Notes under the pieces: generated by a model | The model's input: only the letters and a program-made list of their open reading frames with translations | What the model was told of the DNA's origin: nothing | Databases searched by the model: none | Translations under genes and position numbers: made by a program | Shown here: in pieces, positions 1 to 35,756 of the stretch | How the letters are laid out: the number at the start of each line of letters is the position of its first letter | Numbering within the stretch: the first letter of the stretch is position 1 | IMG/VR virus record: IMGVR_UViG_3300032561_000068 | Span: 1-35,756 of that record | Length of the DNA stretch: 35,756 bases | Direction: 5' to 3' (one strand) | Source: a virus

Positions 1-96
1 GGTGGATCAGGCGCAGTTCGAATTATATGGGGCGCTGGTCGCAGTTTTGCAACAAACACAAATGTCGGAACAACTACTAACGAGGTTTACAACTAA
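1..96 (+). CDS. C-terminal end of a tail fibre/adhesin-like protein (5' truncated)
   Basis: The reading frame is open from the first base and stops at 94-96, giving a 31-residue C-terminus that begins GGSGAVRIIWGAGRSF and ends GTTTNEVYN. A glycine-rich stretch followed by a hydrophobic VRIIWG strand is a frequent ending of phage and cyanophage tail-fibre or structural proteins, probably a tip or trimer-closing strand. The stop overlaps the next start (TAATG), and the genes downstream are tail and baseplate proteins, which supports a structural role. The rest of the gene lies outside the window, so the exact protein cannot be named. Its last seven residues are nearly repeated at the end of the next gene. 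Confidence 0.6.
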   Translation, partial: GGSGAVRIIWGAGRSFATNTNVGTTTNEVYN

Positions 97-305
97 TGTC
101 CACGCTTGCTTTTGTAGACACAAACGGAAACGTAACGCTTGTGTTAAACACCGACCCTTCTTTGGCTCCATCCTTTACACAATCATCTCATATTGTTGAT
201 GTTAGCGATTTAACCGCTCAACCCTTGGTTGGTTGGGTTTATGACGGGATTAATTTTTCAGATCCAACAATTGTTGAGTCTACTACCAATGAGGCCTATA
301 ACTAA
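96..305 (+). CDS. Small tail-associated protein, 69 aa
   Basis: This 69-residue protein starts at the ATG overlapping the previous stop (TAATG), so the two are probably translationally coupled. The sequence MSTLAFVDTNGNVTLV is beta-rich, and a later GWVYDGINF segment resembles small proteins found next to phage tail-fibre genes. I do not recognise a family with certainty. The last residues, STTNEAYN, closely match the end of the upstream structural protein (TTTNEVYN), although the rest does not obviously align. That could mark a shared assembly motif or an old local duplication. A tail accessory or fibre-tip chaperone role is inferred only from position. Confidence 0.65.
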   Translation: MSTLAFVDTNGNVTLVLNTDPSLAPSFTQSSHIVDVSDLTAQPLVGWVYDGINFSDPTIVESTTNEAYN

Positions 306-387
306 TGTTATGGGCAGTTATGACCGCTTGGTGCGAAGCTGAACGGCTAGCATAATGTATTATTACCCCTATTTTGCTTAAGATAGT

Positions 388-840
388 ATGAAAACTATCT
401 CAATCAGCAATGGTGATATACAATTGAGTGGTGGAAAGATCCAATTCGCTATTGGTAATAACAAGCTTGTGCAAGATATCACAAGATGGCTGGAAGAACC
501 ACTCGGAACAGGTCCAACTACACCTGGTTTTGGTAGTTTATTACTTGGAATGATTGGTCAACAACTTAATAATTCGTCTATTAGCTCAATCCAGAGTGAG
601 ATAAGTAGAGTATTACAGCTTTATTTAGGACAACAGATTCTTAGTTTACAAACTGCTCAGAATTCTGCTCAGCTTTCTCTATGGAACAAGAGCGAAATTA
701 TTCAAAGCATAGATTCTGTTAACGTGACTGTACAAAACAGTAGTATTTTAGCTAATATATCAATAACGACTTTGGCGAGTAATACAATCGATCTAACAGT
801 GTCTTTAGACAATAACGGAGTTAACGTATACAATGGCTGA
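388..840 (+). CDS. Baseplate wedge protein, gp25/GpW-like
   Basis: This 150-aa protein begins with beta-rich NGDIQLSGGKIQFA and continues NKLVQDITRWLEEPLGTGPTTPGFGSLL. That is the layout of the gp25/W family, the baseplate component next to the sheath and hub of contractile tails: a short strand region, then a helix with an 'L..PLGT.....P.FG..L' stretch. The gene lies immediately upstream of a baseplate J protein and overlaps it by 8 bases, which is the classic gp25-J order. No Shine-Dalgarno sequence is visible before ATG 388. A TAAGAT hexamer sits just upstream but too close for a normal leaderless start. Family assignment rests on motif and synteny. Confidence 0.72.
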   Translation: MKTISISNGDIQLSGGKIQFAIGNNKLVQDITRWLEEPLGTGPTTPGFGSLLLGMIGQQLNNSSISSIQSEISRVLQLYLGQQILSLQTAQNSAQLSLWNKSEIIQSIDSVNVTVQNSSILANISITTLASNTIDLTVSLDNNGVNVYNG

Positions 841-3280
841 TACCTCAGGAGTTTTAGCTAGGCTGCAAGCAGCACTATCGGTTTATGACCCAACATGGGA
901 TGTTGGAGTGGGCACCGCAACGTATAAAATCCTCGAAGCTGTATCTCAAGAAATTGCTTATGCTAACAACAATTCAATCCTTCAAACTTATAGCTATGAC
1001 ATAAATACGAAATCAGGCACTGAGTTAGATGCCTTCTGCAACCTCTTCGGTATCTATCGTCAGCTGGGTAAAAGAGCAACTGGTCTGGTGACTTTCTCAA
1101 TTGGCTCTGCTGCCACATCAATCATTGATATCCCCATTGGTACCCAAGTTGCCATTCCTGTGGGCGGTAGTTATACAGCAGCCGTATACTTTGCCACTAC
1201 AGCGCCAGCGATCATTAATGTTGGAGACTTTTCTCAAGACGTTCCAGTCGTAGCTGTATTGCCAGGAGCATTTGGTAACGCACCAGCGGATACAATTATC
1301 ACGAAGATAAGTGCTCTTATGGGTGTTACTTCGGTTAATAACAACAGTGCAATCTCAGGCGGTTCTGACCCAGAGAGTGATTCAGCGCTCCGTGGCAGAT
1401 GGCAGAGCACAGTATTTAGCAACACCGCTGGTACATATAGTAAATACATCCTTACTGCTTTACAAGACCCAAACGTTACTTTAGCTAACGCATTCGGTCA
1501 ACAAAATTATTTTGATGAGAATCTTCAGATATCGGGTACTTTAAGCAACAATACTGGAACAGGCGGTGTCCAGCTAAACTTCGTTGCTTATAGCGGGCAA
1601 ACAATAAATAATATCACTTACAGCGGGACTACGCTAGTGGCCACTAGTGGCATAGGTACAGCGACCACTCCTGGTGGTTTACAAGCATCTTTGAACACTA
1701 TGATAAATAATGTTTATCCATCGTTTGTTACTAATAATGGGTTCACATTCTTAGTAAGTGGTACTACAACTATTTCTAACGGTTCTTTCACCGTTGGCGC
1801 TAATATGCCACTACCCTACAGGTTGACAATGTCTGGCACCACTATCAGTGGAGTAACTACTTCTGGCGGGTATACCTACTACGAATCAGTGACCTCGAGC
1901 AATCCTGATATTGGTTACCCAGGGACTCTTTCTTACAATGGCACTGTTAGTGGATATTTATTCCCACAAGGTAATGAACTTGTTGGTAGTGGTCTAAACA
2001 CTTATAGCCAGATAACATTCGCTAATTTAACTGACTATTACTATCCAACAACGCCAACTACTCAGCTAGCACTGACAATCGGGAATAGTACCAATAACCA
2101 AGCATTATTCTTAGGCAACACTGTAGAAGTAATTTCAGAGTATAGCCCAGCATCGAGTAGATCTACTGCAATTGCCAGCGGTAACTTTGTAGATGTTTTT
2201 ATAAATGGCACTACTTCTAGCTCTATAACAGAGCAGATGGTATTCAACCCTAACTTCATTTTAAGCAACGGATCAAGTACTAATTATCTGAATACAAATA
2301 ATTATATATTAGCTAGTGGTACATTGGCATCAAGTAATACATCAACTAGCGGTGACATTTATGTGCCATTGAATCAACAGCCAGCAATAAACTTCCCATC
2401 ACAGTTGAGTATCTCTTCTTCGGGGGTTGCTGATACCGTCTACCTTTATAATGTTGCTACAGGTAGTGGTTTAACATACCCAATCGCTCTCAACCCCTAT
2501 GCTTCTACAACGTTTACAGCAACAACCAGCTCAGGTGCTTTGATCGCTGGTACTACTTTCCTCAACGTAACAAACGCAAATAGTTTCTTATACCCAGGAA
2601 TGGCTTTGGCGAGTGGTGCTGTTGTTAGCGGTGCGAATTATTATATCTCTAGTACCTCTACCAGCGGTATAACTTTGAATACTGTCTTACCCGTTGGTGC
2701 TTCAATCTCAGGTTCAGTAACTGGCAAAGCCATTGTCTATCCAATTTATGATAATACAAACAATCAGAACAGTGTGCTACAATCCACTGGTCTTGTCTTC
2801 GACACTTCAACACCATTAACATCTTGGCCAGCTCTTCCAACGGGTAATAACATCAGTTGGCTTACTTATACACATGGCTATAACAGCGATGTTACTACTG
2901 TAGAATCATTGACTCAGCAAAGCAGACCGCTGGGTGTTAATACGCTAGTCCACCAAGTAAATTACGTAAATTTGACAATAAATGTCAATGTAGTAATCAG
3001 CACTGGCTATAGCCAATTAACTGTAGAATCAAACATCTATAATCTATTGAATGCATATTTTAACAACTATACCTTTTTAGGTACAATATCCTTTGCTGAC
3101 ATTAACTCACAGATCTTATCTGTTGGTGGTATATCAAATTGCAGAACGACTAGCATCAATGTCGTTGCCCTTGACGGTACAACTATTAGCACAAAGACCA
3201 ACGATTTTATGTTAGCTAGTAACCAGCTGCCAAACCTTTATAACATAAACTTTATTATCAGGGGATCTAGTAACTTCTAA
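833..3280 (+). CDS. Baseplate J-like protein (gp6/J family)
   Basis: This 815-aa protein opens with a J-like N-terminus: an early helix (LARLQAALSVYDPTWDVG), then residues about 25-75 reading ILEAVSQEIAYANNNSIL and TKSGTELDAFCNLFGIYR. The motif 'G..LD..a...Gi.R' and the beta-rich 'ATGLVTFS....... IPIGTQVA' that follows are typical of baseplate J/gp6 proteins, which form the wedge ring of contractile tails. The C-terminus (residues about 700-815) has the usual VNVVISTGYSQLTVESNI and FADINSQILSVGGI pattern. The middle (about 230-680) is an unusually long Gly/Ser/Thr/Asn-rich beta insertion; J proteins are often 300-500 aa. The gene overlaps both neighbours, by 8 bases upstream and 1 base downstream. 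Confidence 0.88.
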   Translation: MADTSGVLARLQAALSVYDPTWDVGVGTATYKILEAVSQEIAYANNNSILQTYSYDINTKSGTELDAFCNLFGIYRQLGKRATGLVTFSIGSAATSIIDIPIGTQVAIPVGGSYTAAVYFATTAPAIINVGDFSQDVPVVAVLPGAFGNAPADTIITKISALMGVTSVNNNSAISGGSDPESDSALRGRWQSTVFSNTAGTYSKYILTALQDPNVTLANAFGQQNYFDENLQISGTLSNNTGTGGVQLNFVAYSGQTINNITYSGTTLVATSGIGTATTPGGLQASLNTMINNVYPSFVTNNGFTFLVSGTTTISNGSFTVGANMPLPYRLTMSGTTISGVTTSGGYTYYESVTSSNPDIGYPGTLSYNGTVSGYLFPQGNELVGSGLNTYSQITFANLTDYYYPTTPTTQLALTIGNSTNNQALFLGNTVEVISEYSPASSRSTAIASGNFVDVFINGTTSSSITEQMVFNPNFILSNGSSTNYLNTNNYILASGTLASSNTSTSGDIYVPLNQQPAINFPSQLSISSSGVADTVYLYNVATGSGLTYPIALNPYASTTFTATTSSGALIAGTTFLNVTNANSFLYPGMALASGAVVSGANYYISSTSTSGITLNTVLPVGASISGSVTGKAIVYPIYDNTNNQNSVLQSTGLVFDTSTPLTSWPALPTGNNISWLTYTHGYNSDVTTVESLTQQSRPLGVNTLVHQVNYVNLTINVNVVISTGYSQLTVESNIYNLLNAYFNNYTFLGTISFADINSQILSVGGISNCRTTSINVVALDGTTISTKTNDFMLASNQLPNLYNINFIIRGSSNF

Positions 3281-4224
3281 TGGCTGGTAACATTTTCCCC
3301 GTTAGGGTCCATACTACTTTTGATCAAAAAGTTAGTAACTTTCCCGACAACGTTTATAATTTCGATGACAACGATAATTTAACAACGTTAATGAAAATTT
3401 TATTGGGGAATAGTGGTACGGGCCAATTAAACAATATACAAATTGCTGCTAAAATAAGCCAACAAAATATAGAGTTCAATAACCTTGATGACATACTCGG
3501 TACCATCCTTGATGTAAAAAGGAATTCAAGCGAAATTTATAGTTTTGCAACCAATCCATTCATTGACCAACTTGTAACTGATCAATGGCAAAGTATCATA
3601 ACAAGTGATGCTTCCTATAGAGAGCGCCTGCTCGGTGCAGCGGAAGCTTTTCAGACCGGTGCTACTCTATGGGGTGTTGTTACGCTGTGCGAAGCACTTA
3701 CCCAAATGAAGTTTTATGTAACTGAGAGTTGGAGATCGCCTGGTCATGGTAGGAGCTCGATCAATAATGCTCAAGAGATCGTTCTAATACCTTTGATTGG
3801 TGGAAGCCTTTGGTCATGGAACCAACAATTAGCTCAAGCAGTCCTTAGCACAGCACAAAAATTGATTCCGTGTAACTTTATCATTAGTTTCGGCACACCG
3901 ATACAAACATTCACTCAAGTTTCAGGCTCATATGTCATAACTACTAATGGGTACTCAGAGTATTTCCATTTAGAAACTTATGTCAATGCGAATCAAATCA
4001 ACCCGCCAGGGAACATCCTTCCTGGAGCTAATAGCAGATACTGGGTCCAAAACAATGCGACAACCCTGGCACCAAACTTTGCCCACTTACAGACGCAAGA
4101 AACAATAATTGATATGACAGGCAATATTGCTTATTGCAATAGCACCGATACGACTGGTTACCCAGCAAATAGTATTGCCAACCTTGGCGTCGAAGTGACT
4201 TCTACTATCTATGGGGCACAATAA
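3280..4224 (+). CDS. Baseplate/tail protein following J (tail protein I position)
   Basis: This 314-aa protein starts one base inside the J stop (TAATG). Its place directly after baseplate J is where phage P2 gpI or analogous wedge/tail-tip proteins sit. The N-terminal half is helical, with an ARG-containing segment (SYRERLLGAAEAFQTGATLWGVVTLCEAL, discussed here only as about residues 112-140). The second half is mixed beta and ends EVTSTIYGAQ. There is no signal peptide or membrane segment. I do not recognise a catalytic motif. A baseplate wedge or connector role is inferred from position and size, and the name 'tail protein I' is only a positional analogy. Confidence 0.6.
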   Translation: MAGNIFPVRVHTTFDQKVSNFPDNVYNFDDNDNLTTLMKILLGNSGTGQLNNIQIAAKISQQNIEFNNLDDILGTILDVKRNSSEIYSFATNPFIDQLVTDQWQSIITSDASYRERLLGAAEAFQTGATLWGVVTLCEALTQMKFYVTESWRSPGHGRSSINNAQEIVLIPLIGGSLWSWNQQLAQAVLSTAQKLIPCNFIISFGTPIQTFTQVSGSYVITTNGYSEYFHLETYVNANQINPPGNILPGANSRYWVQNNATTLAPNFAHLQTQETIIDMTGNIAYCNSTDTTGYPANSIANLGVEVTSTIYGAQ

Positions 4225-7200
4225 TGTCAATTATCCCACAGAACACAGACCCTTTAAAAGATTATGTAACACAAAACATACAACCACCAATGACATTAAA
4301 TGGTCTTGTATACAATAAAGTTTATGCTCACACAGGTGTTGTAGACTCGTTGGGTAACACCCAACAAACTGGTTATTCCGATCCTAATTTAGGTATAACC
4401 AACAACTCTAATAACATATCTACTTTTGAACAAGTTTTGCAAACGAGTTGGATTTCTGACACAGACTTCGGTGGCCCCAATAGCAACCCCGTTGTTCTTA
4501 AGTACGTTCTATCTAACAAGATAACGTATTACAACACAGTGCAATTAGCTGTACTCAACGTCCCTTGCTTCGTAGAACTTTTGGACCAAAATGGTTCTGC
4601 GTTGCCAGGAACTTCTACTTTTATGATAGTCGGTGGAAGCGATATCAATACAACAGATGACTGGGTTAGTCTAAATTATACAGCACCATCGACTCTTACG
4701 GCAGCAGCGAGTGGTAGTACCCAAGCTTCTATCTCTTTAAGGATAACGAGAAACCAAGCTGTCCAAACGTATCAGAACCAATCTTTACCAGTTAATACAC
4801 CTTATTCGATTGGCGTAACTGATTTCCGGTTCGGTCTTAGCGTGATGCAGGAATCTGACATCCCATTGCCAGTTATCAACAATACGACACCATTAAACGG
4901 AATCATAACAAATCCAAGCGGTTTGATAACAACACAAAACTTTTTTGGTTTTGTAGAAAATTATCAGTTTACAAACAACAGCGTTTCTAACATATTTAAT
5001 AATGACACCGCCTATTGGAAATGTTCTCCACAACCAGTTAAAGATTCTATTGTTTATTTTTACGCAAAGATTAGTGACCCAAGCCCAACTGCTATCAATA
5101 GAATTTATGTAGATCCAATTTATAGTGGTTGTAAATTTAATGTTTACTACACAACAAACTCGGTAAGTGGTGGAATAGACCCAAGCCAATTTTATTGGGC
5201 TCCTATCCAGAGAGATTTTACTCTGCGTAAAGGCATCTATGAAATACCAACGACCTCTTGCACGTATCTTAAGTTCGAATTCACGAAGTTAGTCCCAGAA
5301 GTTTATGACTTGCCGGTTGATTCCATTGCTAGAACAGTAAACATATTTCCACCGGATGTTGAACAATATTACTATGATCTTGAGCAATCTATCATCGATG
5401 GTAATAATGTCAATTACTCTTACACAGTTGGCAACAACCCAACAACTCAGACGCAGAACTCAAACCAGCTTAGTTCATCAACTGTGTTCGGTGCTGCTAC
5501 AAATACAGTAGCAAACAACAATAGCTGGCCTAGTCTCGCTGCGCTCAATACTTCACAACTCGGTGCATCGACAACCGTTGGTAACAACACGAGCTCTACA
5601 GTTATTGATCCAACAAAAAGCTACAAGCTAATAGATAGCAACGGCCAGTATAATTTCCAATCATACTCTGAATTTTTGGATAGAAGGTTTTATGACACTA
5701 GAATCCATAATTACAATCAAGTAACAATCGATCAAAGTTGGCATCAATCGTATTTTGTTGGAGTTAGATATTTAACAACATTCTATGAGGTTGTCTATGA
5801 TGACATGCGTGGAACGCCACAGAACCTGTTATCAAGGAACGGGAGTAACACTGGTTTCGCTTCACAAGATATAAATTACGTTTATATGAATACGAATGAT
5901 ACAGCTACGACCCCATGGATCCAAACTATCGATTCATTTAGTAGCTTTAATGTGGCTGGTCTTACAACTGACTGGAAAAGCTTTTTAACGCAGAATAATT
6001 CAATCAACAATGATATTACGTTGATGAATTATACCAACCCAAGTGTTATAAACAAAAACTCAATTGTTTCTATAGTAAGCAACTTTGGTAATGATGCACA
6101 AATAGTTCAAGTAGTTCAGAACCAACCAGGTATCTATGGTGTAGAAACACCTCAATACAACGCGTCAACAAACCTATTAAGCTACTACGACGCGAACTTC
6201 ACATCTGTTTCAGGTAATACCAATAAAGATTGGTTTGGTCTTGGATCGACCACAGTAACAGGTACCTCAGTATCTTGGGTCAATGGTACCACGGGTGGCA
6301 CAGCCAGCGGTTTGTCTGTGAGTGGTGGATCATACTCGGTTGCGTATAATTTCACCATACCGAACGTTTATAGCACCATGGGTACAACTCCGTGGACATT
6401 AGCACTTGGTACGCCATCGCTCGGTACAGTTGGGTACGCGAGCTATAATCCTACTGGAACTGGTATAAACTATTATTTTCTTGCTACGTTGCAAGCATCA
6501 ACTACCACAACTGGTACGTTGTACACACAGTTTATTAACCCAACAACAAGCGGAGTAATTTCTGGGACCCTCGTAAGCGGCAATACTATAACCGTAACCG
6601 GTGGCGTCACAAATGTTATGACGGTTACTGGAACCAATTATGTAGGTAGTACTCCTAGTAATACAATCCAAGTTGTTATTAGTGGGTCTAGCGGTACACC
6701 ATTCAATATTTACCAAGCTGGTGCCTTTGCCTCACCCACATCCAGCTGGGTTACTACTGCTGACCGAAGCAACATGAGAATTAGTGGTGTCGCAAGAATG
6801 TTCTTGCCACAAACCAACCAGGGTAACTACCAGATAAACTTAGTGGCTTACTCCACCAGTATAAAATCCAATGGTGTTATACTTGCCTCGAAGAGCTATC
6901 TCCCTGGCGCAATGCCTGTTAATACTTGGTTTGATGTTGAGCTAGAAACATTTACTGGCTCTAATTACCAATGGTTTAGTGTCCAGGTACTTCAGCTCAA
7001 TGGGATCGCTGAGCCATTCTACTTGAGCATGCTTGCCCCCTTCTATCACCCAATCCGTTATGAATACCGGAATACTATCAATGGCACATGGTACCCAATC
7101 ACAACAGGGATCAATGACCCAGAAGTATTGATCAGCACAGCTTCAGGCATCCCAGCGAATGGTATCCAATTGAGAATGACTTCTCTAGACCCAGGAACAT

Positions 7201-7415
7201 TCATTTCAGGCGTCAGTCTTGTTCCTAACTACAAACAGAACCCTTACTACTCAAATCTACAGATTGATTACCTAGGTGGTAGTAAAACAAATGAAGTAGA
7301 ATCACGTACTGCCATAGAGAATAAACCATATTTCCAACTGAATACTGAAGTGCATCCTGCTATCTTTGACATCAATAGGATTGCTGGGACAATCATCCCA
7401 TACTCGATCGATTGA
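4224..7415 (+). CDS. Large tail/baseplate structural protein, 1063 aa
   Basis: The protein is Asn/Thr/Ser/Gly-rich, almost entirely beta-predicted and lacks a signal peptide, as expected for a large tail fibre, spike or baseplate-periphery protein. Residues about 180-370 contain PYSIGVTDFRFGL and repeated Tyr/Pro-rich strands. Residues about 640-870 are a low-complexity Gly/Ser/Thr stretch typical of fibre shafts. The last 200 residues become less repetitive and contain YHPIRYEYRNTINGTWYP, possibly a carbohydrate-binding or capping domain. It starts on the TAATG of the preceding tail gene and ends within the promoter of the helicase gene, so it closes the structural operon. No enzymatic motif was seen. 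Confidence 0.65.
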   Translation: MSIIPQNTDPLKDYVTQNIQPPMTLNGLVYNKVYAHTGVVDSLGNTQQTGYSDPNLGITNNSNNISTFEQVLQTSWISDTDFGGPNSNPVVLKYVLSNKITYYNTVQLAVLNVPCFVELLDQNGSALPGTSTFMIVGGSDINTTDDWVSLNYTAPSTLTAAASGSTQASISLRITRNQAVQTYQNQSLPVNTPYSIGVTDFRFGLSVMQESDIPLPVINNTTPLNGIITNPSGLITTQNFFGFVENYQFTNNSVSNIFNNDTAYWKCSPQPVKDSIVYFYAKISDPSPTAINRIYVDPIYSGCKFNVYYTTNSVSGGIDPSQFYWAPIQRDFTLRKGIYEIPTTSCTYLKFEFTKLVPEVYDLPVDSIARTVNIFPPDVEQYYYDLEQSIIDGNNVNYSYTVGNNPTTQTQNSNQLSSSTVFGAATNTVANNNSWPSLAALNTSQLGASTTVGNNTSSTVIDPTKSYKLIDSNGQYNFQSYSEFLDRRFYDTRIHNYNQVTIDQSWHQSYFVGVRYLTTFYEVVYDDMRGTPQNLLSRNGSNTGFASQDINYVYMNTNDTATTPWIQTIDSFSSFNVAGLTTDWKSFLTQNNSINNDITLMNYTNPSVINKNSIVSIVSNFGNDAQIVQVVQNQPGIYGVETPQYNASTNLLSYYDANFTSVSGNTNKDWFGLGSTTVTGTSVSWVNGTTGGTASGLSVSGGSYSVAYNFTIPNVYSTMGTTPWTLALGTPSLGTVGYASYNPTGTGINYYFLATLQASTTTTGTLYTQFINPTTSGVISGTLVSGNTITVTGGVTNVMTVTGTNYVGSTPSNTIQVVISGSSGTPFNIYQAGAFASPTSSWVTTADRSNMRISGVARMFLPQTNQGNYQINLVAYSTSIKSNGVILASKSYLPGAMPVNTWFDVELETFTGSNYQWFSVQVLQLNGIAEPFYLSMLAPFYHPIRYEYRNTINGTWYPITTGINDPEVLISTASGIPANGIQLRMTSLDPGTFISGVSLVPNYKQNPYYSNLQIDYLGGSKTNEVESRTAIENKPYFQLNTEVHPAIFDINRIAGTIIPYSID

Positions 7416-7440
7416 TTTTTTCAATCAGTCATGCTAAGAT
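7412..7440 (+). promoter_or_regulatory. Sigma70-type promoter giving a leaderless helicase mRNA
   Basis: TTGATT at 7412-7417 and TAAGAT at 7435-7440 are separated by 17 bases, and TGC precedes the -10 box (extended -10). The last base of the hexamer lies seven bases before the A of ATG 7447. The predicted transcription start is therefore the start codon itself or within a base or two of it. The six bases between (GCTTTT) contain no ribosome-binding sequence. The -35 box overlaps the stop of the tail gene. Confidence 0.6.
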
Positions 7441-7446
7441 GCTTTT

Positions 7447-9306
7447 ATGCCCAAAGAGAAGACAATCTATGTTCAGAAGAGCAAACTTTTAAATGGGGTA
7501 TTGAGGTACTCGACCCTTGATAACAATTTCAATGGTTCATCATTCCTTGATACGTATGGAACTCTTAAGAACCGAGATAAAATTGCTGAGTTCACAGAGC
7601 TAGCAATCAATGGTGGCTATACAATCATCTATGAAGATGACGAAGCCAAGACTTTGCATGATGAACTTTACGCCTGCAGCGTGGGCAAATACGTTGTTGA
7701 TAGCCCCTTCTTAAACGATCACAATCTATTCCCATTCCAGCACGTTGGATTGAATTATGTGTGGAAGCAAATGCACACAGAGAGCCCTAGGGTCTTAGTC
7801 CAATGGGACACTGGTGCTGGGAAAACCTTACTCAGTTGTTTAACAAGCCAGAAGCTTTTTGATAACAACGATGTTGATCTAGTCCTCGTATTCTCAAAGA
7901 AAATCAAGCAATACGACTGGGAACAAGAATTCCGACGCATGACATACTTGTCTGTAGATAGGGTAAGCGAGAAACTAACCCGAGCAAAAAGGCATAAGTT
8001 CTACAAGGAAAATAAAAGCCAAGTCCTTTGTCTTAACTATGAAAAAGTACGAGAAGGCAACCTTGTCAAGGTTAAGGGCAAGCGCAACCGTGTCCGATCA
8101 TATGACCGTACAGACTTGATGCAAGTCCTCGAGCTTATCGAAGGAAAGCGCGTGTTAATCATCATTGATGAGGCGCAGAAGATTAATACAGGATCCTCAT
8201 TGCTTGGCGAAGGTTTCTATAATGTCATCAATGATCCCAAGAATGATGTGCGTGTACTAGCATTGACCGCAACCCCATATACGACTAGCCCATTGAATAT
8301 CCGTAACATTTTTTCTATTGTTGAACCTGGTATTAACGACGTTAGTAACATGCCACGTGATGTTTTTAAGCGTTTTTATGGCAAAGAGTTCGGCATGTTC
8401 AACAACGGTTATGTCCAAGAACTCTATGTAAAAGAATGGGATAGGACTAAGCTCCCACTCCTAGGTAAAAAGCATGAGAATTGGACACACATCGCAATGA
8501 AGAGTGATCCGACTATCGCTGCACAATTCCCTGAAAGCATGCCTAAGAAAATTATTTATGAATTGTCTGACATCGATCGTGCTGTTTACGATTGGGCTGA
8601 GGAACGTGCTAGGGAGAAGTATAACCCAGATAACCCAGTGGCAAACTGGTCTTATATTGATATGCTTAGAATGATTTGCAATACAACCGAAGGCCTTAAA
8701 AAGAGTGAGAGCCGATTCGCCAAGGAGATTGTCGACCAATTCGGAGATGTTTTAAGCTTAAGCAATAGTGCTAAGTACCAGATCATTGAAAACAATATCG
8801 AAGAATATATCGAGAATGGTGAGAAAGTTGTACTGTTCACATTCTGGACCAATGGTACTTTGTTCCCTTATCTAGAAGCTCTAAAGAAGCGCTTCCCGGA
8901 TATTCCAGTATTACCTATCTGGGGAGTTGGTATGAGCAGCGATACTGTAACTGAAAACATTAAAACCTTTAACTCCACTAAAGGGCCTGCTATACTTATT
9001 ACTTCAGACGTAGGTCAGGAAGGTCTAAACTTATATGCCCCTTACCTTTGGAACATCGAAGTACCGCGCACTTACTCAGACTATAAGCAGCGTGCCAATA
9101 GAATCAATCGAGCAGACTCTAAAAGCAAAGGTATTGACCACACTTGGATCTTTCGAGCGGTGGCTGCGAACACGATTGAAGAACGAGCAGACGCCAAGAT
9201 TCTACGTAGACGAGATGAAGCAGAAGCAATTCGTGGAGTAATCGACGAGGATGTAGACTTGTACGATGTGATAGATTTAACACCAAAAGGATTTCTATTC
9301 GGATAA
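7447..9306 (+). CDS. Superfamily 2 helicase (SNF2/DEAD-like)
   Basis: The 619-aa protein has the ordered motifs of an SF2 ATP-dependent nucleic-acid translocase. Walker A is in WDTGAGKTLL (residues 120-129), motif II is DEAQ (241-244) and motif III is TATP (274-277). The C-terminal RecA-like domain has SDVGQEGLNL (about 520-529) and motif VI QRANRINR (548-555). The DEAQ box and the 'Q.. .NR..R' motif VI resemble SNF2-like phage helicases rather than classic DEAD-box RNA helicases. It probably acts in phage DNA replication, recombination or transcription remodelling; the substrate cannot be read from the sequence. It stands alone between the tail operon and the lysin, with its own promoter and no Shine-Dalgarno. 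Confidence 0.9.
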   Translation: MPKEKTIYVQKSKLLNGVLRYSTLDNNFNGSSFLDTYGTLKNRDKIAEFTELAINGGYTIIYEDDEAKTLHDELYACSVGKYVVDSPFLNDHNLFPFQHVGLNYVWKQMHTESPRVLVQWDTGAGKTLLSCLTSQKLFDNNDVDLVLVFSKKIKQYDWEQEFRRMTYLSVDRVSEKLTRAKRHKFYKENKSQVLCLNYEKVREGNLVKVKGKRNRVRSYDRTDLMQVLELIEGKRVLIIIDEAQKINTGSSLLGEGFYNVINDPKNDVRVLALTATPYTTSPLNIRNIFSIVEPGINDVSNMPRDVFKRFYGKEFGMFNNGYVQELYVKEWDRTKLPLLGKKHENWTHIAMKSDPTIAAQFPESMPKKIIYELSDIDRAVYDWAEERAREKYNPDNPVANWSYIDMLRMICNTTEGLKKSESRFAKEIVDQFGDVLSLSNSAKYQIIENNIEEYIENGEKVVLFTFWTNGTLFPYLEALKKRFPDIPVLPIWGVGMSSDTVTENIKTFNSTKGPAILITSDVGQEGLNLYAPYLWNIEVPRTYSDYKQRANRINRADSKSKGIDHTWIFRAVAANTIEERADAKILRRRDEAEAIRGVIDEDVDLYDVIDLTPKGFLFG

Positions 9307-9341
9307 AAAGGAGGTGACAAATGAACCAACACCAAGAGTAA
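9307..9341 (+). promoter_or_regulatory. Very strong ribosome-binding site with a six-codon mini-ORF
   Basis: AAAGGAGGTGA, a near-perfect Shine-Dalgarno sequence, lies at ideal distance from ATG 9321. That ATG opens only MNQHQE before TAA at 9339-9341. The frame after the stop continues without another stop into the lysin that starts at TTG 9366. The element could be a leader peptide that tunes lysin translation by termination and re-initiation. It could also be a remnant of a longer N-terminus cut off by a point mutation, or a sequencing error. Confidence 0.5.
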
Positions 9342-9365
9342 TTATTCCTCAAGGATTGGAAAATT

Positions 9366-9713
9366 TTGTTAAAGAAAACAATTATTACATTTGCATTATC
9401 ATTAAGTTTATTTTTAGTTCCCTACACAGCATCAGCAGCAACAAAGCATCATCATGTTGCTAAGATTATTCTGAGCGCAACAACCCTAGCCAAATGGCAG
9501 AAGGTTGCTAAGTGCGAAGAAGGAGGGAATTGGGGATATTTTAGTTATTGGTACCCAGATGCATTAGGTATCGATAGACCCAACTGGATTCAGTTCGGGG
9601 GAAGTGTTGTAAAACCAAGTAGTAGAGCAACCCAAATAACCGTAGGGACAAAATTCCTAAAGGCATATACTATGAGTATGCCTGATCAACAGGGCTACTG
9701 TGCCCCATGGTAG
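9366..9713 (+). CDS. Secreted Rpf/transglycosylase-like lysin
   Basis: This 115-aa protein has a clear signal peptide: MLKKTIITFALSLSL with a hydrophobic core, then VPYTASA-A, cleaved after about residue 24. The mature part contains KWQKVAKCEEGGNWGYF. This matches the start of resuscitation-promoting-factor/transglycosylase-like domains (W..VA.CE.GGNW), in which the Glu after Cys is the catalytic acid. It continues with DALGIDRPNWIQFGG and ends in GYCAPW. At under 90 mature residues it is a minimal lysozyme-fold domain with no separate wall-binding module. It is predicted to cut peptidoglycan glycan strands outside the membrane, as endolysin or entry enzyme. The start is TTG with AAGGA ten bases upstream; no ATG alternative exists in frame downstream before the signal peptide. 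Confidence 0.8.
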   Translation: MLKKTIITFALSLSLFLVPYTASAATKHHHVAKIILSATTLAKWQKVAKCEEGGNWGYFSYWYPDALGIDRPNWIQFGGSVVKPSSRATQITVGTKFLKAYTMSMPDQQGYCAPW

Positions 9714-9728
9714 AAAGATAAAGATAAA

Positions 9729-9944
9729 ATGACAATTAAAAAATATGCTCAGATTCACGTTGATGTTATGGAACTGCTCCTTAGCGGAGAGATGCATAGC
9801 ACACTGGTCGGCAAGCAGATTACACTCGGTGGTTCCAAGGAAAGTACCGTTAAGCAAGCCGACGAATTTGCACAATACATTGTAGATCTGCTCAAGAAGG
9901 CGGAACAATTTAGAAAGGACAATGTAAAGAGCAGCAATTCGTAG
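9729..9944 (+). CDS. Small conserved-looking hypothetical protein, 71 aa
   Basis: I do not recognise a family. The protein is soluble and mostly helical, with basic and acidic residues mixed (MTIKKYAQIHVDVMELLLSG at the start, then a helix near ADEFAQYIVDLLKKAEQFRK). No membrane segment or Cys motif is present. The start ATG 9729 is 15 bases after the lysin stop. Its ribosome-binding sequence is weak (AGATAAAG), so it may be translated with the lysin message. A GC-rich hairpin region follows, suggesting that the lysin transcript ends after this gene. A role in lysis cannot be shown. Confidence 0.6.
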   Translation: MTIKKYAQIHVDVMELLLSGEMHSTLVGKQITLGGSKESTVKQADEFAQYIVDLLKKAEQFRKDNVKSSNS

Positions 9945-9950
9945 CTTATC

Positions 9951-10041
9951 TAGTGAGGGCGTTTCTCGCCTCTCCTGAAGGGCCTGGTCTTCCTCGGGGG
10001 TTGCAGTCGGTGTTCATACCTTGACTCCCCCCGAGGCCCTT
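9951..10041 (+). other. GC-rich structured element (terminator or small RNA)
   Basis: Two inverted repeats stand out in this short gap. GAGGGCG (9955-9961) can pair with CGCCTC (9967-9972). AAGGGCCT (9978-9985) pairs perfectly with AGGCCCTT (10034-10041), with CGGGGG (9995-10000) and CCCCCG (10028-10033) as an inner stem. The loop is 27 bases. No T-run follows, so it is not a textbook intrinsic terminator. It lies between the lysin unit and whiB and is much richer in GC than its surroundings. A non-coding RNA, a processing site or a rho-independent end without a U-tract are all possible. Confidence 0.5.
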
Positions 10042-10067
10042 ACAGCTACTGCTTCCACATAAATATT

Positions 10068-10436
10068 ATGGAACTAAATACACTTGACCTGAAATGGCAA
10101 AAAGATGCTGCTTGCGCATCTATGTCATCAGAAGATTATGATGCTTTCTATCCAAAACATGGCAAAGTGTTTTTGAAAGAAACCCTAGCTATCTGCAATA
10201 GCTGCCCAGTTAGTTCATCTTGTCTAGATTATTCTCTTAAGTATGAAGAATATGGCTATTGGGCAGGGACCGGCACTACTGAACGTAGAAAGATGCGCAA
10301 AGAACTTGGCATCGAATTGGTTACATTGAACTCAGAGTTCATTAGAGACCAAGTAATTGAAACAATCAAAGAAACCTACCATCCAGTTAAGATTCAAGGG
10401 CGTGGTAGAAAGACTACAGTTAAGGATGAAGTATGA
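10068..10436 (+). CDS. whiB: WhiB-family Fe-S transcriptional regulator
   Basis: The 122-aa protein has the four cluster-binding cysteines of the WhiB family: C16, then C43-x2-C46-x5-C52 (CNSCPVSSSC). The characteristic turn and basic segment GYWAGTGTTERRKMRKELG follow (about residues 63-81). WhiB proteins bind a 4Fe-4S cluster and act with the principal sigma factor; they are restricted to actinobacteria and their phages. This is the strongest host clue in the window. The C-terminal 40 residues are longer than in minimal WhiB proteins and end basic (GRGRKTTVK). The stop overlaps the first glycosyltransferase start (ATGA). It may redirect host transcription or control phage gene timing. No clear Shine-Dalgarno is seen before ATG 10068. 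Confidence 0.95.
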   Translation: MELNTLDLKWQKDAACASMSSEDYDAFYPKHGKVFLKETLAICNSCPVSSSCLDYSLKYEEYGYWAGTGTTERRKMRKELGIELVTLNSEFIRDQVIETIKETYHPVKIQGRGRKTTVKDEV

Positions 10437-11125
10437 AAATTGGTTTAATCGTTCCAGTTCTAAATATTTTTGAGCAGGCAATCGATCTTGTCTATAGTGC
10501 GGAGAGTGAACACGATCTAAAGGTCTTTATTCAGCCACAATATCGAGTCCAGGTGCCACTCGCAGCAGCATGGAACCGTGGCATCCGACAAGCTATTGCA
10601 GCAGACTGCGATGTCATTATTGTAAGCAACGATGATGCAATGTTTGGTCCAAAAACCATTGACCGTCTTGCGGAGAATGTACTTGATATGGATGACAAGT
10701 ATGTAATGGCATTCCCAGTGGACGTGCTCGACGGTCTAACCGATCCCAGTGATATCCTGTTCGGTGATGGATGGGACCTAGACATTACTAACCCAGAAGA
10801 TCAATCGTTCTCCTGCTTTGCTATCAAGCCAGACTTCTTCGACAAGTGTGGGACTTTTGATGAGAACTTTGACCCAGCTTGGTGGGAAGATGCAGACATG
10901 AAATACCGTATGCACTTGCTTGGGTACAAGACTTTACAAACAGTTGTTCCATACGTGCACTTGCGTCATCAAACTACGCAGAAGTTAAACCTCCCTCTCA
11001 ACTCTATGAAGAGTGGAGAATACTTCGTAAAAAAGTGGGGTAGTGCTAAGAAAGACTTGCATGAGACTTACGTTAACCCGTATAATGATAATAGTCTAAG
11101 TCCAAAAGAGTGGAGACCGTTGTGA
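10433..11125 (+). CDS. GT-A/GT2-like glycosyltransferase
   Basis: This 230-aa protein starts with the strand MKIGLIVPVLN and has LAAAWNRGIRQA (about 43-54) followed by DVIIVSNDDAMF (60-71). The SNDD is the DxD-like motif that binds the metal and nucleotide sugar in GT-A fold enzymes. Near the C-terminus, about residues 145-165, it has DPAWWEDADMKYRM, the conserved ED acceptor-side motif of GT2 and rhamnosyltransferase-type enzymes. It is a cytoplasmic transferase of the size of a single catalytic domain. It is translationally coupled to whiB (ATGA) and to the next glycosyltransferase (GTGA). The three transferases may decorate virion proteins, phage DNA or the host surface; the sugar cannot be told. 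Confidence 0.85.
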   Translation: MKIGLIVPVLNIFEQAIDLVYSAESEHDLKVFIQPQYRVQVPLAAAWNRGIRQAIAADCDVIIVSNDDAMFGPKTIDRLAENVLDMDDKYVMAFPVDVLDGLTDPSDILFGDGWDLDITNPEDQSFSCFAIKPDFFDKCGTFDENFDPAWWEDADMKYRMHLLGYKTLQTVVPYVHLRHQTTQKLNLPLNSMKSGEYFVKKWGSAKKDLHETYVNPYNDNSLSPKEWRPL

Positions 11126-12393
11126 GCAAGATTAGAGTATTAGCCTGGGGTGACTACGCGTGTAGCACAGGCTTCGGTACCGTAATGAAAAACATTATGG
11201 GAGAAATCAATAAGTCTGGTAGCTATGAGATCGATGTCGTAGGAGTCAACTACGATGGTGGTCCATACGACACCACACTATGGCCAGGTAACCTATGGCC
11301 AGCAATCAGTGCTCTTCGTACACAAGGGCCTTATGGGGACGTTTTTGGTCGTCAAGTATTCTTAGACTTGCTCGCTCAGCGTGACTATGACATCGTATTC
11401 ATCGTTCAGGATACTTTCATTGTTCAACCTATTGTCCCCCAGATTCTAGAACTCCAGCGTACAAAGCCTGAGACCTTTTCAACAATCTACTACTACCCAT
11501 TCGACTGCACACCACAGGAAGACTGGGTTAAGCAGTGTGTGGCAGCTTTTGACTTCCCCGTAGCGTACACTGAATATGCTAAGAATGAGAGCCGGAAGTA
11601 CATTGGTTCAGCTGCTGATAAGCAAGACGTTATTTACCACGGCACAAATACCAGTAACTTCTTCCCGCTGTCACCAGAGGGTAAGAAACGCGTTAAAGAA
11701 GAGATTTTCTCTGCTGTAAAAGATAAGTTCATCATTACCAATGTGAACCGCAACCAGGGTCGTAAGGATGTATCACGTAGCCTTATGATTCTGAAGCAGC
11801 TCCGTAATATTGGTGTCGAGGACGCATTCCTTTATATGCATATGCAGGAGACTGATTTCGGTGGTAGCATCATGAAGATGGCTAGTGCTATTGGTGTGGT
11901 CCCTGATAAGGACTTCACGATTCCCAACCCGCAGCAGTTTGGTGCTCACAGTGGGTTCCCAATCGAATTCCTCAACCAGATCTACAATGCAAGTGATCTT
12001 TACTTGACCACAACGCATGGTGAAGGATGGGGTCTAAGCATCACTGAAGCTATGGCTACTAAGCTCCCTGTCGTGGCCCCTAACAACACATCTTTGCCAG
12101 AGATTCTTGGAGATGATCGTGGTTGGAGAATTAGCAGCGGTCATACGCCTACCCACTGGGTGATCAAAGAGAATGACAATGAGCGTATGCGCCCTCTGAT
12201 GGATGTAGAAGAGGCTGCTGAAACAATCAAGTACATCATGGAACACCCAGAGGAAGCTGCTCTTAGAACAGAGAATGCTCACGCATGGATTCTAGACAAT
12301 ACTTGGGATAAAGTTTGCAAGCAGTGGACCAATGTATTCAATAAGGCAACCAATAAGGCCCGAACAGCGCGAAAGTTCAAGGCACAAAAGTAA
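11122..12393 (+). CDS. GT4-like (GT-B fold) glycosyltransferase
   Basis: This protein of about 423 aa is a GT-B-type transferase. The C-terminal half has YHGTNTSNFFPL (about residue 171), a nucleotide-binding region and the family signature HGEGWGLSITEAMATKLPVV (from about residue 299), the E(x7)E motif, with NTSLPEIL next. It begins with KIRVLAWGDYACSTGFG, a glycine-rich N-terminal loop. I choose the GTG at 11122 because it overlaps the previous stop as GTGA and has GGAG six bases upstream; an in-frame GTG at 11110 is the alternative. It starts inside the GT2-like gene and ends on the start of the GT17-like gene, so all three transferases are co-expressed. Confidence 0.9.
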   Translation: MSKIRVLAWGDYACSTGFGTVMKNIMGEINKSGSYEIDVVGVNYDGGPYDTTLWPGNLWPAISALRTQGPYGDVFGRQVFLDLLAQRDYDIVFIVQDTFIVQPIVPQILELQRTKPETFSTIYYYPFDCTPQEDWVKQCVAAFDFPVAYTEYAKNESRKYIGSAADKQDVIYHGTNTSNFFPLSPEGKKRVKEEIFSAVKDKFIITNVNRNQGRKDVSRSLMILKQLRNIGVEDAFLYMHMQETDFGGSIMKMASAIGVVPDKDFTIPNPQQFGAHSGFPIEFLNQIYNASDLYLTTTHGEGWGLSITEAMATKLPVVAPNNTSLPEILGDDRGWRISSGHTPTHWVIKENDNERMRPLMDVEEAAETIKYIMEHPEEAALRTENAHAWILDNTWDKVCKQWTNVFNKATNKARTARKFKAQK

Positions 12394-13178
12394 TGCCACG
12401 CCGTGTAGTTAGCATCACACCATTCTGGAATGAGACGCATATCCTTGAATTGCGTCTAGGCATCCTAGAAGATGTAGTTGATAAGTTCTATACGGTAGAA
12501 GCATCACAGACGTTCACAGGCATTGATAAACCAATGCTAGCCAACACAATCCAGCACCCAAAACATTCTGTAGTAGCTATTGATTTCCCCAAAGATATAA
12601 TGGGTAGATCAATAGCTACGCAGGAATGGGGTCGAGAGAATTATCAAAGAGATCTGATCATTGATCTCTCTGAATACGATGATGATGATATCGTTCTAAT
12701 CACTGACCTTGATGAGATTCCAAACCCAATTGCTGTTAAATTCTTGAGAGATAACTTTGATCCTGATTTCACCTATGCATTCGACATGGTGGTCCATCAA
12801 TATTATTTAAATAATCAAAATCTTGGCGAGGGTGTTTGGTCGAAGGCAAAAGCATGCAGTGTAGCTGAATATCGTCGCGATGGATTCTGGGCCACTGGTC
12901 TTAGATTAGATGACAATTCTATTCATATACCAAATGGTGGATGGCATTGGACATATATTGGTGACCCAGAATTTATAAAGAATAAGATTGAAGCATTCGC
13001 TCATACTGAATTCGACATAGATAATGTCAAGAGCAACCTCGAGTACCATTATGAAAATAATACAGATACTCTTGGAAGAGGTTTTCAACTTCAGTTAGTT
13101 GAACTTGACAACGACTCATACCCAAAGTATATTAGAGACAACAAAGTTAAGTACAACAAATATATTAAGGAACTTTAA
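12393..13178 (+). CDS. GT17-like glycosyltransferase
   Basis: The 261-aa protein begins RRVVSITPFWNETHILELRL. It has the signatures of GT family 17 (beta-1,4-GlcNAc-transferase-like): FYTVEASQTFTG (residues 32-43), ITDLDEIPNP (103-112) with the DxDE metal site, and GGWHWTYIGDP (182-192). Homologues in bacteria and phages usually have DLDEIP followed about 75 residues later by GGWH.S. It is predicted to transfer a sugar, possibly N-acetylglucosamine, to an unknown acceptor in the cytoplasm. It starts on the stop of the GT4-like gene (TAATG) and is followed at once by a small acidic gene. Confidence 0.88.
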   Translation: MPRRVVSITPFWNETHILELRLGILEDVVDKFYTVEASQTFTGIDKPMLANTIQHPKHSVVAIDFPKDIMGRSIATQEWGRENYQRDLIIDLSEYDDDDIVLITDLDEIPNPIAVKFLRDNFDPDFTYAFDMVVHQYYLNNQNLGEGVWSKAKACSVAEYRRDGFWATGLRLDDNSIHIPNGGWHWTYIGDPEFIKNKIEAFAHTEFDIDNVKSNLEYHYENNTDTLGRGFQLQLVELDNDSYPKYIRDNKVKYNKYIKEL

Positions 13179-13373
13179 ATGTTTCGAATGACTTTTGATG
13201 AGTGGTTAGAATATGGTGAAGAGCATGGTTATTGCTCAGAACAATTTTGTAATACTCATGATCTTGTCCCAATGCATGAAAGTGAACAAAAAGCATGGGA
13301 AGAATATGGTGAAGACCCATGCGCCCATATGGTACGATTGGGTAGTCTAGAAGATTGGGACATTAGCAAATGA
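13179..13373 (+). CDS. Small acidic protein of a type frequent in actinophages
   Basis: This 64-aa protein reads MFRMTFDEWLEYGEEHGY at the start and contains CSEQFCNTHDLVPM and DPCAHMVRLG. The pattern of three cysteines with histidines, and the order 'EW...G...G.CS..FC.THD', recurs in small hypothetical proteins of actinobacterial phages; this is from memory of the pattern, not a search. It might bind a metal. It begins directly after the GT17-like stop, with AAGGAAC upstream, and ends six bases before the first tRNA. No function is assigned. Confidence 0.75.
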   Translation: MFRMTFDEWLEYGEEHGYCSEQFCNTHDLVPMHESEQKAWEEYGEDPCAHMVRLGSLEDWDISK

Positions 13374-13379
13374 TGCTCT

Positions 13380-13452
13380 GCTCCTATAGCTCAGTTGGAA
13401 GAGCAGGGGACTTTTAATCCCAAGGTCGTTGGTTCGAGCCCAACTGGGAGCA
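13380..13452 (+). tRNA. tRNA-Lys (anticodon UUU)
   Basis: A complete cloverleaf folds. The acceptor is GCTCCTA/TGGGAGC, the D stem GCTC/GAGC and the anticodon loop CTTTTAA with anticodon TTT. The T arm is GTTGG-TTCGAGC-CCAAC. The anticodon stem has one G-A mismatch at its base. The gene encodes A73 but no CCA. It is first of four tRNAs in this cluster. Confidence 0.93.
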
Positions 13453-13517
13453 CTCCGAACGAAGCAAATACCGTAGATGCAGCAAGCTCCTGGGAATGAG
13501 ATTAAACTTCCCAACAA

Positions 13518-13592
13518 CGGGTAGTAGCGCAGCTTGGTCAGCGCATCTGGTTTGGGTCCAGAGGGTCGGGGGTTCGAATCCCTCCTACCCGA
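13518..13592 (+). tRNA. tRNA-Pro (anticodon UGG)
   Basis: The acceptor is CGGGTAG/CTACCCG, the D stem GCGC/GCGC and the anticodon arm TCTGG-TTTGGGT-CCAGA, giving anticodon TGG. The T arm GGGGG-TTCGAAT-CCCTC has one G-U pair. No CCA is encoded. The 65 bases before it contain a small TGGGAA/TTCCCA hairpin and no gene. Confidence 0.94.
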
Positions 13593-13599
13593 CGCAGTA

Positions 13600-13670
13600 G
13601 CCCTTGTAGTACAGTGGTAGTACACTAGACTTGTAATCTTGTGACGGGAGTTCGATTCTCTCCGGGGGCA
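13600..13670 (+). tRNA. tRNA-Thr (anticodon UGU)
   Basis: The acceptor is GCCCTTG/CGGGGGC with two G-U pairs. The D arm is GTAC/GTAC, the anticodon loop CTTGTAA with anticodon TGT, and the T arm GGGAG-TTCGATT-CTCTC. The anticodon stem has a T-T mismatch. No CCA is encoded. It lies seven bases after tRNA-Pro, so they are probably processed from one transcript. Confidence 0.9.
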
Positions 13671-13715
13671 CGTAGTATGATAAGGTTGTTATCTGGTATG
13701 ATGGTTTTTGTATAA

Positions 13716-13789
13716 GCCCTGATATCCCAATTGGCAGAGGAAGGGCGCTTAAAACGCCCCAAGTGTGGGTTCGAGTCCCACTCAGGGTA
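13716..13789 (+). tRNA. tRNA-Leu (anticodon UAA), short variable loop
   Basis: The acceptor is GCCCTGA/TCAGGGT, with G1-U72 as the first pair. The anticodon arm GGGCG-CTTAAAA-CGCCC carries anticodon TAA and the T arm is GTGGG-TTCGAGT-CCCAC. Only five bases (CAAGT) separate the anticodon and T stems, whereas leucine tRNAs normally have a long variable arm. Two GTATGAT motifs precede it at 13675-13701 but no convincing promoter is seen. No CCA is encoded. Confidence 0.87.
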
Positions 13790-13802
13790 CTAAGGAGATA
13801 GT

Positions 13803-14036
13803 ATGGCAATGACATTAAAACAAGCAGCGACGATTATGCTAGAATTGTGTAAGATTCCTGCTGAACCGAAGCTCGTTGCAGCATTTAACAACTATGATGT
13901 TAATAGTATGTGGATCAAAAGTGTGCTTAAGGGAGCTGCTCCGGCAGCAAGCACGTTGAGTAATCCTTATTATGAGGAAGCATTAAACGTTTTACGTGCA
14001 AATGGAATTGATATTAATATCTTTGATACCAACTAG
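13803..14036 (+). CDS. Hypothetical protein, 77 aa
   Basis: A strong AAGGAG sits six bases before ATG 13803, directly after tRNA-Leu. The protein is soluble and largely helical (LKQAATIMLELCKIPAEPKL, then AFNNYDVNSMWIKSVLKGAA) and ends with ALNVLRANGIDINIFDTN. I recognise no motif. An in-frame ATG two codons later (13809) is less well spaced. It separates the two tRNA clusters with the next two genes. Confidence 0.7.
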   Translation: MAMTLKQAATIMLELCKIPAEPKLVAAFNNYDVNSMWIKSVLKGAAPAASTLSNPYYEEALNVLRANGIDINIFDTN

Positions 14037-14050
14037 TAGAAAGAAAAAGT

Positions 14051-14347
14051 ATGCAGAGTAAGAATAAGTTTTTTATCGCAGTACCAGTGATTGTAATTAT
14101 AATCTTATTATCTATTATTGGAGCTGTTCATCTTATCCATCCACAATGGATTGGTGAGCAAACTGATAAAGCTGGATACTTCCAGAAAGCAGTGGGACTG
14201 ATCACGGATGCACCACATGCTACCGCTGAACTGTTCTATTCAACCCTAGAAGACTTGGTGATCTTGTTTGTGGGCATCTCTTGGGGTAAGCGAATCTGGC
14301 ACAAGGAACACAAGAAGTTTGACGAAGAACACGGAGTGAAGCACTAA
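14051..14347 (+). CDS. Small membrane protein, 98 aa
   Basis: The protein has one strong transmembrane segment, FFIAVPVIVIIILLSIIGAV (about residues 7-26), and a weaker one, LEDLVILFVGISWG (about 65-78). It ends in a charged tail, KRIWHKEHKKFDEEHGVKH. The layout suggests an inner-membrane protein with a cytoplasmic His/Lys/Glu-rich C-terminus. A holin role is conceivable because it is small with two possible membrane helices, but it is far from the lysin gene and nothing specific supports that. AGAAAAAG precedes the start. The stop overlaps the next ATG. Confidence 0.7.
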   Translation: MQSKNKFFIAVPVIVIIILLSIIGAVHLIHPQWIGEQTDKAGYFQKAVGLITDAPHATAELFYSTLEDLVILFVGISWGKRIWHKEHKKFDEEHGVKH

Positions 14348-14646
14348 TGCCAACTACTTGGGTAAAAATTGAACCACGTTTGTGCCAATGTGGTTGTGGG
14401 ACTATTATTACAAAAAAGGAGAAAAGATCTCAAGGTCGTTTTTGCCAGGGGCACACATTCAAATCAGCAATAAATCGTGTACCTAACCCTTCTGCTCTGA
14501 CTGAAGAGGATTATGCACGAATCCGTAAGATTCCAGCATGGAGAGCTGTTTATGAATCAGTAGAAGGCATTCTAGGAGAGTCTTTTAATGGCTATGAAGT
14601 GGTTAACTATGGTACACTAGAAGAGTTGGACGATCTTATTTATTAG
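14347..14646 (+). CDS. Small Cys-rich protein, probable zinc binder
   Basis: The 99-aa protein starts on the previous stop (TAATG). The N-terminus has CQCGCGTIITKKEKRSQGRF followed by C-Q-G-H (residues about 13-36). CxCGCG...FCxGH is a compact zinc-knuckle pattern common in phage and HNH-associated proteins. The C-terminal half is acidic and helical (EEDYARIRKIPAWRAVYESV, then GTLEELDDLIY). No nuclease active-site residues were found, so it may be a small DNA- or protein-binding protein. It ends eight bases before tRNA-Arg. Confidence 0.7.
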   Translation: MPTTWVKIEPRLCQCGCGTIITKKEKRSQGRFCQGHTFKSAINRVPNPSALTEEDYARIRKIPAWRAVYESVEGILGESFNGYEVVNYGTLEELDDLIY

Positions 14647-14653
14647 ATCACAT

Positions 14654-14728
14654 GCCTCTATAGCACAAGGGATAGTGCAAAGGAGTTCTAACCCTGGGAT
14701 CTCAGTTCGAGTCTGAGTGGAGGCACCA
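14654..14728 (+). tRNA. tRNA-Arg (anticodon UCU) with encoded CCA
   Basis: The acceptor is GCCTCTA/TGGAGGC, the D stem GCAC/GTGC and the T arm CTCAG-TTCGAGT-CTGAG. The anticodon loop GTTCTAA gives TCT. The anticodon stem is weak, with only three clean pairs. A73 is followed directly by CCA (14726-14728), the only tRNA in this window with an encoded 3' CCA. The next tRNA starts two bases later. Confidence 0.85.
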
Positions 14729-14729
14729 A

Positions 14730-14801
14730 GGATGATTAGCTCAGCGGTAGAGCAACTCGTTTACACCGAGAAGGTCGGGAGTTCAATCCTCTCATCATCC
14801 A
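14730..14801 (+). tRNA. tRNA-Val (anticodon UAC)
   Basis: The acceptor GGATGAT/ATCATCC is perfect. The D stem is GCTC/GAGC, the anticodon arm ACTCG-TTTACAC-CGAGA gives TAC, and the T arm is GGGAG-TTCAATC-CTCTC. No CCA is encoded. Confidence 0.94.
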
Positions 14802-14853
14802 CTTGCAACGTAGCAAGAATAATGATATAGTTATTTATGAGTAAGGAGAAAGT

Positions 14854-15192
14854 ATGCGTAAGAGTTCTAAGAGAAACTTATTTTTGTTCGGTGCTAGCAT
14901 GGAAATGATTGCAGCGGGTAAGACACTAGAAATGGCTAGAAAGAGTATGGAAAAAGAAGAAGAAAGAGTCGCTAATGAGAATGCTCTACATGAGCAAAAT
15001 TTTAGCCAAGAATACCAATATGTTTTTTATGAGCGTGCAGTAAAGAGCGTTTCAAAAACTGTATCGGACCTGCTAGAGATAATCGTTGCGAATGACATTG
15101 AAATCGATGATGCTATCCTATCAGAAGCAAACCGAATTCTTGTTATGATGGAATGGGTACTATTGAATGAAGGAGAAGACAATGGAAGTTAA
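14854..15192 (+). CDS. Hypothetical helical protein, 112 aa
   Basis: AAGGAG lies six bases before ATG 14854, a good ribosome-binding site. The protein is mostly alpha-helical with a charged first half (EMARKSMEKEEERVANENAL) that could form a coiled coil, and a later LLEIIVANDIEIDDAIL segment. It has no cysteine motif, signal peptide or membrane helix. Its last 11 bases overlap the next gene, whose ribosome-binding site lies in its 3' end. Function unknown. Confidence 0.7.
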   Translation: MRKSSKRNLFLFGASMEMIAAGKTLEMARKSMEKEEERVANENALHEQNFSQEYQYVFYERAVKSVSKTVSDLLEIIVANDIEIDDAILSEANRILVMMEWVLLNEGEDNGS

Positions 15193-15508
15193 GTTGAGCG
15201 TAAGCATCGGTGCTACCCTGCAGGTAAAGAATGCCAGGGGAGAATGGGACTGGATCAAACCAGAAGTGGGCTGCGAGATTAGTATGAACAAAAATGAGGT
15301 TGGTTCTCCAGAAGTTTTATCAGACCAATTCGCTGCTATGTGGGATCAAGTTGTAGGTCCTCAGTTTGCATCGGTCGTACAAGAGCTCATTGCTGAACAG
15401 TCTCCCAAGACAGAAGAAACTGTTGAAGAGACTGCTAATGACGTTAGTGTTGAAGAAGATCTCATTGAGGAAGAAAAGCCCAATACCGATGAGGACGACT
15501 ACTACTAA
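15182..15508 (+). CDS. Hypothetical protein with acidic tail, 108 aa
   Basis: I choose ATG 15182 because AAGGAG lies seven bases upstream; the upstream in-frame ATG 15167 has no such site. The N-terminal half is beta-like (MEVKLSVSIGATLQVKNARG, then WDWIKPEVGCEISMNK) with conserved-looking Trp residues. The C-terminal third is strongly acidic (TEETVEETANDVSVEEDLIE and onward to DEDDYY). A beta domain with an acidic tail suggests a nucleic-acid mimic or a partner-binding protein, but no family is recognised. The stop overlaps the next ATG. Confidence 0.7.
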   Translation: MEVKLSVSIGATLQVKNARGEWDWIKPEVGCEISMNKNEVGSPEVLSDQFAAMWDQVVGPQFASVVQELIAEQSPKTEETVEETANDVSVEEDLIEEEKPNTDEDDYY

Positions 15509-15633
15509 TGGATGAATTTGATGCGTTTGTAAAGAAACATAATATTCAACCAGATGAAATGGGCCCAGCATTTGCTGCCTGGTTATCAGGTGCCACTGGG
15601 TGGGATGGGAACTTTAAAAAGGTTGAACAATGA
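15508..15633 (+). CDS. Hypothetical peptide, 41 aa
   Basis: This short gene starts on the previous stop (TAATG) and its own stop overlaps the next start (ATGA). Unbroken coupling on both sides argues that it is real. The peptide starts MDEFDAFVKKHNIQPDEMGP, then AFAAWLSGATGW and NFKKVEQ. It is amphipathic and helical, without Cys or membrane segments. No family is recognised. Confidence 0.7.
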   Translation: MDEFDAFVKKHNIQPDEMGPAFAAWLSGATGWDGNFKKVEQ

Positions 15634-16184
15634 CAGTCATCGCAGCAGCTTTGACCATTGATAGCGGTGTTGTCATCGTAGGTGACTCAGAACTTTCTAC
15701 CCCATACACAAAGGACAGTGATGGTTATAGCAAAGTTTGGGTTGATGAGATCAACGAAGGTTATATTTTCGGTGGTGCTGGCAACCTAAGAGATATCCAA
15801 GTTATTAAGTATCATGTATCATGGCCTTACTACAGAGACATCTATCCTGTCGAAGAGTTCGTTGTTAAGGAAGTCGTTCCTAAGATGCGTGAAGCCCTAC
15901 TCGATAACGGTGTGAAGATGGAAGAGTATGAAAGCTCGTTCATCATGGCATGGGAAGATAACTTAGTTGTTATCGATGAAAAGTTTGGCGTTACAATTCC
16001 CAATAGTGCACGGTATGCCATTGGCTCTGGCCAGAGTGAAGCTTTGGGAGCGCTTGGTAACGAGGGCGGTTGGACAAAGAACGATGTGATCGAAGCAGCA
16101 AATCGTGCTATGGTTACAGCAGTCGGTGTCAGTGGTCCATTGTTCACAATCGACACGGTTGATCTGGTTGTAAGACAAGCATGA
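15630..16184 (+). CDS. HslV/proteasome beta-like Ntn hydrolase
   Basis: The 184-aa protein begins MTVIAAAL with GVVIVGDSELST at 13-24, the same layout as the start of HslV and proteasome beta subunits. After removal of Met1, Thr2 would be the nucleophile. SKVWVDE (34-40) places a Lys where the catalytic Lys33 lies, FGGAGN (47-52) matches the conserved GxxGxxxD/N turn, and IGSGQSEALGAL (131-142) matches the GSG(G) loop. Length agrees with HslV (about 175 aa). No HslU-like unfoldase is visible in the window. It may act in capsid maturation, host protein turnover or modulation of the host proteasome. Activity is inferred. Confidence 0.75.
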   Translation: MTVIAAALTIDSGVVIVGDSELSTPYTKDSDGYSKVWVDEINEGYIFGGAGNLRDIQVIKYHVSWPYYRDIYPVEEFVVKEVVPKMREALLDNGVKMEEYESSFIMAWEDNLVVIDEKFGVTIPNSARYAIGSGQSEALGALGNEGGWTKNDVIEAANRAMVTAVGVSGPLFTIDTVDLVVRQA

Positions 16185-16192
16185 ATTATTAT

Positions 16193-16221
16193 TTGACATC
16201 ATTATCGTGGTATGATAAGAT
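16193..16221 (+). promoter_or_regulatory. Sigma70-type promoter of the replication operon
   Basis: TTGACA (16193-16198) and TAAGAT (16216-16221) are separated by 17 bases; the predicted start is near 16228. An alternative -10 reading, TATGAT at 16211, has only 12 bases of spacing. Transcription would give a leader of about 23 bases that includes AAGGA upstream of ATG 16251. It probably drives the genes through the helicase at 22511. Confidence 0.65.
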
Positions 16222-16250
16222 TTATAACATAAACAGTAAGGACAACTCTA

Positions 16251-16940
16251 ATGAAGCAAAACTACATTATGCCCCAAAAGAAAGTACTCGCTACTACTCC
16301 CCTTCAGGAGGTTACGGAACCTACCTATGGGGAATCCAGCAAGGCTCAATCCCGAGCTGACGTACGTCGAACTAGTGCCAACGAAGAAGGTCTACTGATA
16401 GCAGTAGATGCCATCAATGGCTTGAATGAATTGATGTATTCTTTTGATGCAAAGGTTGCAAAGCCATTGTCACCAGTAGAGATCGATTCCTTGGCTGCTG
16501 AACTCGTTGCTGTGCGTAGGGTGAAGGATATAGTAGAAGGCCGTGAGGCATCTCTGAAGGCTTATGCGACTGAAGTAATCAATCTCAACATTGCTTCTAT
16601 TGGCAACGATCCTTCAGAGACGAGTGGTTACCTTGTAAGCCCAGAGAATGGTATCAAGCTTTCGAAGGAAGTCACGGGTGGTAAACTCAATATCGATATC
16701 GATTTGCTTGAGCAAGTTCTAGATACCGATCAATTCAAATCAGTAGTAAACATTGTAGAGACTCAGACTATTACTACAAAGCCTGATGGAAGCAAGCTAA
16801 TTGAGGCAACGAAGGCATACCAGTTGAACGAAGAATGCCTCGAGAAGGAACTCAAAATAGGTAACATCGGCATGGAACAGGTTGTAAAGGCGACCATGCC
16901 TGGGAAGATTCGCTCAGCTTTTTATGTCCGAAGCCTATAA
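16251..16940 (+). CDS. Conserved-looking unknown protein, 229 aa, first gene of replication operon
   Basis: AAGGA lies eight bases before ATG 16251. The protein has a Gln/Pro/Lys-rich disordered N-terminus, then helical NEEGLLIAVDAINGLNELMY (about 44-63), VAVRRVKDIVEGREASLKAY (about 87-106), a beta-like central part and KIGNIGMEQVVKATMPGKIR near the end. I cannot name a family. The helical charged region and lead position in the operon are compatible with a host-takeover or DNA-binding protein, but this is not shown. The 3' end overlaps the MerR-like gene by 17 bases. Confidence 0.65.
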   Translation: MKQNYIMPQKKVLATTPLQEVTEPTYGESSKAQSRADVRRTSANEEGLLIAVDAINGLNELMYSFDAKVAKPLSPVEIDSLAAELVAVRRVKDIVEGREASLKAYATEVINLNIASIGNDPSETSGYLVSPENGIKLSKEVTGGKLNIDIDLLEQVLDTDQFKSVVNIVETQTITTKPDGSKLIEATKAYQLNEECLEKELKIGNIGMEQVVKATMPGKIRSAFYVRSL

Positions 16941-17289
16941 GAAAAAGAAGGATAGCTTAAAGCTTCGAGACGATAAGCCATTGTTTACTGTTGCAATGGC
17001 TGCTGCTTTTTTTGATCTTAGTTCACAATCATTGAGGCAAAAAGAGCAATATCTTTTTGATTCTTTCGGTGAGCCAATCGTAATTAGCAGGACTCCTGGA
17101 GGAGATCGCAGGTATAGTCTTAATGATATACTAAAGATAGCTCATGCGCTAAGAAGAATGAATAAGATGACGGATAGACAACTTCGGTTAATTATTCTTC
17201 GTGTTGATTCTTTTAAAGAGCCAATCAAAAAAACTACGTTAAAGTATCGCAAAGGTACTATCAAAGGTGTTAGAGTAGACCCAACATGA
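16924..17289 (+). CDS. MerR-like helix-turn-helix protein
   Basis: The 121-aa protein contains LFTVAMAAAFFDLSSQSLRQ (about 20-39), a MerR-type HTH in which the second helix follows 'LS..SLR'. Wing-like RTPGGDRRYSLNDILKIAHAL (mid-30s residues onward) matches the MerR 'R...GYR.Y...dl..l' pattern. There is no effector domain; the C-terminus is basic (KYRKGTIKGVR). It probably binds DNA as a regulator or replication accessory. It overlaps both neighbours; the stop shares four bases (ATGA) with the flap exonuclease start. Confidence 0.78.
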   Translation: MSEAYKKKKDSLKLRDDKPLFTVAMAAAFFDLSSQSLRQKEQYLFDSFGEPIVISRTPGGDRRYSLNDILKIAHALRRMNKMTDRQLRLIILRVDSFKEPIKKTTLKYRKGTIKGVRVDPT

Positions 17290-18236
17290 AAAAATGCTTA
17301 ATCTTACTCGATGGCCACAATATTTTTATTAGATCGTTTTCCGGTTTAATGAGACAAGGGCTTAGCGCACCAGATGGTTCTGGCACCTGGGGGACGTTCG
17401 GTGCTTTCAATACAATTGCTAGCATAGTTCGTAGGCATAACCCAACACATGTTATGATCGCCTTCGATAAAGGTCGTAGCTCAAAGCGTTTGGCTATAGA
17501 TCCAGAGTATAAAGCTAATCGGAAACGTAGAGATGATAAGCCAAGAAATCCTATGGACGAAGCTTTCTCTCAAGAGTTCAAGCCACAACTTTCTGCTTTT
17601 ATGGAATTATGCTTAAAGAATGGCATACCTTATATCCAATTAGAAAATGTAGAAGCTGATGATATCATTGCTACCGCAGCGTTGAGATTCTCAGAAGTGT
17701 TTGATAAAATAATCATTGTAAGCGCTGACCATGACTTACACCAATTGATTAGACATAACATCGTTGTTATTAAACCTAGTATTAGTTCCCGTGATATCGA
17801 AGAAGAAATTTTTAATGTCGAATCAGTGCTAAAAGAATGGGGTGTAGAACCTCAACGCCTGCCTGAGATATGGGCTCTGATGGGAGACAAGGGAGATAAT
17901 GTCAAAGGCATCCCAGGAGTAGGACCTAAAAAGGCTACTAAACTTATCAAGGAACATGGCGATTTGAGTACTGTACTTGATTTAGATGATCCTAAGATCT
18001 CTGAGAATATTGATATTGTAAAGAAAGCATTCAGCCTGATAGAACTAGGTATCGATGAAGAATTGCCATTCCCTCCTTTAGGGCAGCTACAATTTAATCC
18101 TATCCAACCAGGTTCAGATTACTCTGATGAATTAGAAGAACTTTTTGATCTACTTGGTTTTGTACAAATAAAGGATAGATGGAAACATCACAACCTGTGG
18201 TTAGATGCCCCTAGATTTGGTAAAAGATTACGATGA
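17286..18236 (+). CDS. 5'-3' exonuclease / flap endonuclease (PolA N-terminal type)
   Basis: This 316-aa stand-alone nuclease removes RNA primers and flaps. It shows LLDGHNIFIRSF (7-18) with the first metal-binding Asp, AFDKGRSSKR (59-68), VEADDIIATAA (122-132), SADHDLHQL (146-154) and the helix-3-turn element GDKGDNVKGIPGVGPKKA (200-217). The order and spacing agree with T5/T7-type flap endonucleases and the PolA 5' nuclease domain. The polymerase of this phage is a Pol III alpha without this activity, so a separate nuclease fits. The gene starts in the ATGA of the HTH gene. The end is followed by three bases before the next gene. Confidence 0.95.
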   Translation: MKKCLILLDGHNIFIRSFSGLMRQGLSAPDGSGTWGTFGAFNTIASIVRRHNPTHVMIAFDKGRSSKRLAIDPEYKANRKRRDDKPRNPMDEAFSQEFKPQLSAFMELCLKNGIPYIQLENVEADDIIATAALRFSEVFDKIIIVSADHDLHQLIRHNIVVIKPSISSRDIEEEIFNVESVLKEWGVEPQRLPEIWALMGDKGDNVKGIPGVGPKKATKLIKEHGDLSTVLDLDDPKISENIDIVKKAFSLIELGIDEELPFPPLGQLQFNPIQPGSDYSDELEELFDLLGFVQIKDRWKHHNLWLDAPRFGKRLR

Positions 18237-18239
18237 CAA

Positions 18240-19316
18240 ATGTCTGATTGGATTATCAACCCTAACTTAGATATGGTAAGCATCCTAGCCCAATATAGCC
18301 GCTTTTTAGAAAGTGATTATAGGATGGCTATAGAACATTTAGAAATCCCTAGGACATTCGAAGAGAATGATACCAAAACAGGTCGAAACTTCTTAATAAT
18401 AAGTTATAAAGAAGCTCCATGGGTAGTTGCTAAGAGTGTGTTTCTTTGCTTGAAGCTAGCTGGTCCAGATAGCGTAGTTGTAAAGACGTATAGCTTAGAT
18501 GATTATTTCATGGTGCAAAATGTGTTCGAAAACTTTGGTGAAGGTGTACGTACTAAAGTTTTATTGACAATGCATGATGAGTTAAAACTCAGTAACGATT
18601 GGCGTGATGAGATAGAATTGTCAACAGATATAATAGTGTTTGGTGATTCCAACGCCATGGAAGCATTCCGTGAATACGAAACAGTAGACCGTCGTGTATG
18701 GGAGCATGGTTTCAAGTTTAGTTTTGGTGTCGTAAAATCAGAGAACCTTAACATGACAATCATCAGACAAATCTGTTTTGATTTCTTCAGCTTTTATGGT
18801 GAAGGTACATTGGCACCAAAGTTCTATTTCATCATTGGGCCGATAACAAAATCTATGGTAAAGCATTTCAGTGCAACGATGCAATCTTTGTACGAGATAG
18901 CGATCGACGAATACCGCAGTAAGCTTCCATTGACCCGTAAAAGCGATTTAGCAAAGAACCTCGTTGAAGCGAATCACTACGCTAAATTTGTACGCATTGA
19001 TAGTTTGAACTCAAGAGAAAAGTTTGATAAGCTCTACGGTGACATAAGATTGATTCATGTTGATGATCTAGAGCAGATCGGTGATTACATCGATAAAGTT
19101 GGTGATAGTATTAGTACTATCGCAGTGAACTTTGAAGATGATCATGATGTGCTAGACTATCTAGAAGATCGTATGGTCATGAGAGTTTGTGAAGTTGGAG
19201 AAATGCAATTTCCAGAATTCTTTGAGCAGTATGACAACATAGATGATTTCAATATCTATGCACCAGAGGAAGATGATCTAGATTGCTTCTTTAACGGTGA
19301 TGAAGACTATATTTAA
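18240..19316 (+). CDS. LuxC/aldehyde-dehydrogenase-like protein lacking catalytic Cys
   Basis: The 358-aa protein has the layout of LuxC acyl-CoA reductases. SYKEAPWVVAKSVF and CLKLAGPDSVVVKT (55-83) resemble the NADP-binding 'aL.aGn.vv.Kps' part of the ALDH fold. DIIVFGDSNAMEAF (130-143) and WEHGFKFSFGVV (154-165) resemble LuxC 'VVFGg..ti...' and 'GHG.k.SF..v'. FYGEGTLAPKFYFIIG (185-200) fits the active-site 'RGCLSPQ...' region, but the catalytic Cys is Thr190. The C-terminus is acidic (APEEDDLDCFFNGDED). A non-catalytic scaffold or altered chemistry is possible. The family call is from pattern memory and needs a profile search. It sits in the replication operon. Confidence 0.55.
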   Translation: MSDWIINPNLDMVSILAQYSRFLESDYRMAIEHLEIPRTFEENDTKTGRNFLIISYKEAPWVVAKSVFLCLKLAGPDSVVVKTYSLDDYFMVQNVFENFGEGVRTKVLLTMHDELKLSNDWRDEIELSTDIIVFGDSNAMEAFREYETVDRRVWEHGFKFSFGVVKSENLNMTIIRQICFDFFSFYGEGTLAPKFYFIIGPITKSMVKHFSATMQSLYEIAIDEYRSKLPLTRKSDLAKNLVEANHYAKFVRIDSLNSREKFDKLYGDIRLIHVDDLEQIGDYIDKVGDSISTIAVNFEDDHDVLDYLEDRMVMRVCEVGEMQFPEFFEQYDNIDDFNIYAPEEDDLDCFFNGDEDYI

Positions 19317-19346
19317 TTCTTAAGTAAGGAAAGAGAGGAAGTAACC

Positions 19347-19628
19347 GTGACAGGTTTATTGTCAAAACCATGCATCCAAAAGTTGTATGATAAAATTATT
19401 GGGATTAAGATCTATAGAATGCTGTTGACACTCTGTGTAGCAATTAGTATTTTATTAATTATCCCAATCGTACTGGTGACATCACCAATTTTGGTTGCAT
19501 GGGATCTAGCTAAAAATGTAATAAATAAAAAGACAGCAATCAAAGAACAGAACAGTGACGGATTCAAAAGTTTCTGGGATAATTTCAATGATAAGCAAGA
19601 CGGATGGAATAAGATGGGTAAAGATTAA
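19347..19628 (+). CDS. Small membrane protein, 93 aa (GTG start)
   Basis: The reading frame starts at GTG 19347 behind GAGAGGAAG; no ATG is better placed. One or two transmembrane helices cover MLLTLCVAISILLIIPIVLV and the following TSPILVAWDLA (about residues 24-54). The C-terminus is polar (DGFKSFWDNFNDKQDGWNK). It lies in the replication operon, so a membrane anchor for the replisome is conceivable but unproven. The stop overlaps the next ATG (TAATG). Confidence 0.65.
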   Translation: MTGLLSKPCIQKLYDKIIGIKIYRMLLTLCVAISILLIIPIVLVTSPILVAWDLAKNVINKKTAIKEQNSDGFKSFWDNFNDKQDGWNKMGKD

Positions 19629-20014
19629 TGGATAAAATTCAAGACAAGTTAGCTCAAGTATCAGATGTAATGTTCGAAAGAAACATTGCTATCATTGCGG
19701 GTAAACGCCAAGAAGTACAAATCTTTAGTGATGGTTTTGTCTACGAAGGTTTCCTGTGCGGGCTTGACGAAAAATGGGTACAACTCTATGGGCATGAAGA
19801 GAACAATAAAGATAACATTGATTCTCAGTGGAGATTCATCCTAATAAGCAAAGAGAATATTTCAGCGATTGGACCCACTGGTCGTAACCTAGGTGATATC
19901 GATGAAGTAACACGCGTTTGGATCAGTAAGAAGATTCAGATTTTTTCAGATGTTTCTGAAAAGTTTCTGTCAGCAAAGGTAAACAAAAATGACAATAGAA
20001 GAGAAAAGCTTTGA
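19628..20014 (+). CDS. Possible Sm/LSm-like fold protein, 128 aa
   Basis: Residues about 25-85 run RQEVQIFSDGFVYEGFLCGL, then EKWVQLYG and WRFILISKENISAIGPTG. A strand-turn-strand with 'V.if.dG..yeG.l.gld' and a later 'Wrf.LI..enI.aI' is the pattern of Sm1 and Sm2 motifs of Hfq/LSm proteins. An N-terminal helix (DKIQDKLAQVSDVMFE) precedes it, as in Hfq. The C-terminal helix is charged. If real, it could bind RNA or act in the replisome; family membership is a fold guess from the strand pattern. The gene overlaps both neighbours. Confidence 0.6.
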   Translation: MDKIQDKLAQVSDVMFERNIAIIAGKRQEVQIFSDGFVYEGFLCGLDEKWVQLYGHEENNKDNIDSQWRFILISKENISAIGPTGRNLGDIDEVTRVWISKKIQIFSDVSEKFLSAKVNKNDNRREKL

Positions 20015-20456
20015 TGGACCTCTTGCTAACTATGATGATGATAGTTACGATGAGATAGTAGAAGTAGAACGAGCAGCAAGTAAAGAAGATCTCGTTAAAG
20101 AATTAGATTTGTCAAAAGCTAATGCACGAGAATTGTTGTTGTATTTTTGTAGTAGATTCAAAGAGACTCAAGGCTACGACTACAACGTAGAGTGGGTCAA
20201 AGAAACATCGATTCTTAAGTCTTTTAAAGAACGTTATGGTGATAACGCTGGGTTAATGATTGAGCTCCTTTTTGATAAGCACAAGGGCAAGATTAATGAT
20301 AAGGTGTTCACTATTACAGCTTTTAGTCAGGGCAGTAAATGGATGCAAGACATCCTTTACGTTGAGTTGCAACAAGATAAAATTAAAGAAGAAAACCGAC
20401 CAAGTTCAGAAGGGTTAATGTCAACTGATGATTTCCTTAAACGATTCAATGTTTGA
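19989..20456 (+). CDS. Unknown protein upstream of the helicase loader, 155 aa
   Basis: The acidic N-terminus (PLANYDDDSYDEIVEVER) is followed by helices (EDLVKELDLSKANARELLLY and FCSRFKETQGYDYNV), then WVKETSILKSFKERYGDNAG. The end, STDDFLKRFNV, resembles short peptides that dock to helicase or clamp partners. I recognise no family. Directly upstream of dnaC- and dnaB-like genes with an 8-base overlap, it may be a replisome organiser or primosome component. It begins 26 bases inside the Sm-like gene. Confidence 0.65.
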   Translation: MTIEEKSFDGPLANYDDDSYDEIVEVERAASKEDLVKELDLSKANARELLLYFCSRFKETQGYDYNVEWVKETSILKSFKERYGDNAGLMIELLFDKHKGKINDKVFTITAFSQGSKWMQDILYVELQQDKIKEENRPSSEGLMSTDDFLKRFNV

Positions 20457-21228
20457 TTGGCAGAAGGATTATGTCAATCTCAAGTATGATTTCCTAGACG
20501 ATGATGAGATCGACTACCTAGCATTAAAGTACCCACAGTTTGAGACCTTCAATAAGCGTGGTTGCCCCACGTGCGAAGATCGATCATGTGGCGATTGCAA
20601 GATTCAGCTACAGCTTTATAAGCACTACCTGCGTGCAGGCATTGGTTTGAATTATCAGAAGCTAAGCTGGGAAGACTTCCACGGTGATGAGAAGGCATCG
20701 GACCTCGCTCGTATTTACCTAGGTCAGCACAAGGAATTCGTCAAGGGTGGTATGGGATGCTTGTACCATGGTTCATGGGGAACCGGCAAGACACTCCTTA
20801 CTAGTCTTATCGCTAAAGAATTGGTTAAGCTAGGCTACAAGGTGTACTTCGCTACCTTCACCCAAATGGTTGACGAGTTCACCCGTGGTTGGGGAAGCAA
20901 TGAGGACAAGGCTCGTTTCGAGAGCAAGGTAGTAAAGAGTGATGTATTCTTCTTAGATGACATTGGCAAGGAATTCCGAACCAAAAACAATCTTAGTGAA
21001 GCAACATTCGACCACGTGCTTCGTCAGCGTGCGCTCGATAACCGACCAACATTCATCACCACGAATATGACGATTGAAGAATTGAACGAGGGATACGGTA
21101 GTGCTATTTTCTCATTGTTGAAAGAGCGTATGATCGTTCACAACATGGAAGGTATCGACTACCGTGAGTATGCAAGAAACCGTACTCTAGATGAGATTAA
21201 GACCGGACAAGTAAGAAAGATTTTGTAA
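20449..21228 (+). CDS. dnaC: DnaC-type helicase loader ATPase
   Basis: This AAA+ protein of about 259 aa has Walker A HGSWGTGKTLL (107-117) and Walker B VFFLDDIGKE (about 163-172). It also has a sensor-1-like TFITTNM (about 201-207) and an arginine-finger candidate in LLKERM (about 226-231). The N-terminal part carries four cysteines, CPTCEDRSCGDC (39-50), probably a zinc site. It would load the DnaB-type helicase encoded directly downstream. I use ATG 20449, which overlaps the previous stop; an in-frame ATG at 20428 gives seven more residues, and neither start has a strong ribosome site. The stop overlaps the helicase ATG. Confidence 0.92.
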   Translation: MFDWQKDYVNLKYDFLDDDEIDYLALKYPQFETFNKRGCPTCEDRSCGDCKIQLQLYKHYLRAGIGLNYQKLSWEDFHGDEKASDLARIYLGQHKEFVKGGMGCLYHGSWGTGKTLLTSLIAKELVKLGYKVYFATFTQMVDEFTRGWGSNEDKARFESKVVKSDVFFLDDIGKEFRTKNNLSEATFDHVLRQRALDNRPTFITTNMTIEELNEGYGSAIFSLLKERMIVHNMEGIDYREYARNRTLDEIKTGQVRKIL

Positions 21229-22511
21229 TGGATATTGAACGCAGCCTTATAAAGCATTTCACCAACCTAGAGAGCTTTCAAAAGATTTGGGACCAAGGTA
21301 TTCGTAGTGAGCACTTTTTCGATGTAGGAATCCGGGAGCTGTTTGACTACAGCCTTGATTACTACGTCCGCAGTGAATTCAAGCAGACGGTGACACAAGA
21401 TTTCCTAGAGACAAAGTTTGATGATTATTTTGATCGTCATGACTGGCCAGAAGAGGAATACCTTGTTGGTGTACTCATCGAAGAAATGGTGACAAAATAC
21501 CGTAAGTCAACTGCTCAGGGCGCATTACTACAAGCAGCTAACGCTTTGGATAAGGACCCTGAAGAAGGCATCTCGATCGCTTTAAGTAACCTTTCAAGAA
21601 TCCAGAGTGACACTAGCACCCGTGCACGTATTGAAATCTATGGCGAAGGTTATGACCGCCGTGTTAACCAATACATGGATGAAGTTGCTAACCCTACAAA
21701 GGATAAGAAAGGCATTTATCTTGGCTGGGATGCTCTTAATGACCACATGTATGGGATCCGCAAGGGTGAGCTTGCCGTGGTCGTTGGTATCCCAAACGTT
21801 GGTAAGTCATGGGTTGGATCAGTAATCGCACTAGAGGCAGCACGACGCAAGAATAAGGTTTATTTCGCATCGCTAGAATTGAGCAAGGAGCTTACGCTCA
21901 TGCGACTCGACTGCCTAGTCAGTGGTGTCCCTTACACTCGTTACGAACGTGGTGAACTTACTCCTAATGAGTTGAAGCGCCTTAAAGATGCTCGGGAAGA
22001 GATCATGGAATTTGGTGAGTACCTTCTTATCGATTCTCCAAGCAAGAAATCTGAGCGTAGTGTCATGGAACTTTATTCCAAGGCTAAGCATTGGGGTGCC
22101 GAACTTATGGTAGGTGACCAACTGTCATGGATCACTACTGATAAGAACTTCGGTTCAAACAGCAACTACCAATCGTTGCAAATGTCTGAAGTAATCACCG
22201 ATGTCGCAGCTACTAATCGTGAGATGGGTATGGCATCCGTATGGCTTGCTCAGTTCAACCGTGAGGCTACGAAGAGTAAGAAGGGTCGTGGTGGTCTAGG
22301 CAATATCGGCCTTAGCTCACAGATCGAACAGATCGTAGACATTGCTCTCGGAATCGGCTGTACTCAGGAGATGAAGCGTCAGGAAGCTCTAGTGCTTGAT
22401 ATCATGAAGAGCCGACGAAGCAACCTCAAGTCTTGGATGATGAGCATGGAGTTGCATGATCGAACCAACTTGAGTATTGTCAGAGAGTACGAAGAAGCTA
22501 ACGCTGAGTAA
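21228..22511 (+). CDS. dnaB: DnaB-type replicative helicase
   Basis: The 427-aa protein has an N-terminal helical domain and a RecA-like motor. Walker A GIPNVGKSW (187-195), YFASLELSKE (about 215-224) with the catalytic Glu, Walker B LMVGDQLSWI (about 289-298) and the C-terminal KSRRSN arginine-finger-type segment (about 402-407) follow the DnaB order. Walker A ends GKS instead of GKT. A linker with RRVNQYMDEV precedes the motor. It unwinds DNA at the fork with the DnaC-type loader and the primase encoded nearby. It is the last gene before a long hairpin. Confidence 0.95.
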   Translation: MDIERSLIKHFTNLESFQKIWDQGIRSEHFFDVGIRELFDYSLDYYVRSEFKQTVTQDFLETKFDDYFDRHDWPEEEYLVGVLIEEMVTKYRKSTAQGALLQAANALDKDPEEGISIALSNLSRIQSDTSTRARIEIYGEGYDRRVNQYMDEVANPTKDKKGIYLGWDALNDHMYGIRKGELAVVVGIPNVGKSWVGSVIALEAARRKNKVYFASLELSKELTLMRLDCLVSGVPYTRYERGELTPNELKRLKDAREEIMEFGEYLLIDSPSKKSERSVMELYSKAKHWGAELMVGDQLSWITTDKNFGSNSNYQSLQMSEVITDVAATNREMGMASVWLAQFNREATKSKKGRGGLGNIGLSSQIEQIVDIALGIGCTQEMKRQEALVLDIMKSRRSNLKSWMMSMELHDRTNLSIVREYEEANAE

Positions 22512-22517
22512 TACACG

Positions 22518-22555
22518 GGTGTGGTGGTCTAGAATTTTGCCTAGTCCACCATACC
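22518..22555 (+). terminator. Terminator-like hairpin after the helicase gene
   Basis: GGTGTGGTGG (22518-22527) pairs with CCACCATACC (22546-22555), ten base pairs with one G-U. A further CTAG/CTAG inner extension leaves a loop of about eight bases. It starts seven bases after the helicase stop. No T-run follows, so a factor-dependent or non-canonical terminator, or an RNA-processing site, is likely. Confidence 0.6.
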
Positions 22556-22614
22556 TGTTGTAAAACCTGCTAGTATGATAAACAGTGCAACAATAGTAGA
22601 GAAAGTTAGTAAGT

Positions 22615-23043
22615 ATGCAAACATTTTTACCCTATGAAAGCTTCAAAGAGTCAGCTGCATCGCTAGACCGTCAGCGTTTGGGGAAACAGCGGGTCGAAAC
22701 TATGCAAGTTATGAAAGCCCTATTCGATCCTTCCTACGGTTGGCAGAACCATCCAGCTGTAAATATGTGGCGTGGTCACGAATGGTACCTTTATCTGTAC
22801 CAGCTTGCTATCTGCAATGAATGGACTTCACGCGGGTATAAAGATACTTGCCTAGAAAAAACCACAGACATCATTCTTGGTAAGCCATTCGGATTGACAA
22901 AGCCTGATTGGTTAGGCAATGAAGAATTCCATCGCAGTCATCGTAGCAATTTGACACGCAAGCTGCCTGAACATTATAATCAATTTTGGGATGAAGCAAA
23001 TGATCTTCCCTACGTCTGGCCAGATGAAATCCTTGTACCATGA
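22615..23043 (+). CDS. Pyrimidine-dimer DNA glycosylase-like protein
   Basis: The 142-aa protein begins MQTFLPYESFKESA and has SLDRQRLGKQRVETMQVMKA (about 16-35) and GWQNHPAVNMWRGHEWYLYL (about 42-61). It continues with EWTSRGYKDTC (about 69-79). This matches the Pyr_excise family, small DNA-repair glycosylases related in name to T4 endonuclease V and often carried by actinobacteria and their phages. It would excise UV photoproducts in phage DNA. A GAGAAAG sequence lies before ATG 22615. It heads a new run after the hairpin and is followed by tiny Cys-rich genes. Confidence 0.82.
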   Translation: MQTFLPYESFKESAASLDRQRLGKQRVETMQVMKALFDPSYGWQNHPAVNMWRGHEWYLYLYQLAICNEWTSRGYKDTCLEKTTDIILGKPFGLTKPDWLGNEEFHRSHRSNLTRKLPEHYNQFWDEANDLPYVWPDEILVP

Positions 23044-23068
23044 ACTGCTTTAAACTCGGAGAGAAACT

Positions 23069-23209
23069 ATGAATTTTAAATGCTTGTTAAAAGGCCATGA
23101 CTACGGTAAGTGGTGTGAAGCTGTTAGGGCAAACGAATATGGTGAAGTCCCAATAATTATTCGCTACTGCAATAATTGTAAATCAAGAGACTGGGTGAAG
23201 AGAGTATGA
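23069..23209 (+). CDS. Small zinc-ribbon-like protein, 46 aa
   Basis: GGAGAG lies just upstream of ATG 23069. The peptide has KCLLKGHDYGKWCEAVRAN, then RYCNNCKSRDWVKRV. Its C..GH..Y and CxxC pairs resemble short zinc-ribbon proteins that phages carry in many copies. It could bind a metal; no partner is apparent. Its stop overlaps the next start (ATGA). Confidence 0.75.
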   Translation: MNFKCLLKGHDYGKWCEAVRANEYGEVPIIIRYCNNCKSRDWVKRV

Positions 23210-23595
23210 ACTGCCGACACTGTAAGGAAACTCTCGTACAAGTAGATCTTGAAAATGGTGATTGGTTCCCCATCCATGAAGGTTGGAGGCAGAATGTCTA
23301 CACTCATCAAGCACCAGCCCGACCACCGAATCGCAGAAACGGAGAAGCCATGACCATCAAAACATTTACCGTGTACCGCAAGGGCGACTTAAGCGAAACC
23401 CACGACGAAAATCAACGACCATTTGGGCCAGACATTGCCGCCTACTGGGGTGTTGTTTTCCCAGACGGAACCTGCGTTCTCCGTTGGAACGGTCCTTCGG
23501 TGTCCCACAGCATTTGGGCCTCGTTCGAGGACGCCATGAAGGTCCACGGACACCCCGAACCTCGCTATGGCACAGAGATTGTGTGGCACTCGTGA
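23206..23595 (+). CDS. Hypothetical protein in a GC-rich patch, 129 aa
   Basis: The N-terminus has a CRHC pair and a Trp/His-rich segment, followed by a proline-rich linker and MTIKTFTVYRKGDLSETHDE. The second half reads GPDIAAYWGVVFPDGTCVLR, then SIWASFEDAMKVHGHPEPRY. That half looks like a self-contained domain with its own possible ATG at 23350 behind GGAGAAG. The base composition rises sharply in GC from about 23280, unlike the first 75 bases, so two genes may have been joined. It starts by ATGA coupling and ends by GTGA coupling. Confidence 0.7.
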   Translation: MNCRHCKETLVQVDLENGDWFPIHEGWRQNVYTHQAPARPPNRRNGEAMTIKTFTVYRKGDLSETHDENQRPFGPDIAAYWGVVFPDGTCVLRWNGPSVSHSIWASFEDAMKVHGHPEPRYGTEIVWHS

Positions 23596-23810
23596 CCCCC
23601 GCCGGACGCCAAGCCCTACGAGAGAAGCACAGCAAGCGTCTTAATGACGGGGGGCGGTGCTTGGCTTGTGGTGGAGCAATGTCACACCCCTGCGACGTAA
23701 TCAAGGTACTAGACGCTTACGAAGAACTCTATGATGATAATAAGAAAACATTAGAAGCATTGACGATAGCGTTGAATTTTGCCCAATCACTAGCAAAGAT
23801 GATCCCATGA
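23592..23810 (+). CDS. Small Cys-containing protein, copy 1 of a tandem paralogue pair, 72 aa
   Basis: The start is GTG 23592, overlapping the previous stop as GTGA. The protein reads PAGRQALREKHSKRLNDG, then RCLACGGAMSHPCDVIKVLD and a helical C-terminus (EALTIALNFAQSLAKMIP). RQALREKH and PCDVIKVLDAYE recur in the next gene. C..C and C may hold a metal. The same frame stays open upstream to 23283, but that part is a shadow of the preceding gene. Function unknown. Confidence 0.72.
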   Translation: MTPAGRQALREKHSKRLNDGGRCLACGGAMSHPCDVIKVLDAYEELYDDNKKTLEALTIALNFAQSLAKMIP

Positions 23811-23946
23811 CTGAAGACGAGCGCCAAGCCCTACGAGAGAAGCACCGAGAAATATTTGATGATTACGGCTCAATCTGCGATTACTGCGATAGGTGCGGTT
23901 GTGGCGAGTATTACGTGGAGTGGCCCTGCGACGTAATCAAGGTACT
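23607..23946 (+). repeat. Direct repeats shared by two tandem small genes
   Basis: A perfect 24-base repeat lies at 23607-23630 and 23822-23845. A perfect 23-base repeat lies at 23688-23710 and 23924-23946, continuing with two mismatches. They encode RQALREKH and PCDVIKV in both genes. Such long identity in otherwise diverged copies suggests recent duplication or gene conversion. Confidence 0.85.
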
Positions 23947-24088
23947 GGATGCTTACGAATCATTGATTGAATACCATTATCATGATGGGGATACTGACCG
24001 AGAGGACCCGTGGTGTAGGACTTGCTGGAAGCCATATCCCTGCGAAAAGGGAAAGGCTTTAGGACACCCTGACGGAGCAGAAGTATGA
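23807..24088 (+). CDS. Small Cys-rich protein, copy 2 of the tandem pair, 93 aa
   Basis: It starts in the ATGA of copy 1. The protein has DERQALREKHREIFDDYG, CDYCDRCGCGEYYVEWPCDV (about 24-43) and IKVLDAYESLIEYHYHDGDT. It ends with WCRTCWKPYPCEKGKALGHP. It has more cysteines than copy 1 (three CxxC-type pairs), which suggests one or two zinc sites. The stop overlaps a further 36-aa gene. No known family is recognised. Confidence 0.75.
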   Translation: MTEDERQALREKHREIFDDYGSICDYCDRCGCGEYYVEWPCDVIKVLDAYESLIEYHYHDGDTDREDPWCRTCWKPYPCEKGKALGHPDGAEV

Positions 24089-24195
24089 CCCCCGAAGAAC
24101 TACCTAATCTTGTTGGTTTTGGTACAGTTTTTGAAGCTTATAAAAAGGTTGAACCAGTCTATATTATCAGTCGTGATGGTTCATTAATGCCCTGA
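24085..24195 (+). CDS. Hypothetical peptide, 36 aa
   Basis: ATG 24085 overlaps the previous stop (ATGA). The peptide starts MTPEELPNLVGFGTVFEAYK and ends YIISRDGSLMP. It has no Cys. The coupling supports expression, but the short length leaves doubt. A strong GGGGGAAGG lies between it and the next gene. Confidence 0.5.
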   Translation: MTPEELPNLVGFGTVFEAYKKVEPVYIISRDGSLMP

Positions 24196-24221
24196 CAATG
24201 GGGGGAAGGTGAGTATTATCT

Positions 24222-24332
24222 ATGAACGCTGAAGAACTTGTAAAAGATGTAAAGACCTGTAAAGGATCACTTTGTATGTTCCATGGGCGTATCTTTGGAT
24301 GTCACCAAGAGGATGAGAATTGTAATGCATGA
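24222..24332 (+). CDS. Small Cys-rich peptide upstream of primase, 36 aa
   Basis: ATG 24222 is preceded by GGGGGAAGGTGAG about ten bases upstream. The peptide reads MNAEELVKDVKTCKGSLCMF, then HGRIFGCHQEDENCNA. Four cysteines and two histidines in 36 residues suggest metal binding. Its stop lies 8 bases inside the primase start (ATGCATGA), so it is likely coupled to primase translation. Confidence 0.6.
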   Translation: MNAEELVKDVKTCKGSLCMFHGRIFGCHQEDENCNA

Positions 24333-25329
24333 TATATTCAACGGCCTCAACGCTTATGTGGTGCTACAAGACATTTTAGGAGTAGGCGAGATCCATGAGA
24401 GTGGCGATGAGCTTATTCACTCGTGCCATCTCCGCATTGGCAACCATAAGAATGGGGATCAAAGCCCCAGTGCTAGCTTAAATAAAGATACTCTATTGTT
24501 TAATTGCTTTACGTGCGGGGGCGGTAGCGTAATTTGGCTAGTTCAGAACTCACTGAATGTAAGCCGTGAAGAAGCCGTTGCAATCCTCATGGGAGAAGCC
24601 AATGGGACTACGATCGTGCCGATTGAGGATTTTATCAAGCGTTTGGAAGGTGTTTTCGAGCAAAACCATCATGAACGTACTGATATCCCCATCTACAGTG
24701 ATACATTGCTTAGACGTTGGGAAGGCCCATGCGACTACCTTACCTCCAGAGGGGTCTCAGAGGCCGTACAACGGGAGATGCGAACTGGTGTAGAGAAGAA
24801 CCGGTCAGAGGTCCAAAAATCCCCACAGGGAGAGCGGATGGTTGCTGTCGATAGGGTTGTAATACCACATTTCATGAAAGGTCAACTAGTTGGATGGGTA
24901 GCACGTAAGCTACAAGATATTCAAGGAATTCCCAAGTACAGGAACTCTAAGGGTTTCCCTCGAGGTGCATGGCTGTTTAATTTGGATAATGCAATCTTGC
25001 ACGATGAGGTGTACGTTGTTGAGAGCCCAATGAGCGTCCTTGTGATGAAAAGTCGGGGTATTGATAACGTCGTAGCAACATTCGGCGCAAAAGTTGATGC
25101 TAGCCAACTCGCTTTGCTACGTAATTTCTCTCGGGTGATTATCTTTATGGATGGTGACGCCCCTGGTCGTATGGCCACGAGTCATCTTATAGAGAGTTTA
25201 GGGAGTTATACGAAATTATCTATAATTGAGACCCCCGATGATGAAGATCCTGCTACGCTAGATGTTATACCCGCTTCAGTAAATTCTTTTGAGTATCAGT
25301 TAAAACACTGCTTGACTTACAGCAGTTAA
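24325..25329 (+). CDS. dnaG: DnaG-type primase
   Basis: The 334-aa protein has a CHC2-type zinc domain with C34, H41, C61 and C64 (HSCHLRIGNH, FNCFTCGGGS). The TOPRIM core follows: VYVVESPMSVLVMKSRG (about 231-247), then FSRVIIFMDGDAPGRMA (about 271-287) with the DGD motif, and finally IETPDDEDPATLD (about 305-317). It makes RNA primers for the DnaB/Pol III-type fork. It is shorter than bacterial DnaG (about 600 aa), lacking the C-terminal helicase-binding domain. I choose ATG 24325, which overlaps the previous stop; the frame is open upstream to 24283. The end contains the next promoter. Confidence 0.93.
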   Translation: MHDIFNGLNAYVVLQDILGVGEIHESGDELIHSCHLRIGNHKNGDQSPSASLNKDTLLFNCFTCGGGSVIWLVQNSLNVSREEAVAILMGEANGTTIVPIEDFIKRLEGVFEQNHHERTDIPIYSDTLLRRWEGPCDYLTSRGVSEAVQREMRTGVEKNRSEVQKSPQGERMVAVDRVVIPHFMKGQLVGWVARKLQDIQGIPKYRNSKGFPRGAWLFNLDNAILHDEVYVVESPMSVLVMKSRGIDNVVATFGAKVDASQLALLRNFSRVIIFMDGDAPGRMATSHLIESLGSYTKLSIIETPDDEDPATLDVIPASVNSFEYQLKHCLTYSS

Positions 25330-25340
25330 GCTGCTACTAT
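25312..25340 (+). promoter_or_regulatory. Promoter with palindromic spacer before the SSB-like gene
   Basis: TTGACT (25312-25317) and TACTAT (25335-25340) are 17 bases apart. The spacer holds the inverted repeat AGCAG-TTAAG-CTGCT (25321-25335), a plausible operator. The predicted start is near 25347, giving a leader of about 65 bases with a palindrome AGCCCTAGGGCT near 25380. The -35 box and part of the spacer lie inside the primase gene end. Confidence 0.62.
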
Positions 25341-25411
25341 TGAAGATGCAGTACAACAACAAAATAATAAAATACATACAGCCCTAGGGCTTTTAATAGA
25401 AAGATAAACTA

Positions 25412-26245
25412 ATGGCGTTGCAAAAAGGCATGGCTGCCGTAAAAGCCAGTATTGAACGTTCACAACAGAGTCAAGGCCCTCGAACGTATGAGCAGACTAA
25501 GTGGTTCTATTGGCGGTCTACAGAGACAAAGGCTCTGCGATTCCTGACGGATTCCAACGACATCTACGTCGTGCCAGTGCATGACAAGGTCCCTACCTTC
25601 GACGGTAAGACGACAGCTTTCGTCTGCCGTAGTGCGTTCGAAGAGTCTTGTGAGCTTTGTGCTCGTGAGAAGGGCACCCCTGGTGCGTACCGTCGTGATG
25701 TTGGTTATGGCATTGCCGTACTTCGTGAAGAAGTTAAGGAAAATGGTAAGACCACTGGCTACCGTGATGTTACTGAAGAGTACGAAGACGTGGTAGACGG
25801 TAAGACTGTCATCAAGAAGCGTCCTTATGTCGGCATCGTCTCACAGGGTATGCGAAACTTCTGGAATCAGATTGCTGTTATCTCCGAGAAGTATGGGTCA
25901 CTTCGTGATCGTGAAATCGAGATTATGCGACAAGGTGCTGGTACTGACACCACGTACATGGCATTCGCCCAACCTGAGAAGGAAATCGCCAACATGGACA
26001 GCCGTTACGAGAAGTTTGTACCAGACCTTGAGGCCTACCTCAAGCGTATTGGTTCAGCCGAGTACTACGACGCGAAGATCCGTGGTATTGTTAAGGATAA
26101 GATGGATAAGAAGCCATCTAGCTCCAGCAATTACTCCGCACCAGCAATGGCTGTTGAAGAAGAGTACGCAGAGGATGACTACGTATCCATTGAGGAAGAA
26201 ACCACCGCAGAGCGTTTGCAGCGTAAGCTAGCAGCTCAGGCATAA
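25412..26245 (+). CDS. Probable single-stranded DNA-binding protein
   Basis: The 277-aa protein has RTYEQTKWFYWRSTETKALR (about 24-43), then FLTDSNDIYVVPVHDKVPTF and FVCRSAFEESCELCAREKG (70-88), a Cys-rich zinc site. It ends in an acidic stretch (AVEEEYAEDDYVSIEEETTA, about 246-265) before a basic tail. A zinc site in the core and an acidic C-terminus are features of T4 gp32-like proteins. Placement directly after primase, with a dedicated promoter and high-expression-like codon choice (GGT, CGT, AAG), supports a stoichiometric SSB. The family is inferred. Confidence 0.65.
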   Translation: MALQKGMAAVKASIERSQQSQGPRTYEQTKWFYWRSTETKALRFLTDSNDIYVVPVHDKVPTFDGKTTAFVCRSAFEESCELCAREKGTPGAYRRDVGYGIAVLREEVKENGKTTGYRDVTEEYEDVVDGKTVIKKRPYVGIVSQGMRNFWNQIAVISEKYGSLRDREIEIMRQGAGTDTTYMAFAQPEKEIANMDSRYEKFVPDLEAYLKRIGSAEYYDAKIRGIVKDKMDKKPSSSSNYSAPAMAVEEEYAEDDYVSIEEETTAERLQRKLAAQA

Positions 26246-26247
26246 CG

Positions 26248-26325
26248 TTTGCTTCCACAAGCAAAACCCAGCTAGTATGCCCAGAGTGCACACCATAAGC
26301 GATCGTTGCGCTCTGGGTATGCTAG
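26248..26325 (+). promoter_or_regulatory. Long hairpin leader before groES
   Basis: A TTTGCTT/AAGCAAA hairpin (26248-26265, loop CCAC) is followed by a much larger one. Bases 26272-26290 pair with 26307-26325 over 19 uninterrupted positions, three of them G-U, with a 16-base loop. The arms read CTAGTATGCCCAGAG and CTCTGGGTATGCTAG at the base. No T-run follows, and the groES ribosome-binding site (AAAAGGA, 26336-26342) is free. It may stop or stabilise the SSB mRNA, or control groES. Confidence 0.7.
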
Positions 26326-26348
26326 TTACCAAAACAAAAGGAATGAAT

Positions 26349-26639
26349 ATGTCGTTTACTGTACTAGAAGATAAAGTAGTAATTAAGATTGCACAGGTAG
26401 AAGAAACCACTGAGAGTGGCCTTTACATCCCTGATTCAGCTGCTGCCATGCCAGAAACTGGTGTTGTGGTTGCCGTAGGTCCTGGTAGAGTTACCAGTAA
26501 TGGCACCCTGCTGCCTACTGGCATTAGTGTTGGTGATACAGTAGTATTTAGCAAGCGTTCTGCGCAGAAGATTGTGATCGAGGATGAAGACTATCTTGTC
26601 TTCCTTTCTGACCACATTCTTGCTATTGTAGAAAACTAG
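26349..26639 (+). CDS. groES: GroES-like co-chaperonin
   Basis: The protein is 96 aa, the usual GroES length. It reads MSFTVLEDKVVIKIAQVEET, then GLYIPDSAAAMPETGVVVAV, GPGRV, and GDTVVFSKRSAQKIVIEDED, finishing YLVFLSDHILAIVEN. The mobile loop (about 16-32), the 'G.VvavG.Gr' strand and the 'ED.yLv....DILAI' end are family marks. I choose ATG 26349 because AAAAGGA is six bases upstream; the frame is open from ATG 26277, but that lies inside the hairpin. No GroEL is in the window, so it probably works with the host chaperonin in capsid assembly, as T4 gp31 does. Confidence 0.9.
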   Translation: MSFTVLEDKVVIKIAQVEETTESGLYIPDSAAAMPETGVVVAVGPGRVTSNGTLLPTGISVGDTVVFSKRSAQKIVIEDEDYLVFLSDHILAIVEN

Positions 26640-26653
26640 TTTGCATTAAGTTT

Positions 26654-26714
26654 CGGGTCCTGGTATCCCCTTCCAACGCCCGTGAAGTAGCTGAAGTCTA
26701 GGATAGGCTGCTTC
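26654..26714 (+). other. Structured leader between groES and the polymerase gene
   Basis: In the 100-base gap, CGGGT (26654-26658) can pair with GCCCG (26678-26682), and GAAGTAGC (26684-26691) pairs with GCTGCTTC (26707-26714) with one G-U. No intrinsic T-run or clear -10/-35 pair was found. AAGG lies seven bases before ATG 26740. It may be a leader structure of the polymerase message. Confidence 0.4.
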
Positions 26715-26739
26715 CTCCTCCATATAGTAAGGTTGAATC

Positions 26740-28143
26740 ATGACAGATAAATTAGTCGCTTTACACGTTCATTCAGAGCACAGTTGCCTCGATGGTCTCG
26801 CAACAATCGATGATATTGTTAACCGTGTAGTAGACCTTGGGCAGAGTGCCGTAGCTATTACCGATCACGGTGAATGCAGTGGCCACCTACAGCTCCAGCA
26901 TGCAGCTGATAAGGCTGGTATCAAGCCCATCTATGGCATGGAAGGTTACTTCACCGAGAATCGCCATGAGAAAGCTGGCAAGAAGGGCGAGAACTACGAC
27001 CACATGACAATCCTGGCAATGAATTCCAAAGGCCTAGAGAACTTGTGGTCACTTTCCAGCCTTGCTTATATCGAAGGTAGCTACTACGGCAACCCACGCT
27101 TCGACTGGGAACTACTGGAAAAGTACAATGAAGGGCTTATCATCACTGGTGGTTGCATGGGTGGTTGCATCGGTAAGCACCTTAAAGATGAAGGTAATTA
27201 TTCAAAGGCTGTAGAGCGTATCGGTCGATACCAAGCGATCTTTGGTGAACGATTCCACCTAGAGCTGCACACGTATCTTGACCCAGAGAGCAACGAATGG
27301 AACTTGCGCGTTGCAGAAGCTGCTCTTGACTACAGCGTTCCTCTGATTACCGTAGCAGACTCTCACTACGCTAAGCCCGACCAGTGGTATGCGCATGAAC
27401 TCATGACAGCTATCCAGATGGGCAAGACCATCAATGACCCATCACGGTTCAGCTATGGTTCTAATCAGTTGTGCCTCTTCTCAGAGGAAGAGACTCGTAG
27501 CCGTTTAAGCTATCTACCCGATTCGATTGTTGACGGAGCTATCAAACGTACTGGTGAGATTGCTGATATGTGCGATGCTCGGGTACCAGGCTCACGTAAG
27601 ATGCCTGTATTCTACAATACTGCCAAGATGGACGAACGTAAGATGCGTGAGACTGCCGAAGAAGGCTTCGCCCGTAAGATCGTTGGGCATACCGCTGAAG
27701 ATATGATTCAGGTATATCGAGACCGCCTAGAATACGAGATCGAAATCGTTACCACTCGTGGATTCCCAGGCTACTTCTTGACCGTACAAGACCTCATCAA
27801 TTGGAGTAAGAGTGAAGGATTCCTTGTAGGACCTAGCCGTGGATGTTTTTTACCTGGATCTTATGTAGGACAGTGTAATGGAGAACATAAGTTAATAGAG
27901 TTAATAGAGAAAGGTGACAAGGTAACAAATTACTTTGAAGGTGAAAGTACGGTTATTAATACATTTGTTTATGAAATCGATGAAGATATAATTTCATTAG
28001 AATTCGAAGACGGTGCGATAATAAAATGTACGCAAGATCATAAGTTCTTGACTCAAAGAGGTTGGGTGCCTGCCATCGAATTAACGCTAGATGACGAGGT
28101 AATAGAACATTATGCAAGTTTACAAGACGACGAACAAAATTAA
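26740..28143 (+). CDS. dnaE: DNA polymerase III alpha, N-extein half fused to N-intein
   Basis: Residues 1-368 are the PHP and early polymerase part of a DnaE-type alpha subunit. LHVHSEHSCLDG (8-19) has the HxH PHP motif, AITDHGECSG follows near 39, VADSHYAKP near 205, and the half ends at GFLVGPSRG. The next 99 residues are an N-intein: C369 at the splice point (CFLPGSYVGQC), block A, and block B with TQDH (KCTQDHKFLTQRGW, about 429-442). The frame stops at 28141 just after the intein domain. It therefore cannot give a full polymerase alone and must splice with the product of 29022-31319. The last 32 bases overlap the endonuclease gene. Confidence 0.93.
   Translation: MTDKLVALHVHSEHSCLDGLATIDDIVNRVVDLGQSAVAITDHGECSGHLQLQHAADKAGIKPIYGMEGYFTENRHEKAGKKGENYDHMTILAMNSKGLENLWSLSSLAYIEGSYYGNPRFDWELLEKYNEGLIITGGCMGGCIGKHLKDEGNYSKAVERIGRYQAIFGERFHLELHTYLDPESNEWNLRVAEAALDYSVPLITVADSHYAKPDQWYAHELMTAIQMGKTINDPSRFSYGSNQLCLFSEEETRSRLSYLPDSIVDGAIKRTGEIADMCDARVPGSRKMPVFYNTAKMDERKMRETAEEGFARKIVGHTAEDMIQVYRDRLEYEIEIVTTRGFPGYFLTVQDLINWSKSEGFLVGPSRGCFLPGSYVGQCNGEHKLIELIEKGDKVTNYFEGESTVINTFVYEIDEDIISLEFEDGAIIKCTQDHKFLTQRGWVPAIELTLDDEVIEHYASLQDDEQN
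27844..28140 (+). other. Split intein, N-terminal fragment (99 aa)
   Basis: It begins with Cys1 directly after the GPSRG extein end. Block A (CFLPGSYV) and block B (TQDH with conserved Thr and His) are present. Its 99-residue length is typical of natural N-inteins. No endonuclease domain is fused. Codons are more A/T-rich than in the extein around it. Confidence 0.9.
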
Positions 28144-29047
28144 CGGGAAATTTTATATAGGGCAAGATACACACGATGATCCAAACTATTATGGGTCAGG
28201 GGTTGCCATCGTGAATGCTATAAAATTTTATGGAAAACTTAATTTTTTTAAAGAAGTACTCCAAGTTTGTAATACTATAGATGAACTCAATCAAGCAGAG
28301 ATAGAATGGATTAGCAAACTAGATGCTAACAACAGGAAAATAGCTTACAATATACAACCAGGTGGTAACCAAAAAGATTCGTATACAAATAACCCTAATA
28401 GAGAAGAGATTCTTAGAAAGTTAATAGAATCTAATGCAAGAGTTAATAATGATCCCGTGCTATCTAAAGCCAAACAAGATAAAACCACCGAAACAAAGAT
28501 GAAGAATGGTACTCATCCTTCTTTGCCTGGAATGAAAAAAAAGTATAGTGAAGCTAATAAGGGTAGAGTATTTACAGAAGATACTTGTAAGAAAATTAGT
28601 GAAGCTAATAAAGGCAAAGCAAAGACTGAAGAACATAAAAAAAAGTTATCTTTAGCTAAAAAGGGGAAGCCTTCATCCAACAAAGGTAAGAAAATGAGTA
28701 AAGAAGGCATAGATAATATCAAATCGTCATGGACTGACAATCGTAGAGTTAAACATTCACAAATATTTTCTGGTAGGATTGTTTCGGAAGAAACTAAGAA
28801 AAAAATATCTGAATCTAAAATTGGGAAACCTGGCACACCGCATACGGAGGATTCTAAGAAGAAAATCTCTGAAGCCAATAAAGGGAAAATATTCTCAGAA
28901 GAATCACGAAAGAAAATGTCAGAAAGCAGTAGGGGACAAACTGCATGGAATAAAGGTATCCCATGCACAGAAGAAACAAAAGAAAAGATTCGTCAAAGTA
29001 TTTTGAGTAAGAGAGAGAAAAATGAAGCTAAAATCAAAGACGATTGA
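28112..29047 (+). CDS. Free-standing GIY-YIG homing endonuclease with NUMOD3 repeats
   Basis: The 311-aa protein opens with MQVYKTTNKINGKFYIGQDT, the 'Y......GK.YIG' catalytic core of GIY-YIG nucleases. NQAEIEWISKLDANN near residue 68 holds the catalytic Glu. From about 130 it has repeated NUMOD3 DNA-binding motifs such as SEANKGRVFTEDTCKKISEA, KGKAKTEEHKKKLS, SEETKKKISESKIGKP and TEETKEKIRQSI. The C-terminus is very basic. It lies between the two polymerase halves, overlapping the N-intein end by 32 bases and the C-intein start by 26, each in a different frame. The DNA is clearly more A-rich than the exteins. It probably spreads the intein-bearing polymerase locus. Confidence 0.92.
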   Translation: MQVYKTTNKINGKFYIGQDTHDDPNYYGSGVAIVNAIKFYGKLNFFKEVLQVCNTIDELNQAEIEWISKLDANNRKIAYNIQPGGNQKDSYTNNPNREEILRKLIESNARVNNDPVLSKAKQDKTTETKMKNGTHPSLPGMKKKYSEANKGRVFTEDTCKKISEANKGKAKTEEHKKKLSLAKKGKPSSNKGKKMSKEGIDNIKSSWTDNRRVKHSQIFSGRIVSEETKKKISESKIGKPGTPHTEDSKKKISEANKGKIFSEESRKKMSESSRGQTAWNKGIPCTEETKEKIRQSILSKREKNEAKIKDD

Positions 29048-29129
29048 GCACTATGTAGGCCCAGTCTATGATATTGGTGTATCGTCACAAGATCATAGTT
29101 ATATTATTGGGAATAAAGTTGTCCACAAC
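29022..29129 (+). other. Split intein, C-terminal fragment (36 aa)
   Basis: Thirty-six residues from a new Met to the terminal Asn include block F (YDIGVSSQDHSYIIGN) and block G (VVHN|S). The penultimate His, terminal Asn and +1 Ser required for splicing are all present. The length matches natural C-inteins (about 35-40 aa). Confidence 0.9.
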
Positions 29130-31319
29130 TCAGCTGGTGGTTCATTGCTGTCATACGTAATGGATATTACTGAGGTAGACCCTATCCCATCCGGCCTTAT
29201 CTTCGAACGGTTCCTTAACCCTGAGCGCGTAAGTATGCCAGATATTGACATCGACATGCCAAAGCTAGAACGTGGTATGGTACGCGTTTACCTCGAAAAG
29301 AAGTATGGCCGTTATAACATTGCTTCGATTGGCACATCGAACACCTTAGGGCCAAAGCAGTCAATCAAGGATGTTTGCCGTGGTTTAGGTATCAACAAGG
29401 AAGACACTCAAGAGATGTGTGACATCATTGAGGATGACTGGAACCTTAAGAACCGTGGTGCCAGCTGGGCAGATGTTATGCATCAGTATTCTAAGGATTA
29501 TTCGCCGTGGATGGTAAAGTATCCTAAGCTATTCGATAATCTTCCTGAGTTTGTCAATCACATTCGTCACACCAGTGCTCACGCTGCAGGTATCGTAATC
29601 AGCAAAGATACACTCATTGGTGCTATGCCATTGCGCTACAGTCCTAGCCAAGATGATATCCGCACACAATTCGATATGAACGGTGTAGACGAGCTTGGGT
29701 TCGTCAAGATCGACTTGCTCGGACTCCGCACACTTAGCACACTTATGGCTGCATTAGATCTAATCAAGGAGAGCAACGATGGCACCCTACCTTTCCGTCA
29801 TTTCTATGAATGGAACTACGACTGGGACACCTATTACAACGATAGTGCTGTCTGGGACTCCATCTGCACCGGTAACAATATTGGGTTATTCCAAATCGAG
29901 ACAGGTCCCCTTAGAAGTCTGGTTAAGCGATTCCAACCAAGAAGCATAGAAGACCTCTGCACCATGATTGCCATCTACCGCCCAGGTATTACTCGGTCAG
30001 TAGACTCTGAGACTGGACTTAATCTTCTCGAGATGTACATGCAGAAGCGTGAGGGCAAGCGTAACGTAACGTATAAGCACCCTAAGCTACGCGACATCCT
30101 CGGTGTATCCTACGGTAGTTTCGTTTATCAGGAACAGATCATGGAAACATGTGTAGCGCTAGCTGGCTATACCATTGTTGAGACTGACCGTGTTCGTAAG
30201 GCAGTGGCCAAGTCTAACTATGAGGACATGAAGGACGAAGCTGAGATCTTTGTTCAGAAGTGTATCGACAATGGAATCGATAAAAAGACTGCAGAATCTA
30301 TTTTTGATGATATGCGTGCCTTTGGTATGTATGGTTTCAACAAAAGTCACGGTTATGGTTATTCAATGCTCTCCTACTGGACTGCATGGGTGAAGCATCA
30401 TTACCCGCAGGAGTTCATGACTGCATTGTTCCGTACTAATCCCAACGATAGTGTTATTTACCAGCGTGAATCTCGCCGTATGGGTATTGAGGTCCTTGGT
30501 CCAGACATTAACGAGAGCGGTGACAACTTCACACTCACTAGCGATGGGAATATCCGTTATGGTCTAAGCAAGGTTAAGCACGTTGCAAACGCTGCAGCTG
30601 AGATCAATAAGTTTGGCCCATTCGCTAGTATGGAAGACTTCTTGAACCGTGTGCCGACAAAGCGCATTAACAAGCGTGTTATTGTATCTATGATTAAATG
30701 TGGTGTCTTCGATAGTTTATGCGGTGACCCAAAAACTGCTTTGTACGAGTATTACAAGACCCGTAAGGAATATAAAAAATATGTTGATAATAATTGCGAT
30801 GCTGTTTGTATTTATTGTGCTGGACGTGACAATTATTTCGATTGTCTTTCAATCAACGTTGAAGCGATTGATGCGCGTGGTGCTAACGAACAGGACCTTT
30901 TGGGTACTATGGTTAGTATTGATCCTCTTGCTGATTACATCGAAGTAATTGAAGAAGAACACAATTTCCCCGGAGAGAAGCACATGTTCCAAGGTGAGAA
31001 AGCAATGCTCGGTGGTATCGTAACCATGATCAAACCATTGGTAACAAAGAAGGGCAAGCACCCAGGATCCGAAATGTGCCAACTATGGGTGGAACTACCG
31101 ATCTCTAGCCTTGAAGACGATATGCTTGAAGAAGAAGAAGAATTATCGCAGAGAGATGAGACAGTACAGATCGTCGCATTCCCAGAAGCTTATAAAAGGG
31201 TGAAGAATGAGCTTGAAGTTGGTACACCTGTTCTGGTCCAAGTTGAGAAAATGCGTGATGGCTTAAGCTTAAGAAGTGTATTCCGACTTGACAAACTTAA
31301 AACCGATGCAGTAATATAA
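29022..31319 (+). CDS. dnaE: C-intein fused to DNA polymerase III alpha, C-extein half
   Basis: The first 36 residues are a C-intein: VGPVYDIGVSSQDHSYIIGN (block F, about 12-31) and VVHN (33-36), with Ser37 as the first extein residue. SAGGSLLSYVMDIT follows, completing the split 'GPxRGSAaGSL' motif. PDIDIDMP (73-80) gives catalytic aspartates, FVKIDLLGLRTLS (about 227-239) the third, and FGMYGFNKSHGYGYS is intact. The C-terminus has an OB-like domain (GGIVTMIKPLVTKKGKHPG) and an acidic loop. AGAGAG lies upstream of ATG 29022. After splicing the exteins total about 1097 aa, a normal DnaE length. It provides the replicative polymerase. Confidence 0.93.
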   Translation: MKLKSKTIEHYVGPVYDIGVSSQDHSYIIGNKVVHNSAGGSLLSYVMDITEVDPIPSGLIFERFLNPERVSMPDIDIDMPKLERGMVRVYLEKKYGRYNIASIGTSNTLGPKQSIKDVCRGLGINKEDTQEMCDIIEDDWNLKNRGASWADVMHQYSKDYSPWMVKYPKLFDNLPEFVNHIRHTSAHAAGIVISKDTLIGAMPLRYSPSQDDIRTQFDMNGVDELGFVKIDLLGLRTLSTLMAALDLIKESNDGTLPFRHFYEWNYDWDTYYNDSAVWDSICTGNNIGLFQIETGPLRSLVKRFQPRSIEDLCTMIAIYRPGITRSVDSETGLNLLEMYMQKREGKRNVTYKHPKLRDILGVSYGSFVYQEQIMETCVALAGYTIVETDRVRKAVAKSNYEDMKDEAEIFVQKCIDNGIDKKTAESIFDDMRAFGMYGFNKSHGYGYSMLSYWTAWVKHHYPQEFMTALFRTNPNDSVIYQRESRRMGIEVLGPDINESGDNFTLTSDGNIRYGLSKVKHVANAAAEINKFGPFASMEDFLNRVPTKRINKRVIVSMIKCGVFDSLCGDPKTALYEYYKTRKEYKKYVDNNCDAVCIYCAGRDNYFDCLSINVEAIDARGANEQDLLGTMVSIDPLADYIEVIEEEHNFPGEKHMFQGEKAMLGGIVTMIKPLVTKKGKHPGSEMCQLWVELPISSLEDDMLEEEEELSQRDETVQIVAFPEAYKRVKNELEVGTPVLVQVEKMRDGLSLRSVFRLDKLKTDAVI

Positions 31320-31342
31320 TTACAGTTAAGAAAGGGAGCTCA

Positions 31343-31486
31343 ATGGCTCGTACAGCATCAAAAATGAAAAGATGGCGTTGTCCAAAATGCAGCGAAGAGA
31401 TCCAAGCAATTGGTAGCGCAGTAGCTCACCGTTGCACCATGAACAAGAACCTGACCACTATGTGGGAACTAGTAGAGGAATTGTGA
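31343..31486 (+). CDS. Small zinc-finger-like protein, 47 aa
   Basis: AAAGGGAGCTCA precedes ATG 31343, an excellent ribosome site. The peptide has KRWRCPKCSEEIQAIGSAVA, then HRCTMNKNLTTMWELVEEL. CPKC with a following H-x-C is a zinc-ribbon pattern seen in many phage proteins. It is the first gene after the polymerase, and its stop is one base from the next ATG (TGATG). Confidence 0.75.
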   Translation: MARTASKMKRWRCPKCSEEIQAIGSAVAHRCTMNKNLTTMWELVEEL

Positions 31487-31791
31487 TGAAGTATACAAAT
31501 CTAGAGAATAGCAATATTAAATTATTGGCACATGAACCAGACGAATGCAAAAGTCCTGATGCATGTACGATTCATAACCGCACAGACCACCATATGCGGA
31601 GCTTTAAGCAATTCTATCGATTTGGTCGTGGCATCATGGAACGTATCTGTAGCCATGGCGTAGGCCATCCAGACCCAGATGACATCCGCATAATTAATAA
31701 GGCTGACGACGGGGTACATGGCTGCGATGGTTGTTGCATCCGTTTTGCTACTGAGGAAGAGTACGCTGATTCTCAGAAGTATGGTGAATGA
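31486..31791 (+). CDS. Cys/His-rich hypothetical protein, 101 aa
   Basis: I choose ATG 31486 because it overlaps the previous stop (TGATG) and GAGG is seven bases upstream; the open frame extends to 31432. The protein has HEPDECKSPDACTIHNRTDH, then MRSFKQFYRFGRGIMERICS, HGVGHPDPDD and GVHGCDGCCIRFATEEEYAD. Two Cys/His clusters suggest two metal sites. It resembles actinophage hypothetical proteins carrying 'HGxGHPDPD' and 'HGCDGCC', from memory of the pattern. Function unknown. Confidence 0.75.
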   Translation: MKYTNLENSNIKLLAHEPDECKSPDACTIHNRTDHHMRSFKQFYRFGRGIMERICSHGVGHPDPDDIRIINKADDGVHGCDGCCIRFATEEEYADSQKYGE

Positions 31792-31988
31792 TGCACTTGT
31801 TTCTATTCCTAACTATATTAGTAGTAGCAACAGCATATGTAAATTTTCTCTATAAGTTTTGGGATGGTCGCACCATTGACGGTATGGACTTAGAAGGCAT
31901 CTATACCTGGAGCGCAGTGCTCTTTTCATTTATACTTAGTATTATTCTCATAGAAGTGATGGTGGGTGTATGGCAACTGACTCAGTAG
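31788..31988 (+). CDS. Small two-helix membrane protein, 66 aa
   Basis: ATG 31788 overlaps the previous stop (ATGATG). HLFLFLTILVVATAYVNFLY (3-22) and WSAVLFSFILSIILIEVMVG (about 41-60) are two transmembrane segments joined by a polar loop, KFWDGRTIDGMD. Size and two-helix layout would fit a holin or a membrane anchor, but it is far from the lysin and no charge pattern decides. The 3' end overlaps the next gene by 19 bases. Confidence 0.68.
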   Translation: MMHLFLFLTILVVATAYVNFLYKFWDGRTIDGMDLEGIYTWSAVLFSFILSIILIEVMVGVWQLTQ

Positions 31989-32383
31989 TGGAAAAATGGA
32001 ATAGGTATTGTAAGTGTAGCCACGTAGAAGTTGCTCATATAGGATATACCCCCTATGGCTATAACCCAAACTTTAGTTCTTTCAAATGTACCGCTTCTAT
32101 GCATATTGATGACTACTCGTACCCATGCCGTTGTGATGTCATCTATAAATCTATGGTGAATGGAATACAGTGCTGGAGTTGTGATTCAACAGTCCCAGTG
32201 AACAAAGTTGTATGGCGTGGTGATTTTAAAGATGATGAAGATCTCTGGAAAGAGATCGAAGAAGAGTATTATGTAGTTAGACAGACTCACACCGGTGCTC
32301 AAGCTCGGGTAAAAGAAACACATTATCTGGAGCTTGAAGCGCACAAGCTATACTTAAAGAAATTACACGAAGAAGGATTGTAG
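31970..32383 (+). CDS. Cys-rich hypothetical protein, 137 aa
   Basis: The protein has NRYCKCSHVEVAHIGYTPYG (about 11-30), FKCTASMHIDDYSYPCRCDV (about 38-57) and IQCWSCDSTVPVNKVVWRGD (about 66-85), then an acidic helical C-terminus (DDEDLWKEIEEEYYVV). The three Cys pairs, with His, look like a treble-clef or zinc-ribbon set. The start lies inside the membrane-protein gene. The stop TAG is one base from a GTG start. No function is assigned. Confidence 0.7.
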   Translation: MATDSVVEKWNRYCKCSHVEVAHIGYTPYGYNPNFSSFKCTASMHIDDYSYPCRCDVIYKSMVNGIQCWSCDSTVPVNKVVWRGDFKDDEDLWKEIEEEYYVVRQTHTGAQARVKETHYLELEAHKLYLKKLHEEGL

Positions 32384-32505
32384 TGCAGATCACCATAAAC
32401 ATTGATCAGAGAACGTACCAGAACTTGATGCGTGACGCTCAATACTATAGAATTACTGGCATAGAAGATTTCATCGAAACTAAATTAGAGGAGCTGTATG
32501 GCTAA
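32383..32505 (+). CDS. Ribbon-helix-helix-like mini-protein, 40 aa
   Basis: A GTG start at 32383 overlaps the previous stop (TAGTG) and has AAGGA five bases upstream. The protein reads VQITINIDQRTYQNLMRDAQ then YYRITGIEDFIETKLEELYG. One strand followed by two helices with hydrophobic spacing is the layout of MetJ/Arc-type (RHH) DNA-binding proteins, which act as dimers. It is an inference from the secondary-structure pattern. Its last 8 bases overlap the recA start, so it could autoregulate this unit. Confidence 0.65.
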   Translation: MQITINIDQRTYQNLMRDAQYYRITGIEDFIETKLEELYG

Positions 32506-33607
32506 AGACGCGATCGATAAACTTATTTCAGATTTAAATAAGTTCACACCGGAAGGCAGTCTTAAACCACTTGTTCTACGTGGTAACAGTATCGAAAAGG
32601 TGAATGCTATCCCTTGCTTCACACCCGCATTAGCGTACCTTCTGGGTATTGGTGGATGGCCTGAGGGTAAGCTCATCGAGTTCTTTGGCAAAGAACACTC
32701 TGGTAAGACTTCATTCGCTATTATGGCATTGAAGGACTGCTACGATTATTACAAGGGCGAAAAGATGGTCGCCATCATTGACCTTGAACACCGTTTCAAC
32801 CCTGAATGGGCAGAGAAGCTTGGGCTTAAGGTCGATGACAACCTAATCGTTGTACAGCCACCAGACGCAGAGACAGCTACTGATATGATGGTTGCCCTAA
32901 TTAAGAGCAAGCAAATTGGTGCTATTGTGTGGGACTCCGTAGGAGCAGCAGCTACTAAGCACAGCATGCAGCAACTCACTGATAAGAACGATAAGATGGG
33001 TGGTAACGCTGCCGTTATGAAGCGTAACGTCCAGACTGTTGCCCCATTAGCTAACCTGTACGGTGTCACCTGTTTCTATCTTAACCAACTCCGTGCTGAT
33101 ATGGATGGGTACAACCGTCCCATGACTCCAGGTGGTCACGCAGTCAAGCATGCGATGAGTGTACGTATCTACCTACGCCCAGGTAGCGATAAGTACTTTG
33201 ACAAGATCAACGGTGAGAACACCCAGGTTGGTAACCCAATTGTTGTCAAGACAGTAAAGAATAGCTATGGCCCTCCATTCCGTGAGGGTTGGACTGATTT
33301 CTACAGCCAGCCGTGTACTTTCTTGGACCATCCAGGTATTGATACGAAGCGTGACCTTGCTCGTATGGGTATTTTGCTAGGTGTAGCCACCCGTGGTGGT
33401 GCTTGGTTCACTTGGAGAGATATTAAGGCTCAAGGCCGTGATACTTTCTTCGAACAGATTTGGAATAGTGGCATGGCAGAAGAATTCGAAGCAGAGATCG
33501 TAACTGCTATCAAAAAGGGCTCAGGTATGGCAGTGGTAGAAGATGATGATTTCTTCGGTAGACCATTGACTGATGCAAAAGATGACTTACACGACCCAGA
33601 AGTTTAG
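32498..33607 (+). CDS. recA: RecA/UvsX-like recombinase
   Basis: The 369-aa protein has Walker A FFGKEHSGKTSFAI (62-75), MVAIIDLEHRFNPEWAEKLG (about 89-108, compare RecA 'AFIDAEHALDP.YA.kLG') and GAIVWDSVGAA (Walker B, about 145-155). It has MKRNVQTVAPLANLYGVTCF, FYLNQLRADMD and TPGGHAVKH (about 206-214). The acidic C-terminus matches recombinases. It forms filaments on single-stranded DNA to drive recombination-dependent replication and repair. GGAG lies seven bases before ATG 32498, which overlaps the RHH-like gene by 8 bases. The protein lacks some RecA C-terminal domain but is near full length. Confidence 0.94.
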   Translation: MAKDAIDKLISDLNKFTPEGSLKPLVLRGNSIEKVNAIPCFTPALAYLLGIGGWPEGKLIEFFGKEHSGKTSFAIMALKDCYDYYKGEKMVAIIDLEHRFNPEWAEKLGLKVDDNLIVVQPPDAETATDMMVALIKSKQIGAIVWDSVGAAATKHSMQQLTDKNDKMGGNAAVMKRNVQTVAPLANLYGVTCFYLNQLRADMDGYNRPMTPGGHAVKHAMSVRIYLRPGSDKYFDKINGENTQVGNPIVVKTVKNSYGPPFREGWTDFYSQPCTFLDHPGIDTKRDLARMGILLGVATRGGAWFTWRDIKAQGRDTFFEQIWNSGMAEEFEAEIVTAIKKGSGMAVVEDDDFFGRPLTDAKDDLHDPEV

Positions 33608-33619
33608 AAAGGAAACATA

Positions 33620-33916
33620 ATGAATATTGGAGATACAGTAACTACAGTTAATTCACTAGGTACCATCGTTGGTGTTGCCACGAATGGTTTGCCAATCGTT
33701 GAATGGGCTTCTAAGGAATACATGACCTATGCGCCAGAAGAGCTCATCGTTGTAGAACTTCCTGAGCCCAATGACGAACTTAACCCGATGAGCGAAGAAG
33801 AAGAGGAAGCGTATCAAAAATGGCTTCTTGCTAAGCGCGAAGAGAAGACAGAGTCATTCGTTAAGATGGTAGAAGAAAAGATTGAAGAAAACAACAAAGA
33901 AAAAGGCACAGAATGA
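33620..33916 (+). CDS. Hypothetical protein with beta N-terminus and coiled-coil tail, 98 aa
   Basis: AAAGGAA lies before ATG 33620. The first 45 residues are beta-rich (MNIGDTVTTVNSLGTIVGVA, VEWASKEYMTYAPEEL), compatible with an SH3-like or KOW-type barrel. The rest is a strongly acidic helix (MSEEEEEAYQKWLL, then VKMVEEKIEENNKEKG). No catalytic motif. Next to recA it could be a mediator, but this is unsupported. The stop overlaps the next ATG. Confidence 0.7.
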   Translation: MNIGDTVTTVNSLGTIVGVATNGLPIVEWASKEYMTYAPEELIVVELPEPNDELNPMSEEEEEAYQKWLLAKREEKTESFVKMVEEKIEENNKEKGTE

Positions 33917-34080
33917 CTGAGCACGAAGAAGAATACGAAGGCGTAACCCTTTACGTTGATGCTGAAGGATGGCCAGATAACCTAGAAGGGTTGCACCTCA
34001 TCGAACAGAATGTATACATGGAAAATGGTAAAGTCAAGATCATTGGCGACCCAATCTGGAAATTTGGGGAGGATGGATGA
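33913..34080 (+). CDS. Small acidic protein, 55 aa
   Basis: ATG 33913 overlaps the previous stop (ATGA). The peptide reads MTEHEEEYEGVTLYVDAEGW, then LEGLHLIEQNVYMENGKVKI and PIWKFGEDG. It is beta-like and acidic, with no metal motif. Its stop overlaps the next ATG. No family is recognised. Confidence 0.7.
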   Translation: MTEHEEEYEGVTLYVDAEGWPDNLEGLHLIEQNVYMENGKVKIIGDPIWKFGEDG

Positions 34081-34241
34081 GTTGGATTGGACATTTTTGC
34101 CATGAATGCCATGTAAAGTTTATAAAGGCTAGAGACTATATCATTCATCACAGTGAGAATCACTTGTCTAGCAACCAGAGTAAAGATTCTATAGAATGGG
34201 AAGAGTCACTCGCTAGGCAGAAGTTTAAGGAACAAGAATGA
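34077..34241 (+). CDS. Single C2H2 zinc-finger-like mini-protein, 54 aa
   Basis: ATG 34077 overlaps the previous stop (ATGA) and follows GGGGAGGATGG. The N-terminus has FCHECHVKFIKARDYIIHH, i.e. C8-x2-C11-x12-H24-x4-H29, which is the spacing of a classical C2H2 finger with an aromatic after the second Cys. A charged helix (SIEWEESLARQKFKEQ) follows. It may bind nucleic acid or protein. Classical C2H2 fingers are uncommon in bacterial phages. Confidence 0.72.
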   Translation: MSWIGHFCHECHVKFIKARDYIIHHSENHLSSNQSKDSIEWEESLARQKFKEQE

Positions 34242-34405
34242 CGTACGAACCAAAAAAAGCTAATTGTAAGAACTGTCACCGTAAGTTCGGTGATATCAGA
34301 GAAATTTTACAAGGCGCTGATGGAACATGGGTTCATCAAACGCGCTATTATGATGTTAAATGCAACCCTTTTGATGCTTGGGTGGCTGAACCCGAGGAGG
34401 GGTGA
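34238..34405 (+). CDS. Small Cys-containing protein, 55 aa
   Basis: ATG 34238 overlaps the preceding stop (ATGA). It reads MTYEPKKANCKNCHRKFGDI, then GADGTWVHQTRYYDVKCNPF and AWVAEPEEG. CKNC with a later H and C suggests a zinc ribbon. The 3' end carries GAGGAGGGG, which is the ribosome site of the next gene. Function unknown. Confidence 0.72.
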   Translation: MTYEPKKANCKNCHRKFGDIREILQGADGTWVHQTRYYDVKCNPFDAWVAEPEEG

Positions 34406-34539
34406 TGGAAGAAAAAGATAACATGGACAGATTAAAGCATGGTTGGGGAGAACGTTTACTCCACATACAGAATTCACCTGGGAACCCTTTGAACTGGTTC
34501 AAGAAAGAAGAAGATGATGGCAACGCCGAAGAAAGCTGA
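34405..34539 (+). CDS. Hypothetical protein, 44 aa
   Basis: ATG 34405 overlaps the previous stop (TGATG) behind a very strong GAGGAGGGG. The peptide reads MEEKDNMDRLKHGWGERLLH, then NSPGNPLNWFKKEEDDGNAE. It is charged, with three Trp/His aromatics and no Cys. It overlaps the next gene by 26 bases. Coupling and ribosome site support expression. Confidence 0.65.
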   Translation: MEEKDNMDRLKHGWGERLLHIQNSPGNPLNWFKKEEDDGNAEES

Positions 34540-34855
34540 AATGACTGAATTCGAAAAAGTCATCAAAGAAATCACAGATCTTCATAATAAGAAGCAATCA
34601 GACTATGGTCGTCCAGAACAGGGCGACCCATTCGCCAATGTCCGTGCCAGCGAAGATTTCGGTATCCCTGGTTATTTAGGTGCTGTTATCAGGGCCAATG
34701 ACAAAGTCAGACGAATCCAGAAGTATGCTCGTGGTGGTACAATGGTTAATGAATCTGTCGAAGATTCTCTGTTAGATGCAGCAGTATACTTTATCATCGC
34801 TCTGTGCCTATTCAGGGAAAACGATGGGAAACAAGACCAGACTGTGGAGGGATGA
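34514..34855 (+). CDS. DUF1599-like protein (nucleotide-modification-associated?)
   Basis: The 113-aa protein has EITDLHNKKQSDYGRPEQGD (about 19-38), PFANVRASEDFGIPGYLGAV, IRANDKVRRIQKYARGG and NESVEDSLLDAAVYFIIALC (about 78-97). The order 'K..DYG.....F.N......', 'R..DK..R' and 'E...Dsl.DlA.Y.iia' is typical of DUF1599-type small proteins in phages. They have been grouped as 'nucleotide-modification-associated' on context; biochemical function is not established here. ATG 34514 is chosen; ATG 34517 is possible. Confidence 0.65.
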   Translation: MMATPKKAEMTEFEKVIKEITDLHNKKQSDYGRPEQGDPFANVRASEDFGIPGYLGAVIRANDKVRRIQKYARGGTMVNESVEDSLLDAAVYFIIALCLFRENDGKQDQTVEG

Positions 34856-34859
34856 TCCA

Positions 34860-35039
34860 ATGGAATACACCAATGCCTACCTCGTGAATAGGGTAACCAC
34901 ACTCGAGGCGATGCTAAACCGTGTCAAAGAAGTTATTGAACTCGTTGGAGTGGATGACGATATCAAAATTCCTATGATTAAGGGTACATTAAACCCTTAT
35001 GGGGTTACTAAGCAAGTGCCAAACAAAAATGAAGCGTAA
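34860..35039 (+). CDS. Hypothetical protein, 59 aa
   Basis: I choose ATG 34860 because GGAGG lies nine bases upstream; the frame is open from 34776 but that part is inside the preceding gene. The peptide is helical (AYLVNRVTTLEAMLNRVKEV, then IELVGVDDDIKIPMIKG) and ends NPYGVTKQVPNKNEA. It could form a coiled coil. It overlaps the HNH gene by 11 bases. No family recognised. Confidence 0.66.
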   Translation: MEYTNAYLVNRVTTLEAMLNRVKEVIELVGVDDDIKIPMIKGTLNPYGVTKQVPNKNEA

Positions 35040-35454
35040 CCTATGGAGAAAAGTAGAACGTGAAGGCGATTGCTGGGTCTGGACTGGTAGTACAGCTAAT
35101 CGAGGGTACGGTAGCATCCACCACGATGGTAGGAACGGCTATCTTCCTCACAGACTAGCCTATGAGCTCCTGGTTGGGCCGATACCTGAAGGTTTAGTAC
35201 TTGACCACATGTGCCAGAATAGACGCTGTGTGAACCCTAAACATTTGGATCCTGTGACAAACCGTGTTAATATCTTACGTGGTAAGAGTGTTGCAGCCTT
35301 GAACTTCATCAAGACTGAATGCGTCAATGGCCATCCATTCGATCAGAAGAATACAAAAATTAGGAAGGATAAGACAAGATCATGCAGACAATGCGAAAAA
35401 GATCGTCTAAAAAAGTTCAGAGAAAATCAAAAGCTACAAAAGCACCAGAGGTAA
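35029..35454 (+). CDS. HNH homing-type endonuclease
   Basis: The 141-aa protein has CWVWTGSTANRGYGSIHHDG (about 16-35), PHRLAYELLVGPIPEGLVLD (about 41-60) and HMCQNRRCVNPKHLDPVTNR (61-80). This is the HNH_3-type layout in which H and CxxxxC hold the fold and VNPxHL supplies the third His. The second part, ECVNGHPFDQKNTKIRKDKT then CRQCEKDR, is a second zinc-finger-like DNA-binding segment. Such genes are often free-standing mobile endonucleases. I choose ATG 35029 over the upstream open frame. No good ribosome site is seen; it may be coupled to the overlapping gene. Confidence 0.92.
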   Translation: MKRNLWRKVEREGDCWVWTGSTANRGYGSIHHDGRNGYLPHRLAYELLVGPIPEGLVLDHMCQNRRCVNPKHLDPVTNRVNILRGKSVAALNFIKTECVNGHPFDQKNTKIRKDKTRSCRQCEKDRLKKFRENQKLQKHQR

Positions 35455-35456
35455 AA

Positions 35457-35636
35457 ATGGGTAAGAAGATCGATATGGCAATTGATTCTGTCTACGCATT
35501 GACAGTTGAAGCCTATGGTAAAGTTGATCATCATGCCAGTGAACATGATTTTGGTTATGCTCAGGGTCTTACCGAAGCTATGAAAGTTCTGCGTGATATC
35601 CAGCAGGGCAATAACCGTAGGTTCCCTCGTTACTAA
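35457..35636 (+). CDS. Small hypothetical protein, 59 aa
   Basis: ATG 35457 follows CCAGAGGTAAAA, a fair ribosome site. The frame extends upstream into the HNH gene but without one. It reads MGKKIDMAIDSVYALTVEAY, then GKVDHHASEHDFGYAQGLTE and AMKVLRDIQQGNNRRFPRY. A helical protein with several His residues; no family is recognised. The stop overlaps the next ATG (TAATG). Confidence 0.7.
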   Translation: MGKKIDMAIDSVYALTVEAYGKVDHHASEHDFGYAQGLTEAMKVLRDIQQGNNRRFPRY

Positions 35637-35756
35637 TGGGGACAGAAAGCTACTGGCGTCATGAGCACAGCAAATTGCAGGAAGAATTGCGTCAAGTGTA
35701 TCAACAAGTAAACTATTACGTCAATGAGAATACTAGATTACGTGAAGAGAATGAAA
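35636..35756 (+). CDS. Start of a coiled-coil protein (3' truncated)
   Basis: ATG 35636 sits on the previous stop (TAATG) and the frame is open to the end of the window. The 40 visible residues (WRHEHSKLQEELRQVYQQVN, then YYVNENTRLREENE) have Leu/Val heptads and alternating charges, typical of a coiled coil. The remainder and any function lie outside the window. Confidence 0.6.
   Translation, partial: MGTESYWRHEHSKLQEELRQVYQQVNYYVNENTRLREENE

What the first reader, a model, noticed from the sequence alone, without database searches (positions are those of the whole stretch)
26740..31319. Fractured Pol III alpha gene: trans-splicing split intein with a GIY-YIG endonuclease between the halves
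Seen: the DnaE-type polymerase stops after a 99-aa intein fragment beginning Cys and carrying block B (TQDH). A new gene 879 bases later starts with a 36-aa C-intein ending VVHN followed by Ser. Between them is a complete GIY-YIG/NUMOD3 nuclease overlapping both, and the three genes use three different frames. Known: 'fractured genes' with split inteins and separate nucleases occur in metagenomic phage-like sequences (gp41, NrdA/J, IMPDH types). Inference: the polymerase is only active after protein trans-splicing, so replication depends on co-expression of two genes. A free nuclease rather than a fused one would keep the split locus mobile. The insertion is at the GPxRG/SAGGS motif, not at the FNKSH site used by cyanobacterial DnaE split inteins, which is intact here.
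Basis: partly seen in the sequence, partly recalled or inferred. Interest (0 to 1): 0.9.

Follow-up and report, generated by a model that had tools for sequence, protein, structure and literature searches.

The report
Phage polymerase split by an intein
In this bacterial virus the gene for the DNA-copying enzyme is broken in two by a mobile protein-splicing element that carries its own DNA-cutting gene, so the enzyme must probably be stitched together after both halves are made; the same break recurs in many other viruses.

Summary
A DnaE-type polymerase gene is interrupted between GPSRG and SAGGS by exactly 1286 nt: a 99-aa N-intein, an overlapping free-standing GIY-YIG/NUMOD3 nuclease and a 36-aa C-intein, in three frames. 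Two other IMG/VR contigs carry the locus letter for letter although their flanks differ, so it is no error. 24 of 24 relatives examined (16 distinct proteins) are uninterrupted there. Both halves are under purifying selection. Best explanation: a trans-splicing split intein with a homing nuclease between its halves, a 'fractured gene', which is a known kind. New is the context. Three pattern scans gave 69 stretches, 68 recognisably this polymerase, with intein ends at the same site: 47 split, 21 contiguous, 1 undecided. Where both halves are visible (39), the middle holds a PD-(D/E)XK-like ORF (17), a nuclease fused to one half (4), none or a remnant (16), or GIY-YIG (2, both this locus). In the intein tree the window groups with two inteins carrying PD-(D/E)XK-like nucleases, so its nuclease was probably exchanged. 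Trans-splicing and homing are inferred, not shown.

The parts
26740..27843 (+). N-extein of the DnaE-type polymerase: PHP domain and start of the palm domain, ends ...LVGPSRG
   Evidence: Pfam PHP 1.2e-42, DNA_pol3_alpha 7.5e-14; last 250 aa 93.6% identical to empty-site relative L026
27844..28143 (+). N-intein, 99 aa, Cys1, block B TQDH, then stop TAA; net charge -16
   Evidence: TIGR01445 E 1.4e-4, Pfam Intein_splicing 8e-5, both under their cut-offs; 104.2 bits against a profile of other split inteins of this site; charge
28112..29047 (+). free-standing GIY-YIG/NUMOD3 nuclease, 311 aa, overlaps the N half by 32 nt and the C half by 26 nt
   Evidence: NUMOD3 4.9e-23; TIGR01453 5e-10, under its cut-off; Y4, Y15, G17 invariant and E63 nearly so in an alignment of the window and 21 relatives; model residues 1-80 pLDDT 93-98, top fold matches I-TevI catalytic domain 1MK0/1LN0, prob 1.00, E 2.1e-3
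29022..29129 (+). C-intein, 36 aa, ends VVHN; net charge +1
   Evidence: TIGR01443 E 0.47 alone; with the N-intein Pfam Intein_splicing 1.5e-7; 40.6 bits against a profile of other C-inteins of this site; 58.3% identical to those of L145 and L167
29130..31319 (+). C-extein: rest of palm, fingers, HHH; starts SAGGS (Ser+1)
   Evidence: Pfam DNA_pol3_alpha 1e-52, DNA_pol3_finger 5.2e-36, HHH_6 2e-21
27844..29129 (+). the inserted unit, 1286 nt (not a multiple of 3), G+C 33.9% against 48.6/44.5% of the exteins
   Evidence: comparison with 24 empty sites and composition
30336..30350 (+). FNKSH motif, intact (region of the cyanobacterial DnaE split intein)
   Evidence: sequence and translation

Best explanation
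A naturally split class 1 intein occupies the GPxRG|S site in the palm domain of a phage DnaE-type replicative polymerase. The two halves are made as separate proteins. The 99-aa N-intein and 36-aa C-intein associate and splice in trans (Cys1, block B Thr/His, penultimate His, terminal Asn, Ser+1), releasing a contiguous polymerase of about 1097 residues with the junction GPSRG-SAGGS. The GIY-YIG/NUMOD3 gene between the halves is a homing endonuclease that cuts intein-less copies of the gene, so that repair copies the whole 1286-nt unit. The unit most likely entered this phage lineage horizontally, and its nuclease was probably exchanged: its closest intein kin carry PD-(D/E)XK-like nucleases. 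Shown here: anatomy, exact insertion, reality of the frames, empty sites, selection on the exteins, kinship of the intein. Inferred: trans-splicing, homing, transfer, direction of the exchange.
For: Intein signatures in both halves and all class 1 splicing residues. Identical locus in three records with differing flanks. 24 of 24 relatives have an empty site. dN/dS against L026 is 0.037 (N half) and 0.049 (C half); counted with three outgroups, 41 amino-acid and 128 synonymous changes fall on the window branch and 26 and 74 on L026's. In 6 contigs of the group no PolA was found and one DnaE-type gene each, in two pieces in the two copies of this locus. Family: 47 split loci at the same site; 16 of the 39 with both halves visible (10 distinct inteins) keep both intein halves though no whole nuclease is left between them, and insert lengths are not held in frame (mod 3 = 6/20/11 of 37). 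Tree: window + L167 99/85, + L145 99/96. Intein identity to L145/L167 is 52-58% while N-exteins (last <=250 aa) are 21-24% identical; the empty relative L026 has 93.6%.
Against: No biochemical or transcript evidence. The window's Intein_splicing score (31.8 bits) stays under Pfam's gathering cut-off. The C half shows more amino-acid changes on the window branch than on L026's (31 against 13; N half 10 against 13), and 34 changes could not be assigned. PolB was not searched for, and the contigs may be incomplete. The identical copies may come from one environment: they show real frames, not long persistence. The family was found with patterns that demand VHN|S, so those residues are partly built in. 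The 24 residues after the site are as alike (54-63%) as the intein in L145/L167, and loss of the intein in the 24 relatives is not excluded, so transfer is the economical reading, not proof. Inteins of this site are not one clade in the tree: other-site inteins branch among them.
Confidence: 0.85

Rival explanations
1. The halves work without splicing: they associate non-covalently, as reported for phage Aeh1 NrdA and phage 25 gp43A/gp43B, and the intein pieces are inert remains.
For: Such split phage enzymes exist (PMC2988022, passages).
Against: All splicing residues are kept; both intein halves persist in 16 loci, 10 distinct inteins, with no whole nuclease between them; the break lies inside a conserved motif of the palm domain, where 99 and 36 extra residues would sit near the active site (inference).
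Confidence: 0.08
2. One contiguous intein-nuclease protein is made through two ribosomal frameshifts, so splicing is in cis.
For: Overlaps of 32 and 26 nt, and both shifts would be in the same (+1) direction; L145 and L167 show the nuclease fused to one half.
Against: It needs two efficient +1 shifts; the nuclease has its own ATG at the domain start with the strongest ribosome-site pairing of the three genes (-7.3 against -4.7 and -5.2 kcal/mol); relatives with 47-431 nt between N stop and C start have no overlap to shift in.
Confidence: 0.03
3. The nuclease ORF belongs to a group I intron inside the intein gene, so RNA splicing rejoins the halves.
For: This kind of nuclease is often carried by group I introns (TIGR01453 is named for them).
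Against: The only Rfam match at E<=1 in 26700-31400 is a sub-threshold snoRNA (E 0.8), no intron; the nuclease ORF fills the gap with 32- and 26-nt overlaps, leaving little room for a ribozyme core.
Confidence: 0.02
4. Assembly or sequencing errors broke a contiguous gene.
For: Metagenomic source; single-base errors could break frames.
Against: Three records identical over 26740-31319 with differing flanks, and the same architecture in many unrelated contigs.
Confidence: 0.01

Closest known systems
'Fractured genes' (Dassa et al. 2009, NAR 37:2560; not held; content recalled; seen only in reference lists)
   Same: Enzyme gene broken by a split intein with a free-standing endonuclease between the halves, mainly in phage-like DNA (recalled)
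   Different: Nuclease here is GIY-YIG/NUMOD3, not the Vsr-like family recalled for half of their loci; host gene is a phage DnaE-type polymerase at GPxRG|S. Whether their list held this gene could not be checked
Salmonella phage S16 UvsW (gp114, gp114.1, gp115)
   Same: N-intein ORF, overlapping middle ORF, C-intein ORF; S16-type phages give the best E-value (5e-10) among the 40 of 233 records listed for the window's N-intein
   Different: Helicase gene, other middle ORF, other site; outside the 32-row group that holds the window in the tree
Pseudomonas phage MIJ3 PolB split intein with HNH nuclease (PMC6892783, passages)
   Same: Polymerase split by an intein with a separate nuclease gene
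   Different: B-family polymerase, HNH nuclease
Lactococcus phage 949 and Bacillus phage G DnaE-type polymerases
   Same: Intein at the same GxxRG|S site
   Different: Contiguous inteins (376 and 245 aa), not split. Phage P1048 matched too but its site was not read
Cyanobacterial DnaE split intein (Npu/Ssp)
   Same: Same enzyme type; N about 100 and C 36 aa; closest solved structures 2KEQ/4KL5. PMC12707363 (passages) calls this the most common split position
   Different: Different insertion site in the polymerase, no nuclease between halves (recalled)

Membership tests
fractured gene | conserved enzyme gene broken in two | tested here: met
   one 1097-aa polymerase in the closest relative, two ORFs here
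fractured gene | split intein halves exactly at the break | tested here: met
fractured gene | free-standing endonuclease gene between the halves | tested here: met
   28112-29047
fractured gene | halves joined by protein trans-splicing | not testable with these tools
   needs expression or proteomics
class 1 split intein | Cys/Ser1, block B TxxH, HN end, Cys/Ser/Thr+1 | tested here: met
   Cys1, TQDH, VVHN, Ser+1
class 1 split intein | scores above curated profile cut-offs | tested here: inconclusive
   TIGR01445 22.8 of 24.5; TIGR01443 10.8 of 15.6; Intein_splicing 31.8 of 35.8 for both halves together
GIY-YIG homing endonuclease | GIY/YIG tyrosines and catalytic Glu; I-TevI-like fold | tested here: met
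   Y4, Y15, G17 invariant, E63 nearly so; 1MK0/1LN0 top fold matches
GIY-YIG homing endonuclease | cuts the intein-less allele | not testable with these tools
   needs a cleavage assay
cyanobacterial DnaE split intein | insertion next to FNKSH | tested here: not met
   insertion at GPSRG|SAGGS; FNKSH intact
Vsr-like/PD-(D/E)XK fractured-gene nuclease | PDF...ExK-type nuclease in the middle ORF | tested here: not met
   window nuclease is GIY-YIG; the PD-(D/E)XK-like type is in other loci of the family

The most novel reading that the evidence does not exclude
The GPxRG|S site of phage DnaE-type polymerases is a shared homing site. Within the 32-row intein group that holds the window, the element exists as small contiguous inteins, with a nuclease inside, with the nuclease fused to either half, with a free nuclease, and split with the nuclease gone; in the window's own branch the nuclease family was exchanged (PD-(D/E)XK-like to GIY-YIG). 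Once split, genes stay split after the nuclease is lost, so many phages depend on trans-splicing to replicate.
Probability: 0.6. Interest if true: 0.72.

Novelty: new variant of a known kind. Interest (0 to 1): 0.6.

Why it matters
How split inteins arise and why they persist is open. Here one protein site shows many states side by side: empty, contiguous with LAGLIDADG (a separate branch of the tree) or with a PD-(D/E)XK-like nuclease, contiguous without nuclease, nuclease fused to either half, free nuclease, and split with the nuclease gone. That makes the order of events testable by trees and by swapping halves. The scans also give 29 distinct split inteins with both halves known (the window's included) as candidates for protein ligation, and they warn that automated annotation may call these polymerases truncated.

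Tried and rejected
Group I intron: Rfam search of the region found none. Frame error: rejected by identical copies. Near-identical phage DNA in INPHARED: none. Solved-structure search with the nuclease sequence: no match; the fold search then gave I-TevI. Alignments of Streptomyces and Pectobacterium polymerases that seemed to run into the N-intein: the three genes fetched are annotated as single CDS of 3483 and 3132 nt; I did not look inside them for inteins. Co-conversion around the site is at most slight.

GIY-YIG relatives between intein halves: a first regex scan of 72 loci found none with both halves, but a later control showed that this regex finds both halves in only 6 of 37 known split loci, so I dropped it. 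A profile search, whose N model finds 6 of 6 control loci and whose C model 5 of 6 (4 of 6 if a second, contiguous intein in L052 is not counted), found an N-intein near 5 of the 72 and a C-intein near none. Read by eye, four are near-copies of a terminase gene with a contiguous intein and an HNH/NUMOD3 ORF, and in L130 the GIY-YIG gene lies beside, not inside, a UvsW gene with an N-intein. The C model missed the terminase inteins' ends, so a few cases could still be overlooked.

Two contiguous inteins (L161, L185) were first given wrong starts and were corrected before the final tree; the first tree, with these errors, placed the window only weakly. My script missed the N half of L176 because of its TPGRG context; I added it by eye, so 39 = 38 + 1. 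My guess of a group I intron in phage G is not supported (no Rfam match at E<=0.1).

Papers. Searches. No title or abstract start listed was about split inteins at this site of phage DnaE-type polymerases; lists were capped and most subscription papers, and Dassa 2009, are not held. Passages only were seen of PMC10448857, PMC6892783, PMC7765530, PMC12707363, PMC6390638, PMC12350094, PMC12363816, PMC2988022, PMC3653736, PMC2814812 and PMC5874633. PMC6390638 reports a bacterial DnaE gene in two reading frames with a 415-aa intein, site not stated in the passages. PMC12363816 reports gut jumbo phage polymerase genes split by endonucleases, with details in a table not read.
Full report
What is there. 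The window is a 35,756-base IMG/VR virus record. 26740-28143 is the front of a DnaE-type polymerase (PHP domain, start of the palm) followed by a 99-residue N-intein. 28112-29047 is a 311-residue nuclease. 29022-31319 starts with a 36-residue C-intein and continues with the rest of the polymerase. The splicing residues are all present: Cys1, TQDH, VVHN and Ser+1. FNKSH is intact. The overlaps are 32 and 26 nt and the three frames differ. The open frame runs only 5 codons upstream of the C-half ATG and 2 upstream of the nuclease ATG.

Is it an intein? Alone, the N half scores close to the curated cut-off (TIGR01445, 22.8 of 24.5 bits), while the C half is weak (TIGR01443, E 0.47). Joined, the halves match Pfam Intein_splicing at 1.5e-7, still under the gathering score, and the solved DnaE inteins 2KEQ and 4KL5 at about 3e-6. 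Profiles built from 27 other split inteins of the same site, without the window, find both halves clearly (104.2 and 40.6 bits).

Is it real? Two other IMG/VR records are identical to the window from 21740 to 31335, then show substitutions from 31336 and lose register near 31965; they also differ from each other. So three records of differing strains agree on both frame breaks. Of the 26 loci found with the N half, two are these copies and 24 are relatives at 51-92% identity. All 24 (16 distinct proteins) have an uninterrupted frame through GPxRG|S; one, L031, is cut by its contig end. Against the closest, L026, the window holds exactly 1286 extra nt, at 33.9% G+C against 48.6 and 44.5% for the exteins.

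Is the broken gene still working? Compared with L026, dN/dS is 0.037 for the front half and 0.049 for the back half. With three outgroups the window branch shows 41 amino-acid and 128 synonymous changes and the L026 branch 26 and 74; 34 amino-acid changes could not be assigned. In the back half alone the window branch has more amino-acid changes (31 against 13); in the front half it has fewer (10 against 13). How much of the window branch postdates the insertion is unknown. In six contigs of the group no PolA was found, and only one DnaE-type polymerase, in two pieces in the two copies of this locus. PolB was not searched for and the contigs may be incomplete.

The nuclease. It has five NUMOD3 stretches, matches the group I intron endonuclease family TIGR01453 below its cut-off, and keeps the two motif tyrosines, the YIG glycine and, nearly always, the catalytic-type glutamate in an alignment with 21 of its 72 relatives. 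The modelled first 80 residues (pLDDT 93-98) match the I-TevI catalytic domain best (prob 1.00, E 2.1e-3). No intron is detected around it. A profile search of the 72 relatives found no second case of GIY-YIG between intein halves (its limits are given under Tried and rejected).

The wider family. Three scans of viral contigs for codons of VHN|S(A/V)(G/A)G gave 17, 6 and 46 stretches. 68 of 69 show the polymerase's x-RF motif just downstream; the last, L197, is cut by the end of its stretch. I classed 47 as split (two are the copies of this locus), 21 as contiguous (17 whole, 4 cut at an edge) and 1 as undecided. Many are near-copies: 39 split rows used for the tree, one of them a plasmid, reduce to 30 distinct inteins. 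The scans demand particular codons and a VHN|S end, so the numbers are a sample, not a census.

In 39 of the 47 split loci the front half is visible (38 by script, L176 added by eye); in the other 8 the stretch begins 308-1160 bases before the site. The middle holds: a separate PD-(D/E)XK-like ORF in 17 (15 distinct inteins; one ORF broken, L210; in L181 the halves are 6.4 kb apart with other genes between); GIY-YIG in 2 (this locus); a nuclease fused to the front half in 1 (L145) or to the back half in 3 (L146/L150 with NUMOD4-HNH, L167 PD-(D/E)XK-like); and nothing or a remnant in 16 (10 distinct inteins, insert 424-824 nt). The PD-(D/E)XK label rests on a PDF...ExK motif (15 of the 17 by script, two by eye) and on Pfam matches, run for five nucleases of this type (three of the 17, L145 and the contiguous L156), that stay below cut-off except in L156. 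Insert lengths modulo 3 are 6, 20 and 11 of 37, so they are not held in frame. Contiguous inteins at the same site include L143 with LAGLIDADG, small ones of 127 and 135 aa (L191, L171), and those of Lactococcus phage 949 and Bacillus phage G.

Kinship. In the intein tree (53 distinct rows) the window pairs with L167 (99/85) and then L145 (99/96). Both have PD-(D/E)XK-like nucleases fused to a polymerase half. The wider group holding the window has 32 rows (28 split, 4 contiguous) at 91/82, not strong. Inteins of this site are not one clade: 11 contiguous ones form a separate branch (95/92), and the five inteins from other genes branch among the rest. Intein identity to L145 and L167 is 52-58%, while their N-exteins are 21-24% identical to the window's; the 24 residues after the site are 54-63% alike. 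The empty relative L026 has a 93.6% identical N-extein. The economical reading is that the intein moved between distant phages and that GIY-YIG took the place of the older nuclease; loss in the relatives is not excluded.

How it most likely works. The intein halves associate and splice in trans, giving a contiguous polymerase; the nuclease promotes copying of the unit into intein-less polymerase genes. The strongest indirect evidence for trans-splicing is that 16 loci keep both intein halves with no whole nuclease left between them. The rivals are non-covalent assembly, frameshifted cis-splicing, an intron and an error; each is weaker for the reasons given in its entry.

What is known. 'Fractured genes' are a described kind (Dassa et al. 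2009; not held, recalled). A split-intein polymerase with a nuclease is reported for PolB (PMC6892783, passages). Split polymerase genes with endonucleases are noted in gut jumbo phages (PMC12363816, passages). Non-covalent split enzymes are reviewed in PMC2988022 (passages). The searches listed under Tried and rejected showed no paper on this site in phage DnaE-type polymerase, which does not show that none exists. I file the locus as a new variant of a known kind.

Noticed in passing
26277-26639: A GroES/Cpn10 gene (Pfam Cpn10, E 3.5e-26) lies directly upstream of the polymerase front half.
   Followed up: partly
10068-10436: WhiB-type regulator (Pfam Whib, E 1.3e-13), which suggests an actinobacterial host (link to host recalled).
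   Followed up: partly
21740-31335 against 31336 onward: Three records are identical over this stretch and then diverge, with a loss of register near 31965; a recent sweep or exchange around the polymerase is possible.
   Followed up: no
34999-35454: HNH_3 endonuclease gene (E 1.3e-12), a second possible mobile nuclease.
   Followed up: no
L118 497-3271 with 1161-1895; also L120, L121, L123: A terminase gene with a contiguous intein whose coding sequence also holds, in another frame, a whole HNH/NUMOD3-like nuclease ORF (245 aa; cut at the edge in L123): apparently two proteins from the same DNA (nuclease label by eye).
   Followed up: partly
L130 4630-6307: A GIY-YIG nuclease gene directly before a UvsW-like gene that ends in an N-intein; the contig ends before the rest is seen.
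   Followed up: partly
L157 5570-8505 (reverse complement orientation): A polymerase broken by two split inteins, at GNARG|S and at GFNK|SH.
   Followed up: partly
L181 2331-9154: Intein halves 6.4 kb apart with several other ORFs and a PD-(D/E)XK-like nuclease between them.
   Followed up: no
L206 5118-5702: Besides the nuclease, an ORF with an adenine-methyltransferase-like motif (label recalled, no profile run) lies between the intein halves.
   Followed up: no
L214 (Bacillus phage G) 1428-5409; L166: Phage G has a contiguous intein at the same site and, some 40 codons further, a second break with a GIY-YIG nuclease (gp330, 41% identical to the window's over 129 aa). No Rfam intron was found there at E<=0.1, so its nature is open. 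L166 has a similar break.
   Followed up: partly
L212 (Acinetobacter baumannii plasmid record NZ_CP059543.1): A plasmid-borne DnaE-like gene split in the same manner, one residue further on, with a PD-(D/E)XK-like middle ORF; its back half is also truncated. 23 of 41 matching plasmid records are Acinetobacter; one was read.
   Followed up: partly
L145, L156, L167, L194, L200: Further interruptions shortly after FERF suggest a second insertion site in the same domain.
   Followed up: no
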